Both the position numbers and the translations under genes were made by a program. From contig NC_018207.1 of the NCBI RefSeq assembly GCF_000219625.1, forward strand, positions 372,001 to 436,000: a stretch of 64,000 nucleotides of DNA, written 5' to 3'. Shown here in pieces: positions 1 through 64,000 of this stretch (position 1 is its first letter; the number at the start of each line of letters is the position of its first letter). The DNA is from Zymoseptoria tritici IPO323 (lineage: Eukaryota > Ascomycota > Dothideomycetes > Mycosphaerellales > Mycosphaerellaceae). The notes under the pieces are model-generated. The model saw nothing but the letters and a program-made list of their open reading frames with translations. It had not been told where the DNA came from and did not search any database.

Positions 1-453
1 TTCAACCACGCCGCCTCGCTCGCCATCCTTGGCCCTCTCTTCGGCGACACCTACCGCCGCGCTCAGTCCGCCAACTCTGCTGAGGAGTTTGTCAAGTCCA
101 AGGAGGCTGCCTCCGCCGCCGCTGCTTGGGGCACTTCCCTCGTCGGCTCTTCCATCCAGGCCTACGGTGTCGGTGCTCTGATCAACGCTACCGGCACTCT
201 CTCCTACAAGGGTGCTGGATACCTCGGCGCTCTCATCTTCGCTGCCTCTTCTGCCCCAGCTGTGAGTTGATACCTATCGCATTCCGACCAGATCCATCAT
301 ACTAACATCCCATCTCAGTTCGTCGCCCAGGTCTTCACCGAGAAGCGCCCTCTCGACACCGTCGCCGTCGGCGCCCTTGCCCGCGTGTTCGAGACCGTCG
401 GTCTGTCCATGTTCCTCGTCTGGTGGGGCACCCGCACCAACCCGCTCAACTAG
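1..453 (+). CDS. DUF1761-like small membrane protein, 3' part
   Basis: The reading frame is open from the first base of the window, so the start is missing. Exon 1 (1-261) joins exon 2 (319-453) across a 57-bp intron with a GTGAGT donor, an ACTAAC branch site and a CAG acceptor; the stop is TAG at 451-453. The visible 131 residues are rich in Ala and Gly, with at least two hydrophobic helices (one starting near GALINATG, one at VGLSMFLVWW). The pattern resembles the DUF1761 family of small integral membrane proteins of unknown function. That family assignment is inference. Nothing in the sequence tells its substrate or partner. Confidence 0.7.
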
Positions 454-840
454 AGGGTTGTTTTCAGACGCAATGGAGGCATGAACGCATTTCGGGAAGA
501 CGGGAGGAAATGATGGGGAGGTGAAATCGGACACGCACCTCGGAACAGCCTAGCCACAGCACGCATCTCCTCTCTGTTCCTTGCCGCTTCGTCTTCATCC
601 ACGACTTGGAGTAGAACTAGCGACTATCAGCAGCAGCGTAGGAGTTCTTATTGTAAAAAATGGCAATGAAGCAAATGTTCTAATAGCACTCTCGTCATTG
701 ATTTCTGTCCATTTCTCTGTCTGTATTCTGCCGAGGCGTGGTTTCTTCCGTGTGATCCGTGCGTCTGACTGACTTTCTTCCGGGTCACATTCGTGGATTA
801 AATAACCTCGACGCTCGATCAACGAATCATCTGCGAAGTC
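454..840. other. intergenic, 387 bp
   Basis: 3' UTR of the upstream gene and leader of the next. A long minus-strand frame crosses it but reads as the shadow of the plus-strand gene at 841. No other signal seen. Confidence 0.5.
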
Positions 841-1311
841 ATGGCGGAAGTAGAAACAAACGACCTCTTCGCCATCGACGTCGACCCAGATAATTACGCC
901 GAGACCGCAGCTCACGATAATACAGCCACAGAATCTCGGACATTTCAAAGCGAAGAAACATTCCAAGCACAGAAGGCTTCTTACTCTGCAAAGATCGATA
1001 CAGGAGATCATTACTCTGAGCTCATGAAGACCGTGCCCGCGTTGGCACCGTCGAATGGCGAGCTGAGCAGAGGTGCTGAAAGTGCGAGTGTTGAAGAGCA
1101 AAACCTGAAAGAAGAAAAATTCAAGCTCGGCAAGAGGGACGTCATGTTACTTGGCTACGCTGTGGGAGAGATGTATTATGATGGAAAATATGCAGAGGTG
1201 GCCGAGCTGTGCGGTCGAGTGGAGGGGAGGTGTCTGGTGGACAAGAAGATGGCGGAGAGTTTGAGGAGGTGGAGCGAGAGGTGTGAGGTGAGGATGAGGG
1301 AGGGTGCGTGA
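841..1311 (+). CDS. hypothetical protein, 156 aa
   Basis: Intronless frame from an ATG with purines upstream to TGA. The first ~95 residues are acidic and low in complexity (rich in Asp, Glu, Ala, Thr), so probably disordered. The last ~60 residues look helical: GKRDVMLLGYAVGEMYYDGK, followed by a Glu/Arg/Cys-rich segment. That last part resembles a single helix-turn-helix of TPR type, but one such unit is not enough to assign a family. I do not recognise the protein. The plus-strand gene at 1650 begins 338 bp downstream and is probably a separate transcript. Confidence 0.55.
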   Translation: MAEVETNDLFAIDVDPDNYAETAAHDNTATESRTFQSEETFQAQKASYSAKIDTGDHYSELMKTVPALAPSNGELSRGAESASVEEQNLKEEKFKLGKRDVMLLGYAVGEMYYDGKYAEVAELCGRVEGRCLVDKKMAESLRRWSERCEVRMREGA

Positions 1312-1649
1312 AGTTAATCGGGACATTTTCATTGTTCAAGACTTACTTTGGGACCTATGGGCCGGAGATGGTTCCAGAGACATTGACGAGACTACGACTC
1401 GAGCGCAGGAGGTGTTCGCTCTATCCCGCTGTGTGGTTTTGCTGTTGATATTGGGACGGCACAGGAGCAGAACTGAGAGAGAAAGACGCATTGCCAGCAC
1501 TGGCAGCACCAGCCAACATCCTTCACCACTGCAATATCGTCGAGACAAACCGGTCCATGACGGACGTGCGTGCAGAAGCATTTACTCCGTCTGCCAGAGC
1601 TGCCGTGAATGCGTTCTCGATCATTCAGCAAACCTACTTCTTCTAGGCC
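1312..1649. other. intergenic, 338 bp
   Basis: No supported gene. A TTCTTCTAG acceptor-like string ends just before the ATG at 1650, so the next gene could have an unseen upstream exon here. Confidence 0.4.
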
Positions 1650-2583
1650 ATGGCCTGCCAACGCCTCGACACTTCCGACACTATCTCCTCAGTCGTCAGC
1701 ACTATGCCATCCCTCAAGCTCACCAGCAACATCCTCTACGGCATCTTCATCTCCGAACGGTCATTCCTCATCGGCGTCCGCTGTCTCGTCAAACGAGAAC
1801 ACGTCCGCTTCCTCGTGCTTCGCATCGCCGGTCGGAAACTTCCCGCTGAGCTCGCAGACGAGATTGTCGACCATCTGTACGCATTGGAGAAAGCGGACAT
1901 TGTGGCGGAGTGGGATATAGGAAACTCGCCAGAAGAGAACTATCAGAAGTTTCACTATGGAGAAGCGCAGACCGAGGCGGAGAGGAGAGCGTTTGAGAAA
2001 ATGGTATGTGACTATATCATAAGCGGACAGCTCTCCCGTAGAGAATGAGTCTGACCATTTATAGCACGACCTCAACGTCGACGCCGCCTGGATCGCCAAC
2101 AGTCGGCCTTCCCAATCATTCGCCGGTCCATCGACAATGCAACAGGACTGCCACTATATACATCTCTCGGCTTTGAAGACTCGGCCATCCCTCGCTCTAC
2201 CGCCGAGATGTCCGACTCGATACCCCTCAGGAATCTTATACACCACCACCAAGGGCTCCCTGAGCGCAAATGTGACCGCGAGTCCATCGGAAGCCTCACT
2301 CCCTGCCGACGAGGTGGTGTATACCCTGCCCAAGCGTCCGAAGCTCAACGAGAGAATCGTAGCCAAGACGAAGGGAAAGGGAAAGACAAGGTCTGAGCCG
2401 AGGTCGGTGTGTAGACTGCTCTCCGTGGAGGGACTGGAGGCCGCGACGAGGGACTGGGATGCGGCGGCGCTGGAGAAGTATGTGGAACTGCTGGAGTTGT
2501 GCGTGATTCGCACAGAGCGGGGAGCGGGTGGAGAAAGGATGAAGCCGGGAATTTTTGTGCTGCAGACGTGGGACGAGGGATGA
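1650..2583 (+). CDS. hypothetical protein, ~290 aa, two exons
   Basis: Exon 1 (1650-2003) and exon 2 (2065-2583) join in phase 0 across a 61-bp intron (GTATGT donor; CTGAC and TTTATAG near the acceptor). The N-terminal third contains a short Leu-rich stretch (RKLPAELADEIVDHL) that looks like the opening of an F-box-like helix pair, but the remainder does not follow an F-box protein. A Lys-rich patch (PKRPKLNERIVAKTKGKGK) in the middle of exon 2 could be a nuclear localisation signal. I do not recognise the family. The start is the first ATG in frame and is uncertain because an acceptor-like sequence directly precedes it. Confidence 0.6.
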
Positions 2584-2881
2584 GTCTCGTTTTGCATCTA
2601 TCAACTTTCCCAAAGCGCGTCGCGTCTCTTTGACACAATCAGCGAGAGCTGAAGAGGCGACGTGGAGAAGGCTGTATTGTCGCCAGAAGCATAAAATACT
2701 CATCGAGCTTTTGATACGCTCGGTCTGCTCCGAGGCTAGCACATGTCCCTGGCTTGCGCCATGATGCTTGCTCTTCGCTATTTCCCTTAAGTCAAGGTTC
2801 GCCTGTCCAGTCTGCTGCACGACAATGCAGGCGAAATTTTCATCTTGCGCACTCGTGCGTACTTCTCAGGTCGGTCCTGCA

Positions 2882-4649
2882 TCAGGTCGCGATCGGAGTG
2901 AATACAAGATTCAATTCCCCCGGCGACACTACGAAATGATCTCGCAGCTTGTCCTTCAGCATCGTGCCGTCTTCGCCTGGAGCAAAGGCTACGTTGTATT
3001 TGAGCAGGATCGTAGCAGTCAGAGTCCGCAACTCCATTCGAGCGACTGCGGATGGTCAGCGAGACTGTCAACGGTGGAGAGAACAGCAGACTCACGATTC
3101 TTGCCAATACAATTGAACGGTCCCATGGAGAATGGTGCGAAGGCGTCGGGGTGCTTGACCATCTCTGACCGGGAGTACCACCGCTCTGGTACGAAGGACT
3201 CGGCGTCCTCGTAAATAGTCTCGTCTGCGTCGCAACGTCAGCACTTTGAAAGTACAGCACAGTGTTCAATGAGCTCACCTCGACCCATCGGATAAAGCGG
3301 AGTGAAGAAGTCAACTTTTCCAGGAATGAACACCTCGCCGATCTGTACCCCCTCTGCGGGCGTTTGTCTCATGAGCCCAGAGGGAACAGGAGGGTGAAGT
3401 CGTAGTGCTTCGTCGATCGCGCCATTCAAATGTTGGGCATTCTGGATGTCTTTGTCAGACCACTTTTCGCTGTTGATGAGCGGCTTCAACTCCTCTCGAA
3501 GTTTCTCCTGTTGGCTCGGATCCGCAGCGAGGTAGTAGAAAAGGAACGTCAAGGTCGCAGACGTTGTGTCGCTGCCAGCTACGATGATAAGCTGGGTGTC
3601 GGCTACAGTACTGTAAGTGTCAAAGCATATACTGGATAGCGACGACAATACTTACCAACCAACATTGGATCTTTATCCGGGTTCTTCTCGCCCGCATACG
3701 CTTTGAGCAGCCAGCCGATAATGTCGTTCGAGTCGGCCTTCCCGTTGTGCACTCTCCACGTCACCTCGTCCTGGCAGAATTTGATGAAGTCCCAGTAGCC
3801 CTTGGTCAAGCCCGGAATGGCCATCAGTATCCTAATCAACCAGACTGGCATGCGCAAGCCAGTCAGCTCCATACCCTCGACGAGCAGATCGAGTGCCCAG
3901 TGACGTTTGCCGCCTTCCACCATGCCATAGTCCTTGCCGAAAGCCAAGCGTCCCATGATGTCGAATGAGTACAGATTGAACCAGGTCGAGACATTGACGG
4001 GCTCGCCGACATGTTCGTCGAACTTCTCTACGAGCTTGTTGTTGAAATCGTACACCACAGTTTCGTATTCTCGCATAGCCTTGTCGCTGAATGCAGGAGC
4101 CCAGACTCGTCGTCTGCGATCGTGCAATGGCTTGCTTCGGCTCGTGTGCATGCTGGTTCTCGGATATGATGCATCGTACCAGTCGCCTTTGATGACTTTG
4201 GAGCCGGCACTGTACGCTGGCTGCATGATGTCTGGGTCGGTGATGGAGAGAGTATTTGGTCCCACTCTCACGTAGCGGCCGTTCTGTTTGTGCATCTTCT
4301 GGAAGAGCTTGTACCCTTTCCAGTCTGTGAGCTGCGAGGTCAGCCAGAGAGAGCCAAGGCGGGCGGGAAATGGTCCAGGGAACTTGTTGAGTGGGTGGAA
4401 GAAGCATCGGTAGATCAGTGGGCTGGAGTATACGCCTGCGAGCCAGGTGCATGACATGAACGTGGTCGTGGTGATGGCGGAGGAGACAGTATCGCCGTTG
4501 TAATTGACGAGTCCTAGAGTGCTCGCAATGAAGACGGCGGTAAAGGCTTGAATGTATCGTACTGAGTGCATGTGGTGTTCGCCATTGCGGAAGTAAGCCA
4601 AATGACTGGCAGCCCCTGCACCAAACAGTAGCAGAGCAGTGGAAGCCAT
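2882..4649 (-). CDS. cytochrome P450 monooxygenase (benzoate 4-monooxygenase / tryprostatin hydroxylase-like)
   Basis: Four exons (4649-3656, 3602-3279, 3224-3096, 3045-2882) with 50-54 bp introns give 536 aa, normal for fungal microsomal P450s. The first ~80 residues are hydrophobic with probable membrane segments, followed by the Pro-rich hinge ([20 protein letters not shown]). The I-helix oxygen-binding motif AGSDTT is at 340-345, the K-helix ExxR is EALR at 396-399, and the haem loop [10 protein letters not shown] has its Cys ligand at 478. The hinge and haem loop resemble the fungal group annotated as benzoate 4-monooxygenase or tryprostatin B 6-hydroxylase. The actual substrate cannot be told. 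No polyketide or peptide synthase lies nearby, so a detoxification or general role fits as well as secondary metabolism. Confidence 0.93.
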
Positions 4650-6046
4650 GATGTGGGTGTCAAGGGAATACTTGGAAAAAGATGATGTCCTGTATACAGT
4701 CTTTTTACGTGCGCGGCCAGTTGCAAGATCTTGCTCAATGTGAGAAATGTCTGAGCGGTCAGCTTGTTAGATGGATGATATCTTCCTACAGGATTTATGC
4801 TTGGTCAGGTGGGTCTGCTTGTAATACGTTCTTGGTCGGAGTAATTGCACAACCTCTTTGTCCGGCAATGAGAGAAGATGTTGCTGTCGACTGAGCTTTG
4901 TAGAGAGAATGCTCACCAAGAGTATTTGGGCCTTGTAGGCCGAAGAAGAATCACCACGAAGCTGTGATCACAGGCCCACAGATGATGTCTCCCGTCCACT
5001 CCGGCAGTATGACATGCAACCAGCAATGCATGGACAGGCTGATGGTGGAGCTGATGGGCCACTTGCCGGAATCCGATGGCGGGACAGTTTCGTCTATCGA
5101 CTATCGTTGAGGATGGCGCGGATGTGCTTCATCGTCTGTTTCACCAGGACTGAATGCTCGGTCTTCAAGAGGAAAAGGATGACAAGGGCGAATACCACGC
5201 CGGAAGAGAAGAAGAGTGTTGTCCATTCGATGGAAGAAACGAACTGGCGGAGGGTAACGGGGTCTGATCGCGAGAAACAGCCACGCTTGTCTCAAAGTGG
5301 TGGCATCGTCAAGGGTCTGAGCAGAGACAAGACCTCTCCTCTGCTTCTCCGTTGGTCCACAACCGAACTCCTCCAACTCCCATACATGGAAGCACGACTG
5401 TCGTGCCAGGTCTACGTTTATGCATGGCACAGATGCAGATCCAACAAGACTGCATACGAAAGCTCCTTCATTGGAGGAATAAAAGCATTTACTGTTCCAC
5501 CTCAGGGACAACAGCATCTCGGAGCAAGATCAAAAGCAGCTCCTGGTCCGACGGATTCATTCCAGATGTTCGGCTCTACAGCAGCCCAGATCTACACGCG
5601 CCAACCACGAGAATTTCCAGAATGCTGCGAGTGATCAACTTGTGATCGTCCGAAGTAGGAAGGAGCTTCTCAGCCACGGCGCTAATCCAGCGCAGATCCG
5701 GGGTATAGTCGATAAAAGGACATCTTTCCGCGGTCATGAGCTTGATTCTAGTTCGAAGATCAACACATATGCTCAGGAACAGATGTTTCTCCGACGCTGA
5801 ACGTCGATTGTCTCCTTGCAGGGCGAGAGATTCGTGGAAAGGAACGCTCGAAATCTGGTAAGCGATGTGCATGCAGCACTATACAGATGCAGCAGATTTA
5901 TTGCTTCTGCAACGATGGAACCGTTCCCTCGGCTCAAGAGAGGGTTCCCATTGGGGAGCCGAATATAAAGAGGACGCTCGTCGATACCACATCAACTCCA
6001 CAAGAAACCTCACTCTCCTCCACAACTCCAAGTCCAACCCGCCGTC
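4650..6046. other. intergenic, 1.4 kb, divergent promoters of P450 and cutinase
   Basis: Separates the P450 start (4649, minus) from the cutinase start (6047, plus), so it must hold both promoters. Open frames here (for example 5014-5634, plus) have no recognisable protein character. A TATA box for the cutinase lies at 5964-5969. Confidence 0.5.
5964..5969 (+). promoter_or_regulatory. TATA box of the cutinase gene
   Basis: TATAAA lies 78 bp upstream of the ATG and is followed by an A/C-rich leader, as expected for a strongly inducible secreted-enzyme gene. Assignment is from position and sequence only. Confidence 0.6.
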
Positions 6047-6847
<801 letters not shown>

Positions 6848-6916
6848 CATGAGCGAGATCGGCAGAGGCGAAGGATCTAGATTGTGCATAGTAGCAGACT
6901 CCGCAGAATGCAATCG

Positions 6917-9183
6917 CTAAATATCACCATCTGCGACCCGTGTGAAAGATGTCCTGAGCTGCTGTGAATTCTTGCGATTACACCTCGCAAAGAAAGGTAT
7001 CAGTCGCAACGGCTGCCTCGCAGACATCCAGGTCCGTGCGCGAGCACCAGGCTGGCCCGTCACGATCTTGGTCGATCCAATGTCGTCGGCGCCCTCACGC
7101 GATGCCAGCATACGGGCGTCGTGCGTGACCAAACTGATCATCTCATGGCCGCCAATGCTGATAGGAACGGCCTCGAATGTGGCCTTTTCAGGCAGGCCAA
7201 CGTTGTGGAAGCCTCGGGCGTGCTGCAACAGTGAGGCGTTGTCCCAGCTCTCTGCAGTGTATACAAGCGGTCCGCGGAGGACTGTCAGCGTATCCTGTTG
7301 CGTCGCCGGGTGAGGCGACTCGAGCATAACCGGCATGTCGAACTCAATAATTATCTTGGAGGTGGCGGGCAGATGCACAGTGTGGAAGCCATTTGTAGGT
7401 TCGCCGGCAAGAGCAATGCCGTTCATGCGGAACTTCTTGGCGTAGCCAGGGACAGGGAGATGGACGACCCATCTCCAGTGCGCAGGCGCGGAGAAATCGA
7501 GGACCGTTTTCCCATTCCATGGCATCTCGCTCGTAGCGCGCACGATGGCTTCGCTGGAACCAGAGTCCGGAAGTTGAATGCGCCGTGTGGCGGAGAGGTA
7601 CAGGTAGATGTTCAGATCGATCGTCGTCGCAGTGATTTGCGTCGACCAGGTATACCCGCCCAGCAGTCCAATGGTCCGGCACAAGTTGGGAGGACAACAG
7701 CAACAGTCGAACCACTCCGATCGCTTCGTATCACCACCCGGTGCTGACGCCAGAGGATTTGCATAGAAAAAGCGATTGCCGTCGAGGCTACCACCACCCA
7801 GGGAAGTGTTCAGAAGACTGCGTTCCAGGACATCCCGCACTCGGCCGTCGAGGTTGTGGCTCAGTAGACGCTCACCGAGCATGCATAAGCCGATGCTGGC
7901 GCACGTTTCTGCATAGCCGCCCTCGATCTCGGTGTCAGGAAGGAAGTGCGGTCTCTCAGAAAAACCCTCAATTCGATCATCGCTACCGATTCCTCCAGTG
8001 GGGTACATCTTGTTGTCGACCGTATCGTTCCACAGTCTACGGGCTGAGTCCAAGAAGTCGTCACCAAGATCTGCAGCTGCAGTGACCAGATACATGGCAC
8101 GCACTGCATGACCCAGTATGGTCTTTTGCTCCTTCAGTGGTGCGTGCCACTGGGCGTAGCGTCCATCAGTAATGGTGTCCATCGTCCGGTAGTAAAATGG
8201 GTCTTGACGCTGCTCTGCTTCCCACACGAAGTAGGCGCGGTTACCCAGGTCCGGTTCGATGACACCTCGGGTGCCGACCAGATAGCGTGCAAAGGCGAGG
8301 TGCTCTGGATCTCGGGTCCGGTGATATAGTCTTACCATGGCGAGCTCGAGCTCTGGATGTCCTGGATAGCCATGTTTTTGATTGGACTTGGGTCCGAAAC
8401 TCTTCATCAAGAGCCGGACATATCGAATCATGATGTTCAAGAACTTGGTGGAGCGGCTGTACTGATGGTGGGCGAGAGCGGCTTCGAGCAAGTGGCCGCA
8501 GCAGTCTGGAATGTCAGCGCGGATCGATGGGTAGGGAGGCTGTGAACATACACAATTCATGCATGTCTCTCAGATTCTGTAGTCTTCCTTTACGATCAAC
8601 CACGGTGAAGTATGTGCCCAAGTACCCATCCGAGCCCTGTGCCTTTTCCATCATTCCGATCAGTTCTTCGATGGCGGACTCGTATTCTTCACGATGAACT
8701 GACTCCTTGCCTTCAGTCGAGGAGAGGAAGTAACACGCTGCTTCGATCCATTTTGCGACATCTGAATCCCAGAACAAGCAGACGTTGCCGCCAGTGATCT
8801 GCAAGTTGTCAGTGAGACTTCTTTCACATCATTCAAGCGGACGGGTAGGCCGACTGAGCTCTTTCCACCGTGAAGTCTTCCGAGCTCGTACTTGGGGTTC
8901 CATTTGAGATTGAAAGCGTAATAGCTGCCCTGTTTCCTGAGCTGGTCCAGCTGAGTCTTGAGCACTTTGTCGGCGTACAGCTTTCGCAGTCTGCCGTAGA
9001 AGGAGTCGGCATCAACGGCTGGTAGTTGTCAGTCAAAGTGTGGTGATTCAGGATTTACAGCGACCGTCACCCACTCGTTTCCGCGAATGACTCTTGGGGA
9101 TTCGCTCGGTGGGTTGGTGAGTCGGAGTCGATGCGCAAGTCGGCCATCTCACCGCTTGGCCGAGCAAGATGCATCGTGGACAT
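6917..9183 (-). CDS. GH127-type beta-L-arabinofuranosidase (DUF1680), 5' end uncertain
   Basis: The main exon (8505-6917) carries the family core: RDMHELY at the preceding junction, HGYPGHPELE, the Zn/catalytic cysteine cluster FDCCCCPPN (about 7680-7715), and a C-terminal beta-sandwich region. Upstream exons 8798-8552 (FWDSDVAKWIEAACYFL) and about 9018-8855 (DADSFYGRL) also fit. The intron 8551-8506 is standard (GTATGT...CCAG). The intron between 8854 and 8799 must use a weak donor such as GTCGGC. A 10-codon first exon at 9183-9153 (GTGAG donor, 134-bp intron) restores frame but is speculative. No signal peptide is evident. The family removes L-arabinofuranose from plant glycans or hydroxyproline-rich glycoproteins. 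The gene could be intact with unusual introns, or damaged at its 5' end. Confidence 0.75.
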
Positions 9184-10309
9184 GCCTACCAAGTACGGAT
9201 ATGCTCTGGCGCGATGGGTAGAACTACACGAAAGGATGACCGACAAGTGCCTTGTCGTTGGTGTTGGTGGTCAGACGGCGAAGAAGTCATCTCGTATGTG
9301 TACCTCTTCTCGCACGCAGGGATTACATTGCCACGTCTGTTTGCAACGTCAGTCCTTGCAATGAGGATGCGGAGGTGCTCGTGTGTGATACGAGCAAAGA
9401 GCTCCAAGAGGGTGGTGTCAAATTGCCGTGTAGGCCTTGTGTCCTGCTCTAAGCCGGATGCGTCAGCGCTAAGCCTGGTGCGTCAGATGCGTGAACCACC
9501 AAAGTTTACGCCTGCGTGGACGCTAAGCCTGATGCGTGAGCGTCTGTCACCAAAACTCGCGCTCATCTTCCTTCCTTCGACTTCGGACTTCTTTCCTCCG
9601 TGCCGGATTCGCTTTCTCAATCTCAATTCTCACGCTATCAGTCCGGATGAATGGAATCGAGTCTCGGCGATCAGGGTATGGAGGGTGAAAAGAGGGGAAG
9701 CAGAACCAGGAACAGGCACGGTCGAGGACATGGATGAAGATAAGCAAAACGAGTTCAAGAGATTGCAAGCATCACAGGACAAGCACCACAACTCTCGACA
9801 ATCCCGGTATCATTCGTTATCTCGCATCGTGTGAATACCAGGTACCCGGTGTTCGCAGCACATTGTTCGGACTTCGCCATGGCAGGTTGTGGAGTCGACT
9901 ACCCAAGACATCTGTAGGTAAGCAAGAAACAACCTTTGTCATGTTCACTGCAGCTCGCAACGTGGCGGTGTAGAACTACAATACAAGTAGACGAAGTCGA
10001 CTGGCCTTCATTGCTTTCGCGCGCCACAAGTCACCCACCGAGCACGGAACATCTACCACCAACATTTCCGGCACATCCGTCCCAGCATCCCAGGTGCCGA
10101 GGAGATATGAACACCCCAGCAATCTTTTCTTCCTCCCTGCGCCAGCGTGCGGACCAGGATTGATCACGATGTAGCAATGGAGCCCGAACCCCGCAAACCA
10201 CGGCGAGACATGGTTTGTATCTCGTCAGTCGCACGAGCATAATAATACAGCCACATTTCCGTCCATTGGCAGAACGTGGTACACTCGTCGTGACAGAGAA
10301 CCATTGACA
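9184..10309. other. intergenic, 1.1 kb, between divergent GH127 and OPT genes
   Basis: Presumed promoters of both genes. Apart from short direct repeats at 9446-9538 nothing is recognised; the open frames here have no family character. Confidence 0.45.
9446..9538. repeat. 20-bp direct repeats
   Basis: Two adjacent 20-bp units (9446-9465 and 9466-9485) share CTAAGCC followed by GGATGCGTCA or TGGTGCGTCA. A third unit at about 9519-9538 has GCTAAGCCTGATGCGTG. They lie in the shared upstream region of two genes. Function unknown. Confidence 0.55.
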
Positions 10310-13087
10310 ATGTCCAAAGAAGGGTTCGACATCAAAGAGACGGCCCGGCCTGCGACGCCGCCGGATGTGGTGATTGAGCAGCACGAGAATGTGTACGTCG
10401 TTGTCCATCGTCAACACCGTGGGAAGCTAACGGCGCTCTCAGAGAGGAGAAACTCGAAGTCACGGCTGAGGAGAAGGCCAAGCTGAAAGAAGGACTCCAA
10501 GACATCACCCTCGAGCGTACAATCAAGATCATCAAGGAGCTCGTGTACATGCACGAAGCCGATCAGAACTTCTCTGGAGAGACGTTGAATTCGATGAAAG
10601 ACTTTCTTGCCAATCCGCCAATCGACGACGTACCGGAGAAGAATGAGACGCTCCGTTTGATGAAGCTCGAGGCTCTTTTGGCCACAGAGAATTCGCCCTA
10701 CGCCGAAGTTCGTGCCGTCGCCGACCCCACTGACGATCCGGATATGCCGTGTTCGACTCTGCGAGCATGGTTTCTTGGCATCATCTTTTGTTGCTTCGGA
10801 GTCTTCATCGACACTCTGTTCGCGTTCCGCTATCCCAACATCAGCGTCAGCGCCAATGTCGCGCAGCTAGTGGCTTATCCCGCGGGAACGTTCCTCGCTC
10901 GTGTGCTGCCGAAGTGGAGTTTCACTATTTGCGGTCAGAAATTTGAATTGAATCCGGGCCCTTTCAGCGCCAAAGAACACATGATGATCACTATCATGGC
11001 AAACGTCGCCTTTACCTCGCCCTACACGGTCGCAATCATTCCGGTACAAGCTCTGCCACAGTATTTCAACATGCCATTTGCTCGGGATAGAGGGTACCAG
11101 ATCTGTATCTCGCTCGCCGTCAACCTTTTCGGCGTCGGACTGGCTGGCGTGCTCAGACGATTCCTCGTGTATCCCTCTGTCGCCATCTGGCCAATGGCTC
11201 TGCAGTATGTCGCACTGATCAAGGCCTTTCACTCGGAAAAAGACGAGCCCGTGAGGGGTCCATTGAAACGAGTATATACCTGGTCTCGAGAGAAAATCTT
11301 CCTTTGGGCGACCCTGTTCATGGGCATATATTTCATGCTGCCTGGGTGAGTGATCATCTCTTCTACATGACTGATCAATACTCATGGTTGATGTAGATAC
11401 CTCTTCGGTGCCATGTCCCTCTTCTCATGGATGACCTGGATCTCTCCGTAAGTGCGATCTGAGGATCTCACCTCGCGGCCATACATGTTCATTGACCTGA
11501 AACGCTGATGTGGCTCAACACAGCAACAACATCCATCTTGATGCAGTGGCCGGCGTCGCTGGAGGACTCGGTCTCAATCCCTGGCCTACTTTCGACTGGA
11601 ATCTCTCAGGGTACTCGGGACTGTATATGCCAACGTTCTCCATTGTCAATCAGATAGTGGGAGTGCTCATCGCCGCCGTGATGATCCTCGTCATCTGGTA
11701 CAGCAACGCCTGGCAGACGGGCTACCTTCCCATAAACTCCAACAGGACCTTCGACAATACTGGAAGTCGCTTCAATGTCACCAAGGTTCTCAACAGCAAG
11801 GGACTTTTCGACGAGGCCTCCTATCAGCAGTACTCGCAACCTTGGTTCTCGGCTGGCTATATCGTATATACCATCTGGTGCTTCGCGTCCTACACTGCTG
11901 CTTTGTCGTATGTATACTTCTTCTACCGGCAGACCATCGTGCGCGGCTTTCAAGCCATCTGGCGTCAAGTCCGCGGCAAAGTGGAAGACGGTGAGGTTGA
12001 AGAGGACATTCACTACCGGCTCATGAAACGTTATAAGGAGGTCCCCGACTGGCACTACGTGATCCTCTTGATTGTCCCAATTGTCTTTGGAATCGCCGCC
12101 TTGACTGGATGGCCAACAGGAGCTAGCGTCGGCGCCTTGTTCTACGGACTGCTCATCCCCGTCATTTTCATCCTCCCCATCGGCATCATCCAAGCGGTCA
12201 CTGGCATGCCCATCGCGATCAACACCTTGGCAGCCATCATCGGCGGTCTGATCAATGCAGGAAATGCCAACGGGCTCATCTTCTTCAAGTGCTGGGCCTA
12301 CATATCCTCGTGGCAAGCACTTGGCTTCCTCAGCGACTTAAAACTGGCACACTATGTCAAAGTGCCTCCGAGAACGGCTTTCTGGTGCCAGATCGTCGCC
12401 ACCATCATATTTGCCGTCGTATCATCCCTGCAAATGAACTTCATCATGGCCATCAAGGACGTCTGCACCCCGGACGCCCCGTTTCGATTTACCTGTCCAT
12501 ATCAGACCAGCTTCTTCACCGTCACTCTCTTCTATGGCGTCCTCTCGCCGAAGAGACTTTTCGGAGCAGGCCAGCGGTACAGCATGATGCTGCTCGGCTT
12601 TCCACTCGGCTTCCTCCTCGTCTTCCTCTACTGGCTCCTTCAGAAGAAATACCCACGCTCATCTTTCGTGCGTCAGATCCACCCGGTCATGCTATGCATG
12701 GGTCCTGTCTCGTTTGGTGCGCCCTACAATCTGGCGTTTCATCTACCGAACCTCTACGTCAATCTCTTCTCGTTTGTGTACATCAGGAAGCGATACCTCG
12801 CTTTCTGGTCCAAGGTATGTCGAACCTCATGTGTGAGCAGTTGAACGAGGATTTGGCTGACGAAATGCTCATCGCAGTGGAACTATGTCATCAGCGCGGC
12901 TTTTTCTTGCGGCATCGCTATCTCTGCCTTGATCATCTTCTTTGCATTGCAAATACCCAAGGATGGCAATCTTGTCGTCAACTGGTGGGGCAATAATGTC
13001 GTCAATGAAGGTTGCGAGGGCTCAGGAGGTTGTCCGCGACTCGAGCTTGGGGATAGTGGTACTTTTGGACCAGCCTCGTGGTCTTGA
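10310..13087 (+). CDS. OPT-family oligopeptide transporter
   Basis: Five exons (10310-10392, 10443-11345, 11397-11447, 11524-12814, 12878-13087) give 845 aa, typical for fungal OPTs. A hydrophilic cytosolic N-terminus (~110 aa) precedes about a dozen to sixteen membrane segments. Both family signatures are present: NPGPF in the ELNPGPFSAKEH segment (near residue 197) and the KIPPR-type motif, here KVPPR (near residue 625). The C-terminus ends in a Cys/Gly-rich tail. These proton-coupled plasma-membrane carriers import small peptides or glutathione-like or metal-bound substrates; the substrate here is not predictable. The upstream neighbour is the GH127 gene, transcribed divergently. The ATG at 10310 was chosen as the first in frame. 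Confidence 0.94.
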
Positions 13088-13679
13088 GCTGAGTGAGAGT
13101 TTGTCTGTCACTGCGGGTATGGGGGCTTTCTTGTTGTCCATGCAACCCTGCTTCTCTTGTACATCTCGGGCGTCTGTTGTAAGTTTTGTATCGGAACACA
13201 TCCACGGGCTCGTTAGCCAAAAGCCTGTAAAGAATCTCACGACCCGACGGGAACGCTCCAGGGCTACGGCACCTGCTGACCAAGCATCACCTGCGGTCAT
13301 CTCACCTTCCAGGTTAGGTTGCTTCCAATGCCTTCGACTTGACCTGACTTCCTTCCTTAGACTTTCTAAATGCAACACATCACTCACGCAAAGCTGTGCG
13401 ATCTTGCTATGGCTCCTGCAGCTGAATTTGACATGTTATTTCACCGTCTAGGCCGCACGGATTGCCGAAGCAAGGTGTACAGTGATACATGAAATAGGCG
13501 CTGCTGCAGCTCAGCCGCAGTCATGCACCTCCATCGCACATCGATCGTCAGCCTTGCGAGCGACCTCGCTCTCTTTCTTCAGCTTTCCACGACCCACACC
13601 GATTGTGAATTCGAGGCAATTCAGCATACGATTCTCATCAATAGCGGCCTCATCCGAGCGAAGTCTATACGCCGCCGCA
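13088..13679. other. intergenic, 592 bp
   Basis: 3' region of the OPT gene and leader of the STAND gene. No further feature seen. Confidence 0.45.
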
Positions 13680-16600
13680 ATGGAAGCAGCTGGGGCTGCA
13701 GTTGGTATCGCATCGCTAGGCATTCAGGTCTGCCAGGGCTTGCTCGACTATTATAATGGCTGGAAGGACTACCAGACCGACATTGCAGGTGCATACAACT
13801 CCATCGCGGATCTCTACGAAACCCTGGCCCTGCTCAAAGTCTCGCTGGACGACAAAGAGCTTGATCATGACAGGGCCGAGCGGGCGAAGGAGGCACTCGA
13901 AAGTTGCAAAGATGGTTTGACGAAGCTGTCGAAGAAGCTGCAGAAGCTACAGACCCACGACAAACCGCAGGGTTCTCGTCAGAGGCTTTGGGCGGAGTTC
14001 CAGAGAGGGTCGTATCCTTTCAAGGCCAGTACTCTTGCGAAGCTGCGGGAGATCGTCGACGACGTTATGGAGAGATTGAAGCTAGCGCTCCAAGTACTGC
14101 AGCTGGATGTCAGCATCAGCTCTCAGAAGACTTTGCTTGTCGTGGCCGCGGAGACGAAAGAAACCGCAAAACGTACAGCGATCATTGGGAGTACTGTCAT
14201 GGACATTGCTGCCGCGCAGCGATCGGATCAGTTCAAGAATATCGCGAATTGGCTATCGGCGCCGGATCCATGGACGAACCACGACTCAGCTCGGGAAAAA
14301 CATGAACCTCACACTGGCGCCTGGCTTCTTCAATCCGATCAGTACCTAGCATGGAAAGCGGGCTTTAGCAGGCATCTGTGGGCGTACGGAAAGGCAGGGT
14401 GTGGGAAGACGGTGTTGTCCTATACTGCTATCGAGGATATGCAGATCCACTGCAAAAGTGATCCCAGCCTTGGACACGCCGCTTTCTACTTCTCTTTCTC
14501 TGATAACGACAAGCAGACATACAATAGTCTCCTCCGCTCGATGGCTGTCCAGCTCGCGTGGCAAGAACCTGCCTTGTCAATGTTGCGACAATCCTACGAT
14601 AGGCCTGGCGGACCCGTGCCGGGGACGGAAGAGCTACAAAAGATTGTGTTAACTTCAATTCGCTCATACGATGCCGTTCATCTCCAATTGGATGCTTTGG
14701 ACGAGTGTCCTGAGAATGGCGGGCTGCGAGAAGCTGTTCTGGGCGGGCTCGAGCGGCTTGCGCAAGGGGCCTCAAATCTAAGGATATTCACGACTAGCCG
14801 CGAGCTTCGCGATGTACGTGAGTCAATGGACAGGCTGGGCGCTGCTCCACTGCTGATCGCTACCGACGCTGTGAATATGGACATACAGAGATATGTTTCC
14901 TTAGAACTCGGCCGTGATCCCAAACTCAGCCGACTGAACCTGACAACGAAGTCCCTGATCGAGGATACTATCGGAGGCAAGGCAGATGGAATGTGAGAGG
15001 CACTGATCACAGCTACCGTCGTTGGTCTCACTAACTCTGGTGTGTAGGTTTCGATGGGCCTATTGTCAACTCCAAGAGCTGAAGAAGCTCAAATCAGTCA
15101 AGCCAAAATACGTGGAGAGCGCCCTATACAGACTCCCGTCAACACTGGACGAGACGTACGAGCGGATGTTGGTCGGGATCGAGCGCATGTACCGCGAGGA
15201 GGCGCTGACACTGCTTCGGTGGCTTGCATATGCACGCTCACCTCCAACCCTTGGACAACTCGCGGAGGCGGCCATTGTTGACCCCGTGGAAGGAGGCAGC
15301 GTAGATTTCAATCAGCGTGGAAACTTGGAAGATACGCTAGACATCTTGTCTGGGCTCGTGACCAAGGTTGAGAAGCCTGGTCAATGCGACTGTGAAGAGT
15401 GTAGGTACGACCCTGCCGCCGTCACTGTCCGGCTGGCCCACTTCTCAGTACAGGAGTATCTCGAATCAGGACGCATCAAGGATAGTGAAGCCAGGGACTT
15501 CTACCTCGAGGTCGGCATGGGCCATGAGTTCCTTGCCCACAGCTGCTTGACATACCTTGAACACTACAGTGCGAGCGAGAAAAAGACCTCGACCGACAAA
15601 GATCTATTTGAGTTTCCGTTGTTGAAGTACGCAGCAGAAGCTTGGTACGATCACTCATTTTTACGAGCCGATGGGGAGGTCGCTCGGGAAATCTCGTTTT
15701 TGTGTCAGGAACAGTTCAAGGACGACTGGCTACTTGTACATCGCCCCGACCGCCATCAAAAACCGTTCGAAGAAAACTCGGCGAGCGACGAAGAGAGGCG
15801 CAACAATGGATCAGCGCTTTATTATGCAAGCTTCCTTGGCCTGGAGGTGGTAGCAAGTGCACTTATCGACGGTGGAGCCCAGGTCAACGAGCGAGGAGGA
15901 GATCTTGACAGTGCACTGCAAGCGGCGTCGCGGCGGGGCACAGTAGCAATGGTGCAGATGCTGCTGGATGCTGGCGCAGAAGTAAATGCGCAAGGAGGAT
16001 TCCATGGTAACGCTCTGCACGCGGCGGCATCGGAGCCCGGACGCACTGAGGTCGTGCAGATACTGCTTGATGCTGGCGCGAACGTGAACGCGCAGGGAGG
16101 AGAATTTGGCAACGCGCTGCAGGCGGCCTCGTTTGAAGGTTCACAGTCGGTCGTAAAGCTATTGCTAGATGCCGGGGCGGATGTCAATGCACAGGGAGGA
16201 GAATTTGGCAACGCGCTGCAGGCGGCCTCGTTTGAAGGTTCACAGTCGGTCGTAAAGCTATTGCTAGATGCTGGCGCGAACGTCAACGCGGGAGGGACTT
16301 TGGGTAGCGCACTGCAGGTGGCCTCGGTGGCGAACTGCCAGACGACCATGAAGATGCTGCTGGATGCCGGAGCAGATGTCAATGCGCAAGTAGGACTCTA
16401 TGGCAACGCTCTGCAAACGGCGGCATCGGCGTTCGGATGCATTGAGGTGGTGCAGATGCTGCTACATGCTGGTGCCCACATCAATGCGCAAGGAGGATTT
16501 TGGGGCAACGCGCTGCAGGCAGCCTCCTATGCGAAGTCACAAGCGGTCGTAGAGATGCTGCTAGACGCTGGAGCAGACGCCAACGCGCCAGGGGGAAGAT

Positions 16601-17667
16601 ACGGAAATGCTTTAGCGGCAGCAATCCAGGCTAGCGGAGGAGATCGAAATTATGAGCTACTACAGCTCCTCCTCCGCGCAGGTGCGGAAGTGAACCCGCC
16701 GGGAATCTACCGGGGCAGTGCGCTGATCATGGCGTCAGGAGCTGGCTTCTCGGAGATAGTTGACCTGCTTCTAAAGGCAGGAGCGGACCCAGACGCTCGG
16801 TGCGATGTGGAACCAGACGCTGCGTGGGCTTGGAAGCACAGCACGGCACTGGAAGCGGCACTGGCAAATGGCAGCAAGGAGATAGCGCAGATACTATTGG
16901 ACGCCGGAGCGGACGTCAACAAAGAAGGTCCCCGGGTCTTATCGGCAGCGCTCGAGGGTTTCGAAACAAGAGGAAAAGATGTAGCGCTGATACGGCTCGT
17001 CCTCGATGCTGGTGCGGAAGTGTATACGCCGGGGCCTGAACGAGGCAACGCACTGATGCTTGCATCGAGATATGGCTCCGTCGAGACAGTTAGCTTGCTC
17101 TTGCAGGCAGGAGCAGATGTCAATGCTAAGAGCCACGGAGATTATAGCAACGCTCTAGAGGCGGCATCGGCGGAGGGTCACTTGGAGGTGGTGCAGATGC
17201 TAATAGACGCTGGCGCGGAGATCAGTGCCCGTAGCAATGGGCTGCAAGGAGCATCGTATGGAGGGCATGAAAGGATAGTGAAAATTCTGCTCGAAGCGGG
17301 TGCGGACGTCAACACTCTAGATCGGTGGGAAGGCATCGCACGAGCTCCTGACGGCTGGTTCACTACCGCGTTGGAGGCGGCAGCCAGGTGGGGCCACGAG
17401 GAGATTGTGCGGCTCCTTATAGATGCCGGTGCAGATGCCAATATCCGGTTCGAGGGGACGAAGTACCGCAGCGCACTGGAGGCGGCAGAAGGCAACGAGA
17501 CAATCGAGCGGATGCTGATCGATGCTGGAGCGGTGAAAGTACATGATCAGCTCGATACGTTTCCAGGAGCGTCAGAAGATGCTGGAACCGAGGGCATCAG
17601 TGCGGACGGATTGGAGGAGCGGTCTGCCGAACCTGTCGCCAGCAATGATATCGCTGCGGTCCAGTAG
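13680..17667 (+). CDS. NLR-like STAND protein: fungal N-terminal domain, NACHT, ankyrin repeats
   Basis: Two exons (13680-14992, 15048-17667; 55-bp intron) encode 1310 aa. Residues 1 to ~190 begin MEAAGAAVGIASLGIQVCQG and resemble the helical N-terminal domain of fungal STAND proteins. A NACHT NTPase follows, with Walker A GKAGCGKT at 237-244, Walker B LDALDE near 336-341 and the junction motif DGMFRWAYCQL encoded across the intron. A winged-helix-like region follows (LTYLEHY). Residues ~690-1270 are about 17 ankyrin repeats of roughly 33 aa (LLLDAGADVNAQ type). Such proteins act as intracellular sensors in fungal non-self recognition and cell death. Several repeats are nearly identical in DNA (see findings), which implies recent repeat turnover. 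The ligand is unknown. Confidence 0.93.
16093..16271 (+). repeat. near-identical tandem ankyrin repeat units
   Basis: Bases 16093-16172 recur without change 99 bp (one ankyrin unit, 33 codons) further on at 16192-16271. Neighbouring units are only partly alike, so this is a recent in-frame unit duplication or conversion. Confidence 0.9.
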
Positions 17668-18044
17668 CTGGTCGATCGGAAGACTGGATTCGAATCGTCC
17701 TCGCACAATCTGCTCCGTCCGTCCTTCCTGGCTCCGATGTGTCCTGGAGGAAAGATTTCGTTCTCCTGTTCGAAATCTGCATGTACGGATAGTCTCGGCC
17801 GGAGTGAGCGTCGTCGTCTCGAGGATGACCTCGCTATGTTGTTGGAATAATCCTCTCTGACGTTGGAAGCGAAAAAGTGAACAGCTCAGACGTCACCGTG
17901 AGCCGAAAATGTCAGCATAGGCGGGAGGACCGCTGAAGATAAACATGGTCGTGAATTGAAGACATAGCATGGGGTATTTTGCAACTCGACATTTTAGCCA
18001 TCCAAAACTCTGAATCCCATGCGACATACCGGCCGCGATAGATC
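17668..18044. other. intergenic, 377 bp, between convergent genes
   Basis: Holds the 3' UTRs and terminators of the STAND gene and the convergent aldo-keto reductase. Nothing else recognised. Confidence 0.5.
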
Positions 18045-19079
18045 TCAGTCTGCGTCCACAGGGTCCCAATCTGCGTACAGAAAACGTCAGCATACCTTCT
18101 TCTTTCGTAAGGGATGCAACCACATCCGCCAGGGAAAACCTTACCAGTGACCAGATACTCATCCAGCCCATCCAGTCTTTTTACTTCTTCCTCCTCCAAT
18201 TGCCATCCGCCAACACTGCAATTCTCCTCCATCCTCTCCTTGTTCACACTCTTCGGTAATGGACAATATCCCTTTTGCAGACTCCACCTCACCATGACTT
18301 GTGCGGGCGTCGCGTCGTGCTTCTTCGCCAACTCGAGGAGAACAGGGTGTTTCATCCTTAAAGCCCGTGCAAGCGGTGCGTAGGCTTGAATCGTGATGTC
18401 GTTCTTTTGACAATAGGCTGTGAGAGCAGGCCGCGTGTTGAAGGGATGAACTTCGAGCTGGTTTACGAGCGGCTTATGCCGCGGATTCGAGGCGAGCAGT
18501 TCCTCGATCTGGTGGTCGTCAAAATTGGGTTGTTCAAGCGTTCAAGGCAGCTCTTGGCGGACGTATTTGCAGACTGGATTGGAATTGTCCTGGCATTGGT
18601 TTTGCGCGACTTACATGTTTCTCCCCGTAATTACTCACTCCACCCATCTTGCACTCTCCCTCCTCGATCGCATCCTCCACCGCCCTCCAGCTCTCCTCTC
18701 TAGCTTGCTTCCCTCCATACGGACTATGCACCAGCAATAAATCCACATATCCCAGCCCACACTCCTTGACGCTCTGCTTGATGCCTTTCCTCACGGCCTC
18801 ATACCCCTCATTACTCGCAATTTTCGTGGTGTAGTGGATTTCTTCTCTTTTAACATCTGGGTTCGCTGCCAGGAAGGAGAGGATCGAGGAACCCACAGCG
18901 CGCTCGTTGTGGTACATTTGCGCAGAGTCGAAGGCGCGGTACCCGATTGCGAGGGCAGAGGAGACAGCGGTGGAGGCTTCGTTGGAGGTCATGAGATAGA
19001 CTCCAAGGTGCAGAGAGGGGATGCTGAGGTTGTTGGCGAGGGTGATGCGATCGGTGAGGGCGGACTTGGAGGAGGCCAT
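18045..19079 (-). CDS. aldo-keto reductase
   Basis: Three exons (19079-18615, 18508-18145, 18070-18045) with introns of 106 and 74 bp give 284 aa, normal for the NADPH-dependent AKR superfamily. The catalytic tetrad is visible: Asp51 and Tyr56 in GYRAFDSAQMYHNE, Lys86 in TTKIAS, and His118 in LLLVHSPYGG. The NADPH-binding segment near LPKSVNKERM and the terminal DWDPVDAD are also typical. It reduces aldehydes or ketones in the cytosol; the substrate is unknown. An upstream in-frame ATG at 19100 would add seven residues. The ATG at 19079 (GCCATGGCC) has the better context. It is transcribed divergently from the gene at 19961. Confidence 0.93.
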
Positions 19080-19960
19080 CTTGAGGAGGTGCGCGGTCAT
19101 GAAACGGGAGAGTGGTAAGGAATGTGGTATAGAGAGAGGACGTGTTGCAGAGAGGAGGAGGAGGAGGGAGGCATTGGATCAATATGAGAGTGAATGGCTG
19201 AATGGGTGAGGTCCTCGGAAGGTCCCACATGAGGCATGACGTCTGCCGCTTACCTTTCGGCCGGTTCTATTGTGATGGACGGTTTCGTGGTGTGTTTTAG
19301 GCATGGCGGTGGTGGGAATCTTACGGGCAAGAGTTGAAGGGATGCTGACATGGAACAACCTGGATGGAGAGGTGGAAGAGGCTGACTTGGTGGGAGTGGT
19401 CCATCCTTTCATACCTGACAAGAAATCCTGCTGAGAATGGCATCTGATCTCGTGTCCCCCTCCTCTCTCAAGTCTCAAGCTTGGAAAGTGGGATTTTGTG
19501 GAGAGCTTGAATGGCTCAGGTTCTCCTTCTCCGCACAGTCTGGACTCTTGCAGCTGAGCCATTGGCATTGGCTGTGTCGGCCGACTGCCGGACCAACGGC
19601 CGGTTCCGAGGTGCACGACGGCAAAGTTCAGGCGTGAGTTCGGCCATTTCACATGCGTGTGACATGCACAACACTCCCACATTCGACAACACTCACGTGC
19701 ACGAGAGAGAGAGAGGACATGCCCCTACACATCGAAGTCGCTCGGTAGGTCGATCATTCTCTCTTGTCGTTCCCGCCATCTCATCAACATACATACTCCC
19801 ATACGAAAGCAGCTTCGTGCAGAGTCTATGAGTCTATGATCGATCAATCCCAGCTAGCTTCACAGCCATTGTACGACCGTCGAGGGAAAGACTCATATTG
19901 AGGTCAAATACTTTCCTCTCATTGACGACGACGACCGGTGAGGTAACCGGCAGAGACATC
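19080..19960. other. intergenic, 881 bp, divergent promoter
   Basis: Lies between the starts of the aldo-keto reductase (minus) and the next gene (plus), so it contains both promoters. Open frames on both strands are unconvincing. No repeat or RNA gene seen. Confidence 0.5.
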
Positions 19961-20971
19961 ATGGACCACAACTACCAACCAAGCTATCAATCCTTCAACC
20001 CCTACACCACAAACTACGACGCCGGCCGCCATACTTCGAACGACGACACCAATCCTTCACAGTACAATCATCATGCCTCTTCCTCCTCTCGCCCTCCTAT
20101 CGACCCCGCTCCCTCCACCTCGCTCACTTCGCCATCCTTCGACATCCTCGAATGGCACCCAGCCTATCAATCCTGCCAACGATACTTCCTCGACCACGCA
20201 CAACACGATCCCGGAACACAAGCCGTGTGCGCCTTGATCAATATTCGACTACCATTCCAATGGCTCGGAAGTCCAGTCACTTCATCTAGCCAGTCCAGTG
20301 GCGCAGGAGCATCAGCAGGAGGAGGAGGAGGACCGGGACAACGCAGCTCATCACACACCGGAGTACCCTCCGGCAGCACAAATCACGCATTCACCTTCTC
20401 CTCCGGCAATGGACCCTCCAATATGCGTCTGAACCCTTCTCCGTCACGCGCTGCCGGTCCACCGATCTTCGTCTCACCCATACCCTACATCCGTCGGTTG
20501 GTCGTGACCGGCTTCGACAAACCTCCCATCCTACACGGCTTCTTCGGCGACGACTACGTCAAAGGCATCATGCCACATGTGGAGTGTGAGAGAAGAAACT
20601 ACCTATTCGCGGCGAAGAGTGGCGGATGGAGAAGTTGCAAGCGGGCGTATGATGTCGGATCAGGAGGTGGAGTCGGAGGTGGCGCAGGTGGTGATGAGAC
20701 CGTGCCGTTCATGAAGGCATTGAAAGATGTGCCGGCGGAGGGGGTAAGAGCGGCGGAAGCGGACTGGTCGAGGTGGCTGGGGATGGAAGATTGGATGGTC
20801 GGTGAGGATGGTCCTGAGGTGAAGAGAGAGGATCAAGGAGATGAGATGGAGAGTGCTATTAGGGGTGGACATTCAGAGAGGATGAACACACGGCTGGACG
20901 GGAGACATCCTGGCGAGGAGGGTAGCAGTCGAGCGGGAGCTGGGATGGAGCATTATCGGTCGCATTCATGA
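19961..20971 (+). CDS. conserved fungal protein of the 'ilp is an apoptosis inhibitor' type
   Basis: Single exon, 336 aa, starting at ATG in an ACATCATGGAC context. A disordered Tyr/Asn/Ser-rich N-terminus (~50 aa) leads into a conserved core with FDILEWHPAYQSCQRYFLDH, VCALINIRLPFQW, PYIRRLVVTGFD, HGFFGDDYVKG and HVECERRNYLFAAKS. The core is interrupted by low-complexity Gly/Ser insertions and ends with DWSRWLGMEDWMVG, then an acidic disordered tail. I recognise this block order from fungal proteins annotated by automatic transfer as 'ilp is an apoptosis inhibitor'. That name has little biochemical backing, and the molecular role is unknown. Confidence 0.8.
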   Translation: MDHNYQPSYQSFNPYTTNYDAGRHTSNDDTNPSQYNHHASSSSRPPIDPAPSTSLTSPSFDILEWHPAYQSCQRYFLDHAQHDPGTQAVCALINIRLPFQWLGSPVTSSSQSSGAGASAGGGGGPGQRSSSHTGVPSGSTNHAFTFSSGNGPSNMRLNPSPSRAAGPPIFVSPIPYIRRLVVTGFDKPPILHGFFGDDYVKGIMPHVECERRNYLFAAKSGGWRSCKRAYDVGSGGGVGGGAGGDETVPFMKALKDVPAEGVRAAEADWSRWLGMEDWMVGEDGPEVKREDQGDEMESAIRGGHSERMNTRLDGRHPGEEGSSRAGAGMEHYRSHS

Positions 20972-21693
20972 GACAATGTTCGGCTCCACTCCCGGAATCA
21001 CTGCGCCGTGGCGATTGAGAGGCTCGACCATATGGAGAATTTGTGAGATGCCATGTCGAAACGCATGATGTTCGCCGAATCGAGGTATTGCGAAGCCTCT
21101 AGGAAATGCAGGAGCGAACATACTACAACAGCATGATATTGATGTTCTGCAGGGAGGGAGCCGGACAGTTCGCGCTTGTCTTCCAAACAGTCATTCTCAG
21201 TAAGGCGAAGTCTTCTACGCCATCGAAAGTGTACACCTACTTTACCGCCGGCCTTTCTGGACCTTTGTGAACGATCGGACCTCCAGCTGCTTCAACAACA
21301 TGTGAGCTTAGTCAGTGCCTCTTCACTTCGGGCCATCCCTGCTATTTCTCCCCGCCATCTCCAGCCTCACCTCCGACTCCTTCCAACTTCACTCACTTCA
21401 TTCGTTGCGATGGCAGCATGACACAGGCCGGCAGGCGCGGTGCACTGTCGCTTGCTGCATCCTTGCCAATATCATGTAGGTTTGCGCGCCATGCACATTT
21501 CTCTCACTTCCGAATCTTCAAGTCTCACTCTCAAACACACACCGCTTCACCGCAGCCTGTGATCACCCGTCGGCAATCCTCATCCGCGGCGATACACACG
21601 TCGCACGACATCCGATAGAACGTGCAAGTTGCTGTCTGCAGCGACCATTTCCACCCGATCTTGCCTCTGCACTGACGCTCCCGCTGCGGCTCG
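20972..21693. other. intergenic, 722 bp
   Basis: 3' UTR and promoter region. A pyrimidine-rich leader runs up to the next ATG. No gene supported. Confidence 0.45.
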
Positions 21694-23022
21694 ATGAAAG
21701 CATTCATCGACTGGGTGGCTCTGCCAACGACTTTACTTGCTGTCATATGCCAGCAAGCATGCGCCGTGGAAGAGCTGCAATGGCCGCGCGATGAGCCTCG
21801 GGCGGAGTTCCACCGCGATCACGAGGAGATTCTCAAGCGCGAGGTGGAAGCTGAGAAGAGGCTGAAGAGAGAGATTCCACTTGGGATGAAGAAGATGGGT
21901 GTGGATGCAGGAGAGAAGTTCTTCTTGGATTACTGGGCATTTGAAGGCATGCATGAAGGGGACACTCAAGAGCTGGGTGGGAACTCGTCGGGCATAGCGG
22001 AGTTGCAGCAGGCTGTTGCGATGCACAAGCAGTATGAGAAGAGAAGATATTGGAACTTGCTTGGGAGAGATCTTTTCAGCAGAGACTTCCGATGTCCAGG
22101 AATGACAGAGAGATGCAGCAGTATTGGCTCCGAGCTCTGCTGTGACGCTGGACAGACCTGCATCAGTACATCGGAGGGGGTTGGGTGCTGTCCAAGTGGA
22201 GCGAACTGCGGTAACGACATCGCAGGGTGCAATACCGCAGCAGGATACACAAGCTGCCCCAACAGTCCAAATGGAGGTTGCTGCATCCCAGGAGCATCCT
22301 GTCTCGACATCGGATGCGTCTTCTACGGCACTGACACAGTCGTCGTAGCGCCCGCTACTCCATCGACTACATCCCGTCCATCTCCAAATCCCTCCCCAAC
22401 AACGATCACGACCGATCACACGCAGATCGTACTCGTCACAGTTTCGGAGTCCGGCTCGGTCTACACCACGACGGTCGTCTCTGCGACTACCGTCACCATC
22501 CTCCCGTCCTCGGTCTCTCCCGCATCGTCTCCTAGACCCACGACTTCCACCTCCGCGACAGCAATTCAGCCCGTCCGACCCAACAGCAGCGCCGCTTCGA
22601 CGTCTACCTCCCGCTCACCTGTCTCAGGCTGCCCTACTGGCTTCTACATGTGCTCAGCAGTCTACCTCGGCGGCTGCTGCCGCGTCGATCGCAACTGCGA
22701 CACGACTTCCTGCCCGTCTACCGCAACCACGAACGTCGTTGAGACCAATGGCGTAACGATCGGCGTAGCTGCCACTGCAACGGACGGAGCGGGGCGGGCG
22801 TTGACTGGCAGGTGCGCGAATGGCTGGCAGAGTTGTGCGCCGAGTCTTGGGGGTGGATGTTGTCCTACCCAATACGCTTGTGGAATTGAGAGCTGTGGCG
22901 CCACGGCTGCGGGTGGAGAGGGTACGGGCAAGGTGGCGCCTAGTGAGGGAGCGATGGTCGTTTTGGGGTGGAGCTTCCTGGTTCTGGCGGGCAGCATTGG
23001 AGTCGGCATGATCTGGCTTTGA
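21694..23022 (+). CDS. secreted Cys-rich, Ser/Thr-rich protein, probably GPI-anchored
   Basis: Single exon, 442 aa. Residues 1-24 form a signal peptide ending QQACA. A charged region with Lys-Arg pairs (EAEKRLKREIP, possible Kex2-type sites) follows. Next comes a cysteine block with repeated CC pairs (SELCCDAGQTC, GVGCCPSG, NGGCCIPG), then a ~100-residue Ser/Thr/Pro stalk likely to be O-glycosylated. A second cysteine block (YLGGCCRVD, GGGCCPTQYACG) follows, and the chain ends in a hydrophobic segment (GAMVVLGWSFLVLAGSIGVG). That layout fits a GPI-anchored cell-wall protein. The paired-Cys pattern recalls chitin-binding or granulin-like modules, but I cannot assign one. Confidence 0.85.
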   Translation: MKAFIDWVALPTTLLAVICQQACAVEELQWPRDEPRAEFHRDHEEILKREVEAEKRLKREIPLGMKKMGVDAGEKFFLDYWAFEGMHEGDTQELGGNSSGIAELQQAVAMHKQYEKRRYWNLLGRDLFSRDFRCPGMTERCSSIGSELCCDAGQTCISTSEGVGCCPSGANCGNDIAGCNTAAGYTSCPNSPNGGCCIPGASCLDIGCVFYGTDTVVVAPATPSTTSRPSPNPSPTTITTDHTQIVLVTVSESGSVYTTTVVSATTVTILPSSVSPASSPRPTTSTSATAIQPVRPNSSAASTSTSRSPVSGCPTGFYMCSAVYLGGCCRVDRNCDTTSCPSTATTNVVETNGVTIGVAATATDGAGRALTGRCANGWQSCAPSLGGGCCPTQYACGIESCGATAAGGEGTGKVAPSEGAMVVLGWSFLVLAGSIGVGMIWL

Positions 23023-23872
23023 GGAGAGATGCAACCACTTGGCCTAGAGGTCGTTGAGACGTCAAAGGAGATCTCAAATATATGGGAGGTTGATTTGGAG
23101 TACGAGGTACGGTCACAGACGCTTGGACCGATGCTCGATGTATATATGAGCATAGTACCGCGAGGTGAAGCTTCTTCACCTTTATCAGACCAGCTTGGAA
23201 CTATTCTACCTTCGCTTTCGCTATGATTCGATATGACGTCTGCGTCGAGACACAGCAATCTCCTTCGTTTGTCGCCTCTCGTAGCACAGCATCGGCCAGC
23301 TAGGATCTGAGAAGTCTATACTGGTGAACCATCCCCTCGGACCCGGTCGATGTTGTGGCGATATCCTGCGATCGATGCGCTTGGTTACTAGATACGCTGC
23401 AAGAGATGATCGAGACCTTGGCAGAGGCAGTACAGTCTCTCTCGTCTGGTTCCCAACGTCTCGCACCTCCCAACAAGCATCACTCCTTCCCCATACAGCT
23501 TCACTTTCACATGCTCGAGGAGCGGGGCGGCGGCTTAACTCGACTCCTGCAATAGCGGGAAGAACCCTGTTTTAGTGGGGTAAACAATCTTCAATTGGCC
23601 GAGTCGCGAGATAGCTCCGAACTTCACTCTCCATCGAACACTCGTCACTTTCACTCCAACATCACCACCACAACAGCAATATCGCCTGCCTCTCCGCTCT
23701 CCGCCATCGCCACCACCGACGCTGCCACCGCCATCCTCCCTCGCAGCACCAACGCCGTTTGCTTCGTGGAAGCATTGTACTAATTCCTCCTCTCAAATAG
23801 TGATATTCTCGGTCACCTGCAACTCACTCTCGCACATGGAGCGCCGCCGCGGCTGCCACTATTGCACGTGAG
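23023..23872. other. intergenic, 850 bp
   Basis: 3' UTR of the surface protein gene and leader of the carrier gene. CT-rich stretches precede the next start. No gene supported. Confidence 0.45.
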
Positions 23873-25183
23873 ATGAACTCGTCGGGTGACGGGAAATCAC
23901 AAGCACCCGCGCCGACCACCTCCTCCTCCTCCTCCTCTCCGACCTCTCGCTCCGCCTCCTCTCCGCCGACCGCGCCAACCGCGGCGACCACCTCCTCTCA
24001 AGATGCCTCGCGCCCAGGAAGCATCCTCAGCTTCAATCCCTCTCCGGAAGTACAAGAGATGGCCAAGCAGTACAAGACGGAACTAGCAGCCTGTAGCTCG
24101 AGCATGGTGGCCACCACAATCGCATACCCACTCGACTTCGTCAAATCGCGCATGCAGGGTTATCAGATCGACTACAAGACCGCTGCAAGAGATGCATACC
24201 ATAAAGAAGGATTGCGCGCGTTCTGGCGTGGTGTGGTCCCCCCAACATTGAGCATAGCTCTCGTGCGGACCTTCTCATTCCGAATGTACCAGGGAACTAA
24301 GTATTACCTGGACCAGCAATTCTTCGAAATGAACGGCCGCAGTCCGCTGATTCTCGCCAACACACCTGGACGATTGCCAACATGGGATACCATCGCATGT
24401 CATGGAATAGCAGGCATGGCAGCGGGAGCTTTCGTGACGTTCTTGTCTTGCCCTTTTGAGCTGATGAAGCTTAATGCGCAATTAGCTGGAAAAGTCGCGC
24501 GGGACAAGGCGATACTTGAGGCGAAGGAGAAGGTTGGCAAATCTCATACGGAAACGAAACAAGCTGGGAAGAACAACACGACAGGACACACGATCGCCAA
24601 AGAGCCCAAGATCAAAACACCAGGTTCCCTTGTCCTTTTCAGCCAGCAATTGAAAACTGGTGGTTATGGACGCGCCTATGCCGGCTTCCAACTACATCTG
24701 GCCCGCGACATCCTCGGAACGGGAGTGTACTTTTCCACGTACGAGACGGTCAAACAGACTCTGAACAACTTTCCTGGCGCTGGCCTCAATGGCGGTTTCG
24801 CTGTTCCTATCGCAGGAGGACTTTGTGGCATGACTAGCTGGGCGGTCGTGAGTCGCAATCGCAGATAGACGTTGTCGGAGCGCAGACACTAACCTTCGAT
24901 TAGATCATTCCCATCGACACCGCCAAGACAACCTACCAAAAAGCCCGCCTCGCCGTCGCCAAAGGCGTCCACGTTCCAATGCCGCACCTCCACTACTTCA
25001 AGCGCGCATCTTATCGAGGTATGTGACTGAATAATATCGCACGTCTCTCCTCAATGCTGACAGTACTCCCCAGGTCTTGGTGTCTCATGCATGCGAAGCG
25101 CCGTCGTCAACATGATCTTCTTCAGCATCTACGAGTCCGCAAAGACTTCGATCGATCGTTTCGTTGGCGACGAGCTCGACTGA
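23873..25183 (+). CDS. mitochondrial carrier family protein
   Basis: Three exons (23873-24847, 24904-25018, 25074-25183; introns 56 and 55 bp) encode 399 aa. A Ser/Pro-rich disordered leader of ~60 aa precedes three tandem carrier modules of the SLC25 family, each with the signature PxDxxK or a variant: YPLDFVKSRMQ near residue 85, CPFELMKLNAQ near 190, and IPIDTAKTTYQ near 328. The first and third are canonical; the second has Glu for Asp. Each module contributes two membrane helices, and the proteins exchange metabolites across the inner mitochondrial membrane. A charged insertion (roughly residues 205-245) enlarges the matrix loop of the second module. The substrate is unknown. Confidence 0.93.
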
Positions 25184-26549
25184 GCCGTTGAGAGGATGGC
25201 AGCATACAATGCAGGGATGGATAGGCGTACTGGTCGGTGGGGTCTGTTTCTTTCAACTATTTCGTGGAGTCGCGCAGCCTTTTCTTCTTTTCTGTTTTCT
25301 GTTTTCTGTTTTGTTTCAATGGAGTCGGCGAGTGGAACGAACCACAACAGCATGAACCGCGAATGCGGACGCGAGCGAGTGCGAACAAAGGAGCGCTCGC
25401 ACATACGAGAATACGGCAGCAACGACGAGGAGTCTGGTCATCACGGGAGAGCGGATTGCTTCACATGGCGTTGAAAAGAGGAAGCACAGCAGCGGAGTTT
25501 TTGTTCATAACTGATTTTCCTTTTTGCGGATGGCGAAAACGCGAAACAACGACGGAGAGCGAAATGCATGCACCACTACGGTCACCAAGCGCTGGATGGT
25601 CGGGTGGGTGTCGTTTTAGGGCTAGTTCTGCACAGAGGCGCAGGAGGGACTGAGTCGAATATGGAAATGTTCTTTGAAACGAAGTCTCCACAACGTTGCG
25701 TGCGGTCAGACATGTTCAACGTCTTCTTCTTCAAGTGTCGCTAAAGGTGCTGCCAGGAACGCTGCTCGTGCCCGGCGAGCGTCACCGCGAAGCGTTCCAC
25801 ACCAAGTATACCGTTTGCTGTCTAGATTTCCGTCCTTCCAGGCCCGGTCGGAGGCAGCTGAGACATTCTCGCTAGACAATGCTGAAGTAAATCCCTGTCA
25901 AATTGCCCGAAAGAGTCGTGAGTCTCTTGCTTGAAGCTTCTTTTTTTGGGCTCGTGGCGACACAAATTGCCTGATTAGGAAGCTGCTTTGGAAGGCTTCA
26001 GCCTCGATCACGATAGTATTGCGACTGTATGGGACAATAGTGGGTGCCTCGAGACTACCTGCGACTGTCTGCGAGTGTCCTGGGACTTCCTGCGACTCCC
26101 TGCGACTATCTGCGACTATCTGAGAACATACTGCGATAGTCCGCGACTGCGACCATCTCTAATATTCCTACGAAACCATCACGGTTGTCTGCGACTTATC
26201 TGCGACCTTCTGCGACGACAAGGAGAATCTCAAGATTGTCTGCGAAGGTATCGTACTTTTTACTCGAGACTATGTTGCGAAGGTATGCGACTATCTTTGT
26301 GAATATCCTGCGATTGTCTGCGAATGTATAAGAAAGAATCGCGATGAATCGAGAAGATGTGTATAAATACCTCGAGAAAAATCGCCAAGCAATCGTAAAA
26401 AAAAAAGTGCTCATCTACAAACCGCAAACCCTCCGCCGTCCTCATTGCCAGTTCCAAAAAAATCCTTCCATCCTAGAAAGTCCTGTTCCCCAAAGGCCGC
26501 TTTCTTCCAACCCTAATCCTAACCTAATTCCAAGTCGAGAGATCGCAAT
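25184..26549. other. intergenic, 1.37 kb, between convergent genes
   Basis: The stop codons of the carrier (plus) and the kelch gene (minus) face each other across this stretch. The right part holds a degenerate decamer repeat (26060-26330). No gene supported. Confidence 0.55.
26060..26330 (+). repeat. degenerate ~10-bp tandem repeat, consensus CTGCGACTNT
   Basis: From 26060 to about 26152 the motif CTGCGACT recurs almost every 10 bases (CTGCGACTGT, CTGCGAGTGT, CTGCGACTCC, CTGCGACTAT twice). It then continues less regularly to about 26330 (GTCTGCGACT, TCTGCGACCT, TCTGCGAAGG). It is an old minisatellite in a 3'-3' intergenic region. Confidence 0.8.
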
Positions 26550-29500
26550 TCAAACAGCCGTACTCCTCCCCTCCGCTACAAGTCCATCAGAGACACTCCT
26601 CAAACTCGCTCTTTCGTCCACATCGGCATTCACCACCCTCAATCTCGTCTTTGGAACTGTGAACAAGACTTGCACGTCCCTCATCTGCGCCGCGTCTTCC
26701 ACGTTCCAATCTGCTTTACCCTTCGTCTCGCCTGTCTTCCTGATCGTTGTGCCTCTTCGTCCGACTCCTGAAGAGGGGTGACTACTCGCCGCACTCGTCG
26801 TTGTACTCGAAGTGTTGGAGCGGGTGGGATGTCCCCAATCTCCCGTGTCGAAGAAGACGTCCTCTGCTCGTCCGCTGCCGACTGTCTCTGCCCAGTCCTT
26901 CCTCCCTCGTTTCCGCTTCAAGGCTGCGAGTTCTGGACCGTCTGAGACTGTTCTCCTGGGACCTGCGACACTGCTTGATCCGGCGCCACTCAGTCCTCCG
27001 TAGCCTTTGCCCGGACTGCTGTTGGCACTCCTCCTGACGTTGTCGTGATATGCTGCAATGCGATCCACGCCCCCGTCAGCGTCATTGAGCACCTCGGGCC
27101 CACCAGCGGTGAAGGAGAAGGTGCGAGATCCAGCTTCGCCGCTGATGGCCGTCAATGCCCGCCTCAAACTGCCCATGAACGTTGGTTTTGCCCTTCTCGC
27201 GGTGGAGTCTACGGGCACGAATGATGTCGATGATGGTCGATTCGGCTTCCCATTCTGTACGGCGGCCAGAGCGCGGTTGTATGGATCGTCACGCATGGCG
27301 CCCGAGGAGTGTGAAAGGAGGGTGGAGTTCTGTTCGGCCGCTGGGAAGTATGGCCTCTTCGTGCCTGAGGAAGGCCGATAAGGTTCGTACGTTGTGTTGC
27401 GACTGTTGAGAGGAGGAGGGAAGTGCGTTGCTGAAGTCGACGAGGCAGCATATGTAAGTGGTCGTTCCGCTGATGACTTGGCAGGAGGCGTCTCCCTTGC
27501 AGCACCCCAAAGCGCGTTGCTGAGGAGTGTCGCGGCTGTCGTGGACAATGTGCGGGTGAAGCTCGTTCCCGTGCCACTCGTCGCCGAGCGATGGCTCTGA
27601 TCGCTTAAAGTGGAGGAAGTACGGTCGTCGGTGCGGGTGGGGGAGTTCCGTCCAGTGGAGAAAGGATCTGATGAAGAGTATGAGGAAGGAGCGAGTTCAA
27701 GGCCTTCAATCATGGTCCAGTTCATGCTACCATCTGCTTCGGCTGTTAATGGTCTTCGGGTAGGGCTGCCAATTCGCAACGCTGGAGGTGTAGGTGACGG
27801 AGGCGAGGAGGGAGGATGACTTCCAAGAGGATTGGGAGACTCGGAGGGATCGGCGAAGGGATCGGAGTCAATGGGCGAGTAGTCGCCGCCTGAGCGGACG
27901 GGTTTTCGAAGGATGGGTGCTGCACCTGTGAACGGGTTCACGCTGGGGCTTCTCGGCGAATCCGTGTCGTCTTCATCTTGTCTTTCCAGGATAGGATGAA
28001 TGCCAGCGGCATTTCCACCTCTTGGATCATTGACATGATGGTAATTGTAGGGACGAGAGATCATGTTCTTCTTCACTGATCCCATTCCCAGTCGTGGTGT
28101 GTTGTTGAAGAACATTCCCGTTGATCCTCCGGCGTGGCTCATTTCGGGTCGACCGTGCTCTCCGCCGCTGGCCGCCCAAGGACGCCCACCTCTCCCATCG
28201 ACTCCTGCGCTGAGGTCCGGCGAGTGCAGCGTCGCATAAGAGCTGTCGACCGAAGCGCCCATGACCAGCTGCCTCGCCCGCTGTTCCCGTATCCGACGTA
28301 GTCGACGCATGTACCAGAAGTAGAAGGCGACCAGCAGTGCGAGAACGATAATTCCGACTCCTAGTCCGACACCGAGTCCGGTCTGTTGGGAGGTCTTGGA
28401 CAGGCGACCTTTGCTGGAAGCCTCATCTGGGTTCATGCTGCGAGTGAACGTCGTCGGGAGGTCGTACGAGTCAATCCAGGTCGAGGAAGTAGTGTTGTAG
28501 AGAAGGACGTTCTGGCCTCCGACACCTGTAGCACGCTTCTGCTTCCTCTTCGCCCTTCGTGAAGAAGACGTCGCCGATATTTGATACCCACCAGTAACCA
28601 TCATCACTCCGCCAGGCAACATCACCGCTCCGTGTCCATAAACCCCACCTCCATCATCGAGCCCTAATCCAGTTTGACTCGGCACACTCCAGGTCCAGGC
28701 CAGCGATGCATCCCCTCCATACTCCGCTCCCAGGTTTAGCACCGCGAACTGTGGTGATGCCGGAGTATTCACATCACCCACCCATCCTCCCAACACATAT
28801 ATCCTCGTTCCATCCTCCGACAGCACGGCCGTATGCCCTGATCTCGGCTCGATCGCGGTTACCATTTGTCGCAAAGCCAAGTCCGTCTTCCCACCCGTTG
28901 GTTGCTGCACGGCGACAAAACTCCAGGCTTCTTGAGGGAGGGAGTACACCGCGACTTGAGACGTGTTGAGGAATGCCGCGGGAGTATGGCCTCCAATCAG
29001 CAAGAAGTCCTGCTGTGTGGTCTGCGCTTCACCCGTAGCGTTGATCGAGTATGTCGCAATCAGAGGCGTCATGGAGAAGCCTGCCTCCGTGACTGGCGGA
29101 GCGCGGGAGGACACTGCTGCAGCATCGTAGATTGTGAGGCCTGGTTCCGGCGAAAGCGAGAGCATTGCATTTGAATAGGTTGCGGCGGACTGCCATGTAG
29201 AAGCGGTGGAGTTGTCGTAGGGACACATGCCGCCGAAGTAATAGAACGAAACCGCGGCGCCCATATTGGAGGAGAAAGGTACTGCGTGGCCGAGAAAGCT
29301 GATGCCATTCGGAGCGGATGATGGTGATATCGTGGAGTATTGCTTCCAGCTTCCGTCTGCTGAGGAGAACCGCCAGAGAGTGGTTGAGCTGGCACCAGCC
29401 GTACAGTCTCCTGTCAAGACTGTGATATTGCCAAATGTGTCCACGACCGGTGTATAAGATAGCAGTGCATCGTTCGAGAGGAATGGCAGTGAGCTGTCAA

Positions 29501-29732
29501 CAGGTGTAGGATCCAGTCCTGCTGTCGCGAAAGGCTTGCTGATATCCACCACTTGCAGACTCCCCTGTCTACCATCGTTCCCACTCGACTGAAAGATATA
29601 CACTTGTGTCGAGTTCGGTCCCACGAGTATTCGTGTGGGATTGTATGGTAGAGGAGGATTTGCTGCGGCCAGGATGAATGTGCCTTTCGAGAGTAGAGCC
29701 AGCAGACTCCATGGTTGGCGATATTGTCTCAT
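26550..29732 (-). CDS. kelch-type beta-propeller single-pass membrane protein
   Basis: One uninterrupted 1060-codon frame starting at ATG. Residues 1-24 look like a signal peptide. Residues ~25-435 form an extracellular region with kelch-like blades (YYFGGMCPYD, DFLLIGGHTP, RIYVLGGWVGD, MMVTGGYQ) and several N-glycosylation sequons. A Gly/Val/Leu transmembrane helix lies at about 450-473, followed by Arg-rich stop-transfer residues (YMRRLRRIREQRARQ). The cytosolic tail of nearly 600 residues is rich in Ser, Pro and Arg and looks disordered, with many potential phosphorylation sites. The layout suggests a cell-surface sensor or polarity scaffold. I cannot match it to a characterised protein, and function is open. 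Confidence 0.85.
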   Translation of the reverse strand: MRQYRQPWSLLALLSKGTFILAAANPPLPYNPTRILVGPNSTQVYIFQSSGNDGRQGSLQVVDISKPFATAGLDPTPVDSSLPFLSNDALLSYTPVVDTFGNITVLTGDCTAGASSTTLWRFSSADGSWKQYSTISPSSAPNGISFLGHAVPFSSNMGAAVSFYYFGGMCPYDNSTASTWQSAATYSNAMLSLSPEPGLTIYDAAAVSSRAPPVTEAGFSMTPLIATYSINATGEAQTTQQDFLLIGGHTPAAFLNTSQVAVYSLPQEAWSFVAVQQPTGGKTDLALRQMVTAIEPRSGHTAVLSEDGTRIYVLGGWVGDVNTPASPQFAVLNLGAEYGGDASLAWTWSVPSQTGLGLDDGGGVYGHGAVMLPGGVMMVTGGYQISATSSSRRAKRKQKRATGVGGQNVLLYNTTSSTWIDSYDLPTTFTRSMNPDEASSKGRLSKTSQQTGLGVGLGVGIIVLALLVAFYFWYMRRLRRIREQRARQLVMGASVDSSYATLHSPDLSAGVDGRGGRPWAASGGEHGRPEMSHAGGSTGMFFNNTPRLGMGSVKKNMISRPYNYHHVNDPRGGNAAGIHPILERQDEDDTDSPRSPSVNPFTGAAPILRKPVRSGGDYSPIDSDPFADPSESPNPLGSHPPSSPPSPTPPALRIGSPTRRPLTAEADGSMNWTMIEGLELAPSSYSSSDPFSTGRNSPTRTDDRTSSTLSDQSHRSATSGTGTSFTRTLSTTAATLLSNALWGAARETPPAKSSAERPLTYAASSTSATHFPPPLNSRNTTYEPYRPSSGTKRPYFPAAEQNSTLLSHSSGAMRDDPYNRALAAVQNGKPNRPSSTSFVPVDSTARRAKPTFMGSLRRALTAISGEAGSRTFSFTAGGPEVLNDADGGVDRIAAYHDNVRRSANSSPGKGYGGLSGAGSSSVAGPRRTVSDGPELAALKRKRGRKDWAETVGSGRAEDVFFDTGDWGHPTRSNTSSTTTSAASSHPSSGVGRRGTTIRKTGETKGKADWNVEDAAQMRDVQVLFTVPKTRLRVVNADVDERASLRSVSDGLVAEGRSTAV

Positions 29733-32385
29733 GGAGATCGACGTTGTGGTGGGGTATGGATATGTATATTCCTGTCGTCCTTCTGCTTCGTGATCGTCCT
29801 ACAGCAGCACCATCTCTTTCGTGTCGCGCATGAGCGCACTGTGTCCTCCAGGGTGTACACAACAGATGGAATGTAGTAGTCCGTGGCCGGTCGGTCGCAG
29901 AAGCAGAGAGGACTCGGGAACTGCTGGTCGTTGCACGGAGACCGAGACAGAGAGGACTCGAGTGATCGATCACGCACTATTGTTGTGGGCTGCGTGAGAG
30001 GCGGGGCAGAGAAGTGAGATCGGGTCGTGGGCCGAGACCAAGTTTCAAATATTGAAGAGGTGGGAGAGATGAGTATGACCTTCGCTACAAGGGTGGGATG
30101 ATGGACTGCATGAAGATGTACCAGGATATTGGGGGCGATGTAGGACAACAAGATCGAAGGCCAGCCACCAATGCAGAGAGACAAGAGGGGAGTGTGAGAG
30201 TGATTCCGGGAGGATTATCTTCACATGATATCAACAACCGCAACGGCTCCAACCAAACAAGCCAGACCCAACAAGCCAGACGCGGCACGCTCCCAAGTCG
30301 GACAATGCTCTCCCGTCCATCTCGTCGTCTATCTTCACGACAGACAAGGCTGATCAGTAAGAATCACTCGACAATAACACGTCAACCAAAGCCACCAGAC
30401 GAAACGACGAATGATCAGTGAAGAAGAGATCCCGCCATCTTTTTGGTGTTCGAGCCGACGTGCGTCAAGTTCATGCAGGGTTCAGCTGAGGTCGTTGCCA
30501 TGGGAGACGAGAATTTCTGGCCGGACGGCTCGGCTTTGGCGCAGATATATTGCGGATCCGGGATGTACGAACTGCTGGGGAACATACAAGACGAAAATTT
30601 GGTCATTGGTTGCAATGCTCGATGGTCTGGACTCGAATACTTCCGACGACGCGCGTGCGCTTCCGTCAACCCGTCAGATGATTGTAGACCTCATGAGTGG
30701 CGCCGAGTGAAATGGACTTCTGCTCGATACTGTGTTGAATCTGCCCGAGGCCGCTGAGTATGACCATGGAGACCTCCGTCGCTACAAACACCGCAACAAC
30801 GTCGTCGCACACACCGTGCCCGACCCTTCACACATGTGCCCCACAAACAGCGAGGAACCCGCTCCGGCCAGACACATCGGCATCGTGTTCGCCGCCCACG
30901 CACTCGCCGAGTGTAGGGATCAAGTCCCTTCCATTTCCCCTCGGATTCAGTGTCTAGCAAGGGCGCAGTAAGTTGCATAATCAGAATAGACTCGTAGATG
31001 TAACATGTCGTAAGAGTATGTCCAACTCACATGGCCAGGTGGTTGCCTACAGAGCGTAAGCACCGAACTTTCCACGGCAATAATTGGTAGTGAAAGCGTG
31101 GCAAACCTCGTTTGGCTTTGAATTGTTCGGGATACAGACTTTATTCGCGTGCAGACCAACTACATCATCGCAACAATAGAAAGGGTACTATCCAGTCCCG
31201 CAGTCGCTGCGTTTCCCGACTGCGGGAGGACTGACAGCGGTAGCGGATGCTAGGCCAACAAGGCCGAGAGAGAGGGCGAGCAGGGTTATCGTCTCGAAGC
31301 ACAGGTGGGACCAGACCTGAAGAGGACGCTGGTCTTGCGGGAAGGATGTTTTGCTTCGCGGCGAGGATAGTTCCGTTGGGAGGATGTTTTTGCTTCGTTG
31401 TAGATGGTAACATAAATGAAAAGAAAAGAAAGAAATCAGCGAGGAAGAGGACTGTCCTTATTAAGAGAAGTCATTCGGAGGCGTCAGGAAGCCGACAGGG
31501 ACGAAGCTCGTACGACGTGCGCAGACATACAAATCAGCAATGCAGACACCGCGATTCTGGCGAGTTGCAAACTCCTACAAGGGTTGTTGTGCTTGAAATA
31601 GCTGTATACCTTGCTTACACACAGGCATAGATTCAGGCCTTTCTTGTCTTTCAAGCGCTTGCCAACAGTGTAACGTAGAGCAAAGATTACGTTGGTTAAT
31701 AGTTGAAACGCCGTGTTAGCGGGTGTGCGTTTCACTCGGCGGAAAGTGTTTGGGCTTCGATTTGATCAGTGTCGTGCCTTTCTATTAGTTGGTGGTAATC
31801 AAGCCAATTTTCCCCTGCTCATTCGCGTCCGCCAACACAGCAACCGCATGACCTGTCTCGGATTCATGGCCTGGGATCTCCGGACCGAATCCTGTGTCGA
31901 ACATTCATTGGGTCCATCTTGAAGATGTTGCTGATCGTCAAGTTCCGCTTTCCTCTTTTTATTCGCCGTGTATACATATGTATAGAGGTGGATGCCGGTC
32001 TTGTTGTGTCTGTTCCGCCGCAACTTCAGCAATGTCTCGAGATTAGCAGCCATCAATGCGAAGAAGATCTTGCCACTGCCCACTAGAAAGGCGACATGCT
32101 TCAGTGCGGCGTCGTTTTCTTCGTGTCAGACAAGCTCTGGCTTGAGCCGATGCCGATGGTGAGATATCTGGCAGATGCGGAGGGCCACGTCTGTCTTCCT
32201 CAAGACGGTCTCATTGCTGCACCGCGAAGTTCCGATGCCAGCTGTCGAGGTGCGCATCGCACTCTCGCAGACGTCTCGATGGTGCGCGCTTTGGTACTTT
32301 GGACGATGCCTTCGTGCCGGCTCTGCCCTGCCTTGCGCTATGGGCGACAGTTTGCCAGACTGCCGTCAGCTAGCAAAGCTCATTC
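29733..32385. other. intergenic, 2.65 kb
   Basis: Upstream region of the kelch gene and downstream region of the Cia1 gene. Several frames of 80-127 codons occur on both strands, but none has protein-like composition or motifs, so I leave them out. A small unannotated gene cannot be excluded. Confidence 0.45.
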
Positions 32386-33666
32386 TCACTCTCCATCCAG
32401 TGTCCATACCTTTACCTCTCCATCATCACCAGTAGTGACAATGACCTCTTCATCCTCGAAGCGCTTGCCCTTATCGACCCTCGGAGCCCACACAGCATGG
32501 TTGACCTCGAACACATCATGCGCGTTCTCCCATTCCGCCACTACCACCCACTTCGTCGATGAAGCACTCGGCGGCGACGCATCATCACTCATCTCGACAT
32601 CCTCCTTCCCACTCACTTCCACCTCCCGATACACCACAATCTTTCCATCACTCCCTGTGCTGACCACCAATCCACTCTTCGCACTCCAGCTAACCGAATA
32701 CACCGGTCGTTCATGTACCTTAGGCAACCGATCCTCCTCGAACCAATCCTCCTCAAATTCCGAGTTCTTCCATATACTCGCCACCTTGCCTTGTCCCAAT
32801 GCGCCATCTTTCTTCTCCCTCGGCCGTCGCCTCCATACTCTGATCGTGGTATCATCCGAACAGCTCAATAGTCTCGGTCCTGCTCGTTCCCTGTCCTCCT
32901 TGTCACTTCCCACCTTGCCCACGTTCACCGTCGGCTCCCACTCGACAAACCACACCGTGCCCTCATGCCCACTCAGCAGCGCACAACAAGCCCAATCATC
33001 CGAGTCCTCCCTCCACAATCTGACTCGATCGTCATAACTCCCACTAGCCAACAACTGCTCCGTCGGATGCCACGCCACGCACTTGACATCCCCCTCATGA
33101 TCCTGCAGCACAGCCATCGTCTCGAAATTCTCCCCATCATCCAGCTCCTCCCATATCCAAACAGACTTGTCGCGTGAGCAGGTCGCAAGTAAAGGTGCGG
33201 TCGGGCAGAAAGCGAGGGACTTGATTTCCGAGTCGTGACCATCGAGGATCACTTCAAGGCGCCATTCGTCTTCCTCATCATCCGAAGCATTCCCTCCGGC
33301 GAGACCTCCCGTAAAGTCAATCTCATCGCCGTCTGTGTCTCCATTGCTCTGCTGCTTCCCTGCCGCGCGTTGTGCGTTCTCCCACCTCTTCCAAATGCCT
33401 GCGCTCGCATCGAAAGATCCCGTCGCCAGTACACTTTCTCCTCCACTCTCGCCTTTGCCGGTGTCCTTCCAAGCGACAGCTCTCACACTTCGCTTATGGC
33501 CTCCGCTGATGACGCTCTGCTGGGTGAAGGATTTCAAGTCGTAGATTCGGACCGTCTTGTCGGAACACGCTGTTGCGAGGATGGGGAGGTGAGGGTGTGG
33601 CTGAGAGGACCAGGTGCGGGCAGTGCAGGCCGGAGTAAAGGTCGCGAGGGGTTTTATAGTCGACAT
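32386..33666 (-). CDS. CIA1: cytosolic iron-sulfur protein assembly protein 1 (WD40)
   Basis: Single exon, 426 aa. The frame extends further upstream, but the ATG at 33666 begins MSTIKPLATFTP, which fits the family's short N-terminus. Seven WD40 blades can be followed; examples are LATACSDKTVRIYD, LATGSFDASAGIW, LATCSRDKSVWIWE, LASGSYDDRVRLW, LLSCSDDTTIRVW, VVSTGSDGKIVVY and VTTGDDGEVKVW. An acidic insertion (SDDEEDEW) lies between early blades. Cia1/CIAO1 is the scaffold of the CIA targeting complex that delivers Fe-S clusters to cytosolic and nuclear apoproteins. It is an essential housekeeping gene in yeast. Orthology is inferred from overall blade pattern and length. Confidence 0.88.
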   Translation of the reverse strand: MSTIKPLATFTPACTARTWSSQPHPHLPILATACSDKTVRIYDLKSFTQQSVISGGHKRSVRAVAWKDTGKGESGGESVLATGSFDASAGIWKRWENAQRAAGKQQSNGDTDGDEIDFTGGLAGGNASDDEEDEWRLEVILDGHDSEIKSLAFCPTAPLLATCSRDKSVWIWEELDDGENFETMAVLQDHEGDVKCVAWHPTEQLLASGSYDDRVRLWREDSDDWACCALLSGHEGTVWFVEWEPTVNVGKVGSDKEDRERAGPRLLSCSDDTTIRVWRRRPREKKDGALGQGKVASIWKNSEFEEDWFEEDRLPKVHERPVYSVSWSAKSGLVVSTGSDGKIVVYREVEVSGKEDVEMSDDASPPSASSTKWVVVAEWENAHDVFEVNHAVWAPRVDKGKRFEDEEVIVTTGDDGEVKVWTLDGE

Positions 33667-34444
33667 CGTGGTGGGTGTTGTGAGGGAAATGGTCGGAGGG
33701 CGTGGACGAATTTGGGTCGATGAGAGTGATGATGGTGGGGCGGACTTGATGGAGTTTTGGGGGCCGATATCATGGGAGAGAGGCAAGCAACTTGTATAGA
33801 TATTGTTACTAGAAGAGAGGCCATTCGTCAATTAAATAGAGGGACATTTTTCGAAAGACAGTCGATCATGCATTCGACGACCATCCTTCTACACTATCCA
33901 GTATCTACAGAAGACAATCTACGCTTCAACATGCTGCGCGAAGAATCCTCTCCTCTCTCCAGCCGTCCTCCCCATCTCTTCCCGTCTCCACGAGGGAAGA
34001 CCAAAATCACAGATTACCCACAACTCCGACGCAAAATCCAATTTGTCTAACATAATCTCTCAACGCTCAGAGATCAAAAATGCAGCGCAAGATGCCAGGA
34101 TGCATGTCGCGAAAGTTCCATGCTAAAAGAACACAAACTCCGGATGATGCAAATTTCCCGCACCATATCGAGCCCAATGGCGGCCATGGAGACCAGAGCG
34201 AATGGACGAGGTATGCACGTATCCCTTGAAACCAGATCCAGAACGCCGATGCTTGAGAAAAGAAAAGAAAAAAGTTGAAATGTGTCGGAGCACGAAAGAA
34301 GATATGCCACGTCCAGTCGATGGCAGAGTCGAGGATTAGAGGTCGGCCGGAAGGTAGAGTTGTTGATGGTTGATGTTGCATAAAGCAGGTGCCGGAAGGA
34401 TGTCCATGGTTGGTCGTTCGAGATTGGTAACTCCTGTATCGTTC
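33667..34444. other. intergenic, 778 bp
   Basis: Lies between two minus-strand genes: 3' UTR of the Sok1-like gene and promoter of CIA1. Nothing else supported. Confidence 0.5.
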
Positions 34445-36706
34445 TCACTGAGGGCTGTTCTCGCGATCACTCATCTCCACATCGCCATCGTCGTCTGCTG
34501 CGCTCATATCCACCTCATCCTCGGTTTCGCTCCGCCAAACGCCGTCCTGTCCACCACAGAACAACTCTCTCTCGTCCAACCGGCTCCTCTCCTCTCTTTC
34601 TCCGCCAAATCCTAGTGAAGTACAACTTCCTGCGTGACTCAAGACCGCCCCGTCTCCATTCAGGCTCTCCCTCGATCCCGCGGGTGAAACTCCGGACGAT
34701 GGGGTACTAGCCGGCGTCTCGCACCTCCCTGGCGAATGATCCAGGGTCGTCGGTTCCACAGAAAGATACACCAGGTCTGCCCACACTTGCCAGTGCAGAA
34801 CGAGTATATGCGCCAGCCGACGAAGGAGGTCTTCTTCCGTCTCGTTGTCGAGGAAGCATTCGGTCGATTGGCCGTCGGACGGGTTGGAATGGGAGTCGAA
34901 AGGGTTGTTCGGAGCGGAAGATCCAGGAGGTGTAAGTTTCGCCCCAATAGCGGAGAGTGAGATCAAGGTCGGTGTCGCTCCGGATGGTGAGAAAGAGGAT
35001 GAAGTCGAGGAGGTGCCGCTCGAGCCGGAAGTGCTGATGGCTAGCATGTCTTGCAGGTCTACGGCTGTGAAACGACGGTGATCGTTGACTTTTCTTTGAA
35101 GGCCGGGCTCGAGTCGGGAAAACAATTGCTCGGCACACTCGAGAAAGCTGTCGGAGCCGCAGTGCAGAGTAGATCGTAGTCTTGACTCAATGCGGTAAAG
35201 GAGATCGCTGTCAAAGGGATGTTGTGTTGTATCGTGGGGCATTAGGAAACGCTGCATCACACGCAGGATTTCGACAGCGATGTTCTCAGTCTTGTCAGGA
35301 AAGCGGTGAAGTGTCGTCGCGCCGACGATGGATGTCAGAGAGCGTTGGAGCTTTGATGCGGCGGCGTGCGAGGTTGCGGCAGAAATGTTGATTCGAGAAA
35401 TTGGGGAACTTTGGAACATGATTTCGCGGCAGATTGAATGGTAGACCTGAGCGTGAAAGTCGGATCTCAGAGTTCGCAGGCGATCCGAGTCGAGATAGAA
35501 TGTCGGAGGCGTAGAGGATCGCGAGGACGAGGAGGAGGACGATTCGGGGTTGTAGATCAGGTCGCGTAGCATGCCGGAGGTGAGGGCCTGGAGTTGTGTC
35601 GGATTATGGTTGAGAGTCACAAGATTGTCCATTTCACGACGGAGCCATGTCTTCGCCGAATCGACATCAATCTTTCCAAGTCCGATGCGATGCGAATTGT
35701 ATCGACGCTGGAAGTTGATCGTGTCGTCGATCAGGAGCGGGCGCATGTGTCGAATCTGGTGATTCGCAACGTCCAACTTCATCGCTTCAAGGATCGTCAT
35801 GAGTTGGCGAAGGCCATTGACCAACTTCTCCGCCCGATTCTCCGTAGCGCCTCTTCGAATCTCCTTCTGCATGCCGTCCACCAGCGAGTCCCTCATCGGC
35901 GCACAATGATTTTTGAGGACCTTGGCCAGCCAATTCCCCAGATCGATCAAGTCACACACGCCGTTCTGGATCTGTTGCATGATATGATCGACGTCCAGTC
36001 GTTCTTGTACGGCCTTTTGATCATAGTCCGGCACGAGCGTCTTCAGGATCTCTTGGATGGCCTTGAACACCGACGGTAACCGCTTCAGCGAGGCCTCCAT
36101 GATTCGATCCCAGTACGCCTCATTCTCAAGTGATTGTGCTCTTCCAAACTGTACCTGCCCGTACAACACGAACTCAGCCTCCAGCGCTCTCCAATACTGA
36201 TCTGCCTTTGCCATCTTCTGCTTGCCTTTCGATCCGTCCAGGTTCGGCCGGAAATGCAGTTCCTTGTCAAAGTTGACGTCGTGTCTGAGCTTCGGATTGT
36301 TGATGATCCGTGGCATGTCGAGTTCTGCGAGCGACTCTTGTGTGATCGGAGGCTGTGTGTCGGCTTCGCGAAAACACAGCCAAGCCGGATGGGCGCCTGT
36401 GGAAGGCATGACCTGGTTGATGAGCTTTTTCGTCTCCTCATCGATCTCCTCCAGGGTTGGTGGGCACGACGACAGTTGATATCGACTTGAAAGTATTGAG
36501 TAGGCATCATGTGTTGAGGGAGGAGAGTAAGTCATGCCATGCGTTGGGTCCGCGTGTGAGAGATCATGTTGCGACTCGGTCACCTGTTTGCTGGCGTCCC
36601 GGTTCGGTATGTCAGTGGTGCAGCCCGTTTCGTGTGATTTCGTCGGTGAGCTTGTAGGTGGACAGGTCGGCATATGAGGCCCATGATTGGAACTTTCTTT
36701 GGACAT
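34445..36706 (-). CDS. SOK1: Sok1 / TCP11-family protein
   Basis: Single exon, 753 aa, starting at ATG. A disordered 80-residue N-terminus is followed by a helical region: TLEEIDEETKKLINQV, the block HDVNFDKELHFRPN, and a long helical part with LDVDHIMQQIQNGVCDL, HCAPMRDSLV and LMTILEAMKLDVANHQIR. These blocks match the T-complex protein 11 family, which includes yeast Sok1, found as a multicopy suppressor in the cAMP/PKA pathway. Ser-rich linkers split the domain. The C-terminus is Ser/Gly-rich and very acidic (DDDGDVEMSDRE). A role in cAMP signalling is inferred from yeast only. Confidence 0.85.
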   Translation of the reverse strand: MSKESSNHGPHMPTCPPTSSPTKSHETGCTTDIPNRDASKQVTESQHDLSHADPTHGMTYSPPSTHDAYSILSSRYQLSSCPPTLEEIDEETKKLINQVMPSTGAHPAWLCFREADTQPPITQESLAELDMPRIINNPKLRHDVNFDKELHFRPNLDGSKGKQKMAKADQYWRALEAEFVLYGQVQFGRAQSLENEAYWDRIMEASLKRLPSVFKAIQEILKTLVPDYDQKAVQERLDVDHIMQQIQNGVCDLIDLGNWLAKVLKNHCAPMRDSLVDGMQKEIRRGATENRAEKLVNGLRQLMTILEAMKLDVANHQIRHMRPLLIDDTINFQRRYNSHRIGLGKIDVDSAKTWLRREMDNLVTLNHNPTQLQALTSGMLRDLIYNPESSSSSSSRSSTPPTFYLDSDRLRTLRSDFHAQVYHSICREIMFQSSPISRINISAATSHAAASKLQRSLTSIVGATTLHRFPDKTENIAVEILRVMQRFLMPHDTTQHPFDSDLLYRIESRLRSTLHCGSDSFLECAEQLFSRLEPGLQRKVNDHRRFTAVDLQDMLAISTSGSSGTSSTSSSFSPSGATPTLISLSAIGAKLTPPGSSAPNNPFDSHSNPSDGQSTECFLDNETEEDLLRRLAHILVLHWQVWADLVYLSVEPTTLDHSPGRCETPASTPSSGVSPAGSRESLNGDGAVLSHAGSCTSLGFGGEREERSRLDERELFCGGQDGVWRSETEDEVDMSAADDDGDVEMSDRENSPQ

Positions 36707-37895
36707 GATGGTCTACGAAAGCCGGAAGAGAGAGCGAGGGTTGGGGACGTCAAGGATCCAATCACTCAATTCGAGAACCAGCAGCGATTGGGATGGTCCT
36801 CATGCCGGACTCTGCACGGTCAACGGAGGCAGAAATGCGGCAGCACAACGTGCAGCAGTGGTAATGGTTTCCAGGCTAGAGGCGGAACAAAGGTGCTGAC
36901 AGCGACGATTGCGGCTCGCGGTGTCTCCCTCTCACAGGGCGTACAGGACGGTTGCGAATCCGGGTTGCTGCATTCACGACAGCTGCTGTCCCACACGAGT
37001 ACACGGAGACGCCAGGTGGGCCGTCGTAAGATGAGTGAGGTCGGCCCGGTAGTTGCGGAGGATGATTCGTCCCGGTCGGTGCGTTGGCGCAAACGAGCGT
37101 GGTGAGAGTGGACGGGAAGCCTTTTGGCAGATGCAGAATGACAAGATTGACAGACGAGCCGCGAGAAGTTGTTGTTTGAGGCGCAAGGTATGCCAAGGTG
37201 AGGGCGGTGGCGCCGGAGTAGGCGGGCAATGACAAAGGAGAACCAGTATTCGAGCAGCAAGTGGCGTCGAGAGGTGAATAGAAGGGAGGAAGAGAATGTC
37301 TCAGACTACGGCTGGTGCGATCTGGTAAAAAAGTCCGGCAGGGCAGAAATGAAATGGCAGGTAAGAGGATGCAACGAACGGGCAACAGTATGAGCAGTGA
37401 ACAGGAATGAAGAAGAGACACCGGCCAAGGATAAGGCTTGCAGCGATTTTAGTCGGCCAGGTAGGAGGTCATGTCATCTCAGGAGTGGGAGGTCGAGAGC
37501 CGATGTGTCGCCATGGTGTGTGGTACCCTAATGGGAGATCCTTTGAGCCAACGGCCGAGCGTGGGAAAGCAGAGACAGGAAGACCACGGAACGATGGCAA
37601 GAAGGGCGAGGCGGTGCGGCGCGGATTCGGAAGGGAAGGGAAGGGGAGTCGGCGGAAGGGAAGGGGACGTTGGTTTAGATCTCACGGGCACCAAAAGCGC
37701 ACGCCGGCATGAGCACTGAGCGGGTATACGGTGCGCACGGAGGTCAGGGATCAGCGGACAGCAGTCGTGAGCAGTGCGTCTCATGCCATGTCCGCCCTGC
37801 AACAAACATTATATCACGAACCAATGTAATAGCTGTGGATGATATTGGGCTCCCAGGGAAATCCTGCTGCAAGGCGTTGCATAACTGCACACGCA
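36707..37895. other. upstream region of the Sok1-like gene, 1.2 kb
   Basis: Probably promoter and leader of the minus-strand gene. A 181-codon minus frame (36876-37421) has unlikely composition and is not called. Normal base composition ends sharply at the transposon edge at 37896. Confidence 0.5.
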
Positions 37896-38004
37896 GGCGC
37901 TTTTTAGAATGAGGCAGGTTCGGCTTTTCGGTATTTCGGTGCACCAGCCTCACAGCCACCGGAGATACGCGCACCGACGCGCACGGACGATTTAAGGTGC
38001 ACAA
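37896..38004 (+). repeat. left terminal inverted repeat of the MULE
   Basis: The first 45 bp (starting GGCGCTTTTTAGAATGAGG) are identical to the inverted right end. A less regular stretch follows, then a second well-matched block around GCGCACCGACGCGCACGG and TTTAAGGTG. Confidence 0.92.
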
Positions 38005-38203
38005 ACGTCGTTTTCCGTCGCGACACGTATCCTCCGTGTCCATGTTGTCCATATTGTCGATATATACGCGTTTTGCTCGTTTTAAGGTGTTGTTGTCGCC
38101 TTAATTACCACTCTTATATTATTCTCCTTATTCCCTCCTCGCTGTCGCTATTCTTAGTGCGCTACTTACCTTATTCTTCCTCGTTACGGAGTAGCTATAG
38201 AGT

Positions 38204-38251
38204 CTCTTACTAGTGTTTAAATCGGTGCTCTTACTAGTGTTTAAACCGGTG
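38204..38251 (+). repeat. two tandem 24-bp repeats
   Basis: CTCTTACTAGTGTTTAAA followed by TCGGTG or CCGGTG occurs twice in a row; a partial third copy follows. It lies in the subterminal region of the MULE and could be a transposase-binding repeat (inference). Confidence 0.7.
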
Positions 38252-38289
38252 CTCTTAATAACGCTTAGGTCGGTACGTTTTATACTAAG

Positions 38290-39535
38290 ATGCTAAATAA
38301 TCTATTATATAAGGCTCTAGAGCTTGTCGACGACGCGTTGCTCGATGTAGCTAGATTTAATAGTAGATTCGAGGTCGGTAGATCGGACGATAAAGGTACT
38401 AGAGTCGTTCCTATTTAGGTAAATAAGCGTTACTCTTAGCTTAAGTCTTAGCTTAAGTCGTAAGAGCGTAAGAACGAGGTTATAGAAGGCGCGGCTACCT
38501 TAGCTCTCGAGAAGGAGCTGTTTAGTAATAAGGATAAGGATAAGAAGGTACATATAAAGAAGACGCGGATATCTATTAGCGTTAGTACTATCTCCTTACG
38601 ATAGAGTAGTACTAATAGCGACGGTAAGGCGTTACTACGACTACTACCGGATACTATTTAGTAGCGACATAGGCTCTTTAATGCTCTCGTAGAGTAGATA
38701 ACGCATTAAGAGATGTATATATATTAGCCTCTCGTCGACAATATCTAGAAGGGCGATAGCGTAAGGGCATTAAGGACGAGATTAGGATTATATCGTACGT
38801 TCCGGTTTATCTATCGTTGTTATAAGCGCTACAATCCGGTGTCGAAGAAGAAGGATAGCGTACTACTAGAGAAGTAGCGCAACTACTTAACTTACGATAG
38901 TAAGAAGTGTCCTAGTACTATAAAGTTTACCTACTTTTATAAGCCTATCGAAGATACGCCTAAAGGTACCGCTACTCTTAATAAGGAAGGTATACGTGTT
39001 AACGGCGCGTCGTAGTAGCGGAATAATAAGAAGGACGCCTACCTCGTCCGTCTATTACGCTAGACTCTCGAACGCCTCTTTCCTAAGGACTACGCCGGCG
39101 AGCCCTTATATAACTACGATCTCGCGTATATCGACATAAAGAAGATAAACAGCTTCGTAACGTAGGTTGCCGGTAAAGAGGTAGCGCGTAGGTACCGGCC
39201 GGCGGAGGTAAAGGCGAATCTAATCGGTAGAGGTTTAGGGATTTCGGATAGTTATAAAACGCTCGTAAACGCTAGTAGTGCGCGATTAAACATTCTAAGC
39301 GTTTATAATGCCGTACGAGGCTTTTAGAAGAAGAATCCGGATCCTCGATATTAGGGTAAGAAACTAAGCGTATTAAAACAGGTGTTAGAGATAGTAGAGT
39401 AGTAGCGTAAACGTAAGTTATTGTTTCTTAATTTCCTTATATTATTATATATAAGAAGGTCGGAATTTAAAAAAGTCCGGACTAAAATTTACGTACCGGT
39501 TCTAAAGCAACGCGTACGAATTTTATGTCGACGGT
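38290..39535 (+). pseudogene. MULE transposase, 5' fragment
   Basis: From an ATG at 38290 the plus strand reads as a protein with scattered TAG stops and otherwise sensible composition (Lys/Arg-rich, segments such as KDYAGEPLYNYDLAYID). It is the part of the transposase left of the retroelement insertion. The stops sit at TAG, as expected from RIP of TGG or CAG. It cannot make a full-length protein. The insertion point is the ACGGT at 39531-39535; the second fragment resumes after the other copy at 46492-46496. Confidence 0.7.
39531..39535 (+). repeat. 5-bp target site duplication, left copy (ACGGT)
   Basis: ACGGT directly precedes the 5' LTR and recurs at 46492-46496 directly after the 3' LTR. 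This marks the insertion of the retroelement into the MULE. Confidence 0.93.
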
Positions 39536-39913
39536 TGTGAGGATCCCCTCACGTGAGCGCAGTCTGGCCTCATCTCCCCTAAGCTAGGCCAACCTAGTTT
39601 CGAAGAACACAACAACGAGCTATCCTGGTTACGAAGAGCGCAACAGCGTACGGATTAAGGCAGTCCGATCTAGCTTGCCTCTTAATGCCTAACGATAAGG
39701 ATCGAAGGGCTACGAAGGGATAGACGATCCCGCTTATAACGAGAGAAGTAAAGGATAGGGGAATAGAACCTAGTAGTAGCTATGTATATAGCGAAGGAGG
39801 CTCTCCTCCTCTATTCCCTCCTTTAACGAATCGAGTCGTTACATTCTAAAACCTATTGTTCGATACTTCCCTACTTTAGTCTTTCCCTGCCTTATTACGA
39901 GGCAATCCTAACA
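39536..39913 (+). repeat. 5' LTR (378 bp)
   Basis: Begins TGTGAGGATCCCC and ends CAATCCTAACA. Comparison with the 3' LTR by eye gives 15 differences in 378 positions, no gaps, all of them transitions. Confidence 0.95.
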
Positions 39914-39959
39914 CGCGATTCGTTTAAACTTACGTACTATAGTATCGAACCCCCGATCG

Positions 39960-41110
39960 ACATAGCACCTAAGGCCACTCGCAGACGCGAGGAATCTCCT
40001 TCCGACACCTCCGCTCGCTAGCAGGGTACTATACTAGCCGCTAAGTCCGACGCGGACACCGCCGCCTACTAGCTAAGCGCTACCTCTATCGCGGAAACTG
40101 TAGACGATGCCGGAACGACCTAGGAAGGCACCGACTCGACTACTTAGGCTAACCTAGTTTAAGGGGACGCACTAACCCGTAAGAAACGGAACTAGGAAGC
40201 CTAGGCGGAATACGAATTCCTCGAACTCTAGCAAAAGATTAAGGAACTCCGGAGCGAACTAGCCTTACATAGCCTAATTACCCTAAGGAGGGAGAAACTT
40301 GCTAAACTCTTCGTAGAAACGGACTATTTCGACAAGAACAAGGACAGCCTCCCTAAGTCTAAGGAACTACCCGTATTCGAAGGGAAGACCTGTACTAATT
40401 ACGAAGACTAGCTCCGCGCAGTAGAACGCAACTTCCGCAGACACTATAGATTCTCTAACCGGGAGGACCGAAAGGTCGACTACGCTGCCGACTATATAGG
40501 CAAGCTCTAGCAAGACTACTAGGAGCGCTACGTAGATTAGCTCGACAGCTAGACTACGCTAACCTAGACTATAATAAAGGGAGTTATGCTTAACTCTATA
40601 AGGACAGAGGCGGAACGCTGCGAGAAGGCCTACGAACAATTGCGGAAGGCCTCCCTCGGAGACTATACCCCCGACTAGCTCCTCGAAGAGCTAAAGATCC
40701 TTTAGAAGGAGTTAGAAGAAGAGAACGAGGGGCGTAAGATCTTTAACTTTAAGGCCTCCTTGCTATAGAACTACCGCTCCTACCTCTCTAACTACCCGGC
40801 TCCGGCTACTATGCTTATTAAGGCCTAAGAGAGGGTTAACAAAACCTACAGGATTATCGAGGGTTAGAAGCAGGAGTTAAGGGACAACCCGGGCCGTAGA
40901 AGAGGCAAGGGCAACCGAAAGAGACGCAGAAGCAACAGTGTCGACGACCAGGACTCTAAGAAGTCTAAGTCGGAAGACGGATCGGACTAGAGGGGCCTAT
41001 CTAAGGCTACTTACTACAGTTGCCGCCAGGTTAGGCACATTAAGCGCGATTGCCCTAACCCTTCCCTCTAGAAGGACTCGGAAAAAGAGGCGCCCCCTAA
41101 GTAGACGCTG
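39960..41110 (+). pseudogene. gag of the chromovirus
   Basis: The frame is rich in charged residues, with a segment reading LRSELALHSLITL-like before many TAG interruptions. It ends in a zinc-knuckle remnant in which the His and the last Cys survive (RHIKRDCP), while the first Cys position reads Tyr, as expected if a TGC or TGT became TAC or TAT by RIP. Boundaries are approximate. Confidence 0.7.
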
Positions 41111-41159
41111 CTATCTTAGTAGGCTAGGTTCTCTATACTAAGGAGCAGCGTAGGATAGC

Positions 41160-44100
41160 GGAGCCGGGTTAGCGCTGCTATAAGCGTAGGCGCCTTATCG
41201 AAGTTACGCTAACCTTAAATAGTCTAGGGAGGACTAGAACGGTCGCGGGACTAATCGATAGCGGCGCGTAGGATAACTTCTGTAACTCCTTGTTAGCAAA
41301 GGACATAGACTAGGTTATCTAGGAGCCGCCCGCTAGGGTCGCGTACAAGACGCTAAACAGGCAAAGCCTTTAGGTCCTTAGCGAAACGCGGAGCTTATAT
41401 AAGGCCCGGGACGACTTAGGACAAATATACGGATACGTCGACACCTTCAGAGTAGGGCGCATCTATAGCTATAAGGTCGTCTTAGGGATGCCTTAGCTCG
41501 AGAAATACAATCTAAACGTAGATTTTACCCTAAAAAGGGTTAACTGGAGAACGAAGCCCCGAAAACGATAGGCGATAGCCGTCGTTAGGCTAGAGAGGTT
41601 CTACAGGGAGTGCCTTAGCAAAGTAAATGCGGCACTTTATATTATAACAATCTAGGACGCGTCGGAAGAAGCCAGTCCGGGTTAGGGGGGTGTTCCGAGC
41701 GCCTACTCTAACTTCGCGGATGTCTTCTCGGAGGAACTCGCAGGCGAGTTAGCTCCCTACAGTCTATATAATCTAAAGATCGAGCTAGTAGAAGGAGGAA
41801 AGATCCCCTTTAGTCCGATATACGCCCTGTCCGAGGCAGAGATAGAGGCTATGCGGACCTAGCTACCTAAACACCTAAAGAACGGGTTTATTAGGCAGTC
41901 GACGTCGTCGGCTAGCGCTCCAGTCCTCTTCGCACAGAAGAAGGATAGTACCCTCTGCCTATGTGTCGACTACCGCAGTCTAAACGCGGTAACAGTTAAG
42001 AACAGGGGGGGTCTACCTCTTATTAGCGAGTCCCTTAACTAGCTAGCCGGTGCTAGGTACTTTACTAAGGTCGACCTACGCTATACGTACTATCGGGTGC
42101 GTATTAGGGAAGGCGACGAGTAGAAGACGGCATTCCGGACCAGGTACGGCTATTTTAAATACACGGTAATGCTATTCGGGCTTTACAATGCCCCGGCAGT
42201 GTTCCAGAACTTTATTAATAGCGTCCTAGTAGGACTAGTTAATATCTTCTGCGTTGTATACCTTAACGACATCCTGATTTACTCTAGAACGCTTAAAGAG
42301 CATAAGGATTACGTCCAGCAGGTCTTAGAACGGCTGCGACGGCACAAGCTGTACGCTAACCTAGCTAAATACGAGTTCTACAAAAGCCAGGTCGAATACC
42401 TAGGCTGCGTAGTTACCTAGGATAGGCTGCGGATCGACCTAGAACGTATTAAATCGGTCTAGGAGTAGCTAGTCCCTATGTCTATCTACGACATAAGGGT
42501 CTTTATTAGTTTTGCTAACTACTACCGACGCTTTATTAAGGGCTTCTCGCGGCTAGCGGCCGCCCTAAACCGCTACACTAAAGGCAAGAAGGCGGCGAAC
42601 TAGCGCCGAAGAGAGCGTGCTTATCTCGAATTAGACGATAGGGCGATCTAGTCCTTCTATAAGCTACGCCGCAAGTTCGCAGAAAAGCCTGTTCTGCGCT
42701 ACTATAACCTAGAGCTCCCCTGTCGGGTAGAGACCGACGTATCGGGGGAAGCAATATCGGGCATCCTGTCCTAGCCTTATAACGAGGGGGGCAAACTGCA
42801 GTAGTTCCCGGTCGCCTACTTCTTAAGGAAGATAATTGCGGCAGAAAGGAACTACAAAACAGAAGATAGCGAGCTCCTCGCTATAGTAGACTCCTTTAAA
42901 TACTTTAGGCACTACCTCGAGGGCGCCTGCTACTAAGTAGAGTTGCTAACCGACTATGCGAACCTTTAGACCCTTATAACGACGAAGACCCTCTCGAGGA
43001 GGCAAGTCAGATAGGCTAAATAGCTGTCGCAGATCGATTTCAAGACTACGTATAGGCCGGGTAAGGCGAATAGCGCCGCTAACGCACTTAGCAGGAGACT
43101 AGACCTTACTAAGGAGTCGCATTCGGGCCGATAGGCTACCGAGGAGGAAGCAGACGCTAGCGTCCGCCTCTTCCGAAAGGTATTTGCACTACCGACAGGG
43201 CAGGATAGCCTAGTCCGGTATATCGGGGCAGCGGTAAGGACCCCGAACCTTCTAGAGCAGCTCGAGAAAGCCCTTAGTAAGGACCCTACCTATAAGAGGA
43301 TAGTCTAGGAGAAGGCTATTACCGAGCCTGCCTTCTAGGCGGAGAGGTAGTCCCTAGAAGAGGGCGTTGCGTATATAAATAGCAAGGCATACGTGCTAGA
43401 AGGCGCTATAAGGCTCTAGCTACTCTAGGAATACTACGACAACCCCCTCTCCGGACATCTTAGCTTTACAAGGACCCTAGAGTTGCTTTAGCGTAGTTTC
43501 TACTAGCCCAGGATGCGGAAGTATATTATAGAGTTCGTAAGGACCTGCTAGGCATACGAAAGAGCGAAGCTACGAAGGCACAAACTACACGGCCTACTAC
43601 ACCCCGAACCCCCCTCGCTAACTCCCTAGGCCGACATTACGCTAGATTTTATTACTAACCTCCCGCCGAGCAAGTTCCTAAGCTAGTCTTATAACTGCAT
43701 ACTAGTAGTAGTAGACCGCTATACTAAGATAGTCTATTACGTGCTATGCCGGAAAACGATTACGTTAGCTAACCTCGCTGAACTTATAATAAGAGAGGTT
43801 GTCCGCCTCTATAGCTAGCCGGCTACGATTACGTCCGACCGCGGGCCAATCCTTACCTCTAAATTCTAGAGTACCTTCTGCTACTACCTTAGGGTACGCC
43901 GGAAGCTGAGTACGGCGTTCTATCCGCAGACGGATAGTTAGACGGAAAGGCAGAACTAGATACTAGAGCAGTATTTACGAACGTACTGCAACTATAAGCA
44001 GGACAACTAGGCCTCTCTACTGTCGACAGCGGAATTCGCCTATAATAACAGTATGCATACGGCAACCGGGCTAACGCCGTTCTAAGTATACATAACGAGG

Positions 44101-44720
44101 GACCTACGAAGGTCCTACTAGCCTAGAATGCGCTAGAAAGATAGCGAGGCGCTAAAGGCTGTCTAACTCGCGGAGCAGATAATTACTAACTAGAAGAAGA
44201 TACGCGAAAGACTAGCTAAGACAAAGAAACAGATAGCTAAGTAGGCGAACAAGTATAGGAAGGACGTCTCCTTTAACGTAGGTAACAAAGTCTACCTAAA
44301 CACGAAGAACATTAAGTCTATGCAGCCGTTACCTAAGCTCGACTATAAGTACATCGGACTATACAAGGTTAAGGCAATAGTTAACTATATAACATACATA
44401 CTCGACCTCCCTAGCTCGCTAAGCATCTACCCTACCTTCTACGTCTCGCTCCTTAAGAAGTCTATCCCGGACTACTCTGGCCGCAAACAGGACAAAATAA
44501 AGCAGTACGACGCAGGGGATAGGGACAAATAGGAGGTAGAAGACATCTTAGATAAAAAAGAGGACGACCTACACAACTTTAGTTACCTAATTAAGTAAAA
44601 GGGCTTTAGGGAGCACGAGAACTCCTAGGAGCCTAGATATAACATAAGCCCGGCGGCAATAAGAGCATTCCGCCGCAAGATAGGCTAGAAGGAGCTAAAA
44701 AGGCGTAGGAAGATGTAAGA
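41160..44720 (+). pseudogene. pol polyprotein of the chromovirus (PR-RT-RH-IN-chromodomain)
   Basis: Protease LIDSGA lies near 41250. RT blocks include [39 protein letters not shown] and VVYLNDILIYS, where the catalytic YxDD reads YLND (near 42260). RNase H is recognised by [13 protein letters not shown] and the tail YRPGKANSAANALSR. Integrase shows ITLDFITNLPPSK and ITSDRGP. The end (EVEDILDKKEDD, YLIK, then a TAG, KGFREHENS) is a chromodomain. TAG stops fall mostly where the family has Trp. It is a dead copy. Confidence 0.93.
44527..44700 (+). other. chromodomain remnant at the integrase C-terminus
   Basis: EVEDILDK, then YLIK, TAG, KGFREHENS, TAG, EPRYN follow the chromodomain core, with two TAG codons at the conserved aromatic-cage Trp positions. 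In related elements this domain directs integration to methylated H3K9 heterochromatin (established for chromoviruses such as MAGGY). Confidence 0.85.
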
Positions 44721-44964
44721 AAAATCCCGAGGATTTCTAAGGGACTTAGACAAAATTACTTAAATTTAAAAATTCGAAGGGCGGAATCGGCTTTATTCTA
44801 GTCTAATTTAGTCTAAGTTAACTAACTCTGCGCTATTTAACAACTATCTAGGCCCTACTATAGTCTTAATATGCTATGTCGACGTTATCTGTTATACCCC
44901 TAGTCCCGGAAGACCTACGCCCGCTATTCTAGTCTAGAATAGCTTAATTAAAGTCGGAGTCGCC

Positions 44965-45834
44965 CTAGTTCGGGTCCTCTACCTTACTACGGTCCTTAGC
45001 GGTCGTCGGAAAGACTATCTTGCGCAACTGTCCCTTCTTTAGAGCCTGGTCGCTTATAACAATGCGGTTAAACGCCTCTAAGGCAGTACTAACCGCGATC
45101 AGGCGATCCTCGGCCTCCTTAGCACGCTTATGGTCCGACTTACGGCCGCGCATATCTATTAAGCGGCGCTTCTTGCTAGGGGTGCTACTAGACTACTACA
45201 AAGAATGTTAGTAAGGGCTAGATTAAACTAGGGATAGTACATACAGCCTTCGCTAAGATCGCACTAGCCGAGCGGTCCCTCTTAGGCACCTTCTGTCTAG
45301 TATCCTCCTAGGTAGCAGTGCTAGGGTGCTAGGAGAGACCGTCCTCGCTACGGAAACTGCTATCTAACTTCCTGTTTAACTATCCTAATTAGCTACTAGT
45401 CTAGAACACGCTAGAAAGGGACACTTACGCCTCTATAGAGCCCGTAAAACACAGAACACGATCTAGCAAGTCTTCCTTCTTAGCCTTAGACTAGGTAGTA
45501 CGGCCGTAGACGGTGTCGATGTCCTACTTAATAGCTTTCTAGGCGGGTTCCTAGTCGACCGGCATCTAAGTAGGACAGTTAGCGACAGAACACGCTAGAA
45601 TTAACTAAACCGACCTACCTAAAGATAGTCCGCATTCTTGCTAGTTAGGCATCCGGAACACTTAGCCAGGATATTACCGGGTAGGGGCTTCTCTACCGCA
45701 ATCTAGCAGATCTTAGACAGGTCCTAGCCCTCCTTAACGCTAGAGAGGCATAACGAGCACGGATTCTCGTTCTACCTACTAGCTCGGACTTTCTTGTAGT
45801 ACTTATCGCGAAGATAGTAGAGTACGCCGGACAT
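44965..45834 (-). pseudogene. antisense, intron-containing Cys-rich gene carried inside the chromovirus
   Basis: Between pol and the 3' LTR, the minus strand reads from an ATG at 45834 (MSGVLYYLRDKYYKKVRASR) to TAG at 44965. The N-terminal ~70 residues hold a Cys pattern (CSLC, KIC, KCSGC) reminiscent of fungal DUF3716-like Cys-rich domains (tentative). The C-terminal 62 codons are open and Lys/Arg-rich (GRKSDHKRAKEAEDRL). Frame continuity needs introns. Good candidates are 45618-45566 (GTAGGT...CTAAC...TAG, 53 bp) and 45244-45196 (GTATGT...CTAAC...TAG, 49 bp). A third GTAAGT...TAG lies near 45428-45385, and its acceptor is unclear. Remaining stops are mostly TAG, as from RIP of Trp codons. 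It is transcribed opposite to pol and is not a usual retroelement gene. Confidence 0.65.
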
Positions 45835-46096
45835 TATGCTAGTCTAGTCGCAATGTTAGCTAATCTAGCGCTAATCTAGACCGTTCTAGAGCTAGCTGCT
45901 AGTACTTACTTTTAATAGGTGTTTGTAAGAAGAGAAGAATTCGAGGGCGAAAAAGAGTAGTATATGCGCGAGGGACCTACTTTTATTTCCTAATCGGGAC
46001 ACCGAGCAGCTAGCCTAGCAACGTTAGCAGTTGGTAAATTAAACCTACAGCTGAACGCTGCTAAAGATTCGCGCACGCAACTAAGGTTAGTTATAC

Positions 46097-46113
46097 CGGG
46101 GGGAGGGGGGCAA
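46097..46113 (+). promoter_or_regulatory. polypurine tract of the chromovirus
   Basis: A run of G with one A (GGGGGGAGGGGGG) ends three bases before the 3' LTR, the expected place for plus-strand DNA priming. Confidence 0.8.
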
Positions 46114-46491
46114 TATAAGGATCCCCTTACGTAAGCGCAGTCTGGCCTTATCTCCCCTAAGCTGGGCTAACCTAGTTTCGAAGAACACAACAACGAGCTA
46201 TCCTGGTTACGAAGAGCGCAACAGCGTACGGATTAAGGTAGTCCGATCTAGCTTGCCTCTTAATGCCTAACGATAAGGATCGAAGGGCTACGAAGGGACA
46301 GACGATCCCGCTTATAACGAGAGAAGTAAAGGATAGGGGAATGGAACCTAGCAGTAGCTATATATATAGCGAAGGAGGCTCTCCTCCTCCATTCCCTCCT
46401 TTAACGAATCGAGTCGTTACATTCTGAAACCTATTGTTCGATACTTCCCTACTTTAGTCTTTCCCTGCCTTATCACGAGGCAATCCTAACA
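46114..46491 (+). repeat. 3' LTR (378 bp)
   Basis: Starts TATAAGGATCCCC, where the 5' LTR has TGTGAGG (two G-to-A changes), and ends CCTAACA. Same length as the 5' LTR. Confidence 0.95.
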
Positions 46492-46496
46492 ACGGT
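46492..46496 (+). repeat. 5-bp target site duplication, right copy (ACGGT)
   Basis: Identical to 39531-39535; the interrupted MULE transposase resumes here. Confidence 0.93.
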
Positions 46497-48246
46497 AGTT
46501 TTCGAGGAAAAGGTAGAACTAATTCTTATACCGGAAGCTAGATTTTACGCGTATAATTAGTTACGCGCGCGAAAAATCTTTCGAGAATTCGAGCCTTCTT
46601 ACTAACACTAATTTCGTAGTATAGGGGATTATCTGTCTAAACATATTACTAGCATTGTCTATAAGGATAGTAGTATCTCTAAATGTACTATATTCGTCCG
46701 TCCTAGCGGCCTTTAATTACTCCGAAAATACGGCTACTTTACGATCTACGACTCGACCTATAAGACGAATTACCTCGAGCAAAAGCTCTTTAGCTTAATA
46801 ATCCGGGACAGCACGAATACCTACTAAGTTTACGTATACTAGCTCTTAGCGCGAGAGGATAGCGAGATAATTGCGGCTACGATAAGATAGGTTAAGAGCT
46901 AGTATATAATAATAGGGAACAAGAGGCTATAGGAGCCTAGATATATAATAACCGATAATTCCGGAGCTAAGCAAAGGGCTATATAAATAGCGTTCCGTAG
47001 CCTTATTAACGGTAAGTAAGAAGTTACTTATCTTATCTACTATTAGCACTATAGGCAGACGCTCTAAAAGTAGTTTAAAGGGCGTAAGTATATACGGACT
47101 CTTAGTTACCTTTTAAAGGTAATAAGTATACGTAAAACGGAGGCTAGCATAAAGGACTTACTAGAGTCTACGACCGCTTGTCTACCTTCTAATACTCCTT
47201 AATAGAAGGTTAACTATATATAGCAGACTATATAGAATAACCGTTACCTCTAGGCCTTTTGCTTTCGCTATTAATTATAGACTCTACTTTAGATTCGTAC
47301 GACAAGCAACCTTAAGAACTTCTACTCGCTACTTAAGGGCGGCGGCAATACGAAGTAGAACATAAACTACTTCTTACTACGCGGTATCGCTAGCTATCTT
47401 TATAACGTAGTTAATACTACAGAGCGGCGCGCGGCGGTAAAGGAGTCTAAGGCGCGTACGAAGATTTATCCGACTACCTTAAGGCATAGATAGCTTAGGA
47501 AGTTTCCTTACACCGTTTAAGTCCTTATTACTAATAAACTAGCTTATAGTAAGTAGGACGCTCTCGTTAGAGCGACTAATAAAGATAGTAACTGCCCTCC
47601 GAATCGATGTACCTATTCCTTTTACCTTAGATATCTCCTTATCTACCGCTACGTCTAGAGCTACTACCTACTTTATAACAACCTTACGACGAAGGACTTC
47701 GACTACTAGTTATAAGAGTAGGAAGAGAATAGCTAGGAGGTGTATTATACGAGCAGCCGCGTACTCGTAGAAGATAAGGAAACTAAAGAGGATAAAACCG
47801 GTATTAGTTAATACACCGCGATAATAAAGGAGGTAATATAGGTAGTCCGTAAGCGCTATTACGCCCTTAACGACGACGAGCATCTTAATTTAGTGCCTAG
47901 CCTTAAGGACTTAGTCGTAGATTACTAGCTTACGTAGTTGCAAAAGGCTACCGCGCTATTTAACCGTAAGATAGTAAATTAGCTTATCGCTAAGATAGTA
48001 GCTTCTTATCCTTCGTAGAAGATTCTACTACCTCCGAAACGCCCTTATGTTACGACTATAGCTACGCTCGCTCTAAGCACACCTCTTAGTAGTTATTACG
48101 CTAAGTAGAAGATTATAGTGCCGCGCTCTTAAGCACTATAGCAATTACTAGCTCTAGTAGTAGTAAACAACAATACTAGTAAGAGGATTAAATTAGACAA
48201 CATAGCGGCGACGGCGGTAGCATTAAAGGATAGTAAGGTAAGGTAA
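46497..48246 (+). pseudogene. MULE transposase, 3' fragment with catalytic domain
   Basis: The plus strand continues the interrupted transposase. DSTYKTN (about 46745-46775), the segment EPRYIITDNSGAKQRA (about 46930-46985) and a following HYRQTL-type helix match the MULE catalytic core with its first and second acidic residues. Further on, NYFLLRGIASYLYNVVN fits the downstream helical part. Many TAG and some TAA stops interrupt it, consistent with RIP of TGG and CAA. The end near 48246 is approximate. Confidence 0.82.
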
Positions 48247-48394
48247 GGGTAGTAGATATTATGTAGATAAACACCTATAACACTAACGACACTAACAACA
48301 CTAAAAACACTATTAAAAACTATATATACTATTAATATAATAAACATCTCTTATACGAGCACTCGGAGAATACGCGCGCCGACGAAACGAGGTG

Positions 48395-48502
48395 ATTGTA
48401 CACCTTAAATCGTCCGTGCGCGTCGGTGCGCGTATTTCCGGTAGCTGTGCGAGAGAGACCGAAATACCGAAAAGCCGAACCTGCCTCATTCTAAAAAGCG
48501 CC
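48395..48502 (-). repeat. right terminal inverted repeat of the MULE
   Basis: The outermost 45 bp (48458-48502) are the exact inverse of the left end. The inner block around CGTCCGTGCGCGTCGGTGCG also matches. Confidence 0.92.
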
Positions 48503-51500
48503 CAGAGGAATTCATCTCGGTATATGCAAGACATCACACTAAGAATACTAGGTGCATACTTGGTACCCATGCAAGACAATCGCGCATATAATGGCACAGC
48601 AGGTTCCAAAGTGCATCGGCCAGTACCACTATTCTACCTTACTTTTCATGACTACCTTGTCGGCCTATCCAGCACAACGCGAGATCAAGTCGGTCCGGAA
48701 AGGAGGTCGGCACTCATGTAGCCGACCGTTGTGACATCCGAACTGGGTTCTCCTGGCGCATGCAGCAAACATATCAGACAAGATCTCATCTTCGCCCTGC
48801 CGTCAGAACGTTCCTTGTTGAAAGTAGACGAAGAGTTGGCCTATTGCCGCTTCCGACGGTGTCCTTCTCCCCACGGATCCTGAGGCGATCCACGTGGAAG
48901 AAGGAGAGAGATATGTCTGTAGTATATGCGGCCGCATGCAGTAGTCCCGCAGTATATGAAGCCGATACCCTCTTCTAAGTGGCGGGCCTACTCCTTTGCT
49001 CGCCACTGGACCTGCACAGCTGCATTGGCTGCCTCGAGATTGACGACGGGAGATGCTGCGAGCAAAGCCGAGAATTTCACTTCCAGCCCAACTCTGGCTA
49101 CTACTCCGCGTCGCAGTGCTCATCATCGTACATGTCTTCGAACGGCACGGCAAACACATCAAACTCCAGCAAAAAGCCTCCAAGACAAGGAATGCGTGAA
49201 TCCAATCAAATCTCACCACATCCCCGCCTTGCCGCCTCATTTTCTGATTGGCAAATTCAAATGAAAAGGATCGACGTAAAGCGATCGCAAGGTGGACGTC
49301 ACCTCGTCTCACGCGGCTGGCTGATACAGGATGGCACGGTCACAGCGTATCATCTGACCTAATTGACGATGTATTTACAGCTCTCCTACCGTACATAAGA
49401 ATCGTGGCTGCGCCTTCAAACCGGCGCAGATCTCTCGCTGCCGGGTTCTTCCCTCCTGCGTGAGCTGCGTGGTGTGAGACCCAGCCAGCCCTTATTCTTC
49501 GTTCCGAGGCTTTCGAGCGGAATGAGCATCACGACGACAGCCAAGACCCAGTCATCACGGCAATCGATTCAGGATTTTCTCATTGCCGCGAGACTGCTCG
49601 ATCTTCGGCTTCTTGCACACATCCTAGGATCACGATGTCTTGGCGCGGACTACACACAGCATGCCACACTACCGTAGACGCGTCCAGACCCTACCTCCGG
49701 AATGTCTCTTCCTCCTGACCTTACATCATCACTGCGATCCGCTGCCATCGACTCTGTCTCATCTCTGGAACCGAATTATAGGTTCCGTACCTTACCTTTG
49801 CATCGGTGTGCGAGAACATCAGATGGGGTCAGCCCTGTCGGCAGTTGGAAATTTGTGAGTGATCGTGTTCGCGAGTCGAGACCATTTTCAGGCCAGATCG
49901 ATTCACAATAAGTTTCAAAGTGCTATCAGCAAGCGACGTGTCAGCTCGGCGGCTGCATTCGGTCGCAGTGTCGACTCTGTTATGGTCAAGCTGGCGGTAC
50001 TACTTACACCTAGACTTCCACAGTCTCGACTTCGGGACATCCGGTCGGTACAGCGGCTCGTGAGAACCCCGACTGACGAGGACCCCAAGGACTGGCCCCA
50101 AGAACCCCAAGAAACCCAAGATCGCTCAGTGGCAGTCCATGCACTTGGCTGTCCTTGGAAAAGTACCAGCCTGGTGACGACGACGACATTTGATTACCAT
50201 GGATGCGGTCAATCGAGCTGACCAGAAGTACCACTGTACCAACGAAACTTCCTCTTTGTTCATCCTGGCGCTCCCACGCAGAGCCGTCGTGCAAGACATC
50301 CATGATGACAGGTCGGTCTGGCGCATGAGTCGAGGCAGCATCTCGAGCTACCGTCGACGGTGAAAATACCATCCGAAGCGTCGCTAGCCGCGTGACACAT
50401 CGTCGCAATGCTACCATAGCAGGCAAGCCCATGGGAACGTGAAGTAAGTGTGCCAGCATGAACACGCGATGGTAAGGATACCTTGCTGATCGCAAGCATC
50501 TGCACCGCCAGCTGTCACCCATAGCGCAACCACGCCGCATCACTCTTGTGGATCCCGGCAATGCCAGCCATCAAAGGACTTGCAAAAACCAAGCTTGATT
50601 CCTCGTCGTATTCAGAACAGATTGAGCATCCGACCAACCCTGTCTATAGCTCGCAAGACCTTTGGTTTAACTGCTCCGAAAGCCAAGTCTCGGACACAAA
50701 ACAACCTCAAACTCAGGCTATCTCGGGCAACTCGGGCATCATGACATGCGAGCCCTAATCGCCTACAACGCACGGATCAGTGGTGGTGATTTTTGACAGG
50801 GATTATGAATCGCTTGAGTTGGACGACATCTCTCCTCCGCCGATCCTATCGGACAAATTGCGATCCGCGACTTCTAGTTGATTAAGCGACGAGTTATGCT
50901 CGAGGCTGATTCACCGTCTTACAGGAATTCATGCTGCTGCTTTCACGAGTGCGTAGGATGCTACCTTGGACCTTGGTGTCGATTGAGGACGATTATTGCC
51001 AGGATCATCATTCAGACCGACATGCAACGGTCCTTGCACACGAATGTACATTTCGAGGTACCTCTGTACCGCCCCTCGAAGGTGTCTCGGGCGACGAACA
51101 GCAACATACACTCCATGCCGGCCGACCACTTCCGTGCAGAGCTTTGCTCGGATAGCTGGACGTACATCTCATGCAGTCCAACAGATCTTCGCGGCGGAGT
51201 GAGGCGAGTATGAGGCTGGACAGCTCACACCGCAACTTCTGCAATGCAGCACTTCACGGAATATGGCGATGATGGCGTTTGCATTCAACATCACATGCAT
51301 GGACCGGCACGCCAGCTCATCAAGCGTCCGATTGGCTGCACAGCTCAAGTTCCGCGGCGACTGTGTGACTTAGCAGGTACTGCTCGCCCCATTGCGAAAA
51401 CCCGGATGCGTGCTTTTCAGCGGAAGGCTCGAGGGTTGATGGCAGTACACGTGGATGCGCTTCAATCGAAGGAAATAAGTGAGGCGAGCCTCGACCTCGT

Positions 51501-53696
51501 GCAGACGCCCATGAAGTTGCATTGCCTCCGACCACAGAAAGTCCTGAGACTGCTCTACCGGCACTGGACCAGCGGACGAATGCTTTTGTCTTTCGTCAAT
51601 GCAGGATGCAGGCTTGATCAGATCAATTGAGCTGAAGCTATGACCGACTGGCGTAAACAGTTTACTGCAGCTTTGGGGTATAGGGCAGGACTGCGACCAG
51701 ATCAAACAAAACGTCATCAAGCTATGGTGCTACATGCCGGCGCATCACGTTCAGTGGCGGGCAGTGTGCTAGTTGCCGGCCGGCGTGGGAAGAGGACAGC
51801 GAACTCAGCTTCCAGCACCCAGGTGTATCACACGAGCGTTACAACAGAAGCACGAGGCTGACACCTGGAAGAGAGTAGGTCTGGCTGAGCATACAAGTAT
51901 ACTGTCGTCAGCCTCGTATGTGCCTCACCCCGGTGGTGCTCACGGCCGACCGCCTACCGCATCTGTGTCCCGTTCTGCTTGCTCAGCAGTCCTTCAGTCT
52001 GGAGCAGCAGTGATCCGCAAACGAGCGCCAGGCATACCGGTCATCCGCGAGCAAAGTAGCCGGGTTATGGTCCACGCCAAGCAACAGCCGACCTTGTGAT
52101 ACCCTGTCGTCGGCTATTCACATGGAGCAAACATGTCAAAAATGCAAGAAGCCGTGAGGATACAAGGCGGAGGAAAGAATGAAGATGCCGTGGACCATGG
52201 CACCGTCAGTCCGCATACCAGTGTCCAGAGGTAGGACTGGTCACTTGGTGCCACAGCGCAACACATAAATCCGCGGCGCTGTACCATGTCTCTAGTACTC
52301 CTGGGAGCGAGGGTCGAGGTCTCCGTCTGTGGTTGGACATCGCCACAATTTTCGGAGAGGACCGCGTCGTCAAATCCGGGCAGATACCGATGGGGACGAA
52401 ATATGTATAAGACGACCGGTATGCCGCCTAGAACAATCGGTCATCTTTCATACTGTTGATTGTATTTCGAGTCGACTCGCAACTTCCATTGTGCTGAAGG
52501 TAAAGCTGATGACTGGCAATGGTGTCTGCTGGTTGCGGAGTATCGATGTCACTCATACCATCGCTGAAGAGGCTCTCACTTGCCTCATGGCAGAATGACC
52601 ATCATCGCCTACTTTCAACAGCCAGACCATATCTTGTAAGTGGTCTTCTCTCTCACTCTCGCTTTTCCCATGTCTCTTCTCTTCATCCATCGAGCGTACA
52701 AGTCGGACTCTTCCGTTGCGAAGTTTGCAGTGACTCCGAACGACTGTCACGTAAAGCTTCGGTTAATCCATTGATCTCAACCCGGACGTCCTTTGAAACA
52801 TTGAATCACCTCCGGAATAAGGAGTCGTTCAGCCATCCAAAGTTGGGCAGGCTGCCTTCCACCCGAAGGTCATCACTTTTCCTGTCTCGAGCATGAGATG
52901 TCACTACACATTCGCTAAGAATGACGTCCATTCCGCCATGACGGTGCGGTATTGGCGCATGAGTCCAAAACTCTCAACCGGCCCAAGCAAGGTAGCAAAC
53001 CGGACAGCTCGACCGACGACAGAGGGACTCAACGCTTTCCGCCACAATGAAGGCACTGTTTGACGAAGTGAGCCTCACGAGCCTCACTGGCGGCCCTCAC
53101 TCGACCCAGCGTTGGAAATCACTGATGCTCAATTATAGCTCTCTGACCAGGAATGTAGCAGATCAGCCACTCTGCTCTACGAATAGATATATGTGGTGTC
53201 GATTGGCTTCGCACGGCGTACGCACCTCTGACGAACATCGCCGACTTCACTTGCCGCAATCTCATCGACTGAATGCTCCTTGGACACGTTGACTGATTGC
53301 TGGTTGCTTGCAAGCCGAGCGATGAACCCGCTCTCCAACAAACGATGAAGGAAGCCCTGGTAGGACACCATTCCACATCATTCATACTGCTCTCACTCCT
53401 CTCAACATGATCCGTGCAGTCGCTTGCTGCCCGTCACATCCTTTCACGTGCGGACATTCCTGCGTTTGACATCCTTAGTGTGTTGAAGTCATTCACTCGA
53501 GCAGAAAAAGCGGGGCTAGCGCTGCACGCATGGCTCACCGGTTTCAGCTGCGGGACAGAATGTAACAATCGACACAAGCGCAAACAAAACTTCTTCGACG
53601 TCCCTCTTTTTGCTTGACCGTCACAAGCCGGCCAACATCGTCTCATCCTTTCCGCGCGGTGCAACAGCAATTTTCTTTGCGCAACCATCTCAAGCC
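48503..53696. other. 5.2-kb gene-poor stretch beside the transposon
   Basis: Base composition returns to that of the left arm (CpA and TpG common again), so RIP stops at the TIR. Frames up to 183 codons occur on both strands but none shows a domain, signal peptide or sensible exon chain. No tRNA, tandem array or TE protein was recognised. It may be long regulatory DNA or an old decayed insertion. Confidence 0.5.
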
Positions 53697-54446
53697 ATGG
53701 CCGACTCTCAGAAACAAGCGACCATGACCGCTCAGATGAGCATCATCAGCCTCGACCAGCACTCTCGCAAGCGCAAGAGATCCGCTTCGACCGCTTCGAC
53801 CGCTTCGACCGCTCCGACGCACATCTTCAGTGCTGACGACCACCACCGCATCTCCAGCAAGATTCAAGACCTCCACAAACCGACCGCGCAGAAGTCGACT
53901 CACCCGTCGCGCCTCCTTGCTCTCGCCAACGAGCTGAGGAACACCATCGTTGGGTACGTCCTCACCGAAGACGAGCCCATCACCGTCGACGCCAAACTCG
54001 GTTTCACTGAACCCGGCCTCCTCTTGACCTGCAAGCAGCTCCGCACCGAGGCGGCTCCCGTGTTCTACGCCAACAACACCTTCCTCCTCGACCAGCAGGA
54101 TCACGACTCCGACATGCTCGTGCTGTGGAAGAAGAAGACCAAGGCCGTGCAGCAGCAGTGGAAGGTGAAGCCGCAAATCGTGGACATCTGCGCGCACCAG
54201 ACTCCCAGCTGGCCCAACGTGAGAGTCTGGCTGGAGAGGCTTTACACCGGTGAAGTGGACATCAGCTATCCCATGGGCCAGAGAAACATCGCAAATGAAG
54301 ATCTGCAGTCGAGGGTGCAGCGGATGGCGCTTGAGCTGGTGTTCATCACCACCGCATGCCTGCGCGCAGAAGGCAACGACTTCAGCGAGGAGAAGGTGGA
54401 GACCTCCCACCAGATCCTGAAGAAGACGAATGTGCTGTGGACTTGA
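53697..54446 (+). CDS. F-box-like / 2EXR-type fungal protein
   Basis: Single exon, 249 aa, from the ATG in AGCCATGGCC. A low-complexity N-terminus contains a Lys/Arg patch (SRKRKRS) followed by STA triplets encoded by three copies of a 9-bp repeat (about 53786-53815). The core PSRLLALANELRNTIVGYVL, then GLLLTCKQLRTEAAPVFYAN, is the pattern of a large, expanded group of Dothideomycete proteins with an F-box-like N-terminal helix pair. Such genes are lineage-specific in number and mostly uncharacterised. Substrate-adaptor function in ubiquitin ligases is a guess from the fold. Confidence 0.78.
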   Translation: MADSQKQATMTAQMSIISLDQHSRKRKRSASTASTASTAPTHIFSADDHHRISSKIQDLHKPTAQKSTHPSRLLALANELRNTIVGYVLTEDEPITVDAKLGFTEPGLLLTCKQLRTEAAPVFYANNTFLLDQQDHDSDMLVLWKKKTKAVQQQWKVKPQIVDICAHQTPSWPNVRVWLERLYTGEVDISYPMGQRNIANEDLQSRVQRMALELVFITTACLRAEGNDFSEEKVETSHQILKKTNVLWT

Positions 54447-55559
54447 CTTTTCTCTGCGATTACAACCCTGAGATGGCAACAAGAGAAATTGCCGCAAGAC
54501 TTGAGAATTCGACATGCGCTGAAAGAGAAGAAATGCACTATCGCGGTGCTTGAGAAGGTGGCATTGACAAAACACTGATACGAAAACGCACTGCCGCAAC
54601 ATTTGGATGGAAAAGGGATTGATCGCCTTGAAACCCACTCACCTGCGCGAGCACCCCTCTTCGCAATGGGAGCATTTGGCGCAATACGATTGAACGACAC
54701 ACAGAAGCAGGCAAGGCTCGACCGACAACGACATGAGCCAGCAAAACGGAAGCATGTGACAGCGGAAGGCTCTCAGATTTGGAGATGGGAGACTCGTCTT
54801 TGATGACCGGGACGGACCAGTCTACTGAATAGTAAGTTGCTTGCAAATCACCCTCCCTTTCACTTCTTCCTTTCGCGTGGCCTACTTGTGAAATTGCCGT
54901 GGCGCGGCCGCGGCTTCCAGACTATGAAGGAAGATCTTCTCGTAACTCTGTAGCGTCGTAACTTGGGCGGGCAGCACTCCGTCGTAAGACCGTCCTGATG
55001 CGTAGTCGACCGTGTCTATTCGTGATAGATAGCCAGGCATGATGACAACACGCTTCACGTCTGTGCAAGCAATGGTAGAGCAGGACGAGATGTGAAGTGT
55101 AGAGGAGGAGTCAATTGGAAGCGAGGCACGAGGGTCTCGCCCGCGGTCGGCGCATCAGTCTAGGCCGCCGTAGCTCATTAGCGCGAATGACGATCGAAAC
55201 GGGCGGGCAGGTCTGCCTGCGGTGAAGACTGTTTCCGCGCATCTCCTCCACCAACAACAACCACCACGCGACCCAATATACGTCGCCTTCAACCTCCGCC
55301 GTACCCAGACGACCCCTCTCACCGCTCCGCATCCTCCCTCCCGACGTCGACGGTACTGTCTCCCGCTCTCTTCAGCTGAAGAGAAAAGTCAGGTGTCCAC
55401 ACCTGTCCCGCCAACCCGCCCGCCAAACCCACCCACTGCTTCCAACGCCGCCACCACCTTGTCTTCCAGCATAACAATTCTCTCACCGCACCGTTCTGCC
55501 TGTGCAAGGAACACTGACACACGTGGCTCGACTCGTGACGAGCCCAACAACCCGCAGAT
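54447..55559. other. intergenic, 1.1 kb
   Basis: 3' UTR of the F-box-like gene and promoter/leader of the PP2C gene. CT-rich near the right end. No gene supported. Confidence 0.5.
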
Positions 55560-57383
55560 ATGGGTCAGACACTGTCGGAGCCCGTAGTGGACAAGGTACG
55601 TCACAGCAGTTGCTCCTACACCTCTTCCTTCGCGGCATGTACGGTGGGCAGCACAAGAGGAGGGGAACACTACAGCATACATGATAGATATACCCCACGA
55701 GTCTAGCGCGTCGACTGACGTTCTGCGCTCCTTTTACAGCATTCAGATGAGGGCCAGGATGATCGAGTTGCCTTTGGTGTGAGTGCCATGCAAGGATGGA
55801 GAATCAGCATGGAGGATGCGCATGCCACCATTCTCGACCTACAACCTCACGAGGGCGAGGAAGAGCTCAAGCCGGCCGCTTCGGACGTGCGGATATCATA
55901 CTTTGGTGTATATGATGGGCATGGCGGCGACAAGGTCGCCCTCTATACCGGCGAGCATCTTCACAAGATTATTGCCAAGCAGGAGTCCTTCAAGAACAAG
56001 AACTTCGAGCAGGCGCTCAAGGACGGGTTTCTCGCTATTGACAGAGCCATCCTCAGTGGTATGTTGTGACTCGGCCTCGCGCACACACATTTACACCCCG
56101 TCTCGGCTGCTGACAAATTTTGCTTGCAGATCCTAGATATGAGGAAGAGGTCTCGGGCTGTACCTCGACTGTTGGAATCATCACACACGACAAGATCTAC
56201 TGCGTATGTTTGGCTCGATATGTGTGGTTGAGAGAGCGTAGAAGCTAACAGCAATAGGGCAACGCCGGCGACTCAAGAACTGTACTCGGCATCAAGGGTC
56301 GCGCAAAGCCTCTCTCCTTTGATCATAAGCCTCAGAACGAGGGCGAAAAGGCACGAATCTGTGCTGCTGGTGGATTTGTCGATTTTGGCCGTGTCAATGG
56401 CAATCTTGCTCTCAGTCGTGCGATTGGTGACTTTGAGTTCAAGAAGAGCGCCGATCTTCCTCCGGAGCAACAGATTGTCACTGCATTCCCTGAGGTGACT
56501 GTGCACGAGCTTGGAGAGGACGACGAGTTCCTTGTCGTTGCTTGCGACGGTATGTTGGACTGCGCCATAAAGAGAGGAACGCACCGCTAACCCAAGGCAG
56601 GAATTTGGGATTGTCAATCCTCGCAAGCTGTGGTCGAGTTCGTACGCAGAGGCATCGCCGCCAAGCAGGAGCTGCACTCGATCTGTGAAAACATGATGGA
56701 CAACTGCCTTGCATCCAACTCGGAAACTGGCGGCGTGGGATGCGACAACATGACCATGGTCGTCGTTGCGCTTCTCAACGGCAAGAGCAAAGAGGAGTGG
56801 TACAAGATGATTGGCGAGCGGGTCGCCAACGGAGACGGACCTTGCGCGCCTCCCGAGTACGGCAAGTCTTAAACCCGTCTCCCTCGTCGCCCGTGTGCTC
56901 TGTACTGTTCTGCTCTACACGTCCAACCATCCGCGGGCGATGGTGCATCTCCCTCGACCATTCAGCTGACACCGCTCACCAACAGCTGAATTCCGAGGTC
57001 CCGGCATGCACCACCGCTTCGACGACTCCCCCGATGACTACGAAATGGACATGGACCAGCGCACTCGCATGCTTGGGCGTGGCGGACGCATCATCCTCCT
57101 CGGCGACGGTACTGAGATCGTGACTGGAAACGGTGACGGAGATGTCGAGATGAATGAGGGTGGCCGAGTCGTCGAAGAGGAAGACAGTGATGATTTGGAC
57201 GACAAAGATTTGGAAGAGCTACTCAGGAATAAGAGGGATGAGAAGGGTGTCCCACAGGATGCGGACAGAGAGGTGCGAGAGGGTACGCCAGCGCCTGCAT
57301 CTGGTGATCCTGCCGCGAGCAGCAGCAATACTTCCGATGCGAAGCCTGAAGACCCCAAGACGACGCAAGCGGCGGACAAGTGA
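55560..57383 (+). CDS. PTC2: protein phosphatase 2C (Ptc2/Ptc3 type)
   Basis: Six exons: 55560-55595, 55740-56058, 56130-56203, 56258-56549, 56601-56861 and 56986-57383, giving 459 aa. The start MGQTLSEPV suits N-myristoylation at Gly2. Metal-dependent phosphatase motifs are present: [52 protein letters not shown] and [11 protein letters not shown]. The last intron (56862-56985) begins GCAAGT, a GC-AG intron, and joins to [23 protein letters not shown], a block I know from fungal orthologues. If it is retained, the frame ends after four codons. The C-terminal tail is acidic and disordered. Yeast Ptc2/Ptc3 dephosphorylate Hog1, Rad53 and Cdc28. The symbol is by homology; Ptc2 and Ptc3 cannot be told apart. 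Confidence 0.93.
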
Positions 57384-59638
<2,255 letters not shown>

Positions 59639-60296
59639 GAGATGGGAAGCTCGCGTGGGAGATTCTGTGAGACGATAGAAGCAACGGACTAGATTGACAG
59701 AAGAAACCATGAAGCTGTCCGACACGGCACGAAGACTCACCGCACCTGGTAGCATGTCCGAATTGAAGCTGGTGTTGAGAGCAAGCTGTGCGGGATGGAG
59801 AGACAGCGACGGGACAGAACAAGGCGCAACGAATTACACAGTGGCCCAAATTCTCTGCCTAGCGTTACAAAAGCAAATAAAAAGAGAGCAAATCGACCGA
59901 CAACCCTCATTCCTCCACGTTCTCAACCCGCCCAAGGATCAAATAGCATACCCTTTCCATGGAAACTGCTCGACATGTTGAATGCTTTGCCACAGAGGAG
60001 TCGTGCGACCCGACCGTTGAGTTTTCCAATTCTGCACAAACTTGTGAAGTCCGAAGCACCCTCTCTTTCTCTCCGATGTCTTTGCAGGGCGACCACACCG
60101 GAACAATACCCGTTCTTCGTTCTAGAGGCGGCCTTTCACGGCGCTGTGGTCATTCTTCCCGAGGTGGCTCTGTTTCCTGGTTGAGGCAACGTGCGTACCC
60201 TTCGGCTTCTGGGATGTCGGTGATCTTATGACAAACCTTTTTGGAAAAGGGTATGAGACTCAGCGATGTTCAGATAACACAGCGATGCAGGCAGGC
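59639..60296. other. intergenic, 658 bp
   Basis: 3' regions of PCT1 and of the convergent small secreted protein gene. Nothing else supported. Confidence 0.45.
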
Positions 60297-60764
60297 TTAG
60301 ACCTGCAATAGGCCAAGACAACCTCAGGCTCCGCAAGCCTTGCACCGTTCAGAGACTTACCGAGGCAAAAACGTCGCAACCAGAGTATCGCCAGCATGGA
60401 AGTTTGATATCCGGCGTGCCCTTGCCCATCCTCTGAGGATAGATGCCCAGAAAGTGACTAGAAGGGCGGAAGGTCAGCAATGTCTCGGATTCAAGGGTAT
60501 GAGAAGCGGAATAAGACCTGCTCGCATAGACCGAGAGACAATCTCGGACCGCTGCAGGTCTTCTGCCGTTCGGTTTACTTACCATGAGCCCCAGATCGCG
60601 TCACCGGGCATGCCCTTGCTGCAATGCTGGATGTCGTTGTTGCTGTCAGTGACTGGGAAGGGATTGGATGAGGAGGCATTGAGAGAAGAACTCACGCCAT
60701 CGGCAAAGGCAGTGGAGGCGAGCGACAATAGAGCGATCGCGGCGGAGAGCTGGAAGATGTGCAT
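60297..60764 (-). CDS. candidate small secreted Cys-containing protein (effector-like)
   Basis: Four short exons (60764-60696, 60626-60583, 60457-60361, 60302-60297) with introns of 69, 125 and 58 bp join in frame to 71 aa. Every junction has GTRAGT and YAG. Residues 1-21 (MHIFQLSAAIALLSLASTAFA) form a clear signal peptide. The mature ~50 aa have four Cys (HCSKG, GSCHF, LPCW, SGCD). Small size, secretion, even Cys count and many introns are typical of fungal effector candidates; no family is recognised. The last exon would supply only one codon and the stop, so the 3' end may differ. If intron 1 is retained the frame also stays open for a while. Confidence 0.5.
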
Positions 60765-61190
60765 GATGCTCGTCGTGTTCTTGGTTGCGAAGTGCGTAGA
60801 GGAATGCGGCAATCTTTGGAAGGCTGTTTCGTCTGAACCGGACGGAAGTGTCGCGGGGGTATAATGTCAAGGTCGGAGCAGGAGGAGGCAAGAAGGAAGT
60901 ACAGAAGTGCAGCGTGTCATCAGTCCATCGAACTAATAATCTTTCCCGGTCGCAGGGCCAGCACCGGGGCCAGGATCGGGCTTCTATTCAAACCATTGGT
61001 CTCCTTCCTTGCGAACAGGTCGTCCGAGCCCATGCTCCAGAGACCAGGTCAGTGCTGGCCGTTCCAATCCCACCAAGACGCTAGAGAGCGGATACAAGGT
61101 GATTGGGAAGATGCAGGGGTTTTGCGAGGCACAATGATGTCTGCCTCGTAAATAGGCTTCGAGGCTGTGAGCATGAATTTATCATAGTCG
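60765..61190. other. promoter region between the small secreted protein gene and the MITE
   Basis: About 430 bp with no supported gene. Confidence 0.4.
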
Positions 61191-61199
61191 CCATGGACG
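61191..61199 (+). repeat. 9-bp target site duplication of the MITE, left copy (CCATGGACG)
   Basis: CCATGGACG recurs at 61601-61609 immediately outside the other end. Confidence 0.9.
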
Positions 61200-61600
61200 G
61201 GGAAATGATAAATACAGGGAACGAGGTCGCTAAATACCGGTCTCTGCCCCCCTCTTCTGCCGGCCCGCAATCTAATAAGCTTAATTTACATACTGTCTCT
61301 TCGAACAGCGCGGCCGCATACTTATCGGGCAAGCCCGACGCGGCCGCGAGCTTTAACATAGTTTTGCGCTGCCTTCGCAACTCGTTTTAAGAAAATGTAG
61401 ATGCTAAATACGTTGCGAAGGTAGCGCAAAACTATATTAAAGCTCGCGGCGACCTAGGGAGCCTGCGACCGGCAGTCGGGCGCCGCGCCCCTCGAAAAGG
61501 ACGCTGTATATAGGCAGCTGTAAGTCCACATACACGCTACCTTTGTAGTCAGCTGGAGACCGGTATTTAGCGACCTCGTTCCCTGTATTTATCATTTCCC
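61200..61600. mobile_element. 401-bp MULE-type MITE with internal palindrome
   Basis: Perfect 45-bp terminal inverted repeats (61200-61244 and 61556-61600, starting GGGAAATGATAAATACAGGG) and a 9-bp target duplication define a non-autonomous element. Nine-base duplications are characteristic of Mutator-like transposases. The interior contains a second palindrome with 39-bp arms (61343-61381 and 61412-61450) that differ at two positions, both of C/T or G/A type, so a single strand could fold into a long hairpin. It has no coding capacity. It sits between the small secreted protein gene and the 3' end of the GTPase gene. Confidence 0.92.
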
Positions 61601-61609
61601 CCATGGACG
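61601..61609 (+). repeat. 9-bp target site duplication of the MITE, right copy
   Basis: CCATGGACG, same as 61191-61199. Confidence 0.9.
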
Positions 61610-62095
61610 GCTCAACGTTCGTTGACGCCTGCAATAATCAAACAAAACACAATCACCCCTCCTTCGGCGACCGTGTTCAACCCGGCCAATGTTCTCTTGA
61701 CTTCGAACTGATCGTTTCAGCGTGACCACTACCAGGAACCGAAGGCAGTCGTTCAGAATGGTAGTGTTGGGTATCATATCTACATTACAATCATACTTTG
61801 AAAAAGCCCGCCTCCTTTCTCGTCCCTCTCGAAGTAGTGCCCGAACTGATCTTACATGCCATAAGATGCCCACACTCATCTGCGATCCATTCTCATCCTC
61901 TGCTTCGACACTTCAACGCATACCGCCCATTTCCACATCTTCCTGCGGAAAGCTCTCGGCGATTCCATACTGCTCTTTCGCGTGTGCCACGACAGAAGAG
62001 ATGAAGTCGCCATCCTACGGCCCGTCTTCATCGTCGTGTTCGCGGATCGCTGCCTCTTCGAAGGGGTGGGCTTGTGCAAGAGCAGAGTCGCCATC
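61610..62095. other. 3' flank of the GTPase gene, 486 bp
   Basis: Probably the 3' UTR of the minus-strand gene. The strand opposite the acidic tail shows long shadow frames only. Confidence 0.45.
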
Positions 62096-64000
62096 CTAAA
62101 GCTCATCATCGTCTGTGCGCATCGCTTCCCTCTCGACATGTCTATCATCATGGCCAGCAGATCCCGCTTCAGCGTCCTCCGCGGAAGTATCTCCATTGCC
62201 AGCTGAGCCTCCCTCGGCATCGTCCTCGTTCTCATCTTCGGTATCGGAGTCGACCATAAAGGCTTCGTCATCGTCATCGTCAATCTCCTCCTTGATGTTG
62301 TCACCACCGGCAGCGCCATCAGCAGCATCCGAGTCGCTCCTGAGACTCTTCAGCTTCTCAAGATCGGCCTCGATGATCTCTTGGAACCATCCGTCCACCT
62401 CTTCGATGAGCATATCGACCTCCCGCTTCGCGCTCCTCTCTTGAGGCGACATCCTCACCAGGTCGACTTGTATGCCACCGATAATGGTCAGGTAGTCCCG
62501 CTGCATGGAGACGAAGATACCATCCGCTTTCTCGAGAAGGGACTTGCGGACTTTGTCGCAGAGTGCCAGCAGAGAGGCGCGTACAGCAGCGACGGCTTGG
62601 TTGAACATTGAGCTCTTATTAGCGGCCACGTGATTTTCCATGAGACCCTTCATGCGCATGAACATGCCTTTACCACTCTCGCTCGTGCAACCATCGTAGA
62701 CAGGCGCCATGGCTTCCATGATGCTCGGCGTGAACTCACGGTTGATCTCTCTTTGGCCTTCATTGAACACTCCCACCTCTGTGTTGACGATGTCGTTGAA
62801 GATGGCAGCATATTGTGTCAACTGTTGTCCGAGACGCCCGACTTGTGCGAGGCCGTGGCCTTTGGCTCGACACCTGGCGTCGACTGCAGCATGGAACTGC
62901 TTGAGTGTTGACTGTGCACACTTGCTGAACGTCTTGAGGATGTGAGGGAGACGACGTTGAAACGTCTTCTCCCACAAGGTACCAAGCTGCTTGTAGATCG
63001 GCTCAACGAGCTCTCCATTCCAGTCGCGATGGTAGACTCCGGCTCGACGGACGGTGGCTTTGTAAGTCGAATGGTGAAGGCCGCCCTCGGCGCGAGAGGC
63101 GTTCCACTTGGCCACGGTCAGGGGAGCTTCGATTTCGCCCTTTTGAGCTGCTACGTGGAATTCTGCGAAAAGCTGGTCCTCTAGCGTGGTAATAGTCTCC
63201 TCAAGCGTCTCTTTCACCACCCTCTCGAGGGACTTGTCGAGCTGCTTGAGCTTGGACTGAAGGAATGACTTCTCAGTGTCTCTCTGGCCGTTAGTCAGTT
63301 TGACGCCGTTGCCATCGTCAGAAGACCAGAGCTCGAGCGAGGTCAGAAGCTGGGCGACGCTGTTGAGGAAACGCCTGCAGCCCGCTTGTCGACCCTTCTC
63401 GGTCAGCTTCTTGCAGTGTGCCTGGAGCTGTGGGATCTCGGTTTGCTCGACAGTCGTGAAGCCAGCAACATCATTGTCCTTGCGGAGACGGTCGGAGAGT
63501 TTTTGATATGCGCGGCTGCTCACCTGGGAAATTGTTAGCGATGAAAGATGCTGCTAGAGCAATGGCGCATACGCAGAACACTGGCAGGCTCTCGGCAACC
63601 TCATTGTAGTCTCTTATTTCCTCAGCCGGATCAAAATTCTCTGGATCCTCCTCCTGAGCGGTTTCTTCATCAATCTCACGAATTCCCTGCGCAAAATCCT
63701 GTTCTGAATGCGAAGTTAGCTGTGAACGTGGCTTGTCCGGAAGCGCAAATACTTACTGATCGCAGCACGCGAGTACTCGTTCCTGCCGGTGATGCATAAA
63801 GCGCTCTGCTCGGCATCGATGGCTTCCGCCTCACCCTCAAGCTTGCCGATAGCCTCTCTGAGCTCGGTCATCCTTTCATCGATCTCTCTCTTCTCCTTGC
63901 GAGCCTCTCTCTTCAAGCTCTTGAATTCGTCGAGCTTTTCTTCAACAACTTGAACTGTCAAAGGCTCTGCCGATAGGCTGATGGTGTTCTCGTCGTCTTC
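62096..64000 (-). CDS. dynamin-like / nuclear GTPase SLIP-GC-type protein, C-terminal part
   Basis: The gene enters from beyond the window on the minus strand. Visible exons are 64000-63757, 63703-63573 and 63523-62096, with introns of 53 and 49 bp. The first exon is a Lys/Glu-rich coiled coil (EKLDEFKSLKREARKEKREI) ending near ALCITGRNEYSRAAIK. The middle exon reads QDFAQGIREIDEETAQEEDP. The long exon has SSRAYQKLSDRLRKDND and a helical stalk-like region (RRFLNSVAQLLTSLELWSSDD, HHSTYKATVRRAGVYHRDWN), ending in a very acidic tail. This block order matches fungal proteins annotated as nuclear GTPase SLIP-GC or P-loop dynamin-like. The GTPase domain itself is outside the window, so activity cannot be judged. 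Confidence 0.8.

Follow-up and report, generated by a model that had tools for sequence, protein, structure and literature searches.

An intron-bearing antisense gene in a chromodomain Ty3/gypsy retrotransposon of Zymoseptoria tritici, with homologues in two further element families

Introduction

Antisense accessory genes of retroelements are a described class, and the arrangement reported here is not new. In LTR retrotransposons they have been discussed mainly for plants, the fungal case in the accounts consulted being that of the Boty-like elements (PMC7264820, PMC5987419). The Boty-like elements of Botrytis cinerea are said to carry an 'additional antisense gene brtn' (Zhao et al. 2011, Virology 417:248, as cited in PMC8365987, PMC7264820 and PMC4227169). 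According to one review, brtn belongs with the antisense genes located between pol and the 3' LTR, and Sclerotinia sclerotiorum is named too (PMC7264820); the Boty gag-pol is described as ending in a chromodomain (PMC4227169), and a Monilinia transcript as similar to BRTN (PMC5987419). The first-pass annotation of the present locus, which knew of no described fungal family with this arrangement, was therefore wrong on that point, as these descriptions of brtn indicate. Like brtn, the gene in the window (the whole 64,000-nt stretch of Z. tritici IPO323 DNA that was analysed) is an antisense gene in a chromodomain retrotransposon of an ascomycete, a likeness drawn from description only.

In plants, genes of this kind are termed aORF-3R, and Grande gene23, RIRE2 and Retand (TRP28 domain) are given as cases (PMC7264820, PMC11963269). 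As far as these sources describe them, they share with the window gene its place and orientation, presence in most copies of a lineage, and a suspected nuclear or DNA-binding role. The word 'intron' is absent from the main texts of both papers on the plant antisense ORFs, and 'splic' occurs five times in the review (PMC7264820), including a call to look for spliced antisense transcripts. The plant genes differ from the window gene in host kingdom, and the window-type protein has no TRP28 match.

The HBZ mRNA of HTLV-1 is spliced, and HBZ is a bZIP protein. It is presented as an antisense retroelement gene with a nuclear product (PMC11963269), and the HTLV antisense promoter is placed inside the 3' LTR (PMC7264820). 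The window gene is likewise an antisense gene of a retroelement, but the window-type protein has a Cys motif and no bZIP match, and its presumed promoter region lies next to the 3' LTR. Spliced antisense transcription over fungal retrotransposons is reported for Blumeria hordei as lncRNAs that do not appear to encode meaningful peptides (PMC10648671), whereas the window gene holds a conserved protein frame. For Zymoseptoria, no report of this antisense gene was found among titles and the openings of abstracts, a body of text in which subscription papers are mostly not represented, and the word 'antisense' occurs 0 times in the Z. tritici papers PMC8445621 and PMC7014611. The present case adds the conservation of introns in three families, the Cys motif, and the presence of the gene in most copies of a Zymoseptoria lineage.

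Results

The host element

The retrotransposon in the window is a chromodomain Ty3/gypsy element, as identified by its LTRs, target duplication, reverse transcriptase (RT) and a chromodomain that ends pol:

39536..46491, plus strand: Ty3/gypsy element (family 1), with a 5-bp target duplication, ACGGT, at 39531-39535 and 46492-46496
39536..39913, plus strand: 5' LTR, 378 bp
42124..42420, plus strand: RT segment (PF00078, E = 1.4e-19)
44281..44460, plus strand: Tf2-1-like SH3 domain at the end of pol (PF24626, E = 4.2e-12)
44533..44676, plus strand: chromodomain (PF00385, E = 4.9e-7)
46098..46113, plus strand: purine-rich tract immediately 5' of the 3' LTR
46114..46491, plus strand: 3' LTR, 378 bp

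RIP indices are high across about 38.0-48.5 kb of the window. Inverted repeats of 89 nt (37951-38039 and 48361-48449) lie on both sides of the RIP-mutated region; the left repeat end matches other places in the genome, several of which have a second inverted end, mostly 3.6-4.6 kb off. Because of these repeats and the inverted partner ends of their genomic matches, the gypsy element seems to be nested in an older DNA transposon with terminal inverted repeats.

The antisense gene model

Between the chromodomain and the 3' LTR, on the strand opposite to gag-pol, lies a decayed gene with a predicted protein of ~262 aa:

44944..45909, minus strand: decayed antisense gene, from the 5'-UTR intron donor to the stop codon
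45910..46097, minus strand: presumed own promoter region, a pyrimidine-rich tract upstream of the 5'-UTR intron
45844..45909, minus strand: 5'-UTR intron, 66 nt (GTAAGT, GCTAAC, TAG), with a 65-nt counterpart in family-2 copy L040
45619..45834, minus strand: exon 1, 72 codons, ATG at 45834-45832
45625..45759, minus strand: Cys motif C-x2-C-x13-C-x15-C-x2-C-x7-C, the sixth position being Tyr in the window copy
45566..45618, minus strand: intron 1, 53 nt, phase 0
45245..45565, minus strand: exon 2, 107 codons
45196..45244, minus strand: intron 2, 49 nt, phase 0
44947..45195, minus strand: exon 3, 83 codons
45118..45174, minus strand: basic stretch (KKRR, RGRK and KRAK clusters), a possible nuclear localisation signal
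44944..44946, minus strand: TAA stop codon

The minus-strand frame proposed in the first-pass annotation was reproduced, with its ATG, the Cys-rich N-terminal part (exon 1) and the basic C-terminal part (exon 3), and the two coding introns it had placed at 45618-45566 and 45244-45196 were confirmed, with matching boundaries in two other gypsy families. Its outline of the gene holds at the ATG (45834), and exon 3 continues past its end at 44965 to the TAA at 44944-44946; its two introns stand, and a third, the 5'-UTR intron at 45909-45844 just upstream of the ATG, had been overlooked. The placement, antisense to gag-pol and between pol and the 3' LTR, is that of an aORF-3R. That an intron-bearing antisense gene is real here we regard as nearly certain.

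Frame and intron tests

Three matches to an intron pattern composed after the introns had been seen (GTRNGT donor, CTRAC branch, YAG acceptor, 45-80 nt) occur on the minus strand of 44944-46113, whereas 300 second-order Markov shuffles averaged 0.17 and just one of them reached three; on the sense strand of the whole element there are 0. One more minus-strand intron-like pattern, 67 nt at 43986 in pol, is most likely due to chance.

Under a codon model trained on pol of the same element, itself RIP-mutated, the spliced antisense frame scored +0.132 bits per codon, a value matched by 0 of 2000 first-order Markov nulls taking the best of six frames. In every exon the claimed frame ranked first among the six, by a clear margin in exon 3 (0.241 vs -0.018) and by a slim one in exons 1 (0.137 vs 0.097) and 2 (0.038 vs 0.007). 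In the window copy, stops are not depleted in exon 2 (10 in 107 codons vs a null mean of 8.9), not clearly depleted in exon 1 (4 in 72 vs 5.8, P = 0.30) and low in exon 3 (2 in 83 vs 6.2, P = 0.048). With no shortage of stops in the first two exons, the single frame is weak in this copy, and stop codons by themselves would not reveal the gene.

At the sequence level, the decisive evidence comes from comparison between families, made by Smith-Waterman scoring of 36 frame pairs, exon by exon. The first-pass annotation had named a shadow of a sense-strand reading as a result that would speak against it; between families 1 and 2 the antisense frame pair was best in all three exons (exon 1, 165 vs 80; exon 2, 121 vs 58; exon 3, 64 vs 40). 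The antisense pair was also top in exon 1 for families 1 vs 3 (60 vs 31) and 2 vs 3 (99 vs 56). In exon 2, families 2 vs 3 gave a narrow top (56 vs 54) in the frame expected after an extra intron (see below), and the expected pair was not resolved for families 1 vs 3; in exon 3 it ranked third for families 1 vs 3 (38, top 39) and lay outside the top three for families 2 vs 3 (43, 42, 36). Where frame scores fail, the proposed link of exons 2 and 3 to family 3 draws on the order of the exons, the phase of the introns and a small number of residues.

Homologous genes in three families

The genome searched comprised 39,686,251 bases in 21 contigs. The antisense region is present at 21 family-1 loci (22 matches, one locus being split in two), and two further gypsy families have a homologue of the gene, likewise placed and oriented. 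A search with exon 1 gave 65 matches, namely the 21 of family 1 and 44 more distant ones; exon 1 of family 2 is 39-54% identical to that of family 1 (best E = 2.9e-16). Family-2 exon 1 gave weak genome matches in a third family (E = 0.006 and 0.014); by tblastn with family 2, family-3 exon 1 was found with E = 2.5e-5, and genome matches were obtained in both directions. Four family-3 loci were fetched, L052 being the one followed through all exons. In family 3, exon 1 has the CFQ boundary of the other families at its end, followed by a GTATGT donor, and exon 3 contains TPRKRLI. Family-3 exon 1 has 52 matches (69 listed, 17 of them family 2), and exon-3 matches number 52 for family 3 and 45 for family 2. 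The first-pass annotation had suggested looking in related elements for the antisense gene; with its introns, it is thus present at the same place, past the chromodomain and before the 3' LTR, in three families, in RIP-decayed copies.

A search with the RT segment yielded 150 scored matches from 270 candidates, and the RT counts are lower bounds. An antisense exon 1 accompanies 96 of these 150 listed RT loci, mostly 3.2-3.4 kb downstream and on the other strand. Among the listed RT matches of at least 69% identity, 57 of 65 have an exon 1 downstream on the opposite strand within 2.5-4.5 kb (family 1, 18/21; family 2, 39/44), and 52 of the 57 pairs are spaced at 3.20-3.24 kb. Among those of 42-63% identity, 39 of 85 are paired with a family-3 exon 1 (2.5-5.5 kb; 32 of the 39 at 3.37-3.41 kb) and 46 are unpaired; none of 20 hand-picked matches from these 85 was paired with a family-1 or family-2 exon. 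Counted from the exons, 39 of the 52 family-3 exon-1 matches have a partner among the RT matches listed and the remaining 13 do not, as is the case for 8 of the 65 exon-1 matches at 2.5-4.5 kb; five of those eight, when fetched, were family-1 or family-2 copies (L009, L026, L028, L041 and L042). In families 1 and 2 the gene thus accompanies most of the listed RT matches, unlike a simple gene transduction, which would affect one or a few copies.

Two side observations concern single loci. A stop-free fragment at G000:C2:1894087-1894200 is 71% identical to family-2 exon 1 over its first 38 residues. Family-1 copies L011 and L015 stand in tandem (G000:C2:3225367-3240414), with LTR matches at 3226184, 3232762 and 3239340 and one LTR apparently common to both.

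Introns across copies

Intron sequence is present at both coding sites in 21/21 family-1 copies and in all 23 family-2 copies fetched, with no intron-less copy among them, in agreement with the earlier proposal that the introns are kept through copying. In family 1, intron 1 has kept its GT and AG, and the 5'-UTR intron its donor and branch, in 21/21 copies; intron 2 has kept its AG in all 21 and its donor GT (45243-45244, minus strand) in 13, the loss in the other 8 possibly being due to RIP. In family 2, the donor GT is present in 22/23 copies for intron 1 (not L035) and 22/23 for intron 2 (not L051), and the acceptor TAG in 23/23 for each.

Family-2 copy L040 has coding introns of 56 nt and 51 nt at the family-1 boundaries, in phase 0, and a 65-nt intron ahead of the ATG; the 5'-UTR intron is common to families 1 and 2. 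Within the precision of the alignment, the boundaries of the two coding introns also match in family-3 copy L052, again in phase 0. L052 also has a putative extra intron of ~49 nt inside exon 2 (minus strand, ~820-868), absent from families 1 and 2. An extra intron considered inside family-1 exon 2 was dropped, since family 2 aligns straight through.

Decay and selection

All counted gene copies in this genome are dead. In-frame stops number 11-17 in 20 of 21 family-1 copies (L023 was left unscored because of a deletion) and 4-14 in 22 of 23 family-2 copies (L051, partially aligned, was not counted), and no intact copy occurs among these 20 and 22 scored spliced copies; family-3 copy L052 has two stops in exon 1. 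The window copy has 16 stops, of which 15 were examined: 8 are a sense codon in at least one other copy and 7 are stops in all copies.

RIP makes transitions, not transversions. In the family-1 alignment (22 rows, one duplicating part of L015), 345 of 1520 columns vary, 337 of them by plain transitions. Because the copies differ almost only by such RIP-type changes, they carry little information on selection within the family. Transversions at codon positions 1, 2 and 3 number 74, 65 and 94 (P = 0.059, which misses 0.05), and a transversion-only pN/pS of 0.66 was obtained over 257 aligned codons in an alignment built on protein, a value that would indicate moderate constraint only. Taken together, the in-frame similarity, five invariant Cys and a pN/pS below 1 point to selection on a protein.

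The predicted protein

Five Cys are invariant in an alignment of one copy from each of the three families. A sixth Cys occurs in the rows of families 2 and 3 and in 11/21 family-1 copies, the remaining family-1 copies having Tyr there; the other five positions are Cys in 17-21 of the 21 family-1 copies and otherwise Tyr. In all three families, clusters of basic residues lie close to the start of exon 3; its end is acidic in families 1 and 2 and less so in family 3.

The DUF3716 profile proposed by the first-pass annotation was covered in a Pfam search that gave no match for families 1 and 2 and the deposited models P0001-P0003 described below (E up to 10) or for family 3 (E up to 5), HMMER filters being able to discard weak matches; among these same sequences there was no match to TRP28 (PF04195) or to a bZIP domain. 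The six-Cys order CxxC...C...CxxC...C is present without a Pfam zinc-cluster match, and the Cys spacing of Zn2Cys6 clusters is shorter than that of this motif. The N-terminal Cys motif is probably zinc-binding.

PDB sequence matches to 4rv1 (E = 0.0057, an engineered protein, with no single stretch passing) and 21nx (E = 1.6) were taken as chance, and P0001 had no match in PDB by sequence. AlphaFold models were of low confidence (mean pLDDT 43.6 and 51.9). In viral contigs, 34 and 32 stretches fitted a pattern, and tblastn showed zero relatives.

Discussion

We propose that a chromodomain Ty3/gypsy lineage has, as a fixed component, an accessory gene that runs antisense to gag-pol in the interval from pol to the 3' LTR. 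Its transcription would proceed leftward from a promoter of its own, upstream of the ATG and short of the 3' LTR, presumably within the ~200 bases that separate the LTR from the 5'-UTR intron and contain the pyrimidine-rich tract; an independent promoter is plausible. Splicing would occur on the antisense RNA only, and the introns would survive each round of reverse transcription because the sense RNA, from which copies come, shows no splice pattern over them. The retained introns fit copying from sense RNA only. With somewhat less certainty, the protein may be nuclear, bind nucleic acid and regulate the element's expression or integration. Its Cys motif and basic patch suggest this, as does analogy with the antisense proteins of plant elements, for which such a role has been proposed, and with HTLV HBZ, for which it is known.

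The gene is probably an accessory gene co-inherited with the element lineage, whose product may be a nucleic-acid-binding regulator. As the best explanation overall, a lineage-fixed antisense accessory gene with its own promoter and a regulator protein would have a probability of about 0.6; for the protein's role as a nucleic-acid-binding regulator, judged from motifs and analogy, we see even odds. A bolder version, which we offer tentatively and would not bet on, is that the lineage has retained, as a stable component, an ancient antisense gene with introns whose product is a Cys-rich protein of the nucleus. This gene would have evolved independently of the antisense regulators of plant elements and retroviruses and have no relation to brtn, and its introns would act as a strand filter: only the antisense mRNA would make protein, and the sense genomic RNA would always pass the introns on.

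Alternatively, the spliced antisense transcript rather than a protein may be what is conserved, pairing with genomic RNA and feeding or blocking silencing. Spliced antisense lncRNAs from retrotransposons of Blumeria hordei (PMC10648671) and the antisense-RNA role discussed for plant antisense ORFs (PMC7264820), as presented in those sources, lend this some plausibility, but in each of the three exons the antisense frame gives the highest protein similarity of family 1 to family 2, five Cys are shared without change by the three families and the transversion pN/pS is below 1, and we consider it unlikely as the whole account. Protein and RNA roles may both operate together.

The first-pass annotation had also suggested a captured host gene, that is, cargo with a cellular function unrelated to the element. 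Ordinary fungal introns and the lack of a match to known protein families are compatible with such an origin. Its presence in three families at one place, however, argues for a gene that is old and fixed in the lineage, and the exon-1 genome matches, as far as examined, belong to the three families. Capture is not supported by the exon-1 genome searches with each family, which revealed no recognisable host-gene relative among the matches examined (all except 3 of the 65 exon-1 matches, 13 of the 52 family-3 matches and the fragment C2:1894087), and it too appears improbable, although an ancient capture may lie behind the gene. The remaining alternative, in which the frame merely mirrors a sense-strand reading or arose by chance in RIP-mutated sequence, has a negligible chance of being right: exons 1 and 2 are not stop-poor in the window copy and a stop-free sense frame of 80 aa overlaps exon 3, but no null matched the codon score, three intron patterns fall on one strand of the region and zero on the other, the best alternative frame pair reaches about half the antisense score in exons 1 and 2 and 40 vs 64 in exon 3, and the splice junctions are common to deposited models.

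On the reading of a lineage-fixed antisense accessory gene, spliced antisense reads would be a clean RNA marker for when such genes are expressed.

Deposited protein models

Searched singly against proteins, the family-1 and family-2 sequences gave no match with E of 1 or less. A profile built from all three families, searched by scoring the 8000 candidates sharing most words, matched three uncharacterised Z. tritici proteins, P0001 (family 2; isolate ST99CH_1A5) and P0002 and P0003 (family 3; both from isolate ST99CH_1E4), and no relative outside Z. tritici among the 8000 scored candidates. All three are stop-free but partial: P0001 omits a stretch of exon 2 and ends early, P0002 begins within the gene, and P0003 terminates inside exon 2. 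They show that a separate annotation arrived at the same junctions, and say nothing on transcription or expression. P0001 joins exon 1 to exon 2 as we do here, P0003 makes the same join and spans the extra intron, and P0002 spans the extra intron and intron 2; pieces of the gene are in this way already in public records as uncharacterised proteins.
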